Shown here: in pieces, positions 1 to 64,000 of the stretch
Numbering within the stretch: the stretch's first letter is position 1
How the letters are laid out: each line of letters opens with the position of its first letter
Source of the DNA: Halobacterium noricense
GTDB lineage: Archaea > Halobacteriota > Halobacteria > Halobacteriales > Halobacteriaceae
DNA length: 64,000 bases
Reading direction: 5' to 3'
Assembly: GCF_021233435.1 (NCBI RefSeq)
Contig: NZ_CP089468.1
Span: forward strand, 558,001 to 622,000
Made by a program: the position numbers and the translations under genes
The notes under the pieces: generated by a model
The model's input: only the letters and a program-made list of their open reading frames with translations
Databases searched by the model: none
Told to the model about the DNA's origin: nothing

Positions 1-22
1 GGCCTCGCTTCGCTCGGCCACG
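1..22. repeat. dispersed hairpin-type motif at window edge
   Basis: GGCC flanks a GC-rich core containing GCTTCGCTC. The same core, in reverse complement, forms the loop of the stem-loops in the 57-bp tandem repeat near 23.1-23.3 kb (GTGGC...GCCAC around GAACGAAGCGA). It is probably a small dispersed intergenic motif. Only part may be visible because the window begins here. Confidence 0.4.
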
Positions 23-32
23 CTCATAGGAA

Positions 33-40
33 AACTAAAG
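33..40 (+). promoter_or_regulatory. TATA-like box for acyl-CoA dehydrogenase
   Basis: The A/T-rich run AACTAAAG is centred about 27 bp before the ATG at 64. This is the spacing expected for a leaderless archaeal transcript. Confidence 0.5.
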
Positions 41-63
41 GAACGACCCGGCAAGATTCGCGT

Positions 64-1218
64 ATGGACTTCAGCCTCAGCGACGAACAGCGCCAAATCA
101 AGGAGATGGTCTCTGACTTCGTCGACGAGGAAGTGATTCCGCGCGCCGCGGACATCGACCACGACGACGAGTTCCCGCGGGACCTGATCGAGGAGATGAG
201 CGACCTCGGCCTGATGGGGATGCCGTTTTCCGAGGAGTACGACGGCGCGGGCCTGGACTACCACTCCTACGCCATCGCGCTCGAAGAGCTCTCCCGGGGG
301 AGCGGCGGACTCGGCACGGTCGTCGCGGCGCACACGAGCCTCGCGGGGAACATGCTCTACCAGTACGGGGACGACGACCAGAAGGCCGAGTACCTCGCGG
401 CGATGAACCGCGGCGACGACATCGGCGCGTTCGCGCTCTCGGAGGCGGGTGCGGGCTCGGACGTTCCGTCGATGGAGACGACTGCCGAACGTGCCAGCGG
501 GCACGCAGGCGACGAGTACGTGATAAACGGCGAGAAGCTCTGGATTTCGAACGGGAGCGTCGCGGACACGCTTACGCTGTTCGCGAAGACCGACCCCGAC
601 GCCGGCCACCGTGGCATCTCGTCGTTCGTCGTGCGCCCCGACGAGGACGACGGCTTCCACGTCGAGGGCACGGAGGACAAGCTCGGCGACAAGGGCTGTC
701 CGACCGCGGAACTGCGCTTCGACGACATGCGAATCCCCGCGGACCGCCTGCTCGGCGAGGAAGGCGAGGGCTTCCAGCAGGCACTCGAAACGCTGAACGG
801 CGGCCGCATCACCATCGCCGCGCGCTCCATCGGGCTGGCGCGCGCAGCCCTCGACGACAGCCTCACGTACGCGCAGGCCCGCGAGCAGTTCGACCAACCC
901 ATCAGCGACTTCCAGGCGATTCAGCACAAGCTCGCGGACATGGACACGAAGATTCAGTCCGCGAAGCTGCTGATGCACCGCGCCGCGGACAAGAAGATGC
1001 GCGGCGAGGACTTCGTCAAGGACGCCGCGCAGGCCAAACTCTACGCCTCCGAAATCAGCCGGGAGGTCACCAACGAGGGCATCCAAATTCACGGCGGCTA
1101 CGGCTACACGAAGGACTTCGCGGTCGAACGCTACTACCGGGACGCGAAGCTCAACGAAATCTACGAGGGCACCAGCGAGGTACTCCGAAATACGATCGCG
1201 CAGCGGCTGTTGAAGTAG
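64..1218 (+). CDS. acyl-CoA dehydrogenase
   Basis: A 384-residue flavoprotein that would oxidise an acyl-CoA to the trans-2-enoyl-CoA with FAD, passing electrons to an electron-transfer flavoprotein. The N-terminal helical domain, the FAD/substrate signature FALSEAGAGSD near residue 125 and the C-terminal helical domain are all present. The catalytic glutamate is expected at E368 in IYEGTSEVLR. The length is normal for the family. The start fits a TATA-like box 27 bp upstream. It lies alone, convergent with a DUF418 gene four bases beyond its stop. Chain-length preference cannot be read from sequence; short/medium-chain or branched substrates are possible given the propionate-pathway genes nearby. 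Confidence 0.93.
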   Translation: MDFSLSDEQRQIKEMVSDFVDEEVIPRAADIDHDDEFPRDLIEEMSDLGLMGMPFSEEYDGAGLDYHSYAIALEELSRGSGGLGTVVAAHTSLAGNMLYQYGDDDQKAEYLAAMNRGDDIGAFALSEAGAGSDVPSMETTAERASGHAGDEYVINGEKLWISNGSVADTLTLFAKTDPDAGHRGISSFVVRPDEDDGFHVEGTEDKLGDKGCPTAELRFDDMRIPADRLLGEEGEGFQQALETLNGGRITIAARSIGLARAALDDSLTYAQAREQFDQPISDFQAIQHKLADMDTKIQSAKLLMHRAADKKMRGEDFVKDAAQAKLYASEISREVTNEGIQIHGGYGYTKDFAVERYYRDAKLNEIYEGTSEVLRNTIAQRLLK

Positions 1219-1222
1219 CGGA

Positions 1223-2431
1223 CTACTCCTGCTGGATTCGCAGCGGCTGGCGCTCGCCGTACGTGAGCGTGCGCCAGAGCCACTCCATCGGCCCGAAGCG
1301 GAACTGTCGTAGCCAGAGCATCGAGAGGGCGGCCTGCACGACCCAGATGGCGGCGACGATGCCGAGCGCTTCGAACCGGGTTACGCGGCCGAACAGCCGG
1401 AGGCCGTGCCCGTAGAAAATCCACGTGGCGAGCAGGCTCTGGAGGAGGTAGTTGCTGAAGGCGGTGCGGCCGGTGCCCGCCAGCGTGCGCGTCAGCACGC
1501 CGTCGGGTCGTCGCTGCGCGTACAGCATGACGAGCGCGACGTACGCGCCGGCGAGCGGGAGGCTCCCCCAGTAGTTGAACTGCCGCCAGAGCAGGCCCGC
1601 GGCCGGGGTCCAGTTGCTGGCTTCGACGTACCAGACGCCGGCGAGCACGACTGCGAGCCCGGTGACGCCGCCGGCTGCCGCGAGTCGCCGGTAGAATCGC
1701 CGCGAGCGGTCGTTCGTCAGCACGCCCCACTCGAACAGCGCCATCCCGAGCAGCATCGACCCGCTCACGCGCCACCCCGTCGACGCGAGGTAGCCGGCCG
1801 TCTGGCGCTCGAACGCGGTCGGCACGCGGTGGGCCATCTGTGCGAGCCAGCCGCTCCGGTACGTCTCGACTTCCGTGCGGAGCGCTGCCTCGGCCGGCTG
1901 CCACGTCTGCGCGAACGCCGAGAGGTCCGCGAACAGTACGGACAGCACCTGCGTCGCGGACGGCACGACGAGCAGGCCGAGCCCGAGCACCGCTTGCCGC
2001 CGCGCGGTTTCGTGGCGCGCGGAGACGACCCAGAGCGCGGTGACGCCGTACGCGACGAGCACGTCGCCGTACCACAGCAGGTAGGCGTGCAGGAGACCGA
2101 ACGCGACGAGCAAGCCCGACCGTCGGAGGTGAAGGCCGAGCACTGGGTCGCCGCGGCGCTCGCGATTGCGGGTGAACAGCGCGATGCCGCCGCCGAACAG
2201 CAGCGTGAACAGCGTGATGAACTTCTGCTCGACGAGCACGTGGCCGGCGAACCACGCCCAGTAGTTCGCGCCCGTGAAGTCGCCGTACGCCGTCGGGTTG
2301 AGCAACACGACTTCGGGCATCGAGAACAGCCGGACGTTGACGACCAGGATGCCGAGCAGCGCGAACCCGCGGAGAGCGTCGAGGCCGACGACGCGTTCGG
2401 ACGGGGGCGTCGGTCCGCCATCGCCGCTCAT
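1223..2431 (-). CDS. DUF418-type multi-pass membrane protein
   Basis: 402 residues using the ATG at 2431. The longer frame upstream encodes low-complexity arginine-rich sequence and is rejected. The N-terminus carries the typical VGLDALRGFALLGILVVN segment of the DUF418/YeiB-like acyltransferase-related family, followed by many hydrophobic segments. The C-terminal DUF418 region contains GRTAFSNYLLQS and ends in FRFGPMEWLWRTLTYGE. Family members are inner-membrane proteins proposed to act in transport or as acyltransferase relatives; their biochemical role is not settled. It stands alone between convergent neighbours. Confidence 0.85.
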   Translation of the reverse strand: MSGDGGPTPPSERVVGLDALRGFALLGILVVNVRLFSMPEVVLLNPTAYGDFTGANYWAWFAGHVLVEQKFITLFTLLFGGGIALFTRNRERRGDPVLGLHLRRSGLLVAFGLLHAYLLWYGDVLVAYGVTALWVVSARHETARRQAVLGLGLLVVPSATQVLSVLFADLSAFAQTWQPAEAALRTEVETYRSGWLAQMAHRVPTAFERQTAGYLASTGWRVSGSMLLGMALFEWGVLTNDRSRRFYRRLAAAGGVTGLAVVLAGVWYVEASNWTPAAGLLWRQFNYWGSLPLAGAYVALVMLYAQRRPDGVLTRTLAGTGRTAFSNYLLQSLLATWIFYGHGLRLFGRVTRFEALGIVAAIWVVQAALSMLWLRQFRFGPMEWLWRTLTYGERQPLRIQQE

Positions 2432-2544
2432 CTGCCGCGCTCCGACTCGCGTCTCCCGTGCCGGTCCGCCGGGTGGTCGCCCATCACTCGACTGGTTCGT
2501 TAGGGAGCCGACACAAAAGGTGTGGTGCAGGCGCCGACCCGCGG

Positions 2545-2859
2545 CTACAGCACGCTCCGGACCGCGAGCACGACGGCGACGCCGACCGCCAGCGACACGA
2601 GCAGGTTCCCGGTCTTGCGCGCGACGGCGACGGTCGCCACGGCGGCGACCCACTCGGGAATCCCGCCCTCGGCGAGCGCGGGCGCGACGAACGCGACGAC
2701 GACTGCCCCCGGGAGCACGTCGATGCCGGCTTCCGCGCGCTCGGAGAGGTCGACGCGCCCGAGCAGCCAGAAGCCGCCCGCCTTCGTTGCGTACGTCACG
2801 GCGGCCATCGCGAGAATCACGGCGACGACGGTCGGGTCGAGGCTGAGCGCGTCAATCAT
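2545..2859 (-). CDS. azlD: AzlD-family branched-chain amino acid exporter subunit
   Basis: 104 residues with about four hydrophobic segments, matching the small AzlD partner of AzlC/AzlD (LIV-E class) exporters. The pattern VVAVILAMAAVTYATKAG at the N-terminus and a central GAVVVAFVAPAL segment are typical. The start overlaps the end of the azlC-like gene by 8 bp in the same direction, so the two are almost certainly cotranscribed and translationally coupled. Family knowledge suggests export of branched-chain amino acids or analogues; the actual substrate is not known. Confidence 0.85.
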   Translation of the reverse strand: MIDALSLDPTVVAVILAMAAVTYATKAGGFWLLGRVDLSERAEAGIDVLPGAVVVAFVAPALAEGGIPEWVAAVATVAVARKTGNLLVSLAVGVAVVLAVRSVL

Positions 2860-3586
2860 CGTAGGTCACCACCTCTACTGCGGCGCCGGCGAGCGCGCCG
2901 GCGAGGATGTACCACTCGCCCGGGACGACGGCGTGCACGGCGAGCGCGGCGGTGGCCGCGACGACCCACGGCCGCAGCGACTCTGTCCCCTCCCAGAAGC
3001 CGGCGGCGAGCGTGAGGAACAGCGCGGTCGCGACGAAGTCCAGGCCGTACGTCGCGGGGTCGCCGACGAGGTCACCGGCAGTCGCGCCGACGACGGTCGA
3101 GGCTATCCACAGCAGCCAGAGCACGACGCCGCTCCCGAACAGGAACGCACCGTTGCTGCTCCCGGCGCGCAGCGTGCCGATGGACAGCGCCCAGTTCTCG
3201 TCGGCGAAGAAGAACACGCTCGTGTACGCCTGCGGCACGGTGACCTGCTGGAGCCACGGCCGCAACGCCGCGCCCATCAGCACGTACCGGAGGTTCACGA
3301 GCGCGGTCGTCGCGACCACCGCGACCACGGGAATCGGGTCTGCCCACAGTTCGACGGCGACCAACTGTGCGGCGCCCGCGAGCACGGTCGCGCTCATCAG
3401 TCCGGCTTCGGCGACGCTCAACCCCGCGCGGCGCGCGACCACGCCGAAGACGACGCCGTAGCCCGCGACGCCGACCGCCACGGGGAACCCCGCGACGAAT
3501 CCCTCGCGGACGCCTGCCGCGGTGAACTCCACGGACTGCACGCCGTCCCTATCGCTGTGCTCGGTGGTCGGTTCGCCTTCAGCCAA
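2852..3586 (-). CDS. azlC: AzlC-family branched-chain amino acid exporter subunit
   Basis: 244 residues with a hydrophilic N-terminal leader of about 30 residues and then roughly eight hydrophobic segments, as in AzlC large subunits. Diagnostic stretches include FVAGFPVAVGVAGYGVVFG, LVNLRYVLMGAALRPW and FFFADENWAL. The Asn-Leu-Arg-Tyr in the middle is conserved in the family. It is first of a two-gene unit with azlD. No regulator gene of the usual Lrp type is adjacent. Confidence 0.88.
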   Translation of the reverse strand: MAEGEPTTEHSDRDGVQSVEFTAAGVREGFVAGFPVAVGVAGYGVVFGVVARRAGLSVAEAGLMSATVLAGAAQLVAVELWADPIPVVAVVATTALVNLRYVLMGAALRPWLQQVTVPQAYTSVFFFADENWALSIGTLRAGSSNGAFLFGSGVVLWLLWIASTVVGATAGDLVGDPATYGLDFVATALFLTLAAGFWEGTESLRPWVVAATAALAVHAVVPGEWYILAGALAGAAVEVVTYDD

Positions 3587-3700
3587 CGCTACCCCTCCGC
3601 GTGACGACTCGCATCAGTTCGACGCAAGCCCGCCGTGGTGTTAACGATTCGGTGACGGCGGTGCCGTCGGTCGGCTCGTCCGCGGCGAGCGCGGACCCGT

Positions 3701-3710
3701 CGTGTTTTTC
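3701..3710 (+). promoter_or_regulatory. T-rich TATA-like element
   Basis: GTGTTTTTC is centred about 29 bp before the ATG at 3735. It supports that start over the longer frame beginning at 3702, which would place the start inside the box. Confidence 0.4.
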
Positions 3711-3734
3711 CGCCGGCCGGCCGAACCCCCGACG

Positions 3735-4010
3735 ATGACCGAGGAGACCGCCGAAGCCGGCGACGTCACCGCCCGCTACTCCGAGACCGACACCGAGCGC
3801 GTGCTGGCGTTCGAGCGCGACGGCCGGACGGCCGTCGTCGCGCAGAACGTCGAGGGGTACGCGATGTTGAAGGTGCGTCCGACCGCGGACGGCGACGAAC
3901 TGGAGCGGTACTACGGCTTCGACATGGCCCTGGACCACGCCGCGGAGCTGCTCGGCGTGGACCCCAACGACCTCCCGGTTCCGGATGCCGCCGCGGACAT
4001 GGGGATGTAG
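3735..4010 (+). CDS. conserved small acidic haloarchaeal protein, function unknown
   Basis: 91 residues starting MTEETAEAGDV. It is soluble and has no membrane segment. The order of predicted strands and helices (ERVLAFERDGRTAVVAQN, then AMLKVRPTADGDELERYYGF, then a helix DMALDHAAELLGV) suggests a compact alpha/beta fold. The C-terminus ends in a Pro- and Met-containing tail. I do not recognise a named family. It precedes the thiolase gene on the same strand by 43 bp, but that gene has its own TATA-like element. Confidence 0.75.
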   Translation: MTEETAEAGDVTARYSETDTERVLAFERDGRTAVVAQNVEGYAMLKVRPTADGDELERYYGFDMALDHAAELLGVDPNDLPVPDAAADMGM

Positions 4011-4020
4011 GGGTTCCCCA

Positions 4021-4030
4021 CACCTTTTGA
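4021..4030 (+). promoter_or_regulatory. TATA-like box for thiolase operon
   Basis: CACCTTTTGA lies about 28 bp before the ATG at 4054, in the position expected for a leaderless start. Confidence 0.45.
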
Positions 4031-4053
4031 CCCCGCTCGAACAATCGTGAGCC

Positions 4054-5223
4054 ATGACCAAGGTTCGCGTGGCCGGTGCCGGAATCACGAAGTTCGGCCG
4101 CCACCCCGAGCGCACGAGCCGCGACCTGTTCGCGGAGGCGGGGGCGACCGCCATTAAGGACGCTGGCGTCGCCCGCGACGACGTCGAGGGCGTCTACTAC
4201 GGCAACTTCATGGGCGAGTTGAGCGAGCACCAGGGCCACCAGGGGCCGCTCGCCGCGGAGGCGTTGGGCGTGCACGCGCCCGCGACGCGCTACGAGAGCG
4301 CGTGTGCCTCCAGCGGCGTTGCGCTCCGGCAGGCCGTCCGCGACGTTCGGAACGGCGAGGCCGACGTGCTCGTGGCCGGTGGGTCCGAACGCATGACGAA
4401 CCTCTCGACGGCCGGGTCGACGGAGGCGCTGGCCATCGCCGCGGACGAACTGTACGAGGTACGCGCGGGCGTCACGTTCCCCGGCGCGTACGCGATGATG
4501 GCGACGGCGTACTTCGAGCAGTTCGGCGGCACGCGCGAGGACCTCGCGCACGTCGCGGTGAAGAACCACGCCAACGCCGTCGACAACGACCACGCGCAGT
4601 ACCAGCGCGAAATCACCGTGGAGGCGGCGCTGGACTCGCCGGCGGTCGCGGACCCGCTGCACCTCTACGACGCCTGTCCCGTGACCGACGGGGCGAGCGC
4701 GGTCGTCCTCGTCAGCGAGGCGTACGCCGAGGCGCACGACCTCGACGCGGGCGTCGCGATTACCGGGACCGGGCAGGGCGGCGACCGGATGGCCCTACAG
4801 GACCGCGAGAACGTCGCTACCTCCCCTGCCGCCACCGAGGCCGCCGAGGAAGCCTACGCGGACGCCGGCGTCACGGCCGACGACGTTGACGTCGCGGAGG
4901 TCCACGACTGCTTCACCATCGCGGAAGTGCTCGCGCTGGAGTCGCTGGGCCTCTTCGAGACTGGCGAGGGCATCACGGCCGCCCGCGACGGGATTACCAC
5001 GCAGGACGGCGACCTTCCCGTGAACCTCTCCGGCGGCCTCAAAGCGAAGGGCCACCCGGTCGGCGCGACCGGAACGAGTCAGGTCGCCGAACTCACGAAA
5101 CTGCTGCGCGGCGACCACGTCAACAGCGAGCACGTCCCCGAGGCGCGCGTCGGCGTCGCGCACAACGCCGGTGGGACGGTGGCGAGTGCCGTGGTTCACG
5201 TCCTGGAGGAGGTCGCAGAATGA
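4054..5223 (+). CDS. thiolase-family acetyl-CoA acetyltransferase
   Basis: 389 residues of the archaeal SCP2/thiolase type. The nucleophilic cysteine is in YESACASSGVALRQA near residue 83. The C-terminal NLSGGLKAKGHPVGATG motif supplies the second active-site region, and HDCFTIAEVLALE is typical of archaeal thiolases that work with a DUF35 partner. Expected chemistry is thiolysis of 3-ketoacyl-CoA or condensation of acetyl-CoA, for example toward the mevalonate pathway. The stop overlaps the start of the DUF35 gene by 4 bp, which indicates a complex. A C-terminal catalytic cysteine as in bacterial thiolases is not obvious, as in SCP2 types. Confidence 0.92.
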   Translation: MTKVRVAGAGITKFGRHPERTSRDLFAEAGATAIKDAGVARDDVEGVYYGNFMGELSEHQGHQGPLAAEALGVHAPATRYESACASSGVALRQAVRDVRNGEADVLVAGGSERMTNLSTAGSTEALAIAADELYEVRAGVTFPGAYAMMATAYFEQFGGTREDLAHVAVKNHANAVDNDHAQYQREITVEAALDSPAVADPLHLYDACPVTDGASAVVLVSEAYAEAHDLDAGVAITGTGQGGDRMALQDRENVATSPAATEAAEEAYADAGVTADDVDVAEVHDCFTIAEVLALESLGLFETGEGITAARDGITTQDGDLPVNLSGGLKAKGHPVGATGTSQVAELTKLLRGDHVNSEHVPEARVGVAHNAGGTVASAVVHVLEEVAE

Positions 5224-5612
5224 CCGAAGACGGCGAATCCGTGCGCGACGCGGGCTTCGACGAGTTCCTCGACGCGCTCGCTGAGGGTGACAGCTACTAC
5301 GTGGAGTGTGCGAACGGCCACGGGAGCCTGCCGCCGCGGCGCGTCTGCCCGGAGTGCGGGAGCGCCGACCTCGCCGAAACACCACTTCCAGAATCCGGTG
5401 AGGTGGCGACGTACACGAAGGTCCACGTTCCCGCGCCGTCGTTCGCCGACGACGCGCCCTACGTCACCGCCGTCGTGGACTTCGGCCCCGTGCGGCTCAC
5501 GGGACAGGTGCTGGCGGACGTCGAGGACGTCGAAATCGGGCTAAAAGTCGAGCCAGTGGTCAGTGAGACGGAGACGCGGGGCGAGCGGCTAGTGGTCTTC
5601 GAGCCGCGGTAG
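5220..5612 (+). CDS. DUF35 zinc-ribbon/OB-fold partner of thiolase
   Basis: 130 residues. An N-terminal rubredoxin-like zinc ribbon (CANGHGSLPPRRVCPECG) is followed by an OB-fold with VATYTKVHVPAPSF and VVDFGPVRLTGQVL. In archaea this protein bridges acetoacetyl-CoA thiolase and HMG-CoA synthase, channelling the intermediate. Here the ATGA overlap with the thiolase gene supports the same pairing. The first ribbon position is C-x2-G-H rather than C-x2-C, so one zinc ligand may be replaced by His. The gene ends convergently, with its last 24 bp overlapping the hydrolase gene on the other strand. Confidence 0.9.
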   Translation: MTEDGESVRDAGFDEFLDALAEGDSYYVECANGHGSLPPRRVCPECGSADLAETPLPESGEVATYTKVHVPAPSFADDAPYVTAVVDFGPVRLTGQVLADVEDVEIGLKVEPVVSETETRGERLVVFEPR

Positions 5613-6524
5613 GTCCTCGCGGACCGCGTCGAGGAACACCTCGGGCTGTTCTGCGTGCGGGAGCAGGCGCGTCTCGTCGACGACGACCAGCCGCGTGTCC
5701 GCGCCCTCGGCGACGTCCCGACCGGCGGCGAGCGTCGAGATGGTGGCTTCCCGGCCCCAGACGAGCGTCACCGGGCAGTCGCGCTCGCGGAGTTCTGCAC
5801 CGAGGTCGACATCGGCGTCGAGGTAACCGCCGACGAACGACGCAGGCGCGAACCGCGCGCCCTCCTGGTGGGCGGTCCGCCACTGGTAGTCCACGAGGCC
5901 CTCGGGGATGCGCTCGGGGTGGTAGAAGGCGTCGCGCTCGTCGAAGAACCGCAGCGACGCCTTCGCGGTCAGCGCGTCGAACGCCGCCGCGCCGAGCACG
6001 GGCGAGCGGAGCAGCGCGCGCAGCCACGGTCGTCGCGGGCCGGTGTCTGCGGTCGGACAGACGAGCAGCAGCCCGGAGACGTCCGCCTCCTCGGCGGCAA
6101 TCGCCGCCCACGCGCCGGAGAGGGAACTCCCGAGGACGACCGGGTCGTCGGCGACCTCGGCGACGAAGTCCGCGACGAACTCCTCGTACAGCGAGGACGT
6201 GTACGCGACCGGCGGGCGGTCGGTCCGCCCGAACCCCGGCAGGTCGGGTGCAATCACGTGGTAGTCCTCGGCGAGTGCGTCGAAGACGCCCGCGAACTCG
6301 CAACTCGACGCGGCGGCGTGAACCCCGTGCAGGCAGACCACGTCCGGACGGTCGGGGTCGCCGGCCTCGGTGTAGGCCACGTCGAACCCTCGCCACCGGT
6401 AGGTGTCCTGTGCGCCCGCGAGCGCCGGCGGCAACTCGCCGGCCTTCGCGCGGAGGCCGCGGTCGAGGAGGTCCGCGGCCGCGACGGTGCCGACAGCGCC
6501 AGCGAGGAGTCTACGAAGTCGCAT
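5589..6524 (-). CDS. alpha/beta-hydrolase fold protein
   Basis: 311 residues from the ATG at 6524; the longer frame adds only a low-complexity arginine-rich extension. The start MRLRRLLAGAVGTVAAADLLDRG may be a signal or membrane anchor. The fold signature includes VVCLHGVHAAASS (oxyanion loop), the nucleophile elbow VVLGSSLSGAWAA and FGRTDRPPVAYTSSLYEEF. The charge-relay acid and a C-terminal His (LLPHAEQPEVFLDAV) are present. The substrate is unknown; esterase or epoxide-hydrolase-like activity is possible. It is convergent with the DUF35 gene and overlaps its 3' end by 24 bp. Confidence 0.85.
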   Translation of the reverse strand: MRLRRLLAGAVGTVAAADLLDRGLRAKAGELPPALAGAQDTYRWRGFDVAYTEAGDPDRPDVVCLHGVHAAASSCEFAGVFDALAEDYHVIAPDLPGFGRTDRPPVAYTSSLYEEFVADFVAEVADDPVVLGSSLSGAWAAIAAEEADVSGLLLVCPTADTGPRRPWLRALLRSPVLGAAAFDALTAKASLRFFDERDAFYHPERIPEGLVDYQWRTAHQEGARFAPASFVGGYLDADVDLGAELRERDCPVTLVWGREATISTLAAGRDVAEGADTRLVVVDETRLLPHAEQPEVFLDAVREDLPRLEDH

Positions 6525-6567
6525 ACGGGACGGTTCAGCCGCCAGTCGCTTAGCCGTTGTGACGGGC

Positions 6568-7557
6568 TCAGCCGCGCTGCTGGTCGAGGCAGTCCGCGAG
6601 CGGTTCGACCACGTCGTCGGCGACCTCGTACGGCGTCGTCTCGCCGGCATCGATGCGCTCGACGAGGTCGTCGATGCCGCCGCGCGCGTCGAGTTCGTCC
6701 TCGACGAGTTCGCTGGCGTCCTCCCGGAGGAGGTTCCGCAGTTCCTCGGCGTGGCGCTGGTGGCGCTTGGTTTCGCGGCGGCCCGACTCGTCGAGCCAGT
6801 CGGTGTGGGCGTCGAGCACGTCGAGGAATTCGGTTACTCCCTCGCCGCTGTTCGCAATCGTCTCGACGACCTCGGGGTTCCAGTCGCCGGGCTCGCCCTC
6901 GCGCATGTCGAGCATGTTCTTCAGTTCGGTGACGGTCTTGTCCGAGCCGGCGAGGTCGGCCTTGTTCACGACGAAGACGTCCCCGATTTCGAGGATGCCC
7001 GCCTTCAGCATCTGGACGTCGTCGCCGGAGGAGGGCGGCACGAGCACGGCGACCGTGTCTGCGGTCTTCACGACGTCGACCTCGTTCTGCCCGGCGCCCA
7101 CCGTCTCGATGATGATTTTGTCCTTCCCGAACGCATCGAGGGCCTTCACGGCGTCCGCGGTCGCCGTCGAGAGGCCGCCGAGGCTGCCGCGCGCGGACAT
7201 CGACCGGAAGAACACGTCCATGTCGGTCGCGGTGGAGGCCATCCGGATGCGGTCCCCGAGCACCGCGCCGCCCGTGAACGGCGACGACGGGTCCACGGCG
7301 ATGACGCCGACGGTGAGCCCGCGGTCGCGGTACGCCTTCGCTATCTTGTCCACGAGCGTCGACTTCCCGGAGCCCGGGCTGCCAGTGATGCCGATGACGT
7401 CCGCGCCGCCCGTGTGCGGGTAGAGCGCGGCGACGAGGTCACGGTAGCCCGGCGACCGGTTCTCGATGCGCGTGATGGCCCGCGCGAGCGCCCGGTGCTT
7501 CCCGGCGAGCAGCTCGTCCACGAGGTCGGGGGCGTCCTGGGCGGCCATCTCAGTCAC
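6568..7557 (-). CDS. meaB: MeaB/ArgK-type GTPase, methylmalonyl-CoA mutase chaperone
   Basis: 329 residues. The P-loop GSPGSGKST lies at 59-67, switch regions include VDPSSPFTGGAVLGDRIRM, and the G4-type NKAD motif follows VFVVNKADLAGS. MeaB gates delivery of adenosylcobalamin to methylmalonyl-CoA mutase and protects it from inactivation. Its start overlaps the end of the B12-binding mutase subunit gene by 8 bp, so the two form an operon. The large mutase subunit is coded separately near 21-23 kb. The old name ArgK (arginine/ornithine transport kinase) should not be used. Confidence 0.95.
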   Translation of the reverse strand: MTEMAAQDAPDLVDELLAGKHRALARAITRIENRSPGYRDLVAALYPHTGGADVIGITGSPGSGKSTLVDKIAKAYRDRGLTVGVIAVDPSSPFTGGAVLGDRIRMASTATDMDVFFRSMSARGSLGGLSTATADAVKALDAFGKDKIIIETVGAGQNEVDVVKTADTVAVLVPPSSGDDVQMLKAGILEIGDVFVVNKADLAGSDKTVTELKNMLDMREGEPGDWNPEVVETIANSGEGVTEFLDVLDAHTDWLDESGRRETKRHQRHAEELRNLLREDASELVEDELDARGGIDDLVERIDAGETTPYEVADDVVEPLADCLDQQRG

Positions 7558-7966
7558 GCCGCGTCACGTTCTCCCGGATGAACTCGATGGTCTCCTCCAT
7601 CGGCGTCCCCGGCCCGAAGATGGCGTCCACGCCCGCCTCCTCCAGGCCCTCGCGGTCCTCGTCGGGGACGATGCCGCCGACGATGATGAGGGTGTCATCG
7701 AAGGCGTCGTACGCTTCGAGGCCTTCGACGACTTTCGGGACGAGCGTGTTGTGCGCGCCCGAGAGAATGGAGATGCCGAGCACGTCGACGTCCTCCTGGA
7801 CGGCCGCCTGAACGATTTCCTCGGGGGCCTTGTGGAGGCCCGAGTAGATGACCTCGAATCCGGCGTCGCGGAACGCCCGCGTGATGACGTGAGCGCCCCG
7901 GTCGTGGCCGTCGAGTCCGACTTTGGCCACCAGGCACCGGATGTTCCGCTGGGATTCGTGGCTCAT
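7550..7966 (-). CDS. mcmA2: methylmalonyl-CoA mutase, cobalamin-binding subunit
   Basis: 138 residues from the ATG at 7966. This is the B12-binding domain alone: DGHDRG at 19-24 with H21 as the lower axial cobalt ligand, then ISILSGAHNTL and IIVGGIVPDED. In bacteria this domain is usually fused C-terminally to the catalytic domain; archaea often split it. With the large subunit it converts (R)-methylmalonyl-CoA to succinyl-CoA. It is the first gene of a two-gene operon with meaB. Confidence 0.95.
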   Translation of the reverse strand: MSHESQRNIRCLVAKVGLDGHDRGAHVITRAFRDAGFEVIYSGLHKAPEEIVQAAVQEDVDVLGISILSGAHNTLVPKVVEGLEAYDAFDDTLIIVGGIVPDEDREGLEEAGVDAIFGPGTPMEETIEFIRENVTRRD

Positions 7967-8127
7967 AGCCGGAATTTTGCCACATACGTGTTTCACTCTA
8001 ACGGACTTCTATTACAGTTTTGCTTGGACTATCCAAACTCCGGTTGCGCGGCGGGACCGACGCCGCGGAACGGGCGGCGCCCGCGCGAAGCGAAAGCGGG
8101 TTTGTGGACGGGGCCGAACGTCCGCCC

Positions 8128-8730
8128 ATGACCTCCGTCTCCGACTACGCGAGAGCGAACCCGCGCCGCGTCACCGTCGTCCTCTCGGTCGTCGGCTACG
8201 CGCTCGTCGCCGCTGCCTTCTCCGGCATCGTTCCGCTGTTCCCGCCGCTCTCAGACGAAACCGTGCTGCTGTTCTCGGACGCCATCGCCGTCGTGAACAC
8301 GCTCGCGCTCACCAGCCTACTCGTGGGTGCGGCCTTCATCAAGCGCGGCGACGTCCGGAGACACCGCGCCGCGATGCTGACCGCATTCGCGCTCATCTGC
8401 GTGTTCCTCGTGCTCTACCTCTGGAAAGTCGGCGGCGGCTTCGAGAAGTCCATCGTCATCGAGGAAGGCCAGTTCCTCGCCCGGTACGCGGGCGTCGTCG
8501 AGATTCTGTACCTCATCATGCTCGCCATCCACATCTTCCTCTCCGTCGTCGCCGTCCCCGTCGTCCTCTACGCCATCACGCTCGGCCTCACGCACACCCC
8601 CGAGGAACTGCGGGAAACGAGCCACGCCAAGTACGGCCGGATTGCCGTGACGGCGTGGTCGCTGTCGCTGTTCCTCGGCGTCGTCACCTACTGGATGCTC
8701 AACCACGTCTACTCCTGGGTCCCGCGCTAG
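8128..8730 (+). CDS. DUF420 membrane protein, probable cytochrome oxidase assembly factor
   Basis: 200 residues from the ATG at 8128; the 36-residue extension upstream is low-complexity. About five or six hydrophobic segments are visible, with conserved histidines in the C-terminal half (LAIHIFLSVVAVPVVLY and HAKYGRIAV). The DUF420/CtaM-like family is tied to cytochrome oxidase maturation in several bacteria. Its position at the left border of the cox block supports such a role, perhaps in copper or heme insertion. The exact function is inferred from context. Confidence 0.85.
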   Translation: MTSVSDYARANPRRVTVVLSVVGYALVAAAFSGIVPLFPPLSDETVLLFSDAIAVVNTLALTSLLVGAAFIKRGDVRRHRAAMLTAFALICVFLVLYLWKVGGGFEKSIVIEEGQFLARYAGVVEILYLIMLAIHIFLSVVAVPVVLYAITLGLTHTPEELRETSHAKYGRIAVTAWSLSLFLGVVTYWMLNHVYSWVPR

Positions 8731-8776
8731 CCAGAGTCCTCTACGCCGTAGGACTCGCTGCTATCTACACTTCCTC

Positions 8777-8880
8777 GAAAGCCCCGGGGCGCTCGACTCC
8801 CGAGCCTCGCTGCGCGCCTCGGTCGCTGTGCTCCCTCGGTGCTTGCGTCGGCTGGGTTCGTCGAGCGCCCCGCCCCTTTC
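8777..8880. repeat. 104-bp imperfect palindrome (REP-like intergenic element)
   Basis: The left arm at 8777-8797 and the right arm at 8860-8880 are inverted copies matching at about 18 of 21 positions, with the shared core GGGGCGCTCGAC. The interior is also G/C-rich with CTCGG and GCGCGC repeats that can pair. It lies in a 248-bp non-coding gap between the DUF420 and zinc-ribbon genes. It has no transposase and looks like a haloarchaeal REP-type or miniature element, or a strong RNA hairpin. Confidence 0.55.
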
Positions 8881-8978
8881 AGTCCACCCCGTACCGGCTG
8901 TGGAGTCGGCAGAAATCCGGGCGCGAACGCGGAGGCATCGACAGCTACTTGCTCGCGGAATCGGGAGAAGACGCCAGC

Positions 8979-9356
8979 ATGGACGCCGCCGACGACGAAC
9001 AGGTGTGGCGCTGCAAGGCCTGCGGGACGCGCCAGCCCGAGCCCGACCCGCCCTGCGAGCGCTGCTGGAACACGACCTTCGTCGCAGGCGACGGCGCGGA
9101 GGCGGTTCTCGGGCCGGCCGAATCGCAGGCGGACGCCACCACGCTCCGCGTCGTGCAAGCGAAATCCATCGCCGCGCGCACCGCTGCCGTCGCCGGTGTT
9201 CTCGCGGTGTCGCTCGGCGTCGCGCAGTGGCTGCTCGCGGGCGCGTTGGCGAGTCTCGCGTTCACGCTGTGGGTTGGCGTCGCTGCCGTCGCGGTCGTGC
9301 TGTCGGTCGTCGCGGGCGCGGCCGCAGTCACCCAGCGAACCGGATTCGTGGCGTAG
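8979..9356 (+). CDS. zinc-ribbon membrane protein, function unknown
   Basis: 125 residues from the ATG at 8979. An N-terminal ribbon CKACGTRQ...CERCWNT (C-x2-C and C-x2-C) is followed by a polar linker and two hydrophobic segments in the C-terminal half (AAVAGVLAVSLGVAQWLLAG and LWVGVAAVAVVLSVVAGAA). This layout is common in uncharacterised haloarchaeal membrane proteins. It ends 6 bp before the convergent ABC permease gene. The longer upstream frame runs across non-coding sequence and is rejected. Confidence 0.75.
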   Translation: MDAADDEQVWRCKACGTRQPEPDPPCERCWNTTFVAGDGAEAVLGPAESQADATTLRVVQAKSIAARTAAVAGVLAVSLGVAQWLLAGALASLAFTLWVGVAAVAVVLSVVAGAAAVTQRTGFVA

Positions 9357-9362
9357 TCTTTC

Positions 9363-10106
9363 TCACTCGGTCCACGGAATCGCGAGCGTACCGACGGCGA
9401 ACGCGACGACCGCGAGCACCACGACGACCGCCGTGTTCGTCGTCACGTCGCCCCCCTGCGTGGTGGCTGCGCGGACGCCACGTGCGAAGTACGCCAGCGG
9501 CGAGAGGTCCACGATTGGCCGGAACCACGCCGGGAACAGGTCGGGCTGGACGAACGTCTCCGAGAGGAACAGCACTGGGAGCGCGATGCCGTTGCTCGCG
9601 GCGATGGCGCCGTCCTGGCCGTCCGCGTAACTCCCGATGACCGCGCCGACGCCGCAGAACACTACGGACGTCGCGGGCACGAGCACGGCGAGCCACGGGG
9701 AGAGCGCGAACGACGCGCCGGTCGCGAGCAGCGCGACCAGCAGCACGGCGGACGCGGCGGCGATGAGTACGACGTTCACGAGCGTGTGCGCGGCGAGCCA
9801 CTCCGCCCGGGTCAGCGGCGTCGTCGAGAGCTTCTCGAAGCGGTTTCCCTCGCGGTGGCGCGCGACCGTGCTCCCGACCCGGGACAGCGGCGTGAACAGC
9901 ACGACGGTCGCGAGGTACGCCGGCACGTAGTACGCGGTCGGCTCCGTGAACAGGCCGCCGCTGCCCGACGTCGTGCGGACGAGCCCGGCGAAGATGACGA
10001 TGAGCAACACCGGAAAGAAGAACGTGAAGAACACCGCCGTTCGACGCCGCAGGAACGTCCGGTAGGCCGCGGTCGCTTCCGCCCGGATGCGAGCCAGCCG
10101 GCTCAT
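9363..10106 (-). CDS. ABC-2 type transporter permease
   Basis: 247 residues from the ATG at 10106, which overlaps the ATPase stop by 4 bp. Six hydrophobic segments include the first one after RRRTAVFFTFFFPVLLIVIF, a central cytoplasmic loop RHREGNRFEKLSTTPLTRAE typical of ABC-2 permeases, and a last one near the C-terminus. Together with the upstream ATPase it forms an exporter, as seen with NodJ/DrrB-like systems. Position next to the heme and cox genes suggests a respiratory maturation cargo, but the substrate is unknown. Confidence 0.9.
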   Translation of the reverse strand: MSRLARIRAEATAAYRTFLRRRTAVFFTFFFPVLLIVIFAGLVRTTSGSGGLFTEPTAYYVPAYLATVVLFTPLSRVGSTVARHREGNRFEKLSTTPLTRAEWLAAHTLVNVVLIAAASAVLLVALLATGASFALSPWLAVLVPATSVVFCGVGAVIGSYADGQDGAIAASNGIALPVLFLSETFVQPDLFPAWFRPIVDLSPLAYFARGVRAATTQGGDVTTNTAVVVVLAVVAFAVGTLAIPWTE

Positions 10107-11011
10107 CGCTGCACCTCCACGCCCTCGATGTCGCCGGCGAGCGTGAGGTACGCGTCCTCCAGCGTCGGCTCGCGCCACGACAGCGCCTCGAACTCGACCC
10201 CGGCGTCGTCGAGCGCGGCCACGACGTCGCCGATGCCCTCGGGTGCGACGTCCGAGAAGACGAATCCCTCCCGCGTCACCTCGGGGTCGAACCCTGGGAC
10301 GTCGGGTACTTCCGCTGATTCCTCGGGGAGTTCGACGACCAGCCGGGGCTCCCCGCCGTGCTCGGCGACGAGCTCTCGGGGGGTTCCTGTCGCCGCGACC
10401 CGCCCGTCCGCGAGCAGGGCAACGCGGTCCGCGAGGCGCTGTGCTTCGGCCATGTCGTGCGTCGTGAGGAAGATGGTGGTGCCCGACGCTGCGAGGTCCT
10501 CGAACACGCGCCAGAGCGCGCGCCGGCCCGCGGGGTCGACGGCGGTCGTCGGCTCGTCGAGGAACAGCACGTCCGGCGCGTTCACGAGCGCGGCGGCGAC
10601 GCACGCGCGGCGCTGTTCGCCGCCAGAGAGGTCGCCGTACCACGTCTCCGTGTCGGGGTCGAGGCCGACCTCCGCGAGGACCGCCTCGGGGTCGCGGGCG
10701 TCGTCGTAGAGGCCGGCGTAGTAGCCGACGAGTTCGCCCGCAGTGAGGCGGTCCGGTGGCGCGAAGTCCTGTGGCAGTAGGCCGACGCGCTGGTCGTTGG
10801 TCTCGCTGGGCTCGTCGCAGAGCAACTCGACTCGACCGCTGTCGGGCGTCGTCGTGCCGGTCAGACAGCGCACGAGCGTCGTCTTGCCCGCACCGTTCGG
10901 GCCGACGAGCGCGAACACCTCGCCCTCGCCGACCGACAGCGAGACGCCGTCGACGGCGGTGGTGTCGCCGTAGGCCTTCTCGACGGCCTCGGCGACGACT
11001 ACGGGAGTCAT
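10103..11011 (-). CDS. ABC transporter ATP-binding protein
   Basis: 302 residues from the ATG at 11011. The Walker A GPNGAGKTT is near residue 38, the Q-loop is LLPQDF, the signature LSGGEQRR and Walker B VLFLDEPT follow, and the switch His is in FLTTHD. A C-terminal accessory domain of about 80 residues follows the ATPase core, as in CcmA/NatA-like exporters. It is the first gene of a two-gene unit with the ABC-2 permease. It faces away from the cox genes by only about 50 bp and so probably has its own promoter. Confidence 0.92.
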   Translation of the reverse strand: MTPVVVAEAVEKAYGDTTAVDGVSLSVGEGEVFALVGPNGAGKTTLVRCLTGTTTPDSGRVELLCDEPSETNDQRVGLLPQDFAPPDRLTAGELVGYYAGLYDDARDPEAVLAEVGLDPDTETWYGDLSGGEQRRACVAAALVNAPDVLFLDEPTTAVDPAGRRALWRVFEDLAASGTTIFLTTHDMAEAQRLADRVALLADGRVAATGTPRELVAEHGGEPRLVVELPEESAEVPDVPGFDPEVTREGFVFSDVAPEGIGDVVAALDDAGVEFEALSWREPTLEDAYLTLAGDIEGVEVQR

Positions 11012-11060
11012 ACTGTGGAGTCGGCGGGCGCGCACGTAAAGGACTGCGGAACGCGGCCGG

Positions 11061-11717
11061 CTACCGCGTCGGCCGCCACGCGAGCAACAGCACGGAGGAG
11101 ACGAACACGACCGTCGAGAGCCCGTACGGCTCGTTCTGCGCGGCGGCGGCGAGCGCGGACGCGCTGCCGAACGCGCCCGTGAACACGGTCGCGGCTATCG
11201 GCCACGTGCAGCTCACGCACGCGAGCAGGCCGAGCAATCCCGCAACGCCGGTCTTCGCGGCGTCGAGGACGGTGGCAGCGACGAGGTACGCCAGCGTCGC
11301 GTAGCCGACGACCTTGAACGGGAGGAGGCTGATTGTGAGCGCGGACCCGCTGTAGACGAGCGCGGGCCCCCAGCCGGGGGAGAGCCACGAGATGCGCGCG
11401 CCGAGGCCAGCGCCGTGGAACATGTAGACGCCCCCGACGCCCCCCAGGAGGAGGAAGTACGCGAGGCCGACGCCGAGTGCGAACACGCGCTGTCGCCGGG
11501 AGGCATCCGGGAGGTCCACCCGGGAGACGGCCCAGATGGAGGCGTTGATCCAGACGAACGGGTACGCCAGCACCACGGGGTCGGTGGGGACCGACGCCGA
11601 CACCGCGAAGTAGAACAGGACGACGGCGAGTTCGCCGTTCAGCAGGAACGCGGCGTACAGCAGCGTCTTCCGCGTGGGCTGGAATCGGCTCGGGGAGAGC
11701 GAGACTGACGCGCCCAC
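11061..11717 (-). CDS. conserved membrane protein of the cox/heme region
   Basis: 218 residues with about seven hydrophobic segments. A notable membrane motif is LACVSCTWPIAATVF, with a Cys-x2-Cys pair inside a helix, which could bind copper or form a disulfide. The gene begins immediately after the stop of the CtaA/CtaB fusion (adjacent bases 11717 and 11718), so cotranscription and coupling are likely. I do not know a named family. A role in oxidase or heme maturation is inferred from context and the CxxC motif. Confidence 0.75.
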   Translation of the reverse strand: MGASVSLSPSRFQPTRKTLLYAAFLLNGELAVVLFYFAVSASVPTDPVVLAYPFVWINASIWAVSRVDLPDASRRQRVFALGVGLAYFLLLGGVGGVYMFHGAGLGARISWLSPGWGPALVYSGSALTISLLPFKVVGYATLAYLVAATVLDAAKTGVAGLLGLLACVSCTWPIAATVFTGAFGSASALAAAAQNEPYGLSTVVFVSSVLLLAWRPTR

Positions 11718-13094
11718 TCAGACCACCATCGCGTCCACGACGACGGCCACCAGCAGGCAGCCGAGGTAGGCGTTCGACGCGTGGAACGCGCGCATCGCGG
11801 CGGCGCGGTCGCGCTCCCGGTGGAGGCGCATCGCGGCGTACAGGAACACGCCACCGAAGACGACCGTCGTCGCCGCGTACAGCACGCCGAGGCCAGCGAG
11901 CGCGGACAGCGCCACCGCGGCGACGAGCGTCGCGCCGAGGTAGTAGACGATGTGCTTGCGGGTCGTGGCTTCGCCGCTGACGACGGGCATCAGCGGGAAG
12001 CCGCCGCGCTCGTAGTCGTCCTTGTACGCGAGCGCGAGGTTGTAGAAGTGCGCGGGCGTCCACAGGAATATGACCGCCGCGAGCGCGAGGCCCGCGACGC
12101 CCACGTCGCCCGTCACCGCGGCCCAGCCGATGAGCGCGGGGAGCGCGCCCGCTGCGCCGCCGATGACGGTGCTCTGTCGGGTGTTGGGCTTCAACACGAG
12201 CGTGTACACCACCGAGTAGAACACGATGGCGGTGAACCCGAGCGCCGCGGTCAACGGGTTCACCGAGTAGAACGCGGCCAGCGACGCCGCCGCCAGCATC
12301 ACGCCGAACGCGATGGCGTTGCGCTTCGGGATGCGGTCGGTCGCCAGCGGCCGGTCGTCGGTGCGGGACATCTTCCGGTCTTTCTCGCGTTCGAGCACGT
12401 GGTTGAACGTGCCCGACGCGCCGATGGCGAGCACGCCGCCGCCGAGCGTCGCGACAACGGTCTCCGCGCGGAGGCTCGGCCCAGCGGCCAGCGCCATGCC
12501 GGCGGCGGCGACCAGGCACAGCAGCCACATCAGCCGCGGCTTCGTCAGCCGGAAGTACGCGTACGCGGTCGCCAGCGGCCCCGAAACGGGGACGCTGTCG
12601 TCGCCGTCGTCGCCTTTCGGCTCACCCTCCCACTCCGCGGACGGGAGGTGGCCCGTCTGGAGTTCCAGCGTCCACGCGAGCGCGGCGACCAGGCCGGCGA
12701 AGATGAGCACGCCGAGCGCGAGGTGTGCGCCGCCGAGCGCGGCCGACGCCGGCGTCGTCGCGGTGAGCGCGCCGACCGCGATTTGGACCGGGTAGGCGGC
12801 CAGCGCGGCGGTGACCGCGGCGCGGACGCGTGTGGAGGAGTCACGCCGCCACGCCATCACCGCGGCGGCGAGCACGAGCACGCCGGTGACGACGGCGGCG
12901 GTCCGGTGGCCCCAGACAACCGCCAGCGACAGCGAGTCGAGGGCGTACCAGCGTCCGTCGCAGGCCGGCCACGAGCGACACGCTGCGGCTGCGTTCGTCA
13001 GCGCGGCCGTCGCGCCGACGACGAGCAGCGCGTAGACGCCCATCGCGGCCGCCGCGAGCACCGCCGTGAACCGGTCGGGGATGTTTCGAGTCAC
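11718..13094 (-). CDS. ctaB: CtaA-like domain fused to CtaB heme o synthase
   Basis: 458 residues if started at the GTG at 13094 (VTRNIPDRF); a GTG at 13130 would add 12 residues. The N-terminal third has four hydrophobic segments with WGHRTAAVVTG and GAHLALGVLIF, the paired-His pattern of a half-size heme A synthase (CtaA/COX15). The C-terminal two thirds is a UbiA prenyltransferase: NHVLEREKD and YKDDYERGG, the Asp-rich motifs of protoheme IX farnesyltransferase. The enzyme would make heme o from heme b and farnesyl-PP, and may also carry the next step to heme a. It is divergent from coxB. Confidence 0.9.
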   Translation of the reverse strand: MTRNIPDRFTAVLAAAAMGVYALLVVGATAALTNAAAACRSWPACDGRWYALDSLSLAVVWGHRTAAVVTGVLVLAAAVMAWRRDSSTRVRAAVTAALAAYPVQIAVGALTATTPASAALGGAHLALGVLIFAGLVAALAWTLELQTGHLPSAEWEGEPKGDDGDDSVPVSGPLATAYAYFRLTKPRLMWLLCLVAAAGMALAAGPSLRAETVVATLGGGVLAIGASGTFNHVLEREKDRKMSRTDDRPLATDRIPKRNAIAFGVMLAAASLAAFYSVNPLTAALGFTAIVFYSVVYTLVLKPNTRQSTVIGGAAGALPALIGWAAVTGDVGVAGLALAAVIFLWTPAHFYNLALAYKDDYERGGFPLMPVVSGEATTRKHIVYYLGATLVAAVALSALAGLGVLYAATTVVFGGVFLYAAMRLHRERDRAAAMRAFHASNAYLGCLLVAVVVDAMVV

Positions 13095-13167
13095 GAACGT
13101 CTCTCGTCGGCTGATTACGCCGCGGCCCACTTAGCCTATCCGACTCGCCGACGCCCCGATTCAGCAC

Positions 13168-13176
13168 CTATTTATG
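13168..13176 (+). promoter_or_regulatory. TATA-like box for coxB
   Basis: CTATTTATG is centred about 30 bp before the ATG at 13203, in the region divergent from the CtaA/CtaB fusion gene. Confidence 0.55.
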
Positions 13177-13202
13177 GAACCGCTCCGAACGACCACGATA
13201 GT

Positions 13203-13970
13203 ATGAGAGGCAAGCGGCTCGTACCCGTTCTCGTCGCCGCCGTCGGCTTCCTCGCCGCCTTCGTGGACCCGGTCGCTGCCCAGCAGTACCAGTCGGTGAC
13301 CGAGGAGCTCATCCGCAACCTGAACTCGATGCTGCTCGCGGCCGCGCTCCCCGTCACGCTGCTCGTCGAGGGCATCCTCGTCTACACGGTGTGGAAGTTC
13401 CGGAACAGCGACGAGGCGAAACCGACCAAGGAGAACCGCCGGCTCGAAATCACGTGGACCGTCGCCACCGCCGTCGTCCTCCTGTTCGTCGGCGTCGCCG
13501 CCTACGGCGTGATGGCACAGCCGTCGGTCACGGCGACGCAGGCCGACGCCCAGGCGGCGATGGCCGAAGACGACACCGTCGTCGTCGACGCCGTCGGCGT
13601 CCAGTGGTACTGGAACTACCAGTACCCCGAGGAGAACCTCACGGTGAGCTCCGGCGCTGCGACCGGCGACGTCGACGTCGGCAACCAACCGATGGTGGTC
13701 CCGGAGGACACGAAGCTCGTGATACGCACGCAGTCACAGGACGTGATTCACGCGTTCCACGCGCCCGAAATCGGCCTGAAGGCCGACGCCGTCCCCGGGC
13801 AGACCAACTACCTCATCACCGAGGTCAACGAGAAGGGCACCTACCAGCTCTACTGCGCCGAGTTCTGCGGCCAGGGCCACTCCGAGATGCTCGGCACCAT
13901 CGCGGTCGTCGAGGAAGACACCTACCAGGAGTGGGTCGAGGACCCCGAGAACACGACCATCGACGTTTAA
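13203..13970 (+). CDS. coxB: cytochrome c oxidase subunit II
   Basis: 255 residues with a signal-like N-terminus ending near AFVDPVAAQ, two transmembrane helices, and a C-terminal cupredoxin domain facing outside. The CuA ligands are visible: H183 in IHAFHAPE and the C218-x3-C222-x3-H226-x2-M229 motif (CAEFCGQGHSEM). The aromatic stretch QWYWNYQYPE is the electron-entry region. It receives electrons from a small donor, in haloarchaea probably a halocyanin. It is transcribed divergently from the heme o synthase gene. Confidence 0.96.
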   Translation: MRGKRLVPVLVAAVGFLAAFVDPVAAQQYQSVTEELIRNLNSMLLAAALPVTLLVEGILVYTVWKFRNSDEAKPTKENRRLEITWTVATAVVLLFVGVAAYGVMAQPSVTATQADAQAAMAEDDTVVVDAVGVQWYWNYQYPEENLTVSSGAATGDVDVGNQPMVVPEDTKLVIRTQSQDVIHAFHAPEIGLKADAVPGQTNYLITEVNEKGTYQLYCAEFCGQGHSEMLGTIAVVEEDTYQEWVEDPENTTIDV

Positions 13971-14026
13971 CGACGCGACGCGTCTCTCGTTCCTTTCTCG
14001 CTGCTCCGTGCCGCTTCGCCGCGTAG

Positions 14027-14857
14027 CTACGCGCGTCGAAGCCGACTGCACTCGCCTTCCGTGACGGCGACGTCTTCGTCGCCCGTGTCGACGACGAGCG
14101 CGCCACGCGACGTGACACCGGTGGCGTCGCCGACGACCGTCTCGCCGCCCCGCGTCTCCACGCGCACGCGCTCGCCGAGCGTCGCGCTCCGTTCGCGCCA
14201 CGCGTCCAGCGCCGCCGCGAACCCGTCGTCGGTCCCGACGCGCTCGACCCAGGCGATCAGTCGCTCGTGGAGTGTCGCTGCGATCGCCGTCGCGTCCACG
14301 TCCCCGACTTCCGCCCGCAACGTCGTCACATCCCGCTCGACGTCGAGGTCGCTCGGGTCGAGGGCCGCGTTCACGCCGATGCCCAGCACCGCGAACGACA
14401 ACTCCGCGTCCGCGGGGTCCGTGCCGGGCAGCACTTCGTCGACGGGCTTGCCGGCGACCGGCACCTCGTCGACGACCGCTTCGGTGAGCACGCCGCAGAG
14501 CTTCCGCGCGTCGTCGCCGACGACCACGTCGTTGGGCCACTTCAGGGCCGCGTCCACGCCGAACGATTCGACTGTCTCGGCGGCCGCGAGCCCGCCCGCG
14601 AACGTGAGTCGGCCGACGTGGCTCGCGTCGAAGTCGGGGTAGACGAGCGTGCTCGACCAGACGCCGCCCGGCGGCGACGCCCACACGTTCCCCGTGCGAC
14701 CACGGCCCGCAGTCTGCTCGTCCGCGACGACGAACGTGCCGTGGGCTGCGCCGTCGCGGCCCTCGGTGCGCGCGAGGTCGTTCGTACTCGGGACGGACTC
14801 GCGGTGGACGACCGGCGCGTCGACGAGCGAGCGCAGTCGGTCGGCGTCGACTGTCAT
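14027..14857 (-). CDS. birA: biotin--[acyl-CoA carboxylase] ligase
   Basis: 276 residues. Class I ligase without the N-terminal DNA-binding domain, so it is not a BirA-type repressor. The biotinyl-AMP motif AGRGRTGNVWASPPGGVW is near residue 70, KWPND follows near residue 110, and the C-terminal SH3-like domain is present (GERVRVETRGGETVVGDATG). It attaches biotin to the carrier domain of acyl-CoA carboxylase, whose carboxyltransferase is at about 46-47.6 kb. It is convergent with coxB and sits between coxB and coxC without an obvious functional link to them. Confidence 0.94.
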   Translation of the reverse strand: MTVDADRLRSLVDAPVVHRESVPSTNDLARTEGRDGAAHGTFVVADEQTAGRGRTGNVWASPPGGVWSSTLVYPDFDASHVGRLTFAGGLAAAETVESFGVDAALKWPNDVVVGDDARKLCGVLTEAVVDEVPVAGKPVDEVLPGTDPADAELSFAVLGIGVNAALDPSDLDVERDVTTLRAEVGDVDATAIAATLHERLIAWVERVGTDDGFAAALDAWRERSATLGERVRVETRGGETVVGDATGVTSRGALVVDTGDEDVAVTEGECSRLRRA

Positions 14858-14899
14858 GACTACCGGTTCGCGGCAGCCGCGAAAAAAGACGGCGGTCGC

Positions 14900-15763
14900 T
14901 TAGAAGCTGACGATCGCGCCGGCGTACAGCACGACGACGAGGAAGATCCAGACGGCGTCGACGAAGTGCCAGTACATCGAGACGGTGGCCACGGAGACGT
15001 CGCGCTCGTGGGAGTACTGGCCCTTGAACGCGCGGACGGTCACGATGGCCAGCAGCACCGCACCGAGGGAGACGTGGAGGCCGTGGAGGCCGGTCAGCCC
15101 GAAGAACGCGCTCTCGAAGATGCCGCCGGTCGGCGACAGCCCCTCGTGGACGATGAACTCGTAGTACTCGTACACCTGGCCGGCGATGAATATCACGCCG
15201 AGCACGAGCGTCGAGACGAGCAGCGAGAGGAACCGCGACCGGTCGCCCTCCCGGAGCGCGACGTGCGCGAAGTGCAGCGTGATGCTGGACAGCACGAGGA
15301 TGGCGGTGTTCGCGAGCACGAGCGCGCCGAGGAACCCCTCGGGGACGTGCTGGACTGCTTGGGACCACTGCGAGCCCGCGCGGATGAAGAAGTAGTAGAC
15401 GAACCCGGCACCGAACGTCGCAATTTCCGTGCCGAGGAACAGTATCATCCCCCAGCGGAGCGCCGCGCCGCCGGTCGTCTCCCGGCTCCAGAAGTGTTTC
15501 ACGAAGGCGTGGTACACCCAGCCGTACAGGCCCGCGAGGAAGACGAACACGCTCCCCACGAAGACGGCCGGCCCGACCATCGGAGTGACGAACCCGAACG
15601 TCTCGTTCTGTCCGAGCACGTACAGCGCGGCGCCGATGTAGAACCCGGCGGCACCGACGGCGGTGACGAACGGCCACCAGCTGGCCTCGCCGAAGCCCTT
15701 CGGCCAGTCCTCCACGGCCGGCAGGTGGTGGCCGTGGTCCTCTGAGTCGTCCGTGACGGTCAT
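14900..15763 (-). CDS. coxC: cytochrome c oxidase subunit III
   Basis: 287 residues from the ATG at 15763. Seven hydrophobic segments follow a short acidic N-terminus. Family motifs include WGMILFLGTEIATFGAGFVY and GLHGLHVSLGAVLL, and the end VSMYWHFVDAVWIFLVVVLY is diagnostic. A longer upstream frame on the same strand is an arginine-rich shadow and is excluded. Subunit III stabilises the proton-pumping core and helps proton uptake. It is transcribed opposite to coxA and coxB, so the oxidase genes are not a single operon here. Confidence 0.95.
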   Translation of the reverse strand: MTVTDDSEDHGHHLPAVEDWPKGFGEASWWPFVTAVGAAGFYIGAALYVLGQNETFGFVTPMVGPAVFVGSVFVFLAGLYGWVYHAFVKHFWSRETTGGAALRWGMILFLGTEIATFGAGFVYYFFIRAGSQWSQAVQHVPEGFLGALVLANTAILVLSSITLHFAHVALREGDRSRFLSLLVSTLVLGVIFIAGQVYEYYEFIVHEGLSPTGGIFESAFFGLTGLHGLHVSLGAVLLAIVTVRAFKGQYSHERDVSVATVSMYWHFVDAVWIFLVVVLYAGAIVSF

Positions 15764-15862
15764 ACCAGCGAGTTGCGGGGCGAATACTAAAAACCCATCC
15801 AACTCCGTCCGCGGCGGAGCCGTACCGCAATCCTCACGGGGAGCCCCCGTGAACGCCTGGCT

Positions 15863-17236
15863 ATGTCTCGTCGCGGCGCGCGCGTGCTCGGTGCCGTCGT
15901 CGGCCTCGTCGCGGTCTGTGGCGTCGCTGTCGCGCACGGCGGCAGCCTCCGCGACGCCAGCGGACAGGAACTGGCGGTGCCGACGTGGCTGTTTCTCTCG
16001 ACGGGCGGCGCCGTCGTCGGCGCGTCGTTCCTGCTGGCGAGCTTCGTCACGGACCGCGAATTCGTCGCGGCCGTCCACGAGTGGCATCACCCCCTCCCCG
16101 CGCCTCGGCGCGTGCTCGCGTGGGTCGGCCACGTCGTCGGCCTCGCGGGGTTCGCGTTCGTCCTGCTCACTGGGTTCGCGGGGCCGACCGAGCCGCTCCG
16201 GAACGGTGCCATCGTGCTGGTCTGGGTGGGCTGGTGGGCGGCGTTCGCCATGTCGACGTACCTCGTCGGGAACTCGTGGCCCGCCGTGAACCCGTCCCGG
16301 ACGCTCACGCGCCCAGTCGCGTGGGTGCTCGACGGCCGCGACGTCGCGCTCTCGCCGGGCCGTGCGGCGTGGGCGTCGACGGCGTTCCTGCTCGCGCTCG
16401 TCTGGTTCGAGGTCGTCAGCCCGCTCGCCGACGAACCGCGGCTGCTGGCCGCGACTGCGGTCGGCTACCTCGTGCTCTCGGTGGTCGGCGTCGTCGCGGT
16501 CGGCCACGACCAGTGGTTCGACGAGGTCGACCCGCTCTCGCGGCTGTTCGCGATGTACGGGTCGGTCGCGCCCGTCCAGCGTACCGACGACGGCCTCGAC
16601 CTCCGGCTGCCGGCGATGCGGCTGACCGACGAAGTCGTCACCACGAACGGCGGCGTCGCGTTCGTCGTCGCGCTCGTCTGGGGGACGACCTACGACGGGT
16701 TCGTCGGCACGCCCGCGTGGGCGTCGTTCGCGCGCACGGTCGTCGACGCCGGCGTCCCCGCGCCAGTACTCTACCCGGCAGCGCTCCTCGCCGGCTTCCT
16801 CGGATTCCACCGGCTCTACTGGTGGGCCGCCCGGAACGCCCGCGACGTCGCGCCGACGTACACGGACGCCGCCGTGCTCGCGCGCCGGTTCGCGCCGTCG
16901 CTGCTCGCCATCGCCGCGGGCTACCACCTCGCGCACTACCTCGTGTACGCGCTATCGCTGTCCCCCTCGCTGTTCGGCGCGCTGCTCGCGCCCCTGGACC
17001 CGCCGGTCGCGCGCACGCTCGTGCTCCCGAGTTGGCTCTCCGGCGTCGGCGTCGCCGCGGTCCTGCTCGGCCACCTGCTCGCCATCTGGGTCGCGCACGC
17101 CACCGCCTACGACGAACTCCCCGGCCGCCTGCAGGCGATTCGCAGCCAGTACACGCTTACGCTCGTGATGGTGTTCTACACGATGACCAGCCTCTGGATA
17201 ATCGGCCAGCCGGCCGCCGAACCACCGTTCCTATGA
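15863..17236 (+). CDS. large conserved membrane protein of the cox cluster
   Basis: 457 residues. An N-terminal signal-like helix (VLGAVVGLVAVCGVAVAHGG) is followed by about ten further hydrophobic segments. Conserved His and Trp residues occur in EWHHPLPAP, FHRLYWWAARN and GYHLAHYLVYAL, which could bind metal or heme. The stop overlaps the start of the small zinc-finger gene by 4 bp. The set from here to 18198 runs codirectionally into coxA, so these are likely oxidase-associated. I cannot assign a biochemical function. Confidence 0.8.
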   Translation: MSRRGARVLGAVVGLVAVCGVAVAHGGSLRDASGQELAVPTWLFLSTGGAVVGASFLLASFVTDREFVAAVHEWHHPLPAPRRVLAWVGHVVGLAGFAFVLLTGFAGPTEPLRNGAIVLVWVGWWAAFAMSTYLVGNSWPAVNPSRTLTRPVAWVLDGRDVALSPGRAAWASTAFLLALVWFEVVSPLADEPRLLAATAVGYLVLSVVGVVAVGHDQWFDEVDPLSRLFAMYGSVAPVQRTDDGLDLRLPAMRLTDEVVTTNGGVAFVVALVWGTTYDGFVGTPAWASFARTVVDAGVPAPVLYPAALLAGFLGFHRLYWWAARNARDVAPTYTDAAVLARRFAPSLLAIAAGYHLAHYLVYALSLSPSLFGALLAPLDPPVARTLVLPSWLSGVGVAAVLLGHLLAIWVAHATAYDELPGRLQAIRSQYTLTLVMVFYTMTSLWIIGQPAAEPPFL

Positions 17237-17490
17237 CTAACACCACCGACGCCCCCGACGACGCGCCCCGGTGCTCGTACTGCGGCGAGGCGTTCCCGAC
17301 CGAGCGGCTGCGCGCGCTCCACCGCGGGCTCGAACACTACGAAAGTCTCGACGAGGGCGAGCGCGCGGCCTTCGAGGACGCGTACCACAGCGAGAGCGAG
17401 GACCTCCGGTCGTTCCGGCTGCGCGCGCTCGCCGCGCTCGTCGCGCTGTACTTCGGCTTCCTGATGACGTACGCCGTGGTCGCCGTCTGA
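17233..17490 (+). CDS. small C2H2 zinc-finger membrane protein
   Basis: 85 residues from the ATG at 17233, overlapping the preceding stop by 4 bp. The N-terminus has a C2H2-like finger: CSYCGEAF with H and H in LHRGLEH. A single hydrophobic helix ends the protein (LAALVALYFGFLMTYAVVAV). The finger would face the cytoplasm beside the membrane. Coupling to the large membrane protein suggests they act together, perhaps in cytochrome oxidase assembly. Confidence 0.8.
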   Translation: MTNTTDAPDDAPRCSYCGEAFPTERLRALHRGLEHYESLDEGERAAFEDAYHSESEDLRSFRLRALAALVALYFGFLMTYAVVAV

Positions 17491-17534
17491 ACGGAAGCGA
17501 TGGCTTTCTAACCCACCGCGTCGAACGTCGTGGT

Positions 17535-17897
17535 ATGGTCGAGCAAACGGAGCAGGGACTGAGCGACCAGTACCCGCGCGCCAGCCCGTGGCCGATTCCG
17601 CTCGTGTTGGGCCTCGTCATCTCCGAGATTGGCATCCTCTTCGACGGGTTGCTCCCCGTCGCTGTCGGCGGATTAGTGCTGCTCGCGGGCAGCGTCGTCG
17701 GCATCCTCCGCGAATCCGGGTTCGCATCCACGCTGCACCGGCCCGCGCTGGCGGTCGCCGCGGTGTTCGGGGGGCTCGGCGGCCTGCTCTACGTCGCCAC
17801 GTCCGCGACCGCGCGCGGCCTCGCACTCGGCGGCACCGGTATTGTCGTCGCCGCCGCCTCGGTCGCGCTGTTCCTCCTCGAAACCGGTCGCCTGTAG
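17535..17897 (+). CDS. small cox-cluster membrane protein
   Basis: 120 residues from the ATG at 17535. Four hydrophobic segments alternate with short loops: IPLVLGLVISEIGILF, LLPVAVGGLVLLAGSVVGIL and two more. The protein has no charged active-site motif and resembles an uncharacterised haloarchaeal protein that is regularly found beside cox genes. It follows the zinc-finger gene by 44 bp on the same strand. A role as accessory oxidase subunit or assembly factor is inferred only from position. Confidence 0.78.
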   Translation: MVEQTEQGLSDQYPRASPWPIPLVLGLVISEIGILFDGLLPVAVGGLVLLAGSVVGILRESGFASTLHRPALAVAAVFGGLGGLLYVATSATARGLALGGTGIVVAAASVALFLLETGRL

Positions 17898-17923
17898 CCC
17901 GGGGCTGGCGCTGAATCCTCAAG

Positions 17924-17931
17924 CTATATTT
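17924..17931 (+). promoter_or_regulatory. TATA-like box before 80-residue cox-cluster protein
   Basis: CTATATTT is centred about 28 bp before the ATG at 17956. It is one of the clearest TATA boxes in the window and marks a separate transcription start inside the cox block. Confidence 0.65.
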
Positions 17932-17955
17932 GTCCGCCGCTCCGAACTCCCGCTA

Positions 17956-18198
17956 ATGAGTTCCACCATCTTCGACACGGACACCCTCCTCGACCTCACG
18001 GTCAACATCGTCCCGCTGGCCATCCTCGCGTTCTTCTTCGTGGCCTTCGTGGCCGTGAACCCGTGGGGGTCGGGATTCACGCTCGAACGCGTCCTCCAGT
18101 TCATCCTCGTCGGCTGGATGCTGGTCGGGCTCTCCATCCTCACGTACGTCGCCGCCAAGCGCATCGAGACCGGCGAGGAAGAAGTCGGCCCGTACTGA
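17956..18198 (+). CDS. 80-residue two-helix cox-cluster protein
   Basis: 80 residues from the ATG at 17956, supported by the TATA box 28 bp before it. Two hydrophobic helices (VNIVPLAILAFFFVAFVAVN and VLQFILVGWMLVGLSILTYV) flank a short loop NPWGSG. The C-terminus is charged and acidic. It is small, strongly hydrophobic and 123 bp upstream of coxA in the same direction, so it may be a small oxidase subunit. No catalytic residues are seen. Confidence 0.82.
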   Translation: MSSTIFDTDTLLDLTVNIVPLAILAFFFVAFVAVNPWGSGFTLERVLQFILVGWMLVGLSILTYVAAKRIETGEEEVGPY

Positions 18199-18290
18199 AC
18201 GCCGACGGCCCGTTCGACCCCACTCCCGCGAGAAATCTGCGCGGCGTCCCGTGATTCTCTGTGCGCGCGCTGGCGCGCCCAATCCTAAGC

Positions 18291-18299
18291 TTTCTTTAC
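18291..18299 (+). promoter_or_regulatory. TATA-like box for coxA
   Basis: TTTCTTTAC is centred about 27 bp before the ATG at 18322, consistent with leaderless transcription of coxA. Confidence 0.5.
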
Positions 18300-18321
18300 G
18301 GTCCGGTACTGACTGTGCTCC

Positions 18322-20055
18322 ATGGCCTCGTCATCACTGGTGCTAACCGTGCTGATGGGCGTGCTTCTCGTCGCGGTGGCTGCTTCCCTCGCGCGTCTCG
18401 AGGACTGGCGGTCGTACACGCCTCTCAGCGACGTCGGCGGTGCGCTCGGGGAGCGCACCGAACACGGACACGAAGAGAAGCCGGGCGGCGTCGTCCGGTG
18501 GCTCACGACGGTCGACCACAAGGACATCGGGATTCTCTACGGCACGTACGGTGCCATCGCGTTCGTCTGGGGCGGCCTCGCCGTGCTCCTGATGCGCATC
18601 GAGCTCGCCGCGCCCGCGACAAACATCATCGACCCCGCGCTGTACAACGGCCTCCTGACTAGCCACGGCATCACGATGCTGTTCCTGTTCGGGACGCCGA
18701 TGATTGCGGCGTTCGGGAACTACTTCATCCCGCTGCTCATCGGTGCCGACGACATGGCGTTCCCCCGCATCAACGCCATCGCGTTCTGGCTGCTGCCGCC
18801 GGGCGCGCTCCTCGTCTGGGCGGGCTTCCTGCTGCCGGGCGTCGCGACCGCCCAGACCAGCTGGACGATGTACACGCCGCTGTCCATTCAGATGTCCAGC
18901 CCCGCCATCGACATGATGCTGCTCGGCCTCCACCTCACGGGGGTCTCGGCGACGATGGGGGCGGTCAACTTCATCGCGACCATCTTCACCGAGCGCGGCG
19001 ACGACGTCGGCTGGCCGAGCCTCGACATCTTCTCGTGGACGATGCTCACGCAATCCGGGCTGATCCTGTTCGCGTTCCCGCTGCTGGGCAGCGCGCTCAT
19101 CATGCTGCTGCTCGACCGCAACTTCGGCACGACCTTCTTCACGGTCGCCGGCGGTGACCCGATTCTCTGGCAACACCTGTTCTGGTTCTTCGGCCACCCC
19201 GAAGTGTACATTCTCGTGTTGCCGCCGATGGGCATCGTCAGCCTCGTGCTGCCGAAGTTCTCGGGGCGGAAACTGTTCGGGTTCAAGTTCGTCGTCTACT
19301 CCACGCTGGCTATCGGCGTGCTCTCGTTCGGCGTGTGGGCCCACCACATGTTCACCACGGGAATCGACCCGCGGCTCCGCGCGAGCTTCATGGCGGTGTC
19401 GCTCGCGATTGCGATACCATCCGCCGTGAAGGTGTTCAACTGGATTACCACGATGTGGAACGGCAAGCTCCGACTCACCGCGCCGATGCTGTTCTGCATC
19501 GGCTTCGTCCAGAACTTCATCATCGGCGGCGTCACCGGCATCTTCCTCGCCGCCATCCCCGTCGACCTCATCCTCCACGACACCTACTACGTCGTCGGTC
19601 ACTTCCACTTCATCGTCTACGGTGCTATCGGCTTCGCGCTGTTCGCGGGCACCTACTACTGGTTCCCGATGGTCACCGGTCGGATGTACCAGAAGCGGTT
19701 CGCGCACGCGCACTTCTGGCTCGGCCTCGTCGGGTCGAACCTGACGTTCCTGGCGATGCTGTGGCTCGGCTACGGCGGCATGCCGCGGCGGTACGCGACG
19801 TACCTCCCGCAGTTCGTCACCGCCCACCAGATCGCGACCGCGGGCGCGTTCCTCATCGGCATCAGCACCCTGCTGTGGGTGTGGAACATGGTCGTCTCCT
19901 GGAAGGAGGGCCCCAAGGTCGACAGCGGCGACCCGTGGGACCTCGACGAGACGGGCCAGCTCACCAACGACTGGGAGTGGTACGAACAGCAGCGCGAGTC
20001 GCCCGTCCCGGCGACGGACGGCGGCGAATCCGACGACGCCCAGTCCGCGGACTGA
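18322..20055 (+). CDS. coxA: cytochrome c oxidase subunit I (aa3, A1 type)
   Basis: 577 residues with the heme-copper oxidase core. The CuB ligands are H292 in GHPEVY (cross-linked Tyr at 296) and H341/H342 in WAHHMFTTG. The heme ligands H427 and H429 are in VVGHFHFIVYG. E294 inside GHPEVY marks the A1 class with a proton-pumping D-pathway, and NYFIPLLIGADDMAFPR fits. The N-terminal ~60 residues add one extra hydrophobic segment before LTTVDHKDIG. It reduces oxygen to water and pumps protons. The gene has its own TATA-like box and follows several small cox-cluster genes on the same strand. Confidence 0.97.
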   Translation: MASSSLVLTVLMGVLLVAVAASLARLEDWRSYTPLSDVGGALGERTEHGHEEKPGGVVRWLTTVDHKDIGILYGTYGAIAFVWGGLAVLLMRIELAAPATNIIDPALYNGLLTSHGITMLFLFGTPMIAAFGNYFIPLLIGADDMAFPRINAIAFWLLPPGALLVWAGFLLPGVATAQTSWTMYTPLSIQMSSPAIDMMLLGLHLTGVSATMGAVNFIATIFTERGDDVGWPSLDIFSWTMLTQSGLILFAFPLLGSALIMLLLDRNFGTTFFTVAGGDPILWQHLFWFFGHPEVYILVLPPMGIVSLVLPKFSGRKLFGFKFVVYSTLAIGVLSFGVWAHHMFTTGIDPRLRASFMAVSLAIAIPSAVKVFNWITTMWNGKLRLTAPMLFCIGFVQNFIIGGVTGIFLAAIPVDLILHDTYYVVGHFHFIVYGAIGFALFAGTYYWFPMVTGRMYQKRFAHAHFWLGLVGSNLTFLAMLWLGYGGMPRRYATYLPQFVTAHQIATAGAFLIGISTLLWVWNMVVSWKEGPKVDSGDPWDLDETGQLTNDWEWYEQQRESPVPATDGGESDDAQSAD

Positions 20056-20070
20056 GCCGCACGAGTTTTT

Positions 20071-20157
20071 CTACGCGAGAACGAGCACGAAGCCGGTCAG
20101 GAACATCAGGAGTGCGATACCCGCCAGCACCACGAACATGAGCTCCTTGTCTTCCAT
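20071..20157 (-). CDS. 28-residue single-helix membrane protein
   Basis: A complete frame MEDKELMFVV... of 28 residues with stop at 20071. Four charged residues precede one hydrophobic helix that fills the rest of the protein (LMFVVLAGIALLMFLTGFVL). It is convergent with coxA, 15 bp beyond its stop, and divergent from the 96-residue cox-cluster protein. Size and shape resemble tiny single-helix subunits known in some oxidases, such as subunit IIa of Thermus ba3. No ribosome-binding site is evident. Whether it is expressed is unproven, but the codon choice is coding-like. Confidence 0.62.
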   Translation of the reverse strand: MEDKELMFVVLAGIALLMFLTGFVLVLA

Positions 20158-20217
20158 ACCCGGCCTGTTGGCGGCGACACCGCAAAAGGCTACCCACTCC
20201 GCTGCCTACGACTGCGC

Positions 20218-20508
20218 GTGAGCGAACCCGACACGCGCGGTCGACGAGTGGTGCTGTGGATGTACGCCTCCGCGGTCGCCGTCGCCGGGCTGTTCGGCTA
20301 CGTGCTCGGCATCATCGTCTACGGGGACGGCGGCGGTCCCTCCGGGCCGCTCGTGGAGGGGTCGGGCGCGGCCTACGGGGCCGTCGGCCCGATTACGTTC
20401 CAGTTGAACCCGCTGAACCTCGCGCTGTTCGGCATCGTCTCCGTGGGAATTCTGCTCGGCATCGGCCTCCTGGCAATCATTTTCGTCTCCGAGCGCGCCG
20501 ACGCCTGA
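20218..20508 (+). CDS. two-helix membrane protein of the cox region
   Basis: 96 residues from a GTG at 20218. Helix 1 is WMYASAVAVAGLFGYVLGII and helix 2 is LALFGIVSVGILLGIGLLAI, separated by a Gly/Pro-rich extracytoplasmic loop of about 40 residues. No cofactor motif is seen. It lies just right of coxA, in the same direction, with the 28-residue gene between on the other strand. Probably another oxidase-associated protein; function unknown. Confidence 0.75.
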   Translation: MSEPDTRGRRVVLWMYASAVAVAGLFGYVLGIIVYGDGGGPSGPLVEGSGAAYGAVGPITFQLNPLNLALFGIVSVGILLGIGLLAIIFVSERADA

Positions 20509-20549
20509 CCGTTCGTGGACTGCGGGTAGGTATTAGTGGGTGGAAGGAC

Positions 20550-21341
20550 ATGCAAACGGACATGAAGGTTCGGGAAGCCACTCACGACGACGCGGACGGC
20601 ATCCGGCGCGTGGCGGAGGCGTCACTCGAAGCGACGTACGCCGGCCAGCTCGGCGAGGACATCGTCGCGGCCGCGGCCGACGAGTGGTACGGCGCGGACC
20701 GCCTCGCCGACCGCCTCGACGCCGACGACGTCGTCTACCTCGTCGTCGTGGACGACGACAGCGTAGTCGCGTTCTCCGAGAGCGAACTCGACGTTCGCCA
20801 GCCCGACGGCGACCAGTCATCGGCCTCCGCGGCCGGCGTCGCGGCCATCCAGTGGCTGCACGTCCACCCCGACCACCGCGACCGCGGGCTCGGCGGCCGG
20901 CTGCTCGAACACACCGAAACCGAGCTCCTGGAGCGGGGCGCGAACCGCGTGGAGGGCCGCGTACTCGCGGCGAACCGCGCGGGCAACGAGTTCTACCAGG
21001 CGAGTGGCTACGCGCGCACCGGCAAGCGCACGCTCGACATCGCCGGGGAGACGTACACCGAACACCTCTACGTGAACCTCCCCGCGGACGAGGCCGCGGA
21101 ACTCACGGAGGAACACGAGGTCGACGGCGGCACGGTCTTCGTGGCGTACGACGAGCGTGAGCGCGGCTCGAAAGCACCGTTCTACGCGGCCTACGACACG
21201 CCCGACCGCGAGAACCGCTACGGCTTCTACTGCGCGAACTGCGGGTCGCTGGACACCGCGATGGACGCGATGGGGCGCGTGGAGTGCAGCGAGTGCGCGA
21301 ACAAGCGGAAGGCGACGCGGTGGGACTCGGCGTACCTCTAA
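20550..21341 (+). CDS. GNAT acetyltransferase fused to C-terminal zinc ribbon
   Basis: 263 residues from the ATG at 20550; MKVRE at 20562 is an alternative start. Residues about 5-165 form a GNAT domain with the acetyl-CoA loop HPDHRDRGLGGRLLEH and the late motif ANRAGNEFYQASGY. The C-terminal ~80 residues hold CANCG and CSECANKRK (C-x2-C pairs), a DUF5816-like zinc-binding domain. The combination suggests protein or nucleic-acid N-acetylation guided by the zinc domain. The substrate is unknown. It is convergent with the mutase gene, with its stop directly abutting. Confidence 0.85.
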   Translation: MQTDMKVREATHDDADGIRRVAEASLEATYAGQLGEDIVAAAADEWYGADRLADRLDADDVVYLVVVDDDSVVAFSESELDVRQPDGDQSSASAAGVAAIQWLHVHPDHRDRGLGGRLLEHTETELLERGANRVEGRVLAANRAGNEFYQASGYARTGKRTLDIAGETYTEHLYVNLPADEAAELTEEHEVDGGTVFVAYDERERGSKAPFYAAYDTPDRENRYGFYCANCGSLDTAMDAMGRVECSECANKRKATRWDSAYL

Positions 21342-23045
<1,704 letters not shown>

Positions 23046-23065
23046 GTCCTCAAATCTTGCCGGGA

Positions 23066-23073
23066 GAATAATG
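23066..23073 (-). promoter_or_regulatory. TATA-like box for mcmA1
   Basis: On the minus strand CATTATTC is centred about 25 bp before the ATG at 23045. This favours that start over any farther upstream within the tandem repeat. Confidence 0.5.
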
Positions 23074-23110
23074 AAGGAACCGGTCGGGTGCGTGGCCGAG
23101 CAACGCGGGG

Positions 23111-23287
23111 CCACGTTGATGCGAGCGGGGAGGAACGACCCGTGAGCCGCGTGGCGAACGAAGCGAGCCACGTTGATGCGAGCGGGGAGGAACGACCCGT
23201 GAGCCGCGTGGCGAACGAAGCGAGCCACGTTGATGCGAGCGGGGAGGAACGACCCGTGAGCCGCGTGGCGAACGAAGCGAGCCACGT
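23111..23287. repeat. 57-bp tandem repeat, three exact copies plus a partial
   Basis: Units begin at 23111, 23168 and 23225, with six more bases at 23282-23287. The copies are identical by eye. Each unit junction contains CGTGGC-N11-GCCACG, so every unit can form a small stem-loop. The loop contains GAACGAAGCGA, which resembles the motif at the window's left edge. A related inverted repeat (GCGTGGCC...GGGCCACG) lies just left at about 23090-23116. The array fills most of the gap between mcmA1 and the CBS/ParB gene. It is a minisatellite, not a CRISPR: there are no spacers. Confidence 0.93.
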
Positions 23288-23301
23288 ACGCAGCTACCGG
23301 C

Positions 23302-24105
23302 TCACTGCAGGCGCTCGATGGTCTCCACGAGCGGGTGGTGGGCGTAGTCCACGACGTGGATGTCCGAAATCGACTCCAGGCCCTCCTTGTCGGCGGTGCG
23401 GGCCATCCCCAGGTCGACGCGGCGTTCCAGGGCGATGACGTAGGCGTCCATCTCCTCGATGCCTGCGCGTTCGGCGGCCATCACGCGGTGGTGGCCGTCC
23501 GCCAATAGGAGTTCGACGCCGCCGTTGTCGATGACGACCAGCGGCTCCGCGAGGCCGTGTTCGAGCTCGTACTGGCGCCCCTCCAGTTCGTCGGCGTACA
23601 CCTTCCCCTGCGTCGGCACCAGCTCGGCCAGTTCGACGGTGCGGCGCTCCTCCCTGGCTTCGATGCCGTGAATCGTCTCCAGCGTGCGCTTGAGCTTCCC
23701 GACTTTCTCGGGGGTGGCGCGCTCGATCTGCGAGCGGATGACGTCGGAGTTCGAGATGATGCCGACGAGGTTGCCCGCGTCGTCGACGACCGGGAGCTTC
23801 TGGATGCCCGACCGCAGGATGACCCGGGCGGCGTCGGTCACCTTCATCTCGGGGTGGGCGACGATGAGCTCGTCGCTCATCACCTTGAACACGAGCTCGT
23901 CGGGGTCCGAGAGGAGGAGGTCCCGCGCGGACACGAACCCCTCGACGCGCCGCCCCTCGGTCACCGGGAAGCCGTTGTGTTCGCTCTCGGAGATGCGGGT
24001 CGCGACGTCGCGCACCGTGTCGTCGGGGGAGACGGTCGCGACGTCACGGGTCATGTAGTCGTCGACCGTGGGTTTCGCGCCGTTGTGGTCGAGGGCCGAA
24101 TCCAT
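23302..24105 (-). CDS. CBS-pair protein with ParB-like domain
   Basis: 267 residues from the ATG at 24105. Two CBS domains (about 15-65 and 78-130, with VSPDDTVRDVATRI and GIISNSDVIRSQI) sense an adenosyl ligand. A ParB/sulfiredoxin-like domain follows, with LLLADGHHRVMAAERAG near residue 210, the DGxHR motif. The family is haloarchaeal; its catalytic role is uncertain but the DGxHR motif in ParB-like proteins can bind nucleotide. It follows the DHH-family gene by 32 bp on the same strand and is probably cotranscribed with it. Confidence 0.87.
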   Translation of the reverse strand: MDSALDHNGAKPTVDDYMTRDVATVSPDDTVRDVATRISESEHNGFPVTEGRRVEGFVSARDLLLSDPDELVFKVMSDELIVAHPEMKVTDAARVILRSGIQKLPVVDDAGNLVGIISNSDVIRSQIERATPEKVGKLKRTLETIHGIEAREERRTVELAELVPTQGKVYADELEGRQYELEHGLAEPLVVIDNGGVELLLADGHHRVMAAERAGIEEMDAYVIALERRVDLGMARTADKEGLESISDIHVVDYAHHPLVETIERLQ

Positions 24106-24137
24106 CACGTGCCCGTTACGCGTCGACCGGGAAAAAC

Positions 24138-25547
24138 TCACCCCCCGCGAATCGCTTCGAAGAACCGCGTCGCCACCACGTCCTCGACCATCTCCGTGAG
24201 CGTCTGCTCGGCCTCCTCGTCGACGTCGTCGAACAGCCCCAGCGGGAGTTGTGCGCCCGCCATGTCCGCGTGGCCGCCCGCGCTCCCCATCTCGTCGAAC
24301 GCCGACCGCAACACCGCGCCGAGGTCCTCGTCGCTTCCCCGCGACCGCGCGGAGACGTAGATGGTGCCCTCGGTGTAGCCGTAGACGAACGTCACCGTCA
24401 CGCCCCGCATCGCCAGCAGACGGTCGGCGGCCTGCGCGAGCGTGTCGCGGTCGGAGATGGCACCGACGCACGACGCCAGCACGGAGCCGTCGAGTTCGCG
24501 GTTGCGGATGGCCCGCGCGATGGTGTCGAGGGTGTCCGCGCTCACCGACGGGCTCTCGATGCGCTCCAGGACGTCGGTGTCCGCGCGGTCCAGCAGCCAC
24601 GCGCCCGCCTCGAAGTCGTCGGTGGTAATCTCGCGGGCGAAGTCGTCGGTGTCCACGCGGATGCCGTACAAAAGCGCCGTCGCGACCTCGGTCTCGACGT
24701 CGAGGCCGAACCCGCGGATGTACTCCACGAGGATGGTGCTTGCCGCGCCCAGGTCCGGGCGGATGTCCACGAAGTCGGCGTCGACGTCGTCGTTTGGCGG
24801 GTGATGGTCGACGACGATGTCCACCTCCGTCTCCGGGTCGAGTTGGTCGTTGACGCCGGGCGCGGAGTGGTCCACGAGCGCGACGGCGTCGAAGTCCAGT
24901 TCCTCGCCGACTTCCACGTTCCGGACGTCGAGGTCGAGGAGGTTGACGAACGCGCGGTTCTCCTGGTGGGAAATCTCCCCGAAGTAATACGCCTCCGTCT
25001 CCACCCCGAACTCCGCGGCGATGCGTGACAGCCCGACGGCCGTCGCGATGGCGTCCGGGTCGGGGTTGTCGTGCATGAACACGCCAAGCGTCCCGTCGAT
25101 GGCTTCGAGCGTCGTGCGCAGCGCCTGCAGTTTCTCGGAGCCCTCGGCGGTCGCGACCGCCTCGACGTGGTCGAGTATCGCCGCCCCGGGGTCGACAACC
25201 CGGTCGGCGACCGCGTCCAGCGCCTCGCGGTCGTCGCTGGTCGCCTCGAATCCGAGGTACGCCACGAGTTCGGCGTCCGGGTAGACTTCGCGGGCGGCCT
25301 CCGCGGCCAGGCGGTTGGCGGCGGCCCCGTCGGTCGCCACCAGCACCACGTCGACGTCGCGCTCCAGCCCGCTAATCTCGGCGGGGTCGGTGACGTCCCG
25401 GACCTCGGCGGCGACCTTCTCGTTGCGTAGCGACTCCACGCGGCTCGCGTCGCCGTCGAGCACGAACAGCTCGCCGCGGCGCTGTGAGAGGTGTTCGACG
25501 AGGGCGTGACCGGTCGTGCCGCAGCCGAGCACGAGCCGAGAAACCAT
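24138..25547 (-). CDS. TrkA-N domain fused to DHH/DHHA1 phosphoesterase
   Basis: 469 residues. Residues 1-130 are a Rossmann TrkA-N (RCK) domain with LVLGCGTTGHALVEHL. The DHH phosphoesterase follows: DNPDPDA at 160-166, VDHSAPG, DHH at 247-249, and DLGAASTILVEYI. The DHHA1 domain ends with GGHADMAG near 424-431. Such proteins act on phosphodiesters, for example cyclic dinucleotides or nanoRNA; the RCK domain could bind NAD(H) or a cyclic nucleotide and regulate it. A promoter-like CCTTTTAGCG lies about 33 bp upstream. It precedes the CBS/ParB gene in one unit. Confidence 0.9.
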   Translation of the reverse strand: MVSRLVLGCGTTGHALVEHLSQRRGELFVLDGDASRVESLRNEKVAAEVRDVTDPAEISGLERDVDVVLVATDGAAANRLAAEAAREVYPDAELVAYLGFEATSDDREALDAVADRVVDPGAAILDHVEAVATAEGSEKLQALRTTLEAIDGTLGVFMHDNPDPDAIATAVGLSRIAAEFGVETEAYYFGEISHQENRAFVNLLDLDVRNVEVGEELDFDAVALVDHSAPGVNDQLDPETEVDIVVDHHPPNDDVDADFVDIRPDLGAASTILVEYIRGFGLDVETEVATALLYGIRVDTDDFAREITTDDFEAGAWLLDRADTDVLERIESPSVSADTLDTIARAIRNRELDGSVLASCVGAISDRDTLAQAADRLLAMRGVTVTFVYGYTEGTIYVSARSRGSDEDLGAVLRSAFDEMGSAGGHADMAGAQLPLGLFDDVDEEAEQTLTEMVEDVVATRFFEAIRGG

Positions 25548-25604
25548 TCGTTGACCCGTGATAGCTTCCGAATCCGCTAAAAGGTACCGTTGTGCCCCGT
25601 TCGC

Positions 25605-27089
25605 TTACAGCGCGAACAGGACGTCGGCGGCGTGGACGGCGGTCTGCGCGACCGGGTCGAACGCCACCAGCAGGACGACCGTCGCCACCGCCGCCGCGAC
25701 GACGGCGGTGTAGAGGCCGGTCGGCGTCCCAGCCAGCGAGAGGTCGTCGCTGGGGTCCTCGATCCAGATTGCCTTGACGACTCGCGAGTAGTAGTACAGC
25801 GACAGCGCGCTGTTGATGGCCGCGATGGCCGCGAGCCACGCGAAGCCAGCCTGGACGGTCCCCGCGAACAGCAGGTACTTCGAGAGGAAGCCGCCGCCGA
25901 CCGGGAGGCCGGCGAGGCTGAACATGAACACGGTCATCGCGACACACGCCACGGGGGCGCGGGTCGCGAGCCCGTTGTAGTCCTCGAACGTGCGGCCCAC
26001 GTCCCAGTACTCCGCGAGCGCGACGAACAGGAACGCGCCCGTGTTCATGAAGCCGTAGACGAGCAGGTGGGTCATCGACGCGCCGAGCACGAAGGCGTTC
26101 GCCTCCGCGGCGCCGCTCTGGAGCGCGGCCAGCCCCATCAGCACGTAGCCCGCGTGCCCGATGGAGGAGTACGCGAGCATCCGCTTGACCTCGTTCTGCG
26201 TGGCCGCCGCGAAGTTTCCGAGGGTCATCGTGACCACCGCGAGCACGGCGAACAGCAGCGACCAGTCGATGGCGACGGCAGCCACCGTGTCGAGCGGGAA
26301 CGCGGTCGTGAACACGCGGAACGCGACCGCGAAGCCGGCGGCCTTCGACGCCGACGAGAGGAACGCGCTAATCGGCGCGGGCGCGCCCTCGTAGGCCTCC
26401 GGTGCCCAGAAGTGGAACGGCACCGAGGCCGTCTTGAACGCGAACCCGCCGGCGAGCAACAGGATGCCGAGGCCGAGCACGCCGCCGAACTGGTTGCCGG
26501 CGACTTCGGCCGCGATGTCGTCCAGCAGAAGCGTGCCCGTGGTGGCGTACACGAGACTGATGCCGTACGCCATCACGGCGGAGGACAGCGCGCCGATGAG
26601 GAAGTACTTCAGGCCGGCTTCGACGCTGCCGCGGTCGGTTTTCAGGAACGAGACGAGCGCGTACGACGGGAGGCTCGCCAGTTCCAGCGCGACGAACACC
26701 GTCACGAGGCTGTTGGCGGCCGCCATCAGCGACATGCCGGTCGCCGCCAGCAGCACCAGCGAGTAGTACTCCGAGACGTGCTCCTCGCCCTCGATGTAGT
26801 CGTAACTCCCAATCACGACGAGCGTGGCGACGCTCGCGACGACGAACGCGAAGAACAGGCTCAACGCGTCCACGACGAGCGCGCCGTCGAACTGCACGAA
26901 CCGGTAGTCGCCCGAACCGGCCGCGAGGAACCACACCGCGGTCGCGGCGGCGGCGACGGTGCCGATGGCGCTCACCGACGCCAGCAGCCCGTTCTTCCGG
27001 GCGTCGGGCGCGATAATGTCGATGCCGAACAGCACGATGGCCGTCAGCCCGAGCAGAATCTGGGGCGTCAGCGGTGGCAGTTCCACCAT
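25605..27089 (-). CDS. nuoN: Nuo complex subunit N
   Basis: 494 residues, about fourteen hydrophobic segments, antiporter-like (ND2) subunit. Conserved charged residues of the proton channel are present, including the Glu in VFVALELASLPSYALV and the Lys in SVEAGLKYFLIGALSSAVM. This is the last gene of the nuo operon; it starts one base into the stop of nuoM. It is one of three antiporter-type subunits that translocate ions as electrons pass to quinone. Confidence 0.96.
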   Translation of the reverse strand: MVELPPLTPQILLGLTAIVLFGIDIIAPDARKNGLLASVSAIGTVAAAATAVWFLAAGSGDYRFVQFDGALVVDALSLFFAFVVASVATLVVIGSYDYIEGEEHVSEYYSLVLLAATGMSLMAAANSLVTVFVALELASLPSYALVSFLKTDRGSVEAGLKYFLIGALSSAVMAYGISLVYATTGTLLLDDIAAEVAGNQFGGVLGLGILLLAGGFAFKTASVPFHFWAPEAYEGAPAPISAFLSSASKAAGFAVAFRVFTTAFPLDTVAAVAIDWSLLFAVLAVVTMTLGNFAAATQNEVKRMLAYSSIGHAGYVLMGLAALQSGAAEANAFVLGASMTHLLVYGFMNTGAFLFVALAEYWDVGRTFEDYNGLATRAPVACVAMTVFMFSLAGLPVGGGFLSKYLLFAGTVQAGFAWLAAIAAINSALSLYYYSRVVKAIWIEDPSDDLSLAGTPTGLYTAVVAAAVATVVLLVAFDPVAQTAVHAADVLFAL

Positions 27090-28639
27090 CAGAGCTCACC
27101 CCCGGTGAGGAAGGCAGTTGCCTCCGGCAGCGAGTCCACCATCGGGTTGACTGCGTCCTGAATCATGCCGTAGAACACCTCGGGGACCGTCCCGAGCACG
27201 ACGACCAGCACCACCAGCACGACGATGGCGACCGCGTCGTGGGGCGCTGCGGGCACGATGTCGTAGTCCGTGTCCGCGCTGAACGGGCCGAAGAGGACGC
27301 GCTGCATCGCGAACAGCAGGTAGCCCGCGACGACGACGATGCCGAACATCGCCAGCGCCGTGAACAGCTGCGCGTACGGGAAGGTGGCGCTGAAGCCGCC
27401 GAGGAAGATGAACAGCTCGCCGGCGAAGCCCGCCATCAGCGGCAGGCCCATGTAGCCGAACGCCGCGGCGACGAACACCGCGGCGGTCACCGGCATCTTG
27501 TCCGCGATGCCGGAGAGGTCGCCGACCATGCGCGTGTGGGCGACGTTGTAGATGACGCCGACGCACATGAACATCAGCCCCGAGATGAGGCCGTGGGCGA
27601 CCATCTGGAAGGTCGCGCCGCCGAGCCCGTAGACGTTGTACGCCACGAGCCCGAGAATCACGTACCCCATCGACGACACCGAGGAGTACGCGACGATGCG
27701 CTTGAGGTCCTGCTGGGCGAGCGCGAGCATCGCGCCGTAAATCACGGAGACGACGGCGAAGATGGCGATGAGCACCGCGTAGTCGCGCGCGACGCCCGGC
27801 AGCATCGTGAAGTTGAACCGGAGCAGCGCGTACGTCCCCATCTTCAGGAGCACCCCTGCCAGCATCACCGAGGCCGGCGTGGGGGCCTGCACGTGGGCGT
27901 CCGGCAGCCACGTGTGCAGCGGGACCAGCGGCACCTTCACCGCGAACCCGAGGAACATCGCGAAGAACGCGACGACCTTCAGGGTCTCGGCACCGAGGCC
28001 GTACGTCGTCTGGAAGTTCCCGGCGTCGAGCGCGGCCGCGATGGTCGGCAGGTCCATCGTCTGGACCGGGAGCGCGAACACGAGCGCCACGAACCCGATG
28101 AACATCACCAGGCTGGCGACGTTCGTGTAGACGAAGAACTTGATTGCGGCGTACTTCCGGCGCGGGCCGCCCCAGATGCCGATGAGGAAGTACATCGGCA
28201 CGAGCACGAACTCCCAGAAGACGAACCAGACGAAGAAGTCCAGCGCCGTAAACACGCCCAGGAGGCTCGCCAGCATGAACAGCATCAGCGAGTAGAACTG
28301 GCTCTGGCGCTCCTGAATCGGCGTCCACGCGCTCACGATGGCGAGCGACGTCAGCAGCGTCGACAGAACGACCAGCGGCATGCTGATGCCGTCGAGGCCG
28401 ACGTGCCAGTTGAGCGCGTACGGGCCGACGCTAATCCAGCGTGCAGTCGTCTCGAACGCGAGGTTCCCGCTCTCGAAGAGCGCGTTGCCGCTCGCGTCGA
28501 ACTGTCCGAACATCCAGAGGCTCCCCGCGACGGGGAGCAGACTCAGGGCGAACGCCAGTTTGCCCGCGACCTCGTCGGGTGCGAGCATGACGACGAACGC
28601 CGAAACCAACGTGACGGCGATGAGTGCTTCAATCAACAT
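27089..28639 (-). CDS. nuoM: Nuo complex subunit M
   Basis: 516 residues, about fourteen hydrophobic segments. Channel residues include the Glu in FVWFVFWEFVLVPMYFLIG and the Lys in the middle of the helix IFKMGTYALLRF-like region. Proton_antipo_M domain. The start abuts nuoL's stop (28639/28640) and the end overlaps nuoN by one base, so translation is coupled along the operon. As in other haloarchaeal complexes it belongs to the membrane arm. Confidence 0.96.
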   Translation of the reverse strand: MLIEALIAVTLVSAFVVMLAPDEVAGKLAFALSLLPVAGSLWMFGQFDASGNALFESGNLAFETTARWISVGPYALNWHVGLDGISMPLVVLSTLLTSLAIVSAWTPIQERQSQFYSLMLFMLASLLGVFTALDFFVWFVFWEFVLVPMYFLIGIWGGPRRKYAAIKFFVYTNVASLVMFIGFVALVFALPVQTMDLPTIAAALDAGNFQTTYGLGAETLKVVAFFAMFLGFAVKVPLVPLHTWLPDAHVQAPTPASVMLAGVLLKMGTYALLRFNFTMLPGVARDYAVLIAIFAVVSVIYGAMLALAQQDLKRIVAYSSVSSMGYVILGLVAYNVYGLGGATFQMVAHGLISGLMFMCVGVIYNVAHTRMVGDLSGIADKMPVTAAVFVAAAFGYMGLPLMAGFAGELFIFLGGFSATFPYAQLFTALAMFGIVVVAGYLLFAMQRVLFGPFSADTDYDIVPAAPHDAVAIVVLVVLVVVLGTVPEVFYGMIQDAVNPMVDSLPEATAFLTGGEL

Positions 28640-30718
28640 TCAGAACCACCCCCCGAGGAGGCCGAAGGCCACCAGGAGGACGACCAGACTCAGCGTCAAC
28701 AGGGCGGCGTAGTGCGTGACGAGGCCGTCCTGAATCCGCTTGACGCGGCTGCCGGCGAACAGGCTCACGCTGCTGACGCCGTTGACGACGCCGTCGACGA
28801 TGCCCTGGTCGAACGTGTCGGCGGCGCGGGCGAGCGGGAGCGTGACGCCTTGCGCGAGCCACACCTGGTACTCGTCCTGGTAGTAGTTGTTGTACAGTAC
28901 GGTCTTGACGCCGCCGAGCTTCTCGGTGTGCTCGGTCGGCGAGTCGACGTTGTACAGCACCCACGCGAGGCCGGCACCGCCGAGCGCGAGCGCCAGCGAG
29001 ACGGCGCCCGGGACGAGCGGGCCGATGTCCGCGGCGTGGTAGCCGGCGAACTGTTCGAGCAGGTGGTGGTAGTTGTCGTAGCCGAGCGCGGCGAAGTCGC
29101 TGGCCTCCGGAATCACCAGCCACTGGTGGAGGTATTCGATGTGGAGGCCGGTGAGCTCCGCGACGGGCGTCATATTCACGAGGCCGACGGTGGCCGCGAG
29201 AATCCCGAGGACGACCAGCGGGAGCTTGACGTTCCAGCGGACGCCGTGGGGGTCGCGGGCGGTGTCACTGCGGGGTTCGCCGTGGAAGGTGAGGAACACC
29301 ATCCGGAACGTGTAGAAGCCCGTGAAGAACACCGCGAGCAGGCCCATCGCGTACGCGGCGAGCAGAATCGGACTGTCGCCGGCGCCGTAGATGAGCGCTT
29401 CGTAGAGGATTTCGTCCTTCGACCAGAAGCCCGCGAACGGCACGATGCCGGCGAGGGCGAGGCTGCCGGAGAGGAACGTGTAGTAGGTCACGGGCATCTT
29501 CTCGCGGAGGCCGCCCATGTCCCACATGTCCTCGTTGTGGTGCATCGCGATGATGACCGACCCGGCGCCCAGGAACAGCAGCGCCTTGAAGAACGCGTGG
29601 GTCATCAGGTGGAAGGTCGCGGCGATGTAACCGCCGGTACCGAGGCCGAGCATCATGTAGCCGTACTGGCTGATGGTCGAGTACGCCAGCACCTGCTTGA
29701 GCTCGTCTTTCACGACGCCCATCGTCGCGGCGAACAGCGCGGTGAACCCGCCGATCAGCGCGATAATCGCGAGAACGGTCGGGAGCAGCGCGTAGAAGCC
29801 GTACATGCGCGCGACGAGGTAGACGCCGGCCGCCACCATCGTCGCGGCGTGGATGAGCGCGGAGACGGGCGTCGGGCCTTCCATCGCGTCGGGCAGCCAC
29901 GTGTGCAGCGGGAACTGCGCGGACTTGCCGACGACGCCGCCGAGCACGAGCAGGCCGAGAATCGCGAACCACGTCTCAGCCTTCATGCCGACGACGTCGA
30001 GGAAGTGCGCGACGTGTTCGGGCATCGTTCCCTCGCCGCCCGCAGCCGCGAGCGCTTGCTCGGCGAGGTGCGGGAAGCTGTGGACGCCGTCACCGACCGC
30101 GACGAACCGCGCGGTGCCGAACGTCGCGAGGATGCCGACGACGCCGACGAGGAAGAAGTAGTCCCCGAAGCGCGTGACGAGGAACGCCTTCTTCGCGGCG
30201 CTCGGCGGACCGGGCTCCCGGAAGTGGAACCCGATGAGCAGGTACGAGCAGAGCCCGACCAGCTCGAAGAACATGAACGCCATCAGGAGGTTGTCCGCGA
30301 CGACGAACGCCAGCATCGAGAACGTGAACAGGCCGAGGCCGGCGTAGTACCGCGGGAGGCCGGTCTCGCCCTCGTCGTTCATGTAGCCGAGGCTGAACAC
30401 GTGCACGAGGACCGCGACCAGCGACACGATGACCAACATCAAAGCCGACAGCGGGTCGACGAGGATGCCGAAGTGGAGACTGAACGTGTTCTGGCCGACG
30501 ACCCACGTGTAGATGTCCTGTGCGTGGTAGCTGCCGCCGCTCACCGTCAGGAACGTCCAGATGGACAACAGCAGCGACCCGGCGGTCGCGAGGATGCCGG
30601 GAATCGCGCCGCCTTTCGGCAGCAGCCGCGGCGCGAAGTGGCCGACGAGCATCGCCACGAGGAACGCGGCGAACGGTAGCAGCGGAATGGCCGGAGTGAA
30701 GTCGAATGCACCTACCAT
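28640..30718 (-). CDS. nuoL: Nuo complex subunit L
   Basis: 692 residues, the largest membrane subunit, with about sixteen hydrophobic segments, and an extended C-terminal region that in other species forms the lateral helix. Motifs include FMFFELVGLCSYLLIGF, KSAQFPLHTWLPDAMEGPTP and LAYSTISQYGYMMLGLG. The start ATG at 30718 is one base from nuoK's stop. It is an ion-translocating antiporter-type subunit. Confidence 0.97.
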   Translation of the reverse strand: MVGAFDFTPAIPLLPFAAFLVAMLVGHFAPRLLPKGGAIPGILATAGSLLLSIWTFLTVSGGSYHAQDIYTWVVGQNTFSLHFGILVDPLSALMLVIVSLVAVLVHVFSLGYMNDEGETGLPRYYAGLGLFTFSMLAFVVADNLLMAFMFFELVGLCSYLLIGFHFREPGPPSAAKKAFLVTRFGDYFFLVGVVGILATFGTARFVAVGDGVHSFPHLAEQALAAAGGEGTMPEHVAHFLDVVGMKAETWFAILGLLVLGGVVGKSAQFPLHTWLPDAMEGPTPVSALIHAATMVAAGVYLVARMYGFYALLPTVLAIIALIGGFTALFAATMGVVKDELKQVLAYSTISQYGYMMLGLGTGGYIAATFHLMTHAFFKALLFLGAGSVIIAMHHNEDMWDMGGLREKMPVTYYTFLSGSLALAGIVPFAGFWSKDEILYEALIYGAGDSPILLAAYAMGLLAVFFTGFYTFRMVFLTFHGEPRSDTARDPHGVRWNVKLPLVVLGILAATVGLVNMTPVAELTGLHIEYLHQWLVIPEASDFAALGYDNYHHLLEQFAGYHAADIGPLVPGAVSLALALGGAGLAWVLYNVDSPTEHTEKLGGVKTVLYNNYYQDEYQVWLAQGVTLPLARAADTFDQGIVDGVVNGVSSVSLFAGSRVKRIQDGLVTHYAALLTLSLVVLLVAFGLLGGWF

Positions 30719-30719
30719 C

Positions 30720-31025
30720 TTACCACCTCATCGTCGTCGCGTTGCGCACGTCGACGTCGTCGAAGTTCCGGTACAACACGAGCACGATGCCGAGGCCGAC
30801 GGCGACCTCCGCCGCGGCCAGCGCCATCACGAACAGGCTGAACACCTGACCCGTGGCGTTCCCGTAGAAGTGCGAGAACGCCACGAGATTGATGTTCGCC
30901 GAGTTCAGCATCAGCTCGACGCTGATGAGGAACATGAGCGCGTTCTCGCGCGTGAGCACGCCGAACACGCCAGTGCAGAACACGGCCGCGGACAACAGGA
31001 GGTAGTACTCGACGGCGACCGCCAT
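30720..31025 (-). CDS. nuoK: Nuo complex subunit K
   Basis: 101 residues with three hydrophobic segments. The conserved membrane Glu residues are in ISVELMLNSANINLVAF and LAAAEVAVGLGIVL. The length is typical. It overlaps nuoJ2 by one base and runs straight into nuoL. Confidence 0.95.
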   Translation of the reverse strand: MAVAVEYYLLLSAAVFCTGVFGVLTRENALMFLISVELMLNSANINLVAFSHFYGNATGQVFSLFVMALAAAEVAVGLGIVLVLYRNFDDVDVRNATTMRW

Positions 31026-31339
31026 TACTCGCCGTCACCCCCTTCGTTGTCGCGGCTCGCGAGCAGCACGGAGCCCTCCAGCGCGGCGTCCAGCAGCAAC
31101 GCGATGATGATGAACGCTGCGAGGAAGCCCTCGCTGGCGACCGTGTTCTCGCCCGCGACGTCCATCAGACCCATCAGCGCGTAGCCGATGGTCGCCGTGA
31201 GGTTCGCGTCGCCGGCGAACCCGACCGCACCCTCGAATCCGGCACCGAGGAACACGGCCGCGAGCACCGCGAACAACGCGACCGCGACGACGCCCGTCGC
31301 GAACGTCGACGGGTCGCGCAGTCGTGGTCGCGTCGTCAT
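31025..31339 (-). CDS. nuoJ2: Nuo complex subunit J, C-terminal half
   Basis: 104 residues. It begins with the sequence MTTRPRLRDP and has two strong hydrophobic segments. It corresponds to the second part of NuoJ, which in most bacteria is a single protein of about 170-200 residues. It is separated from J1 by its own ATG, with a 4 bp overlap, so the split is a real gene division rather than a sequencing error: both pieces start and stop cleanly. Haloarchaea commonly show this arrangement. Confidence 0.88.
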   Translation of the reverse strand: MTTRPRLRDPSTFATGVVAVALFAVLAAVFLGAGFEGAVGFAGDANLTATIGYALMGLMDVAGENTVASEGFLAAFIIIALLLDAALEGSVLLASRDNEGGDGE

Positions 31340-31614
31340 GCGTTAGTCACCTCTCCTGTACCTCCAGTTTGACGCGTGAGCATCACTGCGAACGTGATGA
31401 GGATGAGGACGCCGCCGACGTAGACGAGAATCTGCATCGCGGCGACGAACTCCGCCTGTAACATCACGTAGTGCACGGCGAAGCTCATCAGCGAGCCGCC
31501 GAGCAGCAGCGCGGAGTGCCACACGTCCCGCACCAGGACAGCGCCGAGACTGCACGCTACAGTGAGCAGCGCGAACAGCCCGAACGCGATTGTTTCGGTC
31601 GTCATTTCAGTCAC
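31336..31614 (-). CDS. nuoJ1: Nuo complex subunit J, N-terminal half
   Basis: 92 residues with three hydrophobic segments: ETIAFGLFALLTVACSLGAV, LLGGSLMSFAVHYVMLQ and LVYVGGVLILITFAVML. The YVGGVLILITFAVML helix is the conserved third helix of NuoJ (ND6), linked to gating in complex I. It overlaps J2 by 4 bp. About 50 bp separate it from nuoI, the longest gap in the operon. Confidence 0.9.
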   Translation of the reverse strand: MTEMTTETIAFGLFALLTVACSLGAVLVRDVWHSALLLGGSLMSFAVHYVMLQAEFVAAMQILVYVGGVLILITFAVMLTRQTGGTGEVTNA

Positions 31615-31663
31615 CTTGTGGTTCGCAAATACGCCCTTTGTAGGTTTCGAGACGGGCGCGCAA

Positions 31664-32125
31664 CTACTGGTAGTCGACCTCGCCTTCGCCTTCGCCGACC
31701 CAGGAACCCCGGTCGGGTTCGCGGGACGCCAGCGGGTCGAGGTCGTTGTACCACGGCACGTTCTTCAACTGTTCTTTGTTGAACACGAGGTCGTGTTTCG
31801 TGTCCCCGGTGAACTCGAAGTTCTCCGTGAGGAGAATCGCGTCCACCGGACAGACCTCCTCGCAGAGCCGACAGTAGATGCACTGTCCGACGTGGAGGTT
31901 GTACTGCTCGCCGTTGCGCTGCTTGTCCGTGACAATCTGGATGGTGTCGTTCGGGCAGACGTTCTCGCATTGGCGACACCAGATGCAGCGCTCCTGGCTG
32001 AACTTGTGCACCCCGCGGAAGCGCGGGCTGACTTCGGGCGCTTCCTCCGGGTACTCGACGGTGAACGTCTCACCGTCGAGGGCGTGTTTCATCGTCGTTG
32101 CCATCCCTTTGAGTAGTCCAATCAT
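31664..32125 (-). CDS. nuoI: Nuo complex subunit I (two 4Fe-4S clusters)
   Basis: 153 residues. Two ferredoxin motifs, CIWCRQCENVCP and CIYCRLCEEVCP, bind the N6a and N6b 4Fe-4S clusters that pass electrons to NuoB. The N-terminal part may be an amphipathic anchor. It overlaps nuoH by 4 bp. Because NuoE, F and G are absent, this subunit may be the electron entry point for an unidentified donor. Confidence 0.96.
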   Translation of the reverse strand: MIGLLKGMATTMKHALDGETFTVEYPEEAPEVSPRFRGVHKFSQERCIWCRQCENVCPNDTIQIVTDKQRNGEQYNLHVGQCIYCRLCEEVCPVDAILLTENFEFTGDTKHDLVFNKEQLKNVPWYNDLDPLASREPDRGSWVGEGEGEVDYQ

Positions 32126-33174
32126 AGTCCGAGCACCCCGAGGATAACTGCGGTGAGCACGAGATTAGCGAACGAGAGGACCAGCAGGCCCTTCCAGCCA
32201 ATCTCGATGATCTGGTCGATGCGCACGCGCGGGACCGCCGACCGGCACCACTGCGTGAACAGGAACACCGCCCAGATCTTGATGGTGAACCAGACGAACC
32301 CGGGCAGGAACGGTCCCGCCGGGCCGCCGAGGAACAGCGTCGCGATGATGGCACCGCCGAGGAAGATGTGGACGAACTCGCCGAGGTAGAACAGCACGAA
32401 GTACACCGAGGAGTACTCGGTCTGGTAGCCGCCGACGATTTCGGTCGGCGCTTCGGGCGTGTCGAAGGGGTTGCGGCCTACCTCCGCGAGGTTCGCGATC
32501 ATGAACAGCACGAACGCGAACGGGTTGACGAACGCGAACCACGCCGGAATCCGGATGCCGGCGATGGTCACCAGTTCCACGGTCTGGGCGGCGACGATTT
32601 CGCTCATCTGGAGCGACCCCGTGAACAGCACGACGGAGGCCGCGGTGACGACGAGCGGAATCTCGTAGGCGATGTTCTGCGCGACGGCACGCAGGCCGCC
32701 GAGGAGGCTGTACTTGTTGTTCGACGCGTACCCGCCCATCAGGAGGCCGAGGCTCGCAATCGACGCGATTGCGAACACGAACACGAGCCCCGTTTCGGGG
32801 TCGGCGAGGTGGATGCCGTTGCCCATCGGGATGACGGCGAACGCGAGCAGCGCCGAGCCCGCGAGCACGACCGGCGCGACGTCGTACGCGGGCCGGTCGG
32901 CACCTTCGGGGATGATGAGTTCCTTCGACAGCAGGCGGACTGCGTCGACGATGATGGTCCCCAGCCCCCAGGGGCCGATGCGGTTGACGGAGATGCGGTC
33001 CGTGAACGCCGCGGTAATTTTGCGCTTCGCCCACGGGCCCGCGAACGCGGTCATCGTCAGCATGATGGTGCCGACGAGCGCCGCGCCCAGCAGCATCGAG
33101 AGCAGCTCCCCGGCGAACCCGCCGATGCCGAGGAGGTCCTGGATGGTGTCGGGGAGTGGCGTCGCCGTCGCCAT
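32122..33174 (-). CDS. nuoH: Nuo complex subunit H
   Basis: 350 residues, about eight hydrophobic segments. Quinone-site loop motifs such as RISVNRIGPWGLGTIIVDAV, LAEVGRNPFDTPEAPTEIVG and EYSSVYFVLFYLGEFVHIFL are well conserved. It connects the membrane arm with the hydrophilic NuoB/CD/I part and contributes to quinone binding. It directly abuts nuoCD, and overlaps nuoI by 4 bp. Confidence 0.96.
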   Translation of the reverse strand: MATATPLPDTIQDLLGIGGFAGELLSMLLGAALVGTIMLTMTAFAGPWAKRKITAAFTDRISVNRIGPWGLGTIIVDAVRLLSKELIIPEGADRPAYDVAPVVLAGSALLAFAVIPMGNGIHLADPETGLVFVFAIASIASLGLLMGGYASNNKYSLLGGLRAVAQNIAYEIPLVVTAASVVLFTGSLQMSEIVAAQTVELVTIAGIRIPAWFAFVNPFAFVLFMIANLAEVGRNPFDTPEAPTEIVGGYQTEYSSVYFVLFYLGEFVHIFLGGAIIATLFLGGPAGPFLPGFVWFTIKIWAVFLFTQWCRSAVPRVRIDQIIEIGWKGLLVLSFANLVLTAVILGVLGL

Positions 33175-34851
33175 CTATCGGTCCACCTCCCCGAGAATCA
33201 CGTCGAGGCTGCCGAGCGTGGCGACGAGGTCGGGGATGTACTCCCCGGTGGACATCTCCTTGAGCGCGGAGAGGTTCGAGAACGCCGGGCTGCGAATCTT
33301 GAAGCGCCCGGGCTTCTCGGTGCCGTCCGCGCGGATGTAGATGCCGAGTTCGCCCTTCGCGCCCTCGACGGCGCGGTACGTCTCCTTGCCCGCTTCGGGC
33401 TTGAGGGTGCGCGGGACGTTGGCCTGAATCTCGCGCTCGTCCTCCGGCCAGTCCTCCAGCAGGTCGACGCACTGCTCGATGATGCGGGCGGACTGTTCGA
33501 TTTCGCGCATCCGCACGAGGAGGCGTGCGAAGTTGTCACCGCCGTCCTCCGTGACGACGTCCCATTCGAGCTCGTCGTAGTAGCCGTAGGAGTCGTCGCG
33601 GCGGAGGTCGTAGTCGATGCCGGAGCCGCGGGCGACCGGGCCCGTGACGCCGTAGTTCTTGGCGACCTCGGGGTCGAGGTAGCCGGTGTCGACACACCGG
33701 GACTGGAAGATTTCGTTCTCCGTGATGAGGTCGTGGTACTCGTCGAGCTTCGCCGGGAGGTCGTCGAGGAAGTCCCGGACGTTCTCGAAGTACTCGTCGC
33801 GGGGTTCGGGGATGTCCCAGACGACCCCGCCGAGGCGGAGATAGTTGAACATCATGCGCTGGCCGGTGAGGTCCTCCAGGAGGTTCTGGACGATTTCCCG
33901 GTCCCGCATGCCGTACATGAAGATGGCGGTGAAGTCGCCGTAGAGGTCCAGCGCGAACGTCGCGGTGGCGAGCAGGTGGCAGGCGATGCGGCACATCTCC
34001 GAGCCCATCGTCCGGATGACCTGCGCGTACTCGGGGACCTCGATGTCCGCGAGGTCCTCGGCGGCGCGGGCGTACGCCCACTCGTTGACGATGCCGCCCG
34101 GGCCGTAGTCCCAGCGGTCGGGGTACGGCATAATCTGGTAGCGGTAGGTCCCCTTCTGGGCCATCTGCTCCTCGCAGCGGTGGAGGTAGCCGATGTCGGG
34201 GTTGACGTCCGCGACCTGTTCGCCGTCCAGCACCGTCTCGACGTGGAGGACGCCGTGCGTGGCGGGGTGGTGGGGACCGATGTTGAGGAACATCGTGTCC
34301 GAGTCCTCACCGCCGCGAGCGTGGTCCTCCAGCGGGTTCTTGTTCTCCTCGAACGTGACGATCTGGGGCTTGTCCTGGTTGTAGTCCAGACCCAGGGGAT
34401 GGCCCTGCCACGTGTCGGGAAGGAGGATGCGTTCGAGGTTCGGGTGGTCGTCGTACTGGACGCCGACGAGGTCGTAGGCCTCCCGCTCGTGCCAGTCGGC
34501 GGTGCGGAAGACGGGGGCCGCGCTCTCGCTGACCGGCTCCTCGCGGGACGTCGGCACGACGATGCTGACCTCGTTGGTCGGGTCGTCGTACTGCTTGAGG
34601 TGGTAGATGCTCTCGAAGCGGTCATCGTGCTCCTCGGCGGTGACACACGAGAGGTGGTCGAAGCCGGCGTCGTCCTTCAGCGTCTGGAGGACGTCCTGGA
34701 CGGCGTCCGCGCGGACGACGTAGGCGTCGGCGTTGAGGTGTTCCTCGCGGTCGAGGACGTGGTCGCCGAGCAGCTCCGCGATGGCGTCACCGTCGACGTC
34801 GCCCGACTCGGTCGTCGGGGGTTCGACGTTACGCTCTTCGTACGTGCTCAT
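33175..34851 (-). CDS. nuoCD: fused Nuo complex subunit C-D
   Basis: 558 residues. The N-terminal ~170 residues are the NuoC (30 kDa) domain with EREAYDLVGVQYDDHPNLER. The rest is the 49 kDa NuoD domain with GPHHPATHGVLHV, YLHRCEEQ, and RGSGIDYDLRRD at the quinone cavity. The fusion occurs in several bacteria and archaea. It overlaps nuoB by 4 bp. Confidence 0.96.
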   Translation of the reverse strand: MSTYEERNVEPPTTESGDVDGDAIAELLGDHVLDREEHLNADAYVVRADAVQDVLQTLKDDAGFDHLSCVTAEEHDDRFESIYHLKQYDDPTNEVSIVVPTSREEPVSESAAPVFRTADWHEREAYDLVGVQYDDHPNLERILLPDTWQGHPLGLDYNQDKPQIVTFEENKNPLEDHARGGEDSDTMFLNIGPHHPATHGVLHVETVLDGEQVADVNPDIGYLHRCEEQMAQKGTYRYQIMPYPDRWDYGPGGIVNEWAYARAAEDLADIEVPEYAQVIRTMGSEMCRIACHLLATATFALDLYGDFTAIFMYGMRDREIVQNLLEDLTGQRMMFNYLRLGGVVWDIPEPRDEYFENVRDFLDDLPAKLDEYHDLITENEIFQSRCVDTGYLDPEVAKNYGVTGPVARGSGIDYDLRRDDSYGYYDELEWDVVTEDGGDNFARLLVRMREIEQSARIIEQCVDLLEDWPEDEREIQANVPRTLKPEAGKETYRAVEGAKGELGIYIRADGTEKPGRFKIRSPAFSNLSALKEMSTGEYIPDLVATLGSLDVILGEVDR

Positions 34852-35555
34852 GGCGAATCAGCCCAATTGTAGCGCATGACGAGGGTCTCCTCGTCGATGT
34901 CGTCGGCGAGCTTCTGGACCATCTCGTCGCGGTCGAGGTCCCCGAACTGTTCGAGCTCGTAGGGCTTGACCGTGACCGGCGACGACTCGCCGTTGGCGAT
35001 GCGTTCCTGGAGCTTCGCGACGCCGTAGACGAGCGCCTCGGGGCGGGGCGGGCAGCCCGGGATGTGGATGTCGACCGGGATGACTTCCTCGGCGCCCTTC
35101 ACGACGTTGTACCCCTCCTGGAAGGGGCCGCCGGAGGTCGAACAGTTCCCCATGTTGACGACGAACTTCGGCTCCGGCATCTGGTCGTAGACGCGCTTCA
35201 TGCGCGGGGCGAACTTCGAGACGATAGTCCCCGGCACAATCATCACGTCGGCCTGCCGCGGCGACGCGCGGGGGACGCCGGCGTGGAAGCGGTCCAGGTC
35301 GTGTTTGACCGAGTACGTGTGCATCATCTCGATGCTGCAGCAAGCGATACCGAACTGCAGCATGAACATACTCGACCCGCGAACCCAGTTCATGAACTTG
35401 TCGAACTTCGTGAGGATGAACGGCGTCGAGCCGAACGCCTCGCGGAGCTTCGAGTTGAACCGGCTGTCGACGCCCTCCCCCATTCGGGCTTCGCGGGTGT
35501 CAGTCAGCGGTTCGCTGGTTCCCGTAATACTGTCGCGTGGTTGGTCACTGCTCAT
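34848..35555 (-). CDS. nuoB: Nuo complex subunit B (N2 cluster)
   Basis: 235 residues. The four cysteines of the N2 4Fe-4S cluster are visible: the CC pair in GIACCSIEM, the one in MGNCSTSGGPF and the one in PGCPPRPEAL. There is an N-terminal acidic extension of about 40 residues before the core, longer than bacterial NuoB. The start overlaps nuoA by 11 bp. N2 is the final electron donor to quinone. Confidence 0.97.
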   Translation of the reverse strand: MSSDQPRDSITGTSEPLTDTREARMGEGVDSRFNSKLREAFGSTPFILTKFDKFMNWVRGSSMFMLQFGIACCSIEMMHTYSVKHDLDRFHAGVPRASPRQADVMIVPGTIVSKFAPRMKRVYDQMPEPKFVVNMGNCSTSGGPFQEGYNVVKGAEEVIPVDIHIPGCPPRPEALVYGVAKLQERIANGESSPVTVKPYELEQFGDLDRDEMVQKLADDIDEETLVMRYNWADSP

Positions 35556-35949
35556 GTGGTTTTCCTCCGTGCCGTGGTGTCCGCACCCACCGGACGACGC
35601 CCTTGCGCCACGCCCACGCGAGGCCGACGACGAGCACGCCGATGAAGACGAGCATCGGCAGCAGTGCCCGGGTCAGGCCGGCGGACTGGACGGCGTCCTG
35701 GTAGATAACGGTCCACGGGAAGATGAGAACGGTCTCGATGTCGAACACGAGGAACAGCAGCGCGACCATGTAGTACTGGATGTTGAACTGGACGCGCGCG
35801 TCCCCCGTCGGAACCTCGCCACTCTCGTAGGTGGCTCGCTTCCCTTGTTCAGGTACGGTCGGGCGCAGTAGCGAGGACACCACCATCATCGATGCGGGGA
35901 TGAGGATGCCCACGAGCGCCAACATACCGATGGCGATCCATGGATTCAT
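35545..35949 (-). CDS. nuoA: Nuo complex subunit A
   Basis: 134 residues with three hydrophobic segments and the conserved KRATYESGEVPTGDARVQFN loop region that contacts the quinone site. It is the first gene of the nuo operon. Its start codon ATG at 35949 is preceded by TATA-like elements at about 35990-36009, leaving a short leader. The order A-B-CD-H-I-J1-J2-K-L-M-N is the usual archaeal one. Confidence 0.95.
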   Translation of the reverse strand: MNPWIAIGMLALVGILIPASMMVVSSLLRPTVPEQGKRATYESGEVPTGDARVQFNIQYYMVALLFLVFDIETVLIFPWTVIYQDAVQSAGLTRALLPMLVFIGVLVVGLAWAWRKGVVRWVRTPRHGGKPHEQ

Positions 35950-35988
35950 AGGAGTGTCTCCGTGACGAGCGGGAGTTTGGACCCCACG

Positions 35989-36009
35989 CCCATAAACGTT
36001 GATTTATGC
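35989..36009 (-). promoter_or_regulatory. promoter region of the nuo operon
   Basis: On the minus strand two A/T-rich hexamer-like stretches, AACGTTTATG and GCATAAATC, lie 42 to 60 bp before the nuoA ATG. Either could serve as TATA box, giving a leader of about 15 to 30 nt rather than a leaderless transcript. Confidence 0.45.
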
Positions 36010-36083
36010 TCGCACGGCCCGAGACGGTAGAATTCGGGGGTTTCAGGGCGACTGCGGCGTTCGGGCGTCGGTGACGTGACTGG

Positions 36084-36695
36084 TCAGTCCCGCGCCGACC
36101 GGAAGCCCGGCGTCCCGCGTTCGTGCAGTTCGCGGGACACGTCCGCGACGCCGTCCCGGCGTTCGGCGTGGCGGTCGCGGAGCCGCTGGGCGAGTTCGTC
36201 GTCGCTGGTCGCGAGGAACTGTGCGGCCGACAGCCCCGCGTTGTAGGACTTCCCGGCGTCGACGGCCGTGATTGGCGCGCCCGTCGGCATCCCGATGACC
36301 GAGTCGACGGATTTCTCCTGGACGGGGACGCCGACGACCGGAATCGGGTACGCAAGCGACGCGGTCATGTTCGGGAGGTCCGCGGACTTCCCGCCGGCAC
36401 CCGCGATAATGACGTCGAGCCCGCGGTCGGCGGCCGTCTCCGCGTACGCGTACATCAGGTCCGGCGTCCGGTGCGCGGAGACGACCCACGACTCGAAGGT
36501 GTACCCCGCAGGCGGGTCGTCGTAGTCCGTGACTTCCGCGAACCCGAGCTCGGTGAGCGCGTCGTGCGCGCCCGCCATCACGTCGAGGTCGCTGTCGCTG
36601 CCCATGATAATCCCGACGTCGGGCGTCTGCTCGCGGGGGCGGTCCCGCGCGGCTTCCGATTCGAACAACTCGACGAGGTCTGCTACTGTGGTCAT
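36084..36695 (-). CDS. purE: N5-carboxyaminoimidazole ribonucleotide mutase
   Basis: 203 residues. The core contains GIIMGSDSDLDVMAGA, SAHRTPDLMYAYAETA and AGAGGKSADLPNMTA, the class I PurE signatures, with the catalytic His in SAHRTP. The last ~40 residues are a polar C-terminal extension beyond the usual 160-residue length. It moves the carboxyl group of N5-CAIR to CAIR in purine synthesis. It overlaps purK by 4 bp, so the pair acts sequentially. Confidence 0.95.
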   Translation of the reverse strand: MTTVADLVELFESEAARDRPREQTPDVGIIMGSDSDLDVMAGAHDALTELGFAEVTDYDDPPAGYTFESWVVSAHRTPDLMYAYAETAADRGLDVIIAGAGGKSADLPNMTASLAYPIPVVGVPVQEKSVDSVIGMPTGAPITAVDAGKSYNAGLSAAQFLATSDDELAQRLRDRHAERRDGVADVSRELHERGTPGFRSARD

Positions 36696-37849
36696 GAGTC
36701 TGAGGGTGTGAACGAGAGCGCGTCGCGGGCGGCGCGAGCGCGCATCAGGAGTTCGCCGCGGTCGTCGCCGACGACCGTGACGTGCCCCATCTTCCGGAGC
36801 GGGCGGACGTCGCGTTTGCCGTACCAGTGGAGGGCGATGCGGTCGTCCCGCAGCGCGCTCGACACGCCCGCCAAGTCGGCGGGGCGCTCCGCGCCCTCCG
36901 GGTCGCCGAGCACGTTCGCCATCACGGTCGGCTGGCGGAGCGTCGTGTCCCCGAGCGGCAGCCCGCAGAGCGCGCGGGCGAACTGCTCGAACTGCGAGGT
37001 GTGACAGCCCTCGATGGTGTAGTGCCCGGAGTTGTGCGGGCGGGGCGCGACCTCGTTGACGAGGATTCGGCCATCCACTTCAAATAACTCGACGCCGAAA
37101 ACGCCGCGGCCGTCGAGCGCGTCGAGCACGTCGCGGGCGACCTCGGTGGCCTCCTCGCGGACGCGCTCGCTGGTGCGCGCCGGCACGACGGATTCGCGGA
37201 GAATCTCGGCCTCGTGGACGTTCTCTGCGACCGGGAACGTCGCCGTCTCGCCGTCGCCGCTGGCCGCGATGACCGAGAGTTCGCGCTCGAAGTCCACGAG
37301 CTTCTCGGCGACGAGCCCGTCGAGACCGTCGAACGTCCCGCGCGCCTCCGCGACCGACTCCACGGGCGCGTTCCCGCGGCCGTCGTAGCCGCCGGTGCGC
37401 GCCTTCAGCATCAGCGGCCGTCCGAACGCCTCGAAGGCGGCGTCGAGGTCGTCGGCGTCGTCGACCGCGCGGAACGGCGGCACCGGCACGCCCGCGTCTT
37501 CGAACGCCCGGTTCTGCACGAGCTTGTCCTGAATCGTCTCCAGCGTCCCCGGCGACGGGTGGACAGGCACGTCGTACTCGTCGCTCACGTCCGCGAGCAC
37601 TGCGGGGTCCGCGAGCTCGATTTCGTACGTGAGCACGTCCGCGCGCTCGGCGAGCTCGCGGATGGCGTCGCTGTCGTCGAACGCCGCCGTAATCTGATCG
37701 GCGGCGGGCGGGCACGCCGGGCAGTCCGGCGTCGGGTCGAGGACGACCACGTCGGCGCCCAGCGGGCTCGCGGCTTCGGCGAGCATCCGGCCCAATTGGC
37801 CGCCGCCGACGACCCCGACTGTCGCTCCGGGAACGGGTACCGTCATCAC
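36692..37849 (-). CDS. purK: 5-(carboxyamino)imidazole ribonucleotide synthase
   Basis: 385 residues (or 384 if the second Met is used). ATP-grasp enzyme with the Rossmann-like start VGVVGGGQLGRMLAEAASPLG, LKARTGGYDGRG and VNEVAPRPHNSGHYTIEGC. It makes N5-CAIR from AIR, bicarbonate and ATP, the substrate of PurE. It is followed by purE with a 4 bp overlap. The upstream gene (Agl23-like) lies 66 bp away in the same direction. Confidence 0.95.
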   Translation of the reverse strand: MMTVPVPGATVGVVGGGQLGRMLAEAASPLGADVVVLDPTPDCPACPPAADQITAAFDDSDAIRELAERADVLTYEIELADPAVLADVSDEYDVPVHPSPGTLETIQDKLVQNRAFEDAGVPVPPFRAVDDADDLDAAFEAFGRPLMLKARTGGYDGRGNAPVESVAEARGTFDGLDGLVAEKLVDFERELSVIAASGDGETATFPVAENVHEAEILRESVVPARTSERVREEATEVARDVLDALDGRGVFGVELFEVDGRILVNEVAPRPHNSGHYTIEGCHTSQFEQFARALCGLPLGDTTLRQPTVMANVLGDPEGAERPADLAGVSSALRDDRIALHWYGKRDVRPLRKMGHVTVVGDDRGELLMRARAARDALSFTPSDS

Positions 37850-37915
37850 CCGCGACTTCCGCCTACTCCTGCATAAGAATTGCCGAAGGAACCGACGGAG
37901 TGTACACGCCCGTGC

Positions 37916-39622
37916 TCACTCGGGGTCGGCGAAGCCCGGTGCCCCGGTGTCCACGAAGACGACGATAATCGTGTTCGTCGCCGTGAGTTCGTACGTCCAC
38001 CCCTCGTACTCGGGGCCGAGGCGCTCGCGGACGCCCTGGTAGTGTTTCGCCTGCGTCACGACGACCGGCGCGTCCGTGGTCTCGACGCTGACCGTCTCGT
38101 TCCCGGCGACCGTCGGTGCGGACAGTCGCGTCGTGGAGTCGGTCACCGCACCCGCGCGTTCGGTATACCACGGCAGCGGCAGCCGATTGAACCAGTTCGT
38201 CCCCTCGACGCTGTCCGGGTCCGAGGCGTCGTACTCGCCGGTGACGTGGAAGTGGCTGCCGTAGTAGAGCACGTCCGTCCCGTCGTTCTCGGGGGCGATG
38301 CGGTCGATGCGCTCGATGGTCGCGCGCATGTCGCTGCCGGGCTGGCCGTACTGGACGAGCGCGTTCTCGTCGTCCTGCGGCATCAGGTACGACGTCTCCG
38401 TAGTGACGGCACCCATCTGTCCGGCCGCTGCGAGCAACACGAGTGCGGCGAGCGCGACGCCGACGCGGTCGTCGCTCCGGGAGGCCGACCGGCCGCGGTC
38501 GACGACCACGCGCACGCCGACGGCCGCGGGAATCGCCAGCGGAACCACCGCGTGCACGACCGACCAGTGCCCGGAGATGTCCGTAATCGCGGGGTAGACG
38601 ACGACCGACGCGACCGCCCAGTAGCCCGCGAACAGCACGAGGTCGCGGGGCTCGTCGGCGACGTAGCGCTCCGCGAGGAAGCCGACGACGGCGGCGGCGA
38701 CGAGCATCAGCGACGCCGCGCCGAGCGTCCGCAGCGCGTCCGCGAGGAACGCGACGTAGCTGTGCTGGCGGGAGGCGCTGCCGCTGACGCCCCACGTGCT
38801 CCAGAACTCCGCCCACGCACCGGCCGTGCCGGCGGCGACGACGCCTGGGAGCCGCGTCGGGTTCGTGAGCGCCGCGTAGAACTCGGGCCGCGGCGCGTAG
38901 AAGACGACGACTACGACGAGGAACGCGAGCGCGCCGCCAGCGATGGCGCGCCGCCACGCGAGTAGGCCACTTCCGACTCGCTGGAGATGCTCGTGGAGCA
39001 CGCGCTCCCAGGATTCGTCGCGCTTGCGCGCCGTGAACAGCTGTTCGTCCAGCAGGAGCGCGCTCGCGCCGGCGAACATCGCGACGTAGACGAGCGCGTT
39101 CTCCTTGGTCGTGAACGCCAGGCCGAGCATCGCGCCGGCAGCGACCAGATAGCCGCCGCGGCGGGTATCCAGCGCGCGCACCGCGAGCGCGAGCGCGGCG
39201 ACGCTGAACGCCGCGACGAGCACGTCGCTGCGCACGAACCGCGAGTAGTAGACGAGCACGGGGTTGAGCGCGAGTAGTGCAGCGAGCGCCGCGACCTCCA
39301 CGTCGTCGAGGCGCGCGCGGAACAGCCACGCCGTCGCCGGGAGGAGTGCGCCGACGACCGCGACGGGCGCTCGCGCGACGGCGTCACTCGTTCCGAGGAC
39401 GCCGAACAGCCACTCGTTCACGTGGAAGAGGAACGGGCCGTGGACGATGGCACGGTAGGCCCACTCGCCGGTCGCGGCGTACTGGAGCACCCAGTAGCCG
39501 ACGCGGGCCTCGTCCCAGTGGAAGATGCGGTCGCCGAGCGCGACGAACCGGAGGACGAGCGCGGCCAGCACCGCGAGGGCGACCGCGAGCGCCGGGGCGC
39601 GGCGGCGTCCGAAGGAGGGCAT
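37916..39622 (-). CDS. Agl23-like/TIGR03663 membrane glycosylation protein
   Basis: 568 residues from the ATG at 39622; the upstream extension is discarded. About ten hydrophobic segments are followed by a C-terminal extracytoplasmic region. The early loop FHWDEARVGYWVLQYAATGEW fits the DE-type loop of GT-C family enzymes, and YSRFVRSDVLVAAF with LAFTTKENAL continues it. The TIGR03663/Agl23 family is linked to the archaeal N-glycosylation pathway, perhaps dolichol-phosphate-sugar flipping or transfer. The glycan partner genes are not here. Strand and spacing suggest its own unit. Confidence 0.85.
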   Translation of the reverse strand: MPSFGRRRAPALAVALAVLAALVLRFVALGDRIFHWDEARVGYWVLQYAATGEWAYRAIVHGPFLFHVNEWLFGVLGTSDAVARAPVAVVGALLPATAWLFRARLDDVEVAALAALLALNPVLVYYSRFVRSDVLVAAFSVAALALAVRALDTRRGGYLVAAGAMLGLAFTTKENALVYVAMFAGASALLLDEQLFTARKRDESWERVLHEHLQRVGSGLLAWRRAIAGGALAFLVVVVVFYAPRPEFYAALTNPTRLPGVVAAGTAGAWAEFWSTWGVSGSASRQHSYVAFLADALRTLGAASLMLVAAAVVGFLAERYVADEPRDLVLFAGYWAVASVVVYPAITDISGHWSVVHAVVPLAIPAAVGVRVVVDRGRSASRSDDRVGVALAALVLLAAAGQMGAVTTETSYLMPQDDENALVQYGQPGSDMRATIERIDRIAPENDGTDVLYYGSHFHVTGEYDASDPDSVEGTNWFNRLPLPWYTERAGAVTDSTTRLSAPTVAGNETVSVETTDAPVVVTQAKHYQGVRERLGPEYEGWTYELTATNTIIVVFVDTGAPGFADPE

Positions 39623-39690
39623 TTCGTTCGCCAAACGGAACGGGGTGCATACAAACTTGTGGGTTCGCGGGAACTGTCCGTAACGGTAGG

Positions 39691-39700
39691 CCTTTATCCG
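39691..39700 (+). promoter_or_regulatory. TATA-like box for ribH
   Basis: CCTTTATCCG is centred about 26 bp before the ATG at 39721, as expected for a leaderless transcript. Confidence 0.5.
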
Positions 39701-39720
39701 CGCCGGGAGACCCAACGAGT

Positions 39721-40122
39721 ATGGTAGCGCTCGGGCTCGTCGTTGCGGAGTTCAACCGCAGCGTCACCGAACAGATGGAATCGGCGGCCGTGGAGACGGC
39801 CGACGACGCGGACGCCAACGTCGTCGAGTTGGTCCGCGTGCCGGGCGCGTACGACGCGCCGCTGGCCGCCGACCGGCTCGCGCGCCGCGACGACGTCGAC
39901 GCCGTCGCGGTCGTCGGCGCTATCGTCACGGGCGACACCGACCACGACGACGTCATCGCACACGCGACCGCCCAGAAGCTCACCGACGTCAGTCTCGACC
40001 GCGACACGCCGGTCGCGTTCGGCGTCGCCGGGCCGGGGATGTCGGGCGCGGAAGCCCGCGAACGAGTACAGAAGGGAGCGGAAGCCGTAGACAGCGCGAT
40101 TCACCTCGCGGAGGAACTCTAA
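39721..40122 (+). CDS. ribH: 6,7-dimethyl-8-ribityllumazine synthase
   Basis: 133 residues. Motifs LVVAEFNRSVTEQM, RVPGAYDAPLAAD and GAIVTGDTDHDDVI (substrate-binding loop) identify the archaeal RibH class. It condenses 3,4-dihydroxybutanone phosphate with a ribityl-diaminopyrimidine in riboflavin synthesis. The length is a little short, as in other archaeal RibH. It is followed one base later by the aminotransferase gene, so they may share a transcript though the functions are unrelated. Confidence 0.94.
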   Translation: MVALGLVVAEFNRSVTEQMESAAVETADDADANVVELVRVPGAYDAPLAADRLARRDDVDAVAVVGAIVTGDTDHDDVIAHATAQKLTDVSLDRDTPVAFGVAGPGMSGAEARERVQKGAEAVDSAIHLAEEL

Positions 40123-40123
40123 G

Positions 40124-41266
40124 ATGGACTTCACCGACAGGGTACGACGAGTAGAACCGAGCGCGACGCTCGCGGTCAGCAACCTCGCGAACGAACTCGA
40201 AGCCGAGGGCAAGGACGTCATCGACCTCTCGGTCGGCGAACCCGACTTCGACACGCCGCAGAACGTCAAGGACGCCGCCGAGGACGCCCTCGAAGCCGGC
40301 GAGACGGGCTACACGTCCTCGAACGGCATCCCGGAACTGCGGGAGGCCATCGCGGCGAAGCTCCGCGGCGACGGCATCGACTACGAGGCGGGCAACGTCA
40401 TCGTGACGCCGGGCGCGAAGCAGGCGCTGTTCGAGACGTTCCAGACGCTCGTCGACGACGGCGACGAGGTCGCACTGCTGGACCCCGCGTGGGTGTCCTA
40501 CGAGGCGATGGCGAAAATCGCGGGCGCGGAACTGACTCGCGTCGACCTCTCGCCGCACGACTTCCAATTGGAGCCGGCGCTGGACGAACTCGCCGACGCG
40601 GTGTCGGACGACACCGAACTGCTGGTCGTGAATTCCCCGAGCAACCCCACGGGCTCGGTGTACTCGCGTGAGGCCATGGAGAGCGTCCGCGACCTCGCCG
40701 TCGAGCACGACATCACGGTCATCTCGGACGAAATCTACCAGCACATCAACTACGGCCGCGAGCACGTGAGCCTCGCCGCCCTCGACGGGATGTTCGAGCG
40801 CACCGTCACCATCAACGGCTTCTCGAAGGCGTACGCGATGACGGGCTGGCGCCTGGGCTACCTCGCGGGGCCCGAGGAACTCGTCGACCAGGCGGGGAAG
40901 GTGCACTCGCACTCCGTCTCCTCGGCGACGAACTTCGTCCAGCACGGCGGCGTCGAAGCCATCGAGAACACCGACGAAGCCGTCGAGGAGATGGTCGAGG
41001 CGTTCGAGTCCCGGAAGGACCGCCTGCTGGAACTGTTCGCCGAGCACGGCACGGACGTCCCGGAGCCGGACGGCGCGTTCTACGTGATGGTCCCGGTGGA
41101 CGAGGACGACCAGCAGTGGTGCCAGGATGCCCTGAAGGACGCCCACGTCGCGACCGTCCCCGGGAGCGCGTTCGGCACGCCGGGCTACGCGCGCATCTCG
41201 TACGCGGCGAGCACCGAACGGCTCGAAGAAGCGGTCGAGCGCCTCGCGGCAGAAGGCTACCTGTAA
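40124..41266 (+). CDS. class I PLP-dependent aminotransferase
   Basis: 380 residues. The PLP lysine is K235 in NGFSKAYAMTGWRLGYL. NSPSNPTGSVYS and ISDEIYQHINYG supply the Asn and Tyr contacts of the aspartate aminotransferase subgroup I-beta/gamma. It begins one base after ribH. Aspartate or aromatic/branched 2-oxo acids are likely substrates; aspartate aminotransferase is the usual annotation. It is convergent with glutamate dehydrogenase, which would recycle glutamate and 2-oxoglutarate. Confidence 0.93.
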   Translation: MDFTDRVRRVEPSATLAVSNLANELEAEGKDVIDLSVGEPDFDTPQNVKDAAEDALEAGETGYTSSNGIPELREAIAAKLRGDGIDYEAGNVIVTPGAKQALFETFQTLVDDGDEVALLDPAWVSYEAMAKIAGAELTRVDLSPHDFQLEPALDELADAVSDDTELLVVNSPSNPTGSVYSREAMESVRDLAVEHDITVISDEIYQHINYGREHVSLAALDGMFERTVTINGFSKAYAMTGWRLGYLAGPEELVDQAGKVHSHSVSSATNFVQHGGVEAIENTDEAVEEMVEAFESRKDRLLELFAEHGTDVPEPDGAFYVMVPVDEDDQQWCQDALKDAHVATVPGSAFGTPGYARISYAASTERLEEAVERLAAEGYL

Positions 41267-41292
41267 CGCGACCCGCGGCTTTTTTTGAGGAG

Positions 41293-42546
41293 CTACGGCC
41301 AACTACCGCTGCCTTCGTAGGCGTCGACGACGCGCTGGACGGCGACGACGTACGCGGCCATGCGGAGGTTCGGGAGGTCGTTGGCCTCGTAGGCGTCAAT
41401 CATCGCGTCGAAGGCGTCGGTGATGACGGACTCCAGTTCCTCGTTGACGCGCTGTTCAGTCCACTGGAAGCGCTGGCGGTTCTGCACCCACTCGAAGTAC
41501 GAGACGGTGACGCCGCCCGCGTTCGCGAGGATGTCCGGGACGACGTGGACGCCGCGCTCCGTGAGCACGCCGTCGGCGTCCGGCGTGAGCGGGCCGTTCG
41601 CGGCCTCCACGACCACGTCGGCCTGGACGTCGTGGGCGAGGTCGCCGTCGATGGCGTTCTCCAGAGCCGCGGGCACGAGCAGGTCGACGTCGAGCGTGAG
41701 CAAGTCCTCGTTGCCGAACTCCTCGGTCGTGCCGTCGTAGCCCGCGACGCTGCCGGTATCGCGCTTGAACTCCTTGACGTGGCGGGTGTCGAACCCTTCG
41801 GGGTTGTAGATGGCGCCCGAGGAGTCCGAGACGGCGACGACGTGTGCGCCGAGGTCTTCGAGGAGTCGCGCGGCGATAGAGCCGGCGTTCCCGTACCCCT
41901 GAACGGCGACCGTGGCTTCCTCCATATCCTTGCCGAGGTAGTCGAAGACCTCGCGGGCGGCGAACATCGTCGAGCGGCCGGTCGCCTCGACGCGACCCTT
42001 GCTGCCGCCGTTTTCGAGGGCTTTCCCCGTGATGACGCCGGGCGCGGTCGTGTTCTCCAGCGTCTCGTAGGTGTCTTTGATCCAGTTCATCTCCCGCTGA
42101 CCCGTGTTCACGTCGGGCGCGGGCACGTCCTTGTCCTCCCCGATGAACGGGCGAATCTCCTTGCCGAACGACCGCGTGATGCGTTCGAGCTCGCTCTCGG
42201 AGTACTCGCTGGGGTCCAGTTCGATGCCGCCCTTCCCCCCACCGTAGGGGATGTCGACGACGGCCGTCTTGTACGCCATCCACCCGGAGAGCGCCTTCAC
42301 TTCGTCGCGGGTGACGCCCGGGTGATAGCGGATGCCGCCCTTGTACGGGCCGCGGTCGCCGTTGAACTGCGAGCGGTACGCGTCGAACGTCTCGATGGTG
42401 CCGTCGTCCATCTCCACGGACAGCGTGAGTTCGAGCACGCGCTCGGGCTGTTTGAGGCGTTCGAGGACGTCCTCGCGGACGTCGAGGTACTCGCTCGCGT
42501 CGTCGAGTTGTTCCTGCAGACTCTCGAAGGGATTCGTGTCCGTCAT
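41293..42546 (-). CDS. gdhA: glutamate dehydrogenase
   Basis: 417 residues of the hexameric GDH family. Dimerisation and substrate regions include [20 protein letters not shown] with the Lys of the active site, [10 protein letters not shown], and [20 protein letters not shown] for the dinucleotide fold. A Ser/Asp pattern after the fold cannot fix NAD or NADP preference. It interconverts glutamate with 2-oxoglutarate and ammonia. A 17-bp palindrome and a TATA-like element lie just upstream, so transcription may be controlled by a bound regulator. It is convergent with the aminotransferase gene. Confidence 0.95.
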
Positions 42547-42552
42547 TACTCC

Positions 42553-42569
42553 GAGCGACTTCGTCGCTC
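42553..42569. promoter_or_regulatory. 17-bp palindrome in gdhA promoter
   Basis: GAGCGAC-TTC-GTCGCTC is a perfect inverted repeat of 7 bp around a 3-bp centre. It lies between the TATA-like GCAAAAGC at about 42571-42578 and the gdhA start at 42546. In a leaderless promoter this would overlap the transcription start, an ideal place for a repressor. The regulator is not identified. Confidence 0.5.
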
Positions 42570-42570
42570 A

Positions 42571-42578
42571 GCAAAAGC
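42571..42578 (-). promoter_or_regulatory. TATA-like box for gdhA
   Basis: On the minus strand GCTTTTGC is centred about 28 bp before the gdhA ATG. This position marks a probable leaderless promoter. Confidence 0.45.
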
Positions 42579-42615
42579 GTGGCGGAATTCGTGTGAGGAT
42601 ATGCACCGAACGTCA

Positions 42616-43479
42616 CTAATTACCATTCTCGATTCCGGCCGCGAGCGCCCGTTCGAGGATGCGCTCGGCCTGCGCGACCAGCGGCGCGTCCACCATCTCG
42701 CCGTCCACGCGGTACACCCCGTGGCCCGCCTCGTCGGCCTCCTCCTTGGCGTCGAGGACCTGCTTCGCCCACGCTACGTCTTCCTCCGCGGGCGTGAACG
42801 CGTCGTTAATGGGGTCGACCTGCGAGGGATGAATCGCGAGCTTCCCGTCGTAGCCCAACTGCGCGGCGAATTCGGTCTCCTCGGCGAGCCCCTCCGTGTC
42901 CTCGATGTCCGTGTCGACGGTGTCGATGGCGTCCACGCCCGCTGCGCCCGCCGCGAGCACGACCTGCTCGCGCGCGTGGAGGACTTCGATTCCGTCGTCG
43001 GTCCGCGTCGCGCCGACGTCCGCTGCGAGGTCTTCGGCACCGAATACGAGCGCGTCCGTCGGCCCGGCGTCCGCGATTTCCTCGGCGTGCAGGACGCCGC
43101 GCGCGGACTCCACGAGCGCCAGCACGGGGACGTCGAACGCGCGCTCGTCGAGCAGCCGGCCGAGCGTCGTCACCTCGTCGGCGGACCGGGCTTTCGGGAG
43201 GACGACCGCGTCGAGCCGCGGGTTCTCCCCCGCGAGCACCGTCTCCACGTCGTCACGAGCGCCCGCTCCAATCGGGTTCACGCGCACGCAGACCTCGCAG
43301 TCCGGGTCGAACTCGGGGTCCGCGAGCACCGACTGGACGGCGGTCCGCGCCTCGGTCTTGCGCGCGGGCACGACCGCGTCTTCGAGGTCGAAGACGACGA
43401 CGTCCGCGCCCGTCTCCGGCGCCTTCCGCAGGAACTCCGGCTGGTCGCCCGGCGAAAACAGGACGCTGCGTCGAGCCAT
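42616..43479 (-). CDS. CitE-like CoA ester lyase (HpcH/HpaI family)
   Basis: 287 residues. N-terminal RRSVLFSPGDQPEFLRKA and VVVFDLEDAVVP contain the Arg and Glu/Asp that bind Mg and CoA ester in the CitE/malyl-CoA lyase family. VNPIGAGARDDVE and VLALVESARGVLHAEEI continue the barrel. The expected chemistry is cleavage or formation of malyl-, citramalyl- or beta-methylmalyl-CoA. The nearby MaoC gene, and the propionyl-CoA genes in the window, fit a role in the methylaspartate cycle or related acyl-CoA metabolism, but the substrate is not decidable here. Sits upstream of gdhA, same strand. Confidence 0.85.
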   Translation of the reverse strand: MARRSVLFSPGDQPEFLRKAPETGADVVVFDLEDAVVPARKTEARTAVQSVLADPEFDPDCEVCVRVNPIGAGARDDVETVLAGENPRLDAVVLPKARSADEVTTLGRLLDERAFDVPVLALVESARGVLHAEEIADAGPTDALVFGAEDLAADVGATRTDDGIEVLHAREQVVLAAGAAGVDAIDTVDTDIEDTEGLAEETEFAAQLGYDGKLAIHPSQVDPINDAFTPAEEDVAWAKQVLDAKEEADEAGHGVYRVDGEMVDAPLVAQAERILERALAAGIENGN

Positions 43480-43509
43480 GGCGGGGGGTTGCCCCGGCCG
43501 CTTGTATGT

Positions 43510-44829
43510 CTATCGGCGCGCGAGCAGTGCAGCCGCGGCGAGCGCGACGACCGCCGCGACGGTGCCGAATCCGGGCGACGTCGACGGCGTCGACTCCGCC
43601 GTCGTGGTCGGCACGTCAGTCGGCGTGCTAGTCTCGGTGTTCGGCGTCGCGGTCTCGGTCGTCTCGTCGTCCGTCAACAGGACGAACGGCGCGGTTCCCG
43701 TGCCGCCGCTGCTCTGGTGGTTCACGTCCAGCGGCACCTGGTAGATGCCTTCCGAGGGGTTCTGGACGTCCTCGTAGACGACCACGACTTCGTCGCCGTA
43801 CTGGAGGTCGTAGTTCCCGCCGAGGCCGACGGTCAGCGTCTGGCCGTCGTTCGACGCGTCGACGCTGCTGAGGTCGTCGGAGACGTTCACGTCGATGGTG
43901 TCGTTGCCCGCGTCGCCGCCGCGGTCGATGCCGATTTTCACGACGTCGCCCTGTCCGACCTCGTCGACGTTCGTCCCCGTCCCGCTGTAGTCGACTGCGA
44001 GCCCGTTCCACGAGTCGCCCGCGGTCTCGTTGTCGACCGTGGCAATCACCGTGTGCGTCGCGTTCGCGTTCGGCTCCGCGGGTTCCGCGTCGACGGACGC
44101 CCAGGAGACGATGTCGGACGTACCGTTGTCTTCGTCGCTGCTGTCCGACGTCGCGGTGGTCGCGGTGGTGTCACTGCCGCCGGACGTACTCGTGGTCGTG
44201 TCGCTGCCGCCGGACGTATCGCCGTCGTTACTGTCTATCGCGGTCGTGTCGCTCCCACCGGAATCAGTCGTCGTCGCGGTCGGCGTGGCCGTGGCGGTCG
44301 CAGTCGCCGTCTGCGTGGCCGTCGTGTCCGACGAAATCGAGAGCGTCGCGGACGCTTCCGCGCTGCTGCTCTGCGGGTTGATTCGGATGCCCACCCCGTA
44401 GTCGCCTGCGTCCGGGTTCTGCGCGCCGTCGTAGGTGGCGACGATCTGGTCGCCCTCGTAGAGGTCGTAGACGCCGCCAAGTCCGATGTTGAGCGTCTGG
44501 CCGTTGTTCTCCGAACCGACGCTGCTGACGTCGTCGGAGACGTCGATGGACTCGCTGCTGTTGCCGCGCTCGATGCGAATTTCGACGAGGTCGTTCTGGC
44601 CGACGTTGCTCACGTCGGTCGCCTCGTAGTGGACCGCCAGTCCGTTCCAGGAGCTACCACCCTCGTCGCTGTCCACCGTGGCTGTCACCGTGTGCGTCGC
44701 GGTCGCGCCTGCGTCGTTCGGCGACGCTTCTATCGAGCCACTCGTTGCTGCTGTCGTCAACCCGGCGAACGCGGCAGCCGTGACAACGACAGCCACCAGT
44801 ACCCCTGCACGGACGTAGTCCCCTGACAT
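43510..44829 (-). CDS. secreted PGF-CTERM surface protein with duplicated domain
   Basis: 439 residues from the ATG at 44829. A signal-like helix (AGVLVAVVVTAAAFAGLTTA) opens the protein. Two homologous domains of about 125 residues follow, each with ATHTV-ATV, SWNGLAV-Y, VEIRIERG or VKIGIDRG, and a V-DLYEGDQIVATY type motif. They are separated by a Ser/Thr/Asp-rich linker of about 90 residues. A second TPT/TETS-rich stretch precedes the end, PGFGTVAAVVALAAAALLARR being the PGF-CTERM signal for archaeosortase A processing and lipid anchoring. It would be glycosylated and cell-surface. No adjacent gene explains its role. Confidence 0.9.
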   Translation of the reverse strand: MSGDYVRAGVLVAVVVTAAAFAGLTTAATSGSIEASPNDAGATATHTVTATVDSDEGGSSWNGLAVHYEATDVSNVGQNDLVEIRIERGNSSESIDVSDDVSSVGSENNGQTLNIGLGGVYDLYEGDQIVATYDGAQNPDAGDYGVGIRINPQSSSAEASATLSISSDTTATQTATATATATPTATTTDSGGSDTTAIDSNDGDTSGGSDTTTSTSGGSDTTATTATSDSSDEDNGTSDIVSWASVDAEPAEPNANATHTVIATVDNETAGDSWNGLAVDYSGTGTNVDEVGQGDVVKIGIDRGGDAGNDTIDVNVSDDLSSVDASNDGQTLTVGLGGNYDLQYGDEVVVVYEDVQNPSEGIYQVPLDVNHQSSGGTGTAPFVLLTDDETTETATPNTETSTPTDVPTTTAESTPSTSPGFGTVAAVVALAAAALLARR

Positions 44830-44940
44830 ATTCTCAACGTCACCCGCTGACTGAAAAAGGCTGGTGGCCATATCCCGGAGTAAAAGCCTGTTGGCCGCGA
44901 TTTCGGCGGTTTTAAGGATTGGGGCCGACCCCACTCACGC

Positions 44941-45405
44941 ATGACGGGACGCTACTACGAGGAGTTCGACGTCGGTGAGACCATCGAGCACGAGAAGCGC
45001 CGCACCGTCTCGGAGGCGGACAACCAGCGGTTCTGCGACCTCACGATGAACCAGCAGCCGCTGCACCTCGACGCCGAGTTCGCCGCCGACACGCAGTTCG
45101 GCGAGCGTGTCGTCAACGGCCTCTACACGCTCAGTCTCGCCGTCGGCCTCACCATCCCGGACACCACCGACGGCACCATCGTCGCGAACCTCTCGTACGA
45201 TGACGTCGAACACCCCGCGCCGGTGTTCCACGGCGACACCATCCGCGCGCAGTCGACCGTGACCGACAAGCGCGAGACCAGCGACGGCGAGCGCGGCGTC
45301 GTCACCTTCCACGTCGAAGCATTCGCCGTGAACCGCGACGACGAGTTGGTCTGCGAGTTCGACCGCACGGCGCTCTCGCTGAAGCGCAAACACGCCGAGG
45401 ACTGA
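44941..45405 (+). CDS. MaoC-family (R)-specific enoyl-CoA hydratase-like protein
   Basis: 154 residues, single hot-dog domain. YYEEFDVGETIEHEKRRTV and the hydratase motif DLTMNQQPLHLDAEFAADTQFG carry the catalytic Asp/His pair (N-x-H type region). VNGLYTLSLAVGLT follows. Expected reaction is reversible hydration of an enoyl-CoA. Family members in this clade are also reported as mesaconyl-CoA hydratase-like, but those have two domains, so this short one may form a homodimer with broader use. The CitE-like lyase at 42.6 kb could use its product. Divergent from the PGF-CTERM gene. Confidence 0.82.
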   Translation: MTGRYYEEFDVGETIEHEKRRTVSEADNQRFCDLTMNQQPLHLDAEFAADTQFGERVVNGLYTLSLAVGLTIPDTTDGTIVANLSYDDVEHPAPVFHGDTIRAQSTVTDKRETSDGERGVVTFHVEAFAVNRDDELVCEFDRTALSLKRKHAED

Positions 45406-45473
45406 GCGACTGTTCGCGACTGCGACCTGCGGACGGGGAAACTGCCTTGGTCGGGGGGCGCGTGCGGTGTCGT

Positions 45474-45848
45474 ATGTCTTCTTCCGAGAAGCCGACAGTC
45501 GAGGACGTGATGTCCACGCCGCTGGAGACCATTAGCGCCGACGCGACCGTGAAGGAGGCCGCACAGCGGATGCGCGCGAAAGACATCAGCGCGCTCGTCG
45601 TGACGACGACGCCGCGCGCGATAATCAGCAGCACGGACGTCCTCGACGCCGTCGCCGACGGGCAGGACGTCACCGAGTTGACGGTCGCGGACGTGATGAC
45701 GACCGACGTCGAGACCGCCGCGCCCGACCTCTACATGGAGGAGGTCGCGGCGATGCTGACGACGTACGGCATCAAACACCTCCCGGTCGTCGACGACGAC
45801 TACGTCGGCATGATCTCCTCGACGGACGTCACCGCACACCTGTCGTAG
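45474..45848 (+). CDS. small CBS-pair protein
   Basis: 124 residues from the ATG at 45474. It is only two CBS motifs: VEDVMSTPLETISADATVKEA and TVADVMTTDVETAAPDLYM with YGIKHLPVVDDDYVGMISST. Stand-alone CBS pairs bind adenine nucleotides or S-adenosylmethionine and regulate partners by contact. There is no effector domain. It is followed convergently by the acyl-CoA carboxylase gene. Partner not known. Confidence 0.9.
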   Translation: MSSSEKPTVEDVMSTPLETISADATVKEAAQRMRAKDISALVVTTTPRAIISSTDVLDAVADGQDVTELTVADVMTTDVETAAPDLYMEEVAAMLTTYGIKHLPVVDDDYVGMISSTDVTAHLS

Positions 45849-45876
45849 CCCCGCCCGAAACCGAACAATCGCTGCC

Positions 45877-47652
45877 TCAGAGAATTGTGCCGTGTTTCTT
45901 CGCGGGCCGGTCTTTCTCCACGTCCTCGTAGAACGCGAAGCGGTTCGCGAGCTCCGTCCGGAGTTCGGAGGGCGGGACGATTTCGTCGATGGCGGTCTCG
46001 CTGGCCATCCGGTGGACGTCGATGTCCTCGCGGTACTCTTCGCGGAGCTCCTGCTCGCGCTGCTCGCGCTCCTCGGGGTCGTCGATGTCGTTCAGCTTGT
46101 TCGCGTAGACGGCGTTGATTGCGGCTTCCGGCCCCATGATGCCGATTTCGCCCGAGGGGAGCGCGATGGTGGCTTCGGGGTCGTAGGCCGGCCCGCTCAT
46201 GGCGTAGATGCCCGCACCGTAGGCCTTCCGCACGACGACGGACTGCTTGGGGACGGTGGCCTCGCTGGTGGCGTAAATCATCTTCTTGCCCTTCTCCAGG
46301 ATGGCGTCCTTCTCGACCTGCGAGCCCGCCATGAAGCCGGGCGTGTCGCAGAGGTAGAGTAACGGAATGTTGTAGGCGTCGGACTTCCAGACGAATTCCG
46401 CGGCCTTCTCGGCGGCGTCCGGGAAGATAGCGCCCGCGCGCTCGGCGGGCTGGTTCGCGACGATGCCGACCGTGCGGCCGTCGATGCGCGCGTACCCCGT
46501 GAGAATCTCCTTGCCGTATTCGGGCTTGAGTTCGAAGAAGGAGTCGGCGTCCACCACGCGCTCGACGAGGTCGTGCATGTCGTACGCACGGTTCGGCGAC
46601 TCGGGGATCAGGTCGTCGATGCCCGCGGTGGGTTTTGCGGGCGGCTTCGCGGGCTGGCTCGGCGGCTGCTCGTCGCTGTTGTCCGGGAGGTACTGAATCA
46701 GGTCCGAGACGAGTTCGCGGGCGTGTTCCTCGTCGCGGGCGACGAGGTCCGCGCTGCCGGACTGGCGGGCGTGCACCTCGGGGCCACCCAACTCCTGCAT
46801 CTCGATTTCCTCGCCGGTCACCATCTTCACCATCCGGGGGCTGGCGATGGCCATCGCGGACATCCCTTCGACCATCACGGTGAAATCCGCGAACACGGGC
46901 GTGTACGCGGCTCCGGCGATGCACGGCCCGTACAGCACACAGACTTGGGGGACGCGACCGGAGAGCCGGGAGTGATTGAAGTAGTACTTCCCGATGCCCT
47001 CGCGGTTTGCGAAGAACCCGGACTGCTGGTCGATGCGGCCGCCCGAGGAGTCCATCAGGTACAGCACCGGCTGACCGGTCTTGAGCGCGCGCTGCTGCAT
47101 CCGGAGGAACTTCTCGACGCCGCGCTCGGCCATCGATCCCGCCTTCACGGTGAAGTCGTTGGCCATGAAGTGGACGTCCCGGCCCTCGAAGTCCGCGGCC
47201 CCGGTGATGAGGCCGTCCGCGGGGAGGCGGGTGTCGGGGTCGGCCTCGTCGACGTCCGGGCTGTTCGGGTGCCAGGAGTCGAAGTTGGCGAACTTCCCGT
47301 CCTCGAAGAGGAGGTCGCCCGCGCCGTCCCCGTCCTCGTCGCCGAACCAGAGGTCGAGGCGGTCGCGCACGAACAGTTTGTCCTGCTCGCTCAGGCGCGC
47401 CTTGTACTTCTCGGGGCCGCCTTCGAGGATGTCCGCGATTTCCTCGCGGAGCCGTTCCTCCCGCTCGGTCGGCCCGAGTTTACGCTCCTCGGGTTTGTCG
47501 CTCGCGGCGGGCTCGGGTGCGGCGTGGGTGGCTGCGGGTTCGTCGGCCTCGCCGAGGTACACTTCGACCTCGTCGGCGACGTGTTCGGCGAGCGCGGCGG
47601 CGACCGCCTGCGCTTCCTCCTCGGTCGCGCCGGCACCGATTCGTACCTTCAT
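45877..47652 (-). CDS. pccB: acyl-CoA (propionyl-CoA) carboxylase carboxyltransferase with N-terminal extension
   Basis: 591 residues from the ATG at 47652. Residues about 110-591 are the crotonase-fold carboxyltransferase pair with GRDVHFMANDFTVKAGSM, YGPCIAGAAYTPVF, IALPSGEIGIMGPEAAINAV and a Lys-rich C-terminus. The first ~75 residues are unlike most PccB: VRIGAGATEEEAQAVAAALA resembles the epsilon-subunit motif of actinobacterial acyl-CoA carboxylase, followed by an acidic/Pro linker. It would transfer CO2 from carboxybiotin to propionyl-CoA, giving methylmalonyl-CoA for the mutase. The biotin carboxylase/carrier protein is elsewhere. Biotin ligase is at 14 kb. Confidence 0.94.
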   Translation of the reverse strand: MKVRIGAGATEEEAQAVAAALAEHVADEVEVYLGEADEPAATHAAPEPAASDKPEERKLGPTEREERLREEIADILEGGPEKYKARLSEQDKLFVRDRLDLWFGDEDGDGAGDLLFEDGKFANFDSWHPNSPDVDEADPDTRLPADGLITGAADFEGRDVHFMANDFTVKAGSMAERGVEKFLRMQQRALKTGQPVLYLMDSSGGRIDQQSGFFANREGIGKYYFNHSRLSGRVPQVCVLYGPCIAGAAYTPVFADFTVMVEGMSAMAIASPRMVKMVTGEEIEMQELGGPEVHARQSGSADLVARDEEHARELVSDLIQYLPDNSDEQPPSQPAKPPAKPTAGIDDLIPESPNRAYDMHDLVERVVDADSFFELKPEYGKEILTGYARIDGRTVGIVANQPAERAGAIFPDAAEKAAEFVWKSDAYNIPLLYLCDTPGFMAGSQVEKDAILEKGKKMIYATSEATVPKQSVVVRKAYGAGIYAMSGPAYDPEATIALPSGEIGIMGPEAAINAVYANKLNDIDDPEEREQREQELREEYREDIDVHRMASETAIDEIVPPSELRTELANRFAFYEDVEKDRPAKKHGTIL

Positions 47653-47737
47653 GGTCTTTCGTGAGGCGTAGGGCGGCAAACCGTTTTCTCTTCGCCGGCC
47701 ACAAAGATTACGTCCTCTCACAGAAAACAAATCGTCT

Positions 47738-47836
47738 ATGGGTCCCGTCGAACTGCTACTGGCGCTGCTGTTCGCCGTGGTGTTCGCCGCGTTCGCGTAC
47801 CTGCTCCCGCAGGTGTACGAGACACTCCACTCGTGA
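47738..47836 (+). CDS. 32-residue single-helix membrane protein
   Basis: A complete frame MGPVELLLALLFAVVFAAFA... of 32 residues ending YLLPQVYETLHS. One strong hydrophobic helix spans most of the protein, with a short polar C-terminal tail. It is divergent from pccB with about 85 bp between starts. A TATA-like AAGATTAC lies about 30 bp upstream. Too short to be classified; the frame and promoter make it plausible as a real small membrane protein. Confidence 0.5.
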   Translation: MGPVELLLALLFAVVFAAFAYLLPQVYETLHS

Positions 47837-47921
47837 CGGCGGCGCTCGCGCCGCGGTCGACGCCCGCCGCGTCGCGAGGCCACCCTGCACACCTATTGTC
47901 CCGGCCGCCGCGCTCGTACGC

Positions 47922-47972
47922 ATGGGGGACGACGCGATGCGACGGTTCCCCGTCCCGGATGCCGACGAGTAA
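47922..47972 (+). CDS. possible 16-residue ORF
   Basis: The frame MGDDAMRRFPVPDADE ends at TAA 47970-47972. A TATA-like TATTG at about 47895 is the right distance upstream for a leaderless start. Length is minimal and no homology can be judged; it could equally be chance. Reported as a candidate because it occupies an otherwise empty 217-bp gap before the TSP3-repeat gene. Confidence 0.2.
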   Translation: MGDDAMRRFPVPDADE

Positions 47973-48053
47973 CCCGGGACGGCGGCCAGACTGCTCACCT
48001 AGTCGGGTGCACTCACCACTATCTTCAAGTGCGTTACACCAAGACAGAGGGAC

Positions 48054-49205
48054 GTGTCTCGGTGCTCAGTTCCGCGTGCCGCCGTGGTCGCCGTGGTCGC
48101 CGTGGTCGTCGCTCTCGTGGCGGCGAGCCCGGCGACGGCGCTCGCGGCCGGCACCGTCGACGCCACCACGGTCGACTCCGGCGTCCTCTCGGTCGACGTG
48201 ACCGGCGCGGGCGCTGCGACCGAGCGTGGTGGCGTCTACTACGTGTGGGCCGACGAACCCGCGACCGTGCGGGTGACCGTCGGTGATTACCTCGACGACT
48301 CCGACACCTACTACGCCGACTACGACGTCCGACTGACCGAAACCCGGCAAGCCAGCTACAGCGAGCCGTTCGACACCTCGCTGGACGTGACGACGGTGAC
48401 GCTCGGCGAACTGGCGACGACCGACGCCGACCTCACGCTCGAACCCCGCGAGCAGGAGCTCGAACCCGGCCGGCACACGCTGTACGCGACGATGTACAGT
48501 TCGCAGAGCGGCGACACCTCGCGCCGCGACGACCAGGCAATCACGGTCCACGTCGTCAACAAGGGCGGCGACCTCGACGCCGACGGGCTCTCGAATGCCA
48601 ACGAGCTCTCCCTGGACACCGACTTCCGGGACGCCGACACGGACGGCGACGAACTCGAAGACGGCTACGAGGTTCACCAGTTCGACTCCAACCCGACCGC
48701 CCGCGACACCGACGGTGACGGCACCCGCGACGACGAGGAGGTCCGCGCGGGCACGGACTACGGGAACGCGGACACGGACGCCGACAGCCTCGACGACCGC
48801 TCCGAACTCGCGGGGAACACGTCCGCCATCGAGGCCGACGCGGACCTCGACGGGCTCCCGGACGCGCTCGAAGTCGACCTCGGCACCGACTCCGAGGACC
48901 GTGACACGGACGGCGACGGACTCACCGACCTGACCGAGTACCGCGACACGGGCACGGACTCGCTGGACGCGGACACGGACGGCGACGGCGTCGAAGACGC
49001 CATCGAACTGCGCCGGTACGGCTCCAATCCGACCGCGACCGACTCGGACGGCGACGGGATTCCGGACGGCGAGGAAGTGGTACGCAGCACGGACCCCACG
49101 ACCCCGAACGACGACGCGGAGAACTCAGCGGTCGCGGGCAGTACTGGCGCGTTCGACTGGTCGATGCACTACCCGCTGGGACGGCTCCTGCACGCACTCA
49201 CATGA
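48054..49205 (+). CDS. secreted TSP3-repeat (calcium-binding) protein
   Basis: 383 residues from a GTG at 48054. A Sec-type signal peptide (VVAVVAVVVALVAASPATALAA) is followed by a beta-rich domain of about 130 residues. The C-terminal half has about eight D-x-D-x-D-G motifs in a row (DLDADGLS, DTDGDELED, DTDGDGTRD, DTDADSLDD, DADLDGLPD, DTDGDGLTD, DTDGDGVED, DSDGDGIPD), the thrombospondin type 3 pattern that binds calcium. No C-terminal anchor is seen. The stop overlaps the next gene's start by 4 bp, so both are made together. Likely on the cell surface. Confidence 0.85.
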   Translation: MSRCSVPRAAVVAVVAVVVALVAASPATALAAGTVDATTVDSGVLSVDVTGAGAATERGGVYYVWADEPATVRVTVGDYLDDSDTYYADYDVRLTETRQASYSEPFDTSLDVTTVTLGELATTDADLTLEPREQELEPGRHTLYATMYSSQSGDTSRRDDQAITVHVVNKGGDLDADGLSNANELSLDTDFRDADTDGDELEDGYEVHQFDSNPTARDTDGDGTRDDEEVRAGTDYGNADTDADSLDDRSELAGNTSAIEADADLDGLPDALEVDLGTDSEDRDTDGDGLTDLTEYRDTGTDSLDADTDGDGVEDAIELRRYGSNPTATDSDGDGIPDGEEVVRSTDPTTPNDDAENSAVAGSTGAFDWSMHYPLGRLLHALT

Positions 49206-51661
49206 CGTCGCGAAAACTCCTCCTCGGCGCGCTCGTGGTGCTCGGGGTGGTCGCCACCGGCGTCGCCGCGAGCGCTGCCGCGCCAGCGACGGCCGCGGAG
49301 ACGACGCCGACGTACGTCGAGCGTAACGTGACCGAGAACACGACGTGGATGGCCGAGGACGGCCCGTACTACGTCGGCGGCGATTTGACGGTCGCCGGGG
49401 ACGCGACGCTCACTATCGAGCCCGGCACGCGGGTCAACGTCGGCGAGGAGGTCACGATCACCGTCGAGGGCAGTCTGGTCGCGGCCGGGACCGCGGCCGA
49501 CCCGATTCAGTTCACGACCGCGGACGCGTCCTCGGACGCGGGCACGTGGCAGACCATCGAGTACGCCGGCGACCGCGACTCGACGCTCCGGTTGGCGCAC
49601 GCCGTCGTCGAACACGGTACGACCGCGATTACGGCGACTTCCAGCGAGGGGTCGATTCGGCTCGCCAACTCGACGGTCCGCGAGCACGTCCGCAACGGGC
49701 TGGCCGTCACGACGCGCGACGGGTCGCCGTCGATTCGAATTGCGGACTCGCGGTTCACGGATGTGGGGCGCGCGGGCGTCGCGTTCGAGGTCTCCGAGAC
49801 GGATCCGTACGTGGACGCGGTCCGGAACGTGCAAATCTCCGGTAGTACCTTCGCGAACACCGGCGCGAACGGCGTTCGTGTGCGCGCTCGACGGATTTCA
49901 GACGTCAGGCTGACCGACGTCACCGTCGCCGGCGTCTCGGACGCTGGCGTGGCGTTCGAGACTGAGTCGATGGACGCGCGCCCGCAGTCCACCAACGAGC
50001 ACCGCGTCGCGGACGTGACGCTCCGACGCGTCGGAGTTGAGCGCGTGGGCGGGGACGGCGTCGCGTTCCGCGGCGGCGCGCTCGACGACGTCGACGTACT
50101 GAACAGCGAGGTCCGGGGCGCGTCCGGGAGCGGCTTCCACGTGGAGGGTGCGACCGACGCCGACCGCGTGCGCTTCGCGCGCAACACGGTCGTCGACTCC
50201 CGGAACGGCCTCCGGGTCGCGCTGCGGCGGACGACTGGCGGCATCCAGCACGTCACGCTCGCCGTCGAGAACAACGAGCTCGCACGTAACGACCGGTACG
50301 GCGTCGACGCCACCGCGGAGTACGTCTTCGTGGACGACTTCGACGTGCGGAACAACACGCTCGCCGAGAACGGCGACGGCGGCGCGACGTTCGCCACCCA
50401 GCAGGTCGACAACACGGTGTTCGCGGACAACGTCGTGCGCGCGAACGGCGGCCCGGGAATTGCTGTCTCCGCGGTCCGCGTGCGCGGCGTGACTGCCCTC
50501 CGGAACCGCCTCGTCGGGAACGCCGACGACGGATTCTCCGTTCGGGCGAGCGACCTGCTCGGCGGGATAAACGTGGGATTCAACGACGCGCTCGACAACG
50601 ACGAGTTCGGCGTCGATATTGCGGGCCAGCGCGCGGGCACGACCACCGAAATCCACAACAACACCATCGTAGCGAACGGGAACGGCGTGCGCGTCGCCGG
50701 ACCGACGCCGGCACGGTTGGCGAACAACTCTGTGGTGTTGAACACGGCGGACCGGGAGCGCGCCGACGGCGGCCGCGACGCCGCTGCTGCGACTGGCGTG
50801 GTCGTCGAGAACGCCCCGAACGTCGAACTCGTGCACAACGACGTCTACGGCCACATCATCGGCCTGCGTAGCTCTCTCGACGGGGAGACCGTCGTCGCCG
50901 AGCACAACTACTGGGGTGCCGAGTCGGGTCCGTACCACGAGACGCTCAACCCCGGCGGCGCGGGCGACGCGGTCGTCACCGACGGCGGGAAGGCCGACCC
51001 GGTACCGTTCGCGAGCGAGCCGTTCGGCCCGCGCTACGAGCGCCCGACCGCGGTGCTCGCAGCCAACGAGACGACCGTCGAGCCCGGCGAGTCGGTCGAA
51101 TTCTCGGGGCACCAGTCCACCGACGACGGTGCTATCGCGCGCTACGACTTCACCGTCGACGGCGAGCGGCGCTCCGGCGCGGCAGCGACGCACGTCACCA
51201 CGTTCGACGAACCCGGGACGTACGAGGTCTCGCTCGCCGTCGAGGACGAACTGGGCGTGCGCAGCCTCAACGACGCGACTGTGAACGTCACCGTCGAGCC
51301 CGCCGCACAGACGACACAGCGGACGACGGCAGGGCCGACCGCGACAGTGACCACCGCACCTCGCTCCAGTGACGGCAGTAACGGCTCGCTGCTGGCGAGC
51401 CTGTTCTCGCTGTGGGGCGGGCTGGGGGCGCTGTTCTACGTGCTCGCGCTGATGCTCGGTGCCTACGGGACGTGGCTCTCCATCGATGGCCGCGACCCGC
51501 CGGTCGCCGGGACGACGATTCACGCGCTCGCCGCGGTCGGCGTGCTCACGTGGGCCGTCGCCGGCTTCCTCGGGGACGGCGCGCTGCTCACGTTCGCCGT
51601 CGGCGGCGCTGTCGCGTGGGGTGGATTGATTGCAGTCGTGCTCGCGCTCGCGACGAGATAG
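49202..51661 (+). CDS. beta-helix and PKD-domain membrane-anchored surface protein
   Basis: 819 residues. An N-terminal signal peptide runs to about residue 32 (ALVVLGVVATGVAASAAAPA). A long right-handed parallel beta-helix follows (about 45-600), with repeated G-V-V-N turn patterns such as VEHGTTAI, NGLRVAL and NNTIVANGNGVRV, of NosD/pectate-lyase-like type. A PKD-like domain begins near residue 612 (PTAVLAANETTVEPGESVEF). A Thr-rich stretch near 695-720 precedes three hydrophobic helices to the end (GGLGALFYVLALMLGAYGTW). It is coupled to the TSP3-repeat gene by a 4 bp overlap. A carbohydrate or wall substrate is likely but unknown. A convergent TrmB-type gene follows. Confidence 0.85.
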   Translation: MTSRKLLLGALVVLGVVATGVAASAAAPATAAETTPTYVERNVTENTTWMAEDGPYYVGGDLTVAGDATLTIEPGTRVNVGEEVTITVEGSLVAAGTAADPIQFTTADASSDAGTWQTIEYAGDRDSTLRLAHAVVEHGTTAITATSSEGSIRLANSTVREHVRNGLAVTTRDGSPSIRIADSRFTDVGRAGVAFEVSETDPYVDAVRNVQISGSTFANTGANGVRVRARRISDVRLTDVTVAGVSDAGVAFETESMDARPQSTNEHRVADVTLRRVGVERVGGDGVAFRGGALDDVDVLNSEVRGASGSGFHVEGATDADRVRFARNTVVDSRNGLRVALRRTTGGIQHVTLAVENNELARNDRYGVDATAEYVFVDDFDVRNNTLAENGDGGATFATQQVDNTVFADNVVRANGGPGIAVSAVRVRGVTALRNRLVGNADDGFSVRASDLLGGINVGFNDALDNDEFGVDIAGQRAGTTTEIHNNTIVANGNGVRVAGPTPARLANNSVVLNTADRERADGGRDAAAATGVVVENAPNVELVHNDVYGHIIGLRSSLDGETVVAEHNYWGAESGPYHETLNPGGAGDAVVTDGGKADPVPFASEPFGPRYERPTAVLAANETTVEPGESVEFSGHQSTDDGAIARYDFTVDGERRSGAAATHVTTFDEPGTYEVSLAVEDELGVRSLNDATVNVTVEPAAQTTQRTTAGPTATVTTAPRSSDGSNGSLLASLFSLWGGLGALFYVLALMLGAYGTWLSIDGRDPPVAGTTIHALAAVGVLTWAVAGFLGDGALLTFAVGGAVAWGGLIAVVLALATR

Positions 51662-52453
51662 CTAGTCGGCGTCGTCGAGACGCCACGTGAAAATCGCCCG
51701 CAGCACGACGACGAGGCTGTTCGACTCTCCACTCCCCCAGATAGCCGTCTCCGACTCGGGCGTCGACGGTTGGCCGTTCTCCCCGCCGACGAGCACGCTC
51801 ACGAGCGTCGTCCCGCCGTCCACCATCATGAGCCGGCCGGCCGGCGTGTCCGACCACATCCACAGCGACTCGAACAGCTCGGCGCTGGGCACCTCCTCCT
51901 GGATGCGCTCCTGGACGTCCGGCGACACGCCCGCGAGCTCGATGTCGACGCCGCGGTCCGCGGCCGCTTCGAGGGCGTCGACGACGTCCTCGGTGAGCAG
52001 CTCCTCGACGGTCATGTAGACGATGCGGTCCTCGGCGTTCTCGCAGAACTCCAGCACGCGGTCGGTCACGGTCTTCCGGCCGGAAACCGTCCAGACGCCG
52101 CGCTGTTCGTCCCGGCGCTCGATCGGCTCGATTTCGTCCAGCGCTTCCGTGAGGACGGCTGCGCGGTGCTGCCACTCGCGTTCGACCTTCCGCCCGGTCG
52201 TCTCCGCGGAGATGGCCCAGAACTCCTTGGGTGTGGACTGCTGGACGTCGACGAGGCCGTAGTCGCGGAGTTCGTCGACGGCGTCGTAGACTCGCGTCCG
52301 AGGCACGTCCGCGACCCGACTGACGTCCTTGGCGGTGCCGGTGTCGAGGCCGACGAGCGCGACGAACGTCCGCGCCGCATACGTGCTCAGGCCGAACTGT
52401 TCGAGCTGTTCGATGGCGACGGCGCGCGCGTCGTCGGATGAATTAGCAGTCAT
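51662..52453 (-). CDS. TrmB-family transcriptional regulator (first of a divergent pair)
   Basis: 263 residues from the ATG at 52453. N-terminal winged helix of TrmB type (EQLEQFGLSTYAARTFVALV, DVPRTRVYDAVDELRDYGLV), then a linker helix, then a C-terminal domain with RVLEFCENAEDRIVYMTVEELLTEDVVDALEAAA-type core, PLD-like in outline, rather than the sugar-binding domain of TrmB itself. It regulates an unknown promoter. Its gene is convergent with the surface-protein cassette and divergent from its paralogue; a 17-bp palindrome lies in its own leader, suggesting autoregulation. Confidence 0.88.
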   Translation of the reverse strand: MTANSSDDARAVAIEQLEQFGLSTYAARTFVALVGLDTGTAKDVSRVADVPRTRVYDAVDELRDYGLVDVQQSTPKEFWAISAETTGRKVEREWQHRAAVLTEALDEIEPIERRDEQRGVWTVSGRKTVTDRVLEFCENAEDRIVYMTVEELLTEDVVDALEAAADRGVDIELAGVSPDVQERIQEEVPSAELFESLWMWSDTPAGRLMMVDGGTTLVSVLVGGENGQPSTPESETAIWGSGESNSLVVVLRAIFTWRLDDAD

Positions 52454-52823
52454 AACTGGTCTGCCCGCTCCGAGAACCCCGCCACGCGGTGTGGCGAGCC
52501 GGCACGCGGAGTTGTGGTTGGGATACAAAGGGGTCGCGTGCCACCCGTGAAGTTTCTCAGCCGACCGTATAATGATTTTATGATTAATCGGGTAAACCGA
52601 GATAACGAGCGAAGCGAGTCCGATATTACAGCTCGCAATATCTATTCTGTTGTCACTGTAGGAATCACAAATAATTCTCTGAAAACCGTCGGAAAGGCAG
52701 TTTGCAGCACTTCCGAACGAATCACTGCCAACGCTACTGATGACTACAGTAACAACGCATATCCGTCCTGCAGTGCTACTCTCCCACCAACCCCGGACTC
52801 GCCCGGGCTGCGCGTTGGGACAC
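52454..52823. other. 370-bp divergent intergenic region, partly A/T-rich
   Basis: Between the two TrmB-type starts. A 17-bp palindrome sits at 52480-52496. A TATA-like CCTTTGTATCC (minus strand) lies at about 52524-52533. From about 52560 to 52790 the GC content drops clearly below its neighbours, with runs such as TATAATGATTTTATGATTAATC. No convincing ORF is present. It probably holds both promoters and regulator sites, and may mark a recent insertion boundary. Confidence 0.6.
52480..52496. promoter_or_regulatory. palindrome in leader of TrmB-type gene, possible operator
   Basis: CGCCAC-GCGGT-GTGGCG is a 6-5-6 inverted repeat. It lies between a TATA-like box near 52524-52533 and the start at 52453, near the expected transcription start. 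Autoregulation by a TrmB-family dimer is a reasonable guess. It does not match the TACT-N7-GAGTA site of the known Halobacterium TrmB. Confidence 0.4.
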
Positions 52824-53636
52824 ATGACCAGGAACGAGACCGCCGAGGAGGCCATCGACGTCCTCCAAGAACTCGGCTTGAAAGAGTACGAAGCCAAGTG
52901 CTTCGTCGGCCTGACACGGGTTCCGACGGGCACAGCGAAAAAGCTCAGCGAAATCACCGACGTGCCGCGAACACGGATTTACGACGCGATTCGCGTCCTC
53001 GAAGCACAGGGACTCGTCGAAATTCAGCACTCCAGTCCCCAGCAGTTCCGCGCCGTCCCGCTGGCGGAAGCCACCGAGACGCTGCGCGACCGGTACGAAT
53101 CCCGCGTCGAACAGCTCCACGACGCGCTCGAAGCCGTCGAGAGCGTCGAGAGCGACGCGAAGTCCTCAGTCCAGGAGGTGTGGACGCTGACCGGACAGAC
53201 CGCGATTGCGAACCGCGCGAACCAACTCGTCGAGGACGCCGACGACGACGTCGTGTTCGTCGTCGGCGACGACGCGCTGTTGACCGACGAACTCGTCGAA
53301 CACCTCAACGGCCTCCCCGACGGCGTCGACCTGGCCATCGGCACCGTCTCGGCGTCCGCACAGACCGAGATTCAGGACGCGGTGCCGGGAGCCACGACGT
53401 TCATCTCCGGGCTGGAGTGGCTCCGGAGCGAGACTGACGCCGACCACGACGTCGCCATCGGTCGGCTCATGCTCGTCGACCAATCGTCGTTCCTCGTGAG
53501 TTCCATCATGCCCGACACGCACACCGAGCAAGCCATCTTCGGCACCGGCGTCGGGAACGGGCTCGTCGTCGTCGCGCGCCGACTCATGGCGCAGGGGCTC
53601 GTGCCGGGCCGCGACCCCGGACAGGCCGACGAGTAG
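52824..53636 (+). CDS. TrmB-family transcriptional regulator (second of a divergent pair)
   Basis: 270 residues from the ATG at 52824; MTTVTTHIRP at 52740 is a less likely start because its extra 28 residues are not domain-like. N-terminal winged helix (VLQELGLKEYEAKCFVGLTR, DVPRTRIYDAIRVLEAQGLV) matches its divergent paralogue. The C-terminal domain (VEDADDDVVFVVGDDALLTDELVEHL) follows the same PLD-like pattern. The two proteins align over their full length with moderate identity, so an ancient duplication is likely. Targets are unknown. Confidence 0.88.
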   Translation: MTRNETAEEAIDVLQELGLKEYEAKCFVGLTRVPTGTAKKLSEITDVPRTRIYDAIRVLEAQGLVEIQHSSPQQFRAVPLAEATETLRDRYESRVEQLHDALEAVESVESDAKSSVQEVWTLTGQTAIANRANQLVEDADDDVVFVVGDDALLTDELVEHLNGLPDGVDLAIGTVSASAQTEIQDAVPGATTFISGLEWLRSETDADHDVAIGRLMLVDQSSFLVSSIMPDTHTEQAIFGTGVGNGLVVVARRLMAQGLVPGRDPGQADE

Positions 53637-53662
53637 CGCCCGATTCGGTCGTGTAACCCGAG

Positions 53663-53977
53663 TCAGAGGTCCGTCTGGATGTCGACGATGGTTTTCGCGG
53701 TCTCGAAGATGTCGTCGGCAGCCAGGAACGCCTCCACGGAGTCGAAGTCCGCGGGCTCGGTCGGAATCTGGAGTTCGAACTCGTCGTCGTCGAGCCCGCC
53801 CGTAATCCGCGCGAGCGACTGCGTCCCGCCCGCCTGTACGTGAATCACCGCCTTCACGGTGTCGTCCTCGACCTGCACGTGTTGAATCTCCAGCGGGCCA
53901 TCCTGCCCGCCGTCCGCGTAGTGTAACACCGCGGGCACCGCGTCCATCTGCACCAGTTTCGTGCCGAGTGTCGCCAT
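53663..53977 (-). CDS. conserved hypothetical soluble protein
   Basis: 104 residues, starting MATLGTKLVQ. Secondary-structure pattern is mostly beta (LEIQHVQVEDDTVKAVIHVQ, GTQSLARITGGLDDDEFELQI) with a C-terminal helix. It is acidic and has no membrane segment or metal motif. It is convergent with the second TrmB-type gene. I cannot name a family. It lies at the left edge of the lower-GC patch. Confidence 0.75.
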   Translation of the reverse strand: MATLGTKLVQMDAVPAVLHYADGGQDGPLEIQHVQVEDDTVKAVIHVQAGGTQSLARITGGLDDDEFELQIPTEPADFDSVEAFLAADDIFETAKTIVDIQTDL

Positions 53978-54106
53978 GCTGGAATACGCGCCGCACGGCC
54001 GGAAAAACGGCGCGACTCGCGCACCTGAATGGATTCTCGCTATCGGGAATTCGACGCCGTGCCGAGATTGGCCACAAAACTTTCACTGTGGGTGGGAGGA
54101 GTACGT

Positions 54107-54172
54107 TCACCCCGGTAGAATTCCGAGGTCAGTCAGCATCTCGACGTTGATTTCTTCGTGGGGCCGTGGCAT
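54107..54172 (-). pseudogene. possible gene remnant, 21 residues
   Basis: The frame begins with ATG at 54172 and stops at 54107. The encoded peptide has a coding-like amino-acid mix (MPRPHEEINVEMLTDLGI) but is far too short for a known protein. It may be the N-terminal remnant of a gene disrupted when the accessory region formed. Could also be chance. Confidence 0.25.
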
Positions 54173-54248
54173 CGCCACGGTCTGCCCCCTCTCACTCGTC
54201 AGACGAGCGTCTTTCACGTGTTAGATTGGCTATGACCTGCCACAGGGG

Positions 54249-54256
54249 TTTTATTA
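54249..54256 (+). promoter_or_regulatory. TATA box for pilin gene
   Basis: TTTTATTA lies 50 to 60 bp before the chosen pilin ATG. A transcription start near 54280 would give a leader of about 20 to 40 nt. Confidence 0.5.
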
Positions 54257-54316
54257 CAAGCGATGGCAATTTGAGTGTAAGCGCTGACCATCGGTGTCAT
54301 GCGTGTGACGAGAACC

Positions 54317-54751
54317 ATGAAAATCAGCTTCGAAATCCCTGACCGCGACGAACGTGGGGTCTCGCCGGTCATCGGCGTCATCCTGATGGTAGCGATTACA
54401 GTCATCCTGGCCGCCGTCATCGCCAGCTTCGTACTCGGCTTCGGCGACCAGGTCAGCCAGAACGTGCAGGCCGGGGCAGACATTAGCGAAAATGACGACG
54501 GCACGGCTACAGTGACGTGGATTAGTGAGGGTAACGCAGACCACCTGAACGTGTCGGTTCCCAGTGGTTCCGAAGTTAATATCAGTGATAGCCTAACCGC
54601 TAATATTGATAATGTGGGGGGTACAGCTACAGTCCAACCAAATGAAACTTCCACTGACACTACCGTGACGGTAACTGTAACGGCCGTAGGTAGCGGTGAT
54701 TCAAGAACGGTAGTCGCTCAAGAAGAAGTTAGCATCGAAGGCAGCGCCTAA
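54317..54751 (+). CDS. archaeal type IV pilin (PilA-like)
   Basis: 144 residues from the ATG at 54317 (an ATG at 54299 would add six residues). It has a short basic prepilin leader, then [20 protein letters not shown], the H-domain conserved across haloarchaeal PilA proteins, cleaved by PibD after the Gly/Arg region. The C-terminal part is Thr/Val/Asp-rich with many possible N-glycosylation sites. It would assemble into adhesion pili. No pilus biogenesis genes are adjacent, so assembly depends on genes elsewhere. The patch around it has lower GC than the flanks, a sign of transfer. Confidence 0.9.
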
Positions 54752-55181
54752 CCTTTCATCCATCTTTTTCGTTTTAGACTGGGTGGCAGCTACGCTTTAT
54801 CCGACACGTAGTATAGCAGATTCAGACTCCTTCTCTCGGGAGATTTCTTAACCTGCAACATCCCGTTGAACTTCTCTAAGCTCGTTAGACTTCTGTACTG
54901 CGGATGATTTCGCACATGCAGACGAAGTACCCATCAGGTGAAGAAATAAGGAAGAGAAACAGGCTGACGTAGATTCCGTATCTTACCTCCACGAAGAATT
55001 AAACAGCTACTCGGTAGAAAGAGACGTTTCGACTTCGTACCGAAGTTGGAGTGTGTGGTACTGACACTCTCGTTTTAGCTCGGCAACGACGTTTCTAGAT
55101 GCTCACGACGAACCGTTTAGGATGATCCGGAGCGTATTGACGGCCACCAGCGAGTGACGAACAGCCGCAATCAGTTCGCTT
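54752..55181. other. 430-bp low-GC gap without a clear gene
   Basis: The region between the pilin and the PIN gene is A/T-rich for this genome and has no start-to-stop frame I would defend. On the minus strand near 55000-55090 a 31-codon stretch without a start codon (VVAELKRECQYHTLQLRYEV...) has coding-like composition and may be debris of a lost gene. Confidence 0.5.
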
Positions 55182-55694
55182 CTAGCCGTTCGTGAGGAGC
55201 GAGCGTGTGCGTTGGACGTAGCTGTTGTCGTCCCAACTGCGGGCCGTACTGATGTCGGCGAGGAGTGCAAGCGCATCCTCCGAAGACAGTTGCTTCGTTC
55301 GAACGAATACCGAGAGGAGCGTCTGCGTCGTGACGAGTCGCGTATCGGCCAGCGACGCGTGAATGAGCCCGAGTCGATTGAATTCGTCACACAGCAGGAA
55401 GGCTGCTTCGGTGTCGTTCGCGAGCGTCACGGCGGCGTTCTCGCCGTCGTCGAGTGGAAATTCCGAGTCTAGTTCGACTGTCTGGGTCATCGCGTCGTCG
55501 ATTCGGTCCAGAACTTCAGTCGCGGCGCGACCGTGTTCGTCGTCGTAGGACGCGATTTCGCGGAGCTCGTCCACAACGACAGTCGGAATGCGGACGTCGT
55601 AGGCGGAGAAACATAGTGAGAGCGGGCTGAAGTCGCCATCAGCTGGGATACCAAGGCTGACGAGTGCGGAGGTGTCTGCGACGAGCGTCGTCAT
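55182..55694 (-). CDS. PIN-domain protein, probable toxin
   Basis: 170 residues. PIN fold with LVADTSALVSLGI (first catalytic Asp), IPTVVVDELREIA (Glu), and a later Asp in LCDEFNRLGL, then LADTRLVTTQT. It would be a metal-dependent ribonuclease. It begins immediately after the stop of the smaller upstream gene (TAAATG), the typical antitoxin-toxin order with translational coupling. It lies in the low-GC patch next to tRNA-Arg. Toxin activity is inferred from family and context. Confidence 0.85.
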   Translation of the reverse strand: MTTLVADTSALVSLGIPADGDFSPLSLCFSAYDVRIPTVVVDELREIASYDDEHGRAATEVLDRIDDAMTQTVELDSEFPLDDGENAAVTLANDTEAAFLLCDEFNRLGLIHASLADTRLVTTQTLLSVFVRTKQLSSEDALALLADISTARSWDDNSYVQRTRSLLTNG

Positions 55695-56096
55695 TTATTG
55701 CTCGGCGATGTCGTCGGCGAAGTCTTCGTTCAGTTGCTGCTTGAGGACACGGAGGTTCGCAGCTTCTTCGGCGCCGACGAGGGATTTGAGTTGGTCGTAG
55801 GAGATTTCGTCGTCGTAGTAGGCGGCGGCGATTTCCTGGGTGAGGGCGTCGTCGTGGGTGGCGTCTTGGAGGTACTCGCGGAGGGCAGTGACGAGGATGT
55901 CGGTTCGGTCCTCGCCGAGAACGGTTGCGAGTGCGTCTGTGCGGTCGATGAGGCGGTCCGGAGCGCGGAATTGCACTCGCTTCTTGTCGGCGCTTATGAT
56001 GTGTACGTTGTGAGCCTGTCCACTTAGCCGTTGCCGTGTGTACAGTGTGAGCCAATTCGGTGGGCCTGCTCGAACGAGTTCGACGGAGGTCCTCAC
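55695..56096 (-). CDS. putative antitoxin partner of the PIN protein
   Basis: 133 residues if started at the GTG at 56096, but the recognisable region begins near residue 40: KRVQFRAPDRLIDRTDALA and EDRTDILVTALREYLQDA, a ribbon-helix-helix-like DNA-binding module, then an acidic helical tail for toxin binding. At the position where relatives start (ISADKKRV) this gene has ATA, not ATG (55995-55997). A GTG at 55976 would give 93 residues. So either the start moved or expression is weakened. It ends directly at the PIN gene start. Confidence 0.7.
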   Translation of the reverse strand: MRTSVELVRAGPPNWLTLYTRQRLSGQAHNVHIISADKKRVQFRAPDRLIDRTDALATVLGEDRTDILVTALREYLQDATHDDALTQEIAAAYYDDEISYDQLKSLVGAEEAANLRVLKQQLNEDFADDIAEQ

Positions 56097-56224
56097 GACG
56101 GAAGATGGGACCAGCGTGAGAGGCAGGCAGTTACTCGGTAGCGAATGACGTGAGACTTCGGAGGATTCGGTAGAAACCGGTCGTGCGAAATCATCGGGGC
56201 CGGCCTTGTGAGAACCCCCGAAAT

Positions 56225-56312
56225 GGTGCTATAGGATTTGAACCGGAAGCAGACGTGCTCGCTTCGCTGCGCGCGATTGCCAGGGTTCAAACCCTTCGGC
56301 CCAGATTTAGCT
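56225..56312. repeat. partial tRNA T-arm copies beside tRNA-Arg (att-like remnant)
   Basis: At 56225-56246 the sequence GCT..AGGATTTGAACC repeats the 3' part of the tRNA-Arg at 56340-56361. A second T-arm-like GGTTCAAACCC lies near 56284-56294. Between them is a G/C-rich stretch GACGTGCTCGCTTCGCTG. Such partial tRNA ends mark sites where integrative elements inserted or left. No integrase gene is present. Confidence 0.5.
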
Positions 56313-56339
56313 CCTCACGTGCGTTCGTCACAAAATCAT

Positions 56340-56413
56340 GGGCGCTGCAGGATTTGAACCCGCGGCGTCTTGGTCCGAAGCCAAGTGCTCTGTCCAAGCT
56401 GAGCTAAGCGCCC
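56340..56413 (-). tRNA. trnR: tRNA-Arg (anticodon UCG)
   Basis: On the minus strand a 74-nt cloverleaf folds perfectly: acceptor GGGCGCT/AGCGCCC (7 bp), D-arm GCTC/GAGC, anticodon stem CTTGG/CCAAG with loop CTTCGGA, variable loop of five, and T-stem GCGGG/CCTGC with one G-U. The anticodon TCG reads CGA arginine codons. There is no encoded CCA and no intron. It borders the low-GC accessory patch on its left, consistent with being an integration target. Confidence 0.95.
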
Positions 56414-56520
56414 GGCACGCGAACGTAGACGGAGGTCGGCTTTAAACCCGGTGATTCGGTACGGGCGGAGGTTCGGTCGTATCGCCTCCTTTATTCGGGG
56501 TGGTCCGCGTAGGCGTGGGC

Positions 56521-57360
56521 ATGAGCGTGGCGGCGACAGTTCGAGGGCTGGTGGAGCTCACGCGGCCGGTAAACACGGTCGCGGCGGGTGCGTTGACGTT
56601 CATCGGGGCGTTCGTCGCCGGTGGGGCGTTCGCGGAGCCGGCGGCGACGGCGGCCGCGGTGGGGGCGACGTGGTTCGCGACGGCGGCGGGGATGGCGATA
56701 AACGACTACTTCGACCGGGAGATCGACCGCATCAACGATCCGGAGCGGCCGATTCCGCGGGGCGCGGTGTCGGCGCGCGGTGCGCTCGCGTTCAGTCTCG
56801 TGCTGTTCGCGGGTGCGATGGTGCTCGCGCTGCAGTTGCCGCCGCTGGCGCTGGGCATCGCGGCGGTGAACCTCCTCGGACTGGTGACGTACACGGAGTA
56901 CTTCAAGGGGCTGCCGGGCGCGGGGAACGCGCTCGTGGCGTACCTCGTCGGGAGCACGTTCTTGTTCGGCGCGGCAGCCGTGGGCGACCCGCTGGCGGGC
57001 GGCGTGCTCGCGGTGCTGGCGGCGCTGTCGACGTTCACGCGCGAGGTCATCAAGGACGTCGAGGACGTGGCCGGTGACCGCGAGGAAGGGCTGCGGACGC
57101 TCCCCATCGTCGTGGGCGAGCGGCGCGCGCTCGTGCTCGGCACCGTCCTCTTGGTCGTCGCCGTGCTTGCGAGTCCGGTGCCGTACCTGGTCGGGACGTT
57201 TGGCGTCTGGTATCTCGTCGTCGTGGCACCCGCGGACGCGGTGATGTTGGCGGCGGCGTACCGGAGTTTCGACGACCCGGAGGCGGGCCAGCAACTACTG
57301 AAGGCCGGGACGTTCGTCGCCGCTGTAGCGTTCATCGCCGGTCGGCTGGCCGCCCCGTAA
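56521..57360 (+). CDS. geranylgeranylglyceryl phosphate geranylgeranyltransferase (DGGGP synthase)
   Basis: 279 residues from the ATG at 56521. UbiA prenyltransferase fold with about nine hydrophobic segments. The Mg-binding motifs NDYFDREID and DVEDVAGDREEG are in the two cytoplasmic loops, with RPIPRGAVSA between. It adds the second C20 chain to geranylgeranylglyceryl phosphate in archaeal ether-lipid synthesis, within the membrane. The lack of quinone-synthesis neighbours and good fit of both motifs favour this over other UbiA roles. Confidence 0.9.
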   Translation: MSVAATVRGLVELTRPVNTVAAGALTFIGAFVAGGAFAEPAATAAAVGATWFATAAGMAINDYFDREIDRINDPERPIPRGAVSARGALAFSLVLFAGAMVLALQLPPLALGIAAVNLLGLVTYTEYFKGLPGAGNALVAYLVGSTFLFGAAAVGDPLAGGVLAVLAALSTFTREVIKDVEDVAGDREEGLRTLPIVVGERRALVLGTVLLVVAVLASPVPYLVGTFGVWYLVVVAPADAVMLAAAYRSFDDPEAGQQLLKAGTFVAAVAFIAGRLAAP

Positions 57361-57480
57361 GGTGGCCAATCAAAAGGAATATAAGCGAATCAGCATATCT
57401 TTCGGGCAGATGAGAACGGGGGAGCACGACTCGTCGACACGCCACCCCCCGGTCGCAGTCGGGACGCGAGGGGTAGCATA

Positions 57481-58128
57481 ATGTACGAGCTTGGCGCGGC
57501 CTTCTCGGACGTGAACGTCGACCCGGGGACCAACATCCTCGTCGAGGGACCGCCGATGAGCGGCAAGCGAGACTTCGGATTCGACATCCTCGCGACCGGC
57601 GCTCGGGAAGGCGAGGGTGCCATCGTCGTGTCGACGAAGGACAGCGCCGAGCGCATCATCGAGGACTTCGCCGAGCACGTCGGCGAGGCCGAGCCGCTGC
57701 TGGGCGTCGTCGACTGCGTCACCAAACAGCAGGGGATGGGGACGGCGACGGAGTCCGAGCTCGTGCGCTACGCGTCCTCGCCGGTGGACCTCACCGGCAT
57801 CGGTATCGAGCTCTCCGAGCTGCTGCGCGCGCTCTACCAGCAGCGCGGCGTCACCCGCAACCGCATCCTCCTGCACTCGCTGTCGACGCTGTTGATGTAC
57901 TCGGACCTCCAGACGGTGTTCCGCTTCCTCCACGTGTTCACGGGGCGCGTGCAGAGCGCGGACGCCCTCGGCGTGTTCGTCGTCGACTCCAGCGCCCACG
58001 ACGAGCAGACGGTGAGCACGCTCAAGCAGCTGTTCGACGGCATCGTCACGATTCGCGAGCGCGAGGACGGCGGCTTCGAGGCGCGCCTCGTCGGCATCGA
58101 CGACGGCACCGACTGGCGCGACCTGTAG
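57481..58128 (+). CDS. RAD55/KaiC-like protein with altered Walker A
   Basis: 215 residues of the RecA-superfamily type common in haloarchaea. The P-loop at 23-31 reads GPPMSGKRD: the Ser/Thr that binds Mg after the Lys is Arg. A Walker-B-like segment VFVVDSSAHDEQTV follows. The protein has lost a canonical nucleotide site and may be a non-hydrolysing regulator. There is no DNA-binding extension. It lies alone between lipid and CoA genes. Confidence 0.8.
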   Translation: MYELGAAFSDVNVDPGTNILVEGPPMSGKRDFGFDILATGAREGEGAIVVSTKDSAERIIEDFAEHVGEAEPLLGVVDCVTKQQGMGTATESELVRYASSPVDLTGIGIELSELLRALYQQRGVTRNRILLHSLSTLLMYSDLQTVFRFLHVFTGRVQSADALGVFVVDSSAHDEQTVSTLKQLFDGIVTIREREDGGFEARLVGIDDGTDWRDL

Positions 58129-58159
58129 CTTTTTCGCCGCGGCCGCCCAACGAGAGCGT

Positions 58160-58570
58160 ATGCCCGTCGAATCAGACGCCGAACTCGGGGAGATTCTGGA
58201 GTACGACCACGTCGCCGTCGTCGGTTGTTCCTCGACGGCCGGGAAGGCCGCCCACGACGTCCCGCAGTACTTGCTCGACCACGGCTACGACGTGATTCCC
58301 GTGAACCCGTACGCCGACGAACTCTTCGAGCGGGAAGCCTACGACTCGCTGTCCGACGTCGACGAACAGGTCGACATCGTTGACGTGTTCCGGCCCAGCG
58401 AGGAGGTCGCGGGCATCGTCGACGAGGCCATCGCGCGCGACGACGTGCAGGTCGTCTGGACGCAACTCGGCATCCGCGACGACGACGCCGCCCAGCGCGC
58501 CGAAGACGCGGGGCTGCGCGTCGTCCAGGACAAGTGCATGAAAGTCGAGTACGGCCGCTTGAAGGCCTGA
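58160..58570 (+). CDS. CoA-binding domain protein
   Basis: 136 residues, one Rossmann-like CoA-binding domain: VAVVGCSSTAGKAAHDVPQYL near the N-terminus, VIPVNPYADE and VDVFRPSEEVAGIVDEAI. The C-terminal VVQDKCMKVEYGRL is typical of the family (YccU-like). It lacks the ligase part of acyl-CoA synthetases, so it is probably a stand-alone CoA or acyl-CoA binding protein. It follows the RAD55-like gene by 31 bp and may share its transcript. Confidence 0.9.
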   Translation: MPVESDAELGEILEYDHVAVVGCSSTAGKAAHDVPQYLLDHGYDVIPVNPYADELFEREAYDSLSDVDEQVDIVDVFRPSEEVAGIVDEAIARDDVQVVWTQLGIRDDDAAQRAEDAGLRVVQDKCMKVEYGRLKA

Positions 58571-58579
58571 AACCCTACT

Positions 58580-59233
58580 CTACATCTGCCCGCCTTCTTC
58601 GTGGGGTTGGAGGACGACGAACCCCTCGTCGGCGGTGAACTCCATCTGGACGGACTCGCCGGAAGTCTGCCCGATTTCGAGCGCCTTGTTCACGGAGAAC
58701 GACGGCGAGAGTCCGTCGCTCCACGCGACTGTCGCGTCGGGGTCGGTCTTCACGGGTGGCGTCACGACCAGCGGGTCGCCGTGCGTCGTGACGGCGACTT
58801 CGCCGGGTCCGGTCAGGTAGACGTTCGTCAGCCCGCTCGCGGCAGCTCCCGAGAGGCTGCCGACGGTGTTGATTTCGTAGTCGACGCTCGACTCGAACGC
58901 GAGCACGTCGTTGCCGTTGACGGAGAGCGACTCGCCGGCGTCGAGGTCGAGAGTCTGGACTTTCTTGCTGCGGTCGGCGACGTAGAGGTAGCCGGAGCCT
59001 TCCGCGGCCATGACTGGCGTCCCTTCGCTGGTCACGGCTTCCTTGACGAAGCCGGTGAGGCCGCCCTCGGCGGTCGACTTCCCGGTGAACGTCAGTTCGC
59101 CGGTGTAACCGACCATCGAGCCGGCACGAATCATCACGGTCCCGTCGACCGGGATGCCGAGGAGGCGGTTGTTCTCCTTGCGAAACCCGTCGGCGTCAGC
59201 TTCGGCGGCTTGTGGGATATTCGAGAGGTCCAT
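58580..59233 (-). CDS. AIM24-family protein
   Basis: 217 residues from the ATG at 59233. A mostly beta protein of the AIM24 type: AGSMVGYTGELTFTGK, GSGYLYVADRSKKVQTLDLDAGESL, NVYLTGPGEVAVTTHG. The family forms beta-barrel-like folds; the fungal relative is mitochondrial, while prokaryotic members have unknown roles. Gly-rich turns and no transmembrane segment are seen. It is convergent with the CoA-binding gene and separated by 95 bp from cysteine synthase. Confidence 0.88.
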   Translation of the reverse strand: MDLSNIPQAAEADADGFRKENNRLLGIPVDGTVMIRAGSMVGYTGELTFTGKSTAEGGLTGFVKEAVTSEGTPVMAAEGSGYLYVADRSKKVQTLDLDAGESLSVNGNDVLAFESSVDYEINTVGSLSGAAASGLTNVYLTGPGEVAVTTHGDPLVVTPPVKTDPDATVAWSDGLSPSFSVNKALEIGQTSGESVQMEFTADEGFVVLQPHEEGGQM

Positions 59234-59328
59234 GGGGACGTCGGCCCGGTTCTCGACAGTCCGAGTTATAGGCTTCGTCGAGTGACGCGTTGTGCGAACG
59301 CTCCCGCACCGACAGTGGTCGGGTGGCG

Positions 59329-60309
59329 TCAGCCCTCCCACTCCTCGTAGCTGCCGTAGACGCCCTTCGAGAGGTAGCGTTCGCTGGAGTCCGGGAAGAC
59401 GGTGACCACGCAGTCGTGTGGCAAGTCGAGGTCGCCGGCCGCCGCGCGCTCGGCGACGCCCAGCGCTGCGAGACCGTTCGCGGCGGAGCTGGACGCCACG
59501 AGATGGCCCTCCTCGCGGGCGAGCCGCTGCATCTCCGCGTGCGTGTCTTCGTCGGGAATCTGGACGACGTCGTCGACGAACTCGGGGTCGAACAGCTCGT
59601 TCGTAGAGGGGTCGTGGGTGCCGATACCCTCGGTCTTGTACTCGCTCTTCTCGACGTCGGTTCCCCGTGTGGTCGCGTACAGCGACCCCTTCGGTTCGAC
59701 GGCCGTGACGTGGAGGTCGGGCACTCGCTCGCGGAGGAACCGTCCCGTGCCCATGAGCGTGCCCGCGGTGCCACAGCCCGCGACGAGCGCGCCGACCTCG
59801 CCGTCGAGCGCCTCGCCGATTTCGGGGCCCGTGGTCTCGTAGTGGGCTTGCGGGTTCAACGGGTTCGAGAACTGCTGGGGGACGACGGCGTCGTCCAGTT
59901 CCTCGGCGAGCTCGTGGGCACGCTCGATGGCGCCGCCCATCCCGTCCTCGGTGGGCGTGTTGATGACGTCGGCACCGAGCGCGCGCATCAACTGCTGTTT
60001 CTCGACGCTGAAGCGCTCGGGAACGACGAAGACGGCGTCGACGTCGAGCTGGCCGGCGGCGACCGCGAACCCGATGCCGGTGTTGCCGGCGGTCGGCTCG
60101 ACGACGGTGCCGCCCTCGGGGAGCTCGCCCGAGTCGAGCATCGCTTCGAGCATGTACTTCCCGATGCGGTCTTTCACGCTCGCGCCGGGGTTGAACGACT
60201 CCAGTTTCGCGTACACCGGGACGTCGTCGGGCGACGCGTGAACGCGCACGAGCGGCGTCTCCCCGATAGTCTCTAGCACCGAGTCCAGCGGCCTCCGGTG
60301 GGTGGTCAT
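59329..60309 (-). CDS. cysK: PLP-dependent cysteine synthase
   Basis: 326 residues. PLP lysine is K46 in NPGASVKDRIG; the substrate loop is TAGNTGIGFA and the phosphate loop is GCGTAGTLMGTGRFL. It matches O-acetylserine sulfhydrylase/cystathionine beta-synthase-type enzymes that make cysteine. No CBS domains follow. Substrate could be O-acetyl- or O-phosphoserine. It is convergent with nothing nearby; the acidic coiled-coil gene is upstream, 27 bp away in the same direction. Confidence 0.92.
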   Translation of the reverse strand: MTTHRRPLDSVLETIGETPLVRVHASPDDVPVYAKLESFNPGASVKDRIGKYMLEAMLDSGELPEGGTVVEPTAGNTGIGFAVAAGQLDVDAVFVVPERFSVEKQQLMRALGADVINTPTEDGMGGAIERAHELAEELDDAVVPQQFSNPLNPQAHYETTGPEIGEALDGEVGALVAGCGTAGTLMGTGRFLRERVPDLHVTAVEPKGSLYATTRGTDVEKSEYKTEGIGTHDPSTNELFDPEFVDDVVQIPDEDTHAEMQRLAREEGHLVASSSAANGLAALGVAERAAAGDLDLPHDCVVTVFPDSSERYLSKGVYGSYEEWEG

Positions 60310-60336
60310 CTGCGCGGTAATTCTTGCCTGGGTTCT

Positions 60337-60642
60337 TTAGTCGTTGCCATCCACACGCTCGCTGCCGGCGTCGCCGACACCAGCCTCCGCGGCGGCCTCG
60401 GACTCAGTACCGGCGTCGCCGACGACGCTCTCGACATCGACGCCCTCCTTCTCGGCGAGCGCTTCGACGAGCGCGCGCTGCTCGGCGAGCTCGGCTTCGA
60501 GGTCGGCGACGCGGCCGTGGGTGTCCTCGACGGTCTCGGTCAGGTCGTTGACCTGCTCGCGGAGCTGCTCGAAGCGCTCGTAGAGCTTGTCCGCCATCTC
60601 CGTCACTTTCTGGAGCTTCTTCGCGGTCGAACCGAATCCCAT
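60337..60642 (-). CDS. small acidic coiled-coil protein (DUF5798-like)
   Basis: 101 residues from the ATG at 60642. MGFGSTAKKLQKVTEMADKL opens a long heptad-containing helix: YERFEQLREQVNDLTETV and DLEAELAEQRALVEALAEKE. The tail is Ala/Glu/Gly/Asp-rich and probably disordered. It is a haloarchaeal protein family of unknown function. It precedes cysK on the same strand by about 28 bp. Confidence 0.82.
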   Translation of the reverse strand: MGFGSTAKKLQKVTEMADKLYERFEQLREQVNDLTETVEDTHGRVADLEAELAEQRALVEALAEKEGVDVESVVGDAGTESEAAAEAGVGDAGSERVDGND

Positions 60643-60691
60643 GGCCGGCAGTAGACGTTCGCCCGGGATGACCGTTTCCCTCGCGCTGGCG

Positions 60692-60877
60692 TCACTCGGG
60701 CCACGCCGCGGCAAGGTCCGCGAGGAAGTCGGCGTACGCCTCGTGGCGGTCGAATCGGCCGATCGCGATTCGCGGTCTTCCATTCGTCCGAAGCTGGTCG
60801 AGCGCTGCACGGCACCGAGCAATAGACGAATCGTCCCGAAAGGCCCTTAAGAGGGAGTCGACTACGAAGAAGTGGAC
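60692..60877 (-). pseudogene. possible gene fragment without a start codon, beside SRP RNA
   Basis: A 61-residue open frame ends at 60692 and encodes VVDSLLRAFRDDSSIARCRA... ending in RFDRHEAYADFLADLAAAWPE, which is coding-like in composition. No ATG or GTG lies in frame before the antisense of the SRP RNA gene begins. It may be the C-terminal remnant of a gene cut off by the arrangement at the SRP locus, or a chance frame. Codon use is mixed in the first half. Confidence 0.25.
60845..60852 (+). promoter_or_regulatory. TATA-like element for SRP RNA
   Basis: CCCTTAAG lies about 27 to 30 bp upstream of the inferred 5' end of the SRP RNA near 60878. It is the only candidate promoter box found for this RNA gene. 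Confidence 0.5.
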
Positions 60878-61181
60878 TAGGCCGGGCGGTTTGGCCCCGC
60901 CCGCTACCCGCGAGACAGTCATCAGCGGGGGCCGAAATCCGGGGGAGTCCGGTCGACCCGTCCGGGCCCCGGAAGCCAACGTGGAAGCCTCGTCCTTCGG
61001 GGACGGCGGTCCGCGGCGCGCACCTGCAAGGGTGTCGCCGTCGCGGTTCGTCGGTGCCACTCCGTCAGGCACGGAAGTGAGCAGCGGAGCACCGAACGCT
61101 CGTCGCTCGGAGGGTCGCGGGGTGGAGAAGGCGACCGGGACTACCCGGGCAGGAACGCCGGGCCACCTCGGCCCGTCCATC
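60878..61181 (+). ncRNA. ffs: 7S signal recognition particle RNA
   Basis: About 304 nt. The conserved domain IV hairpin is visible at 61068-61092 as GTCAGGCACGGAAGTGAGCAG, the SRP54-binding loop. The ends pair as the archaeal helix 1: GGCCGGGC...TTTGGCC near 60880-60895 with GGCC near 61162 and GCCCGTCC at 61172-61179. Two long internal helices and the GAAGCC / CCGGAAGCC elements fit. It scaffolds SRP54 and SRP19 for co-translational targeting. The T-run at 61196-61199 may be the terminator. No protein is encoded here despite an antisense frame. Confidence 0.9.
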
Positions 61182-61195
61182 ATTCATACGTACCT

Positions 61196-61199
61196 TTTC
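61196..61199 (+). terminator. T-run after SRP RNA
   Basis: TTTT directly follows the SRP RNA by about 15 bp. Archaeal transcription often ends at short oligo-T tracts. The following palindrome GAGCCGCCGGCTC near 61209 could aid. Confidence 0.35.
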
Positions 61200-61408
61200 C
61201 AGCCACGAGCCGCCGGCTCACGGCTGCAAAATCTACGCTAAAACACCGCTCAGCGACGGCTCCGTGCGTCATTTCGACAGTTCGTCGGCCAGCGCGCTAC
61301 GCGCGCTTGAACTTCGTCTCGACGTCGAACCGCCCTCACGAGGCTGCTCGTGGATGGCGCGAACACGCAGAAACGGAAGGCTAGCTCGCGACGCCGGCGC
61401 GAGCCGCG

Positions 61409-62278
61409 CTATTCGAGATGTTCGGTCGCCGGCGACCCCGAAATCTCGACCTCGCCATCGAGCGTGCGAATCGGGTACGGGATGTCGATGCCCGCCTCGT
61501 CGAAGCGTTCCTTGACCGACTGGACGTACTCGCTGCGGGTCTTCACGAAGTCCGAGCGCGAGGGGTTGGTAATCCAGAACCGCGACTTGAGCCCGACGTA
61601 GGAGTCGCCGAGTTCGGTCAGCCGCACCGTCACGCCGGGGTCGTCGAGGATGCCGTCGTGGGCCTCGGCTTCCTCGACGATGATTTCGGTGGCCTCGTCG
61701 ATGTCGTCGTCGTAGCCGATGCCGAACAGGAACTGCTGGCGGAGCTTGTCCTTCGCCACCGGGTTCTTGATGACGTCGTCCGTGAGATTCGAGTTCGGCA
61801 CCGTGAGCAGTTCGTTGTCGAACGTGCGCACGCGGGTGACGCGGAGGCTGATGTCCTCGACGACGCCGGCGTTGCCGTCCCACTCGATCCAGTCGTCGAC
61901 GCGGAACGGCTCGTCCGTGTAGATGAACACGCCCGCGACGAAGTTCTTGATGACGTCCTGCATCGCGAACCCGACGGCGAGCGTCGCCGCGGCGGCGATG
62001 GTCGCGAGGCTCGTCAGGAAGTTTCCGTAGCCCGCGAACCCGAACGCCACCGAGATGGCGACGAAGACGACGGCGAAGTTCACGAGCTTCTGGAGGGGTT
62101 TGCGGGCGTGTGCGTCGAGGTCGCGGCGGCGGAGCACGCGGTCGAACAGCGGGCGCACGACCACCTTCCCGACGAGGTAGATGGTGACGAACGCCGCGAC
62201 GAAGTAGAGGAACTGCGTGACTGCACCCGCGTACTGCGGCACGAGTTCCCGGATGAACGGCAGCGGCTCCACTGGCAT
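61409..62278 (-). CDS. MscS-family small-conductance mechanosensitive channel
   Basis: 289 residues from the ATG at 62278. Three transmembrane helices (VTQFLYFVAAFVTIYLVGK, LVNFAVVFVAISVAFGFAG and TLAVGFAMQDVIKNFVAGVF, the last being the pore helix) then the cytoplasmic beta domain with FRVDDWIEWDGNAGVVEDI and RTFDNELLTVPNS, and the C-terminal alpha/beta region. It releases solutes in hypo-osmotic shock, relevant to a halophile. The upstream extension encoded in frame is not used. It is 1 bp from the YhbY gene stop. Confidence 0.92.
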   Translation of the reverse strand: MPVEPLPFIRELVPQYAGAVTQFLYFVAAFVTIYLVGKVVVRPLFDRVLRRRDLDAHARKPLQKLVNFAVVFVAISVAFGFAGYGNFLTSLATIAAAATLAVGFAMQDVIKNFVAGVFIYTDEPFRVDDWIEWDGNAGVVEDISLRVTRVRTFDNELLTVPNSNLTDDVIKNPVAKDKLRQQFLFGIGYDDDIDEATEIIVEEAEAHDGILDDPGVTVRLTELGDSYVGLKSRFWITNPSRSDFVKTRSEYVQSVKERFDEAGIDIPYPIRTLDGEVEISGSPATEHLE

Positions 62279-62520
62279 TACTGGTACACCGCCGTGTTCC
62301 CGCGCGTCTCCACGACGTCCGCGCCGGCGAGGTCCGCGAGCTGGTCGGCGAGCTCCTCGGTGGAGCCCTCGCCGCGCGCCGAACGCAGGAACTTCACTTT
62401 CACGACGTCCCGGTCGTCGAGTTGGTCCGAGAGTTCGTCCGCGACCGCGTCCACGCCCGCCTTCCCCACCCAGACCGTGACGTCGGCCTCGTGGGCTTGC
62501 TTCGCTAGGTCCTCGCTCAT
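62278..62520 (-). CDS. YhbY-type CRM-domain RNA-binding protein
   Basis: 80 residues. Single CRM domain: AKQAHEADVTVWVGKAGVDA with the GxxG-type loop, then LDDRDVVKVKFLRS. Family members bind pre-ribosomal RNA and associate with the 50S. The stop overlaps by one base the start of the MscS gene, and the RNase P subunit gene Rnp4 is about 57 bp upstream on the same strand, so RNA-related genes are grouped. Confidence 0.9.
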   Translation of the reverse strand: MSEDLAKQAHEADVTVWVGKAGVDAVADELSDQLDDRDVVKVKFLRSARGEGSTEELADQLADLAGADVVETRGNTAVYQ

Positions 62521-62577
62521 GTTCTATCGACAATTCAGGCCGCGAGGCTTTGAAGGTTGTTGCATCGGCCGCGCCGG

Positions 62578-62853
62578 CTACTCGTAGGGGTACCGCGCTT
62601 GGTGGCCGCAGTCGCAGGTGACGACGACGTGGCCGTCCTGCGTGCGGACGCGGGCGTTCCGGCCTGGAATCAGGTAGGCGTCGCAGGCGTCGCAGGTGAA
62701 CCGCCGGAATTCTCGGGGGAGCGTGAGCCGGTTGCGTTCCGCGAGCCGGCGCGCGAGCCGGACGTACTCGCGGGCGCGGTCGTCGTCGCCCTCGCGGGCG
62801 GCCTCCCGCGCGAGGGCGTGCAGTCGCTCGATTCGCTCCGCCGCGATGGACAT
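62578..62853 (-). CDS. rnp4: ribonuclease P protein component 4
   Basis: 91 residues. N-terminal helices rich in Arg (ERIERLHALAREAAREGDDD) are followed by a zinc ribbon CDACDAYLIPGRNARVR...CDCG, the Rpr2/Rnp4 pattern. It is the archaeal RNase P protein that pairs with Rnp1 to process tRNA 5' ends. The YhbY gene follows on the same strand. It is divergent from the glycosyltransferase gene by about 73 bp. Confidence 0.93.
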   Translation of the reverse strand: MSIAAERIERLHALAREAAREGDDDRAREYVRLARRLAERNRLTLPREFRRFTCDACDAYLIPGRNARVRTQDGHVVVTCDCGHQARYPYE

Positions 62854-62926
62854 ATCTACGGGCAGGCGTGGGTGACCGAAGACAGTTCCGGTAGGATTAT
62901 CGGCTACGGCCGGCTTGCGTCGGACG

Positions 62927-64000
62927 ATGCGGGCGCTGAACTACCTCGAATTCGAGGACCGGCTCCGGGGGGGCATCGTGACGGCGACGCGCCAGCAGCG
63001 CGAGGCCCTCGCGACGACGGACGTCGAGGTGGTGGAGACGCCGTGGCGTGCCGGTAACCCGGTGCAGTCGCTGGGCACACTGTTCGCTGGCGAGGGCTAC
63101 TTCCAGGAGTACGACCTCGCGCACTGCAACCTCGTCGGGCCGGGCAGCGTCGCGGTCGCGCAGCACGCCAGGCAAAACGACATTCCGCTCGTGCTGCACG
63201 CGCACGTCACGAAGGAGGACTTCGCGGAGTCCTTCAGGGGGTCGTCGACGGTCGCCCCCGCGCTGGAGCCCTACCTGCGGTGGTTCTACTCGCAGGCAGA
63301 CCTCGTGCTCTGCCCCAGCGAGTACACGAAAGGCGTCCTCGAATCCTACCCCGTGGACGCGCCAATCGTGCAGATTTCGAACGGCGTGGACGTCGAGAGC
63401 CTCGAAGGCTACGACGAGTTCCGTGAGGACACCCGAGAGCGCTTCGACCTCGACGGCATGGTCGTGTACGCCGTCGGCGAGGTGTTCGAGCGCAAGGGCC
63501 TCACGATGTTCTGCGAACTCGCGAAGGCTACGGAGTACGACTTCGCGTGGTTCGGCCCCTACGACGAGGGACCACAGGCCGGGAAAGCCACGCGAAAGTG
63601 GGTGAACAATCCGCCCGAGAACGTGACGTTCACGGGCTACATGGAGGACAAGCGCGCGGCGTTCGGCGCGGGCGACGTCTACCTCTTCCCCGCGAAAGTC
63701 GAGAACCAGGGCATCGCCGTCCTGGAGGCGATGGCCTGCGGGAAGCCGGTCGTCCTCCGGGACATCGACGTGTTCCGGGAGTTCTTCACGGACGGCGAGG
63801 ACTGCCTGATGTGCTCGACGTTCGAGGAGTTCCGAGACGCCCTCCAGCGGCTCGCCGACGACCCCGAGCTCCGGGAGCGCCTCGGCGAGAACGCCCGGGA
63901 GACCGCCGAATCGCACAGCCTCGCTCGGGTCGGCGACGAACTCGAAGCCGCCTACCAGGGCCTCGTCGACGGCGTACCACCGGAAGAGGTCGCTGCCGGC
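62927..64000 (+). CDS. glycosyltransferase family 4-type (runs off the window)
   Basis: 358 codons are visible with no stop before the end, so the C-terminus is missing though nearly complete. It starts at the ATG at 62927, MRALNYLEFEDRLRGGIVTA. GT-B fold: N-terminal acceptor half with NIPLVLHAHVTKEDFAES-type region, then the donor domain with YAVGEVFERKGL, ENVTFTGYMEDKRAAFGAGD and the E-x7-E motif ENQGIAVLEAMACGKPVVL. It probably transfers a sugar to a lipid or protein acceptor; a lipid glycosyltransferase is possible. The donor is unknown. It is divergent from rnp4. Confidence 0.9.
   Translation, partial: MRALNYLEFEDRLRGGIVTATRQQREALATTDVEVVETPWRAGNPVQSLGTLFAGEGYFQEYDLAHCNLVGPGSVAVAQHARQNDIPLVLHAHVTKEDFAESFRGSSTVAPALEPYLRWFYSQADLVLCPSEYTKGVLESYPVDAPIVQISNGVDVESLEGYDEFREDTRERFDLDGMVVYAVGEVFERKGLTMFCELAKATEYDFAWFGPYDEGPQAGKATRKWVNNPPENVTFTGYMEDKRAAFGAGDVYLFPAKVENQGIAVLEAMACGKPVVLRDIDVFREFFTDGEDCLMCSTFEEFRDALQRLADDPELRERLGENARETAESHSLARVGDELEAAYQGLVDGVPPEEVAAG

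Follow-up and report, generated by a model that had tools for sequence, protein, structure and literature searches.

CydX is a very small single-helix accessory of the bd oxidase. In the A-type aa3 enzymes of Paracoccus and Rhodobacter, subunit IV is an additional subunit with a single helix. CcoM of the Pseudomonas cbb3 oxidase has 36 amino acids (PMC10433244). Subunit IIa belongs to B-type oxidases, where its gene lies directly upstream of coxB and its product replaces the helix that is missing from CoxB; the archaeal IIa proteins have 53–78 residues or are fused to halocyanin (PMC3128077). Little is known about how the terminal oxidases of haloarchaea are composed of subunits and assembled. 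For the “cytochrome aa3” of Halobacterium, an absence of CuA and CuB was reported, and the haloarchaeal respiratory chain was listed among the open issues in a 2021 review (PMC8305020).

The 64,000-nucleotide stretch of Halobacterium noricense DNA analyzed here (the window) contains, next to a coxA gene, a frame of 28 codons that is called u28 below (Table 1). Its predicted product is MEDKELMFVVLAGIALLMFLTGFVLVLA (28 residues), with the ATG at 20157 and the stop codon at 20073–20071 on the minus strand. The coxA frame ends at 20055 and the two stops are separated by 15 bp (20056–20070). The strongly hydrophobic, convergent frame described in the initial annotation is found at exactly 20071–20157. 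The peptide has one hydrophobic stretch and a GRAVY value of 1.84. Its calculated monoisotopic mass is 3082.69, and digestion with trypsin would yield just MEDK and a single hydrophobic peptide of 24 residues. A bare frame of 28 codons is weak evidence for a gene, since the window holds 96 open reading frames of 24–34 residues. Only two of these 96, u28 included, have an 18-residue stretch whose Kyte-Doolittle hydropathy averages 2.0 or more. It is conservation that separates u28 from chance.

Table 1. Features of the oxidase locus around u28, with positions counted from the first letter of the window
Feature	Position	Strand	Basis
DUF420 gene (CtaM family)	8125–8730		
CtaA-like/CtaB (UbiA) fusion, heme O/A synthesis, single gene	11718–13130	minus	PF01040, E 6.8e-61; PF02628, E 1.6e-8
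coxB (subunit II), own transmembrane domain	13203–13970	plus	PF00116 and PF02790 (COX2_TM)
coxC (subunit III)	14900–15763, start inferred	minus	assigned by sequence; homologues at cox loci
457-aa hydrophobic protein	15863–17236	plus	no Pfam family over cut-off
85-aa protein, DUF7410 domain, CxxC motif	17233–17490	plus	PF24166, E 7.5e-7
DUF7541 membrane protein	17535–17897	plus	PF24396, E 2.9e-33
DUF6684 small membrane protein, upstream of coxA	17956–18198, start codon approximate	plus	PF20389, E 4e-29
coxA, A-type cytochrome c oxidase subunit I	18322–20055	plus	PF00115, E 1.8e-147; TIGR02891, 687.9 bits (cut-off 670.75)
u28, gene for a 28-aa single-helix membrane protein	20071–20157, stop codon included	minus	frame, conservation, pN/pS, helical conserved face
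Promoter-like element between u28 and DUF7520	20180–20199	minus	conserved in 13 genus copies; u28 strand GAGTGGGTAGCCTTTTGCGG
DUF7520 small membrane protein, divergent from u28	20218–20508	plus	PF24364, E 1.2e-15

Elsewhere in the window, another strongly hydrophobic short frame of 32 residues (MGPVELLLALLFAVVFAAFAYLLPQVYETLHS) is located at 47738–47836 on the plus strand and adjoins an acyl-CoA carboxylase-like gene on the opposite strand; it is present in seven of 26 genomes of the family, all from one genus. Direct repeats (ccacgttgatgcgagcggggaggaacgacccgtgagccgcgtggcgaacgaagcgag), each roughly 63 bp long and about three in number, occupy positions 23100–23290, just upstream of a methylmalonyl-CoA mutase-like gene.

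The locus is that of a complete A-type oxidase, as indicated by a coxB with both COX2_TM and the CuA-type Cys motif CAEFCGQGHSEM, the CtaA-like/CtaB fusion, the DUF420 gene and an ABC transporter in the cluster. CoxA carries the A-type motif GHPEVY. Like subunit IIa (CbaD; Thermus, Aquifex, Natronomonas), u28 would be a tiny protein with a single transmembrane helix, encoded at an oxidase locus and often unannotated. However, the partner of IIa is of the B-type, whereas the coxA beside u28 passes the TIGR02891 cut-off for the CtaD/CoxA equivalog; the IIa gene is found upstream of a one-helix coxB, whereas u28 lies downstream of coxA at a locus where coxB has the PF02790 domain. The “missing helix” explanation for IIa is therefore inapplicable. 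The Pro-x(1-3)-Gly-Thr/Ala motif and the conserved Trp/Tyr of IIa have no counterpart in u28, which in the window contains neither Pro nor Trp, and neither residue is common at any column of the alignment. Homology of u28 to IIa was rejected on these grounds, and the likeness to subunit IIa of the Thermus ba3 oxidase drawn in the initial annotation does not hold. The wider proposal of an undescribed oxidase-subunit gene stands as far as a conserved, apparently unannotated single-helix protein tied to this coxA across Halobacteriales is concerned.

Selection on the frame was assessed with the 13 copies from the genus. Pooled pS in frame is 0.449 and pN is 0.111, with a pN/pS of 0.25 (from pairwise counts, uncorrected for shared ancestry), and the differences per site at codon positions 1, 2 and 3 are 0.18, 0.05 and 0.36. 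Read in any other frame, this DNA gives a ratio near one or higher, often with stops; the exception is one antisense frame with 0.47. The sense frame is to be preferred, since it has the lowest ratio and is the one whose start, stop and promoter-like element are conserved. The length of the product varies between 27 and 32 residues and is exactly 28 in 59 of 74 distinct copies, and its amino-acid motif is retained down to about 50% identity. A chance frame, or conservation that belongs to a non-coding regulatory element, would accord with the abundance of short frames in this GC-rich window. Such an origin was rejected as extremely improbable in light of the pN/pS and the third-position bias, and the conserved start and stop, the retained motif and the helical periodicity described below speak against it as well. 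Overall, u28 is almost certainly a genuine gene.

The AAAA at 20184–20187 corresponds to a TTTT 27–30 nt upstream of the u28 ATG, and a TTT occupies positions −28 to −26 in about 80–89% of the 74 distinct copies. The haloarchaeal TATA box is “TTWT” and 72% of protein-coding transcripts in Hfx. volcanii are leaderless (PMC4983044). The fixed spacing between the TTT and the ATG suggests a leaderless mRNA that starts at the ATG; u28 would thus be expressed from its own promoter, probably without a leader. The divergent arrangement with DUF7520 is conserved and the promoter region is apparently common to both genes, so the element may serve DUF7520 as well. As u28 is transcribed opposite to coxA, its amount need not equal that of coxA.

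All 13 genomes of the genus contain u28. Among 293 sampled Halobacteriales genomes it is detected in 190 at E ≤ 1e-3 and in 216 at E ≤ 0.1, and most of the weakly scoring genomes that were checked carry a diverged copy at the same place. The conservation of the frame beside coxA in other haloarchaea, which had been proposed as a check, was thereby confirmed by its spread as well as by its pN/pS. A profile search of contigs with a narrower u28 alignment gave 16 named loci. Nine genomes have this coxA and no u28 match. In four of them (G016, G030, G072 and G119) a second search found a diverged copy at the locus, and in two others (G129 and G157) a hydropathy screen detected a 28-residue frame (MPRKETLGLLLL... 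and MPRKETIGLLLV..., respectively) between coxA and DUF7541/coxC, to which the profile gave no match. G131 shows a weak match at a contig end that adjoins coxA. No copy was found in G202 or in G098, the latter only 71% complete. Outside Halobacteriales, a sample of 247 genomes of the phylum gave no relative at E ≤ 1e-3.

The position of u28 is closely tied to coxA. It is located 21–1086 bp past the 3' end of coxA at 76 of the 80 loci for which both places are listed, with 70 of these 76 convergent and six on the same strand; u28 is far from coxA in a few genomes (L054, L055, L070). This coxA is present at E ≤ 1e-180 in 210 of the 293 genomes of the order, including 185 of the 190 with u28 (E ≤ 1e-3). 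The Fisher p of 3e-42 for their co-occurrence is inflated and serves as a description only, since phylogeny is ignored. DUF7541 and DUF7520 are absent too from all 25 tested genomes that have neither coxA nor u28. It is very probable that u28 has an oxidase-linked role, be it in assembly, stability or maturation or as a subunit. Very small hydrophobic peptides frequently act as regulators or as type I toxins, and u28 might be one that stands beside coxA by happenstance, but this is highly unlikely for a gene with one dominant locus across Halobacteriales that is lost together with the oxidase.

In one genome (G112:C1:2648495-2650217) the coxA matches fall into three adjacent pieces, a pattern suggestive of frameshifts or of a faulty assembly; u28 is still detected there.

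The association is with one type of coxA. Where an examined genome has more than one coxA gene, u28 accompanies only the copy that has DUF7541, DUF6684 and DUF7520 as neighbors. The coxA copies with these neighbors mostly have u28, and most of the second coxA paralogues examined lack it, among them those at L086, L087, L089, L091, L094, L097, L099 and L105. A link of u28 to any coxA was rejected because of these sister paralogues, and the fact that they manage without u28 is a counterpoint to a dedication of u28 to the oxidase. At L098, coxA occurs with DUF6684 and DUF7541 and without u28, and the same genome has a u28 with DUF7520 elsewhere (L054). Within one family (f8), several genomes still have u28 beside DUF7541 and DUF6684, with coxA located elsewhere; the closest coxA in these genomes is only about 57% identical and lies within a longer open frame (764–779 aa), the length of which fits a putative coxA-coxC fusion.

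At L105 (G154:C2:297000-304000), the second coxA has DUF6684 directly downstream on the same strand, which is the reverse of the usual order.

Paralogues of u28 are found in clusters for the handling of copper. On Halobacterium megaplasmids, diverged copies of u28 occur with copies of DUF7541 and DUF7520 (L025, L026, L027), and at L025 (G000:C2:292000-311000) also with copies of the 457-aa and DUF7410 proteins. These three clusters encode a NosL-NosD fusion (657 aa), a NosF/NosY-like ABC transporter and DUF7350, and two of them (L025 and L026) a CopA-type heavy-metal P-type ATPase. In several other genera (L048–L053) a third subtype of u28 is present in clusters with copies of the 457-aa, DUF7410 and DUF7541 proteins; at L048 it stands in line between two DUF7350 genes, near a CopA-type ATPase and a multicopper oxidase, identified from its sequence by eye. 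The paralogues form separate diverged subtypes (VNDKSLMM... and MEEKHLLL...). DUF7541 is present in most u28 contexts, these clusters included.

Inspection of the paralogous clusters for a hidden COX1 gene found none. All four COX1 genes of the window genome are on contig C1 and none is on the plasmid with the u28 paralogue, while the single COX1 of G024 is beside its other u28. The accessory set may therefore be able to work without an oxidase of its own, which makes copper-site maturation a serious rival to a role dedicated to the oxidase. According to this explanation, u28 belongs to a copper-handling module of membrane proteins, together with DUF7541, DUF7520 and the 457-aa and DUF7410 proteins. 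The module would deliver copper or insert it, here for the oxidase and at the paralogous loci for other copper proteins, without u28 itself binding CoxA. Both the partners of the module proteins on the megaplasmids and the company kept by the third subtype are in favor of it, as is the distribution of COX1 genes. We nevertheless consider it rather unlikely: the coxA locus is by far the commonest context of u28, whose presence tracks this coxA, u28 has no conserved Cys or His for metal binding, and the diverged paralogues may be later recruits to a new role. The broader proposal, that these five proteins constitute an undescribed haloarchaeal copper-site maturation module, copies of which have moved, is put forward tentatively. 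If it is true, one version would serve the main cytochrome oxidase, with the u28 helix as its smallest part, and copies would have reached the copper-handling clusters together with the NosL-NosD, NosF/NosY and CopA genes.

The helix itself points to a protein partner. Across 76 distinct cox-type copies, the entropy of the u28 alignment columns peaks at 100 degrees per residue (permutation p ~1e-4), and the conserved face comprises L7, L11, I14, A15, M18, G22 and L25. The simplest reading of one conserved face is packing against another protein, although it could also reflect self-association. Candidate partners are CoxA, DUF6684, DUF7541 and DUF7520. We somewhat favor u28 as a dedicated accessory of the A-type oxidase built on this coxA, which helps to assemble or stabilize the enzyme. 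We infer that the peptide is translated and would insert in the membrane as one transmembrane helix, the conserved face of which would pack against some membrane protein associated with CoxA in its complex. Its most likely action would be to help assemble or stabilize the oxidase together with DUF7541, DUF6684 and DUF7520, and it may or may not remain in the finished enzyme.

A stoichiometric structural subunit of the mature oxidase, like IIa, CcoM or the Paracoccus subunit IV, would likewise show one conserved helix face, tight linkage to one coxA type and small size. This is doubtful as judged from the transcription opposite to coxA, the paralogues without COX1 nearby and the absence of any solved oxidase chain related to u28 in sequence. 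If u28 were purely an oxidase subunit, paralogues in copper clusters would not be expected. It overlaps with the preferred accessory role, which leaves residence in the enzyme open, and more generally the assembly factor, the copper module and the resident subunit are not mutually exclusive. Between a resident subunit and an assembly or maturation factor, the balance is close to even.

The gene appears to have been overlooked, being near-universal and apparently unannotated. No Pfam or NCBIfam family matches u28 over its curated cut-off, the best hits being far below, and a profile search of the PDB gave no relative and no oxidase chain. No description of the peptide was found in the part of the literature covered by the search, and the copy on the H. 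hubeiense plasmid has no annotated feature in PLSDB, the gene tables of which are incomplete. Hfx. volcanii has been searched for conserved very short proteins (PMC4983044), so the u28 orthologue may already appear there among the hypothetical proteins. The case illustrates that a conserved bioenergetic gene can escape automated annotation across an order, and u28 offers a direct target for testing how the main haloarchaeal oxidase is built.

Among the other small oxidase proteins, subunit IV of the Paracoccus and Rhodobacter aa3 enzymes is longer than u28 and has no detectable sequence relation to it. The CtaM/DUF420 assembly factors are, like u28, small membrane proteins of the cox cluster, but they are larger, polytopic and encoded by a separate, unrelated gene. 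In common with the tiny oxidase accessories, u28 is a genuine coding gene that stays below about 50 codons, is linked to one particular oxidase and disappears along with it. By analogy, it may work like CcoM, CydX or IIa. CcoM and CydX, which belong to oxidase classes other than that of u28, provide the best functional analogy, as very small single-helix accessories of respiratory oxidases.
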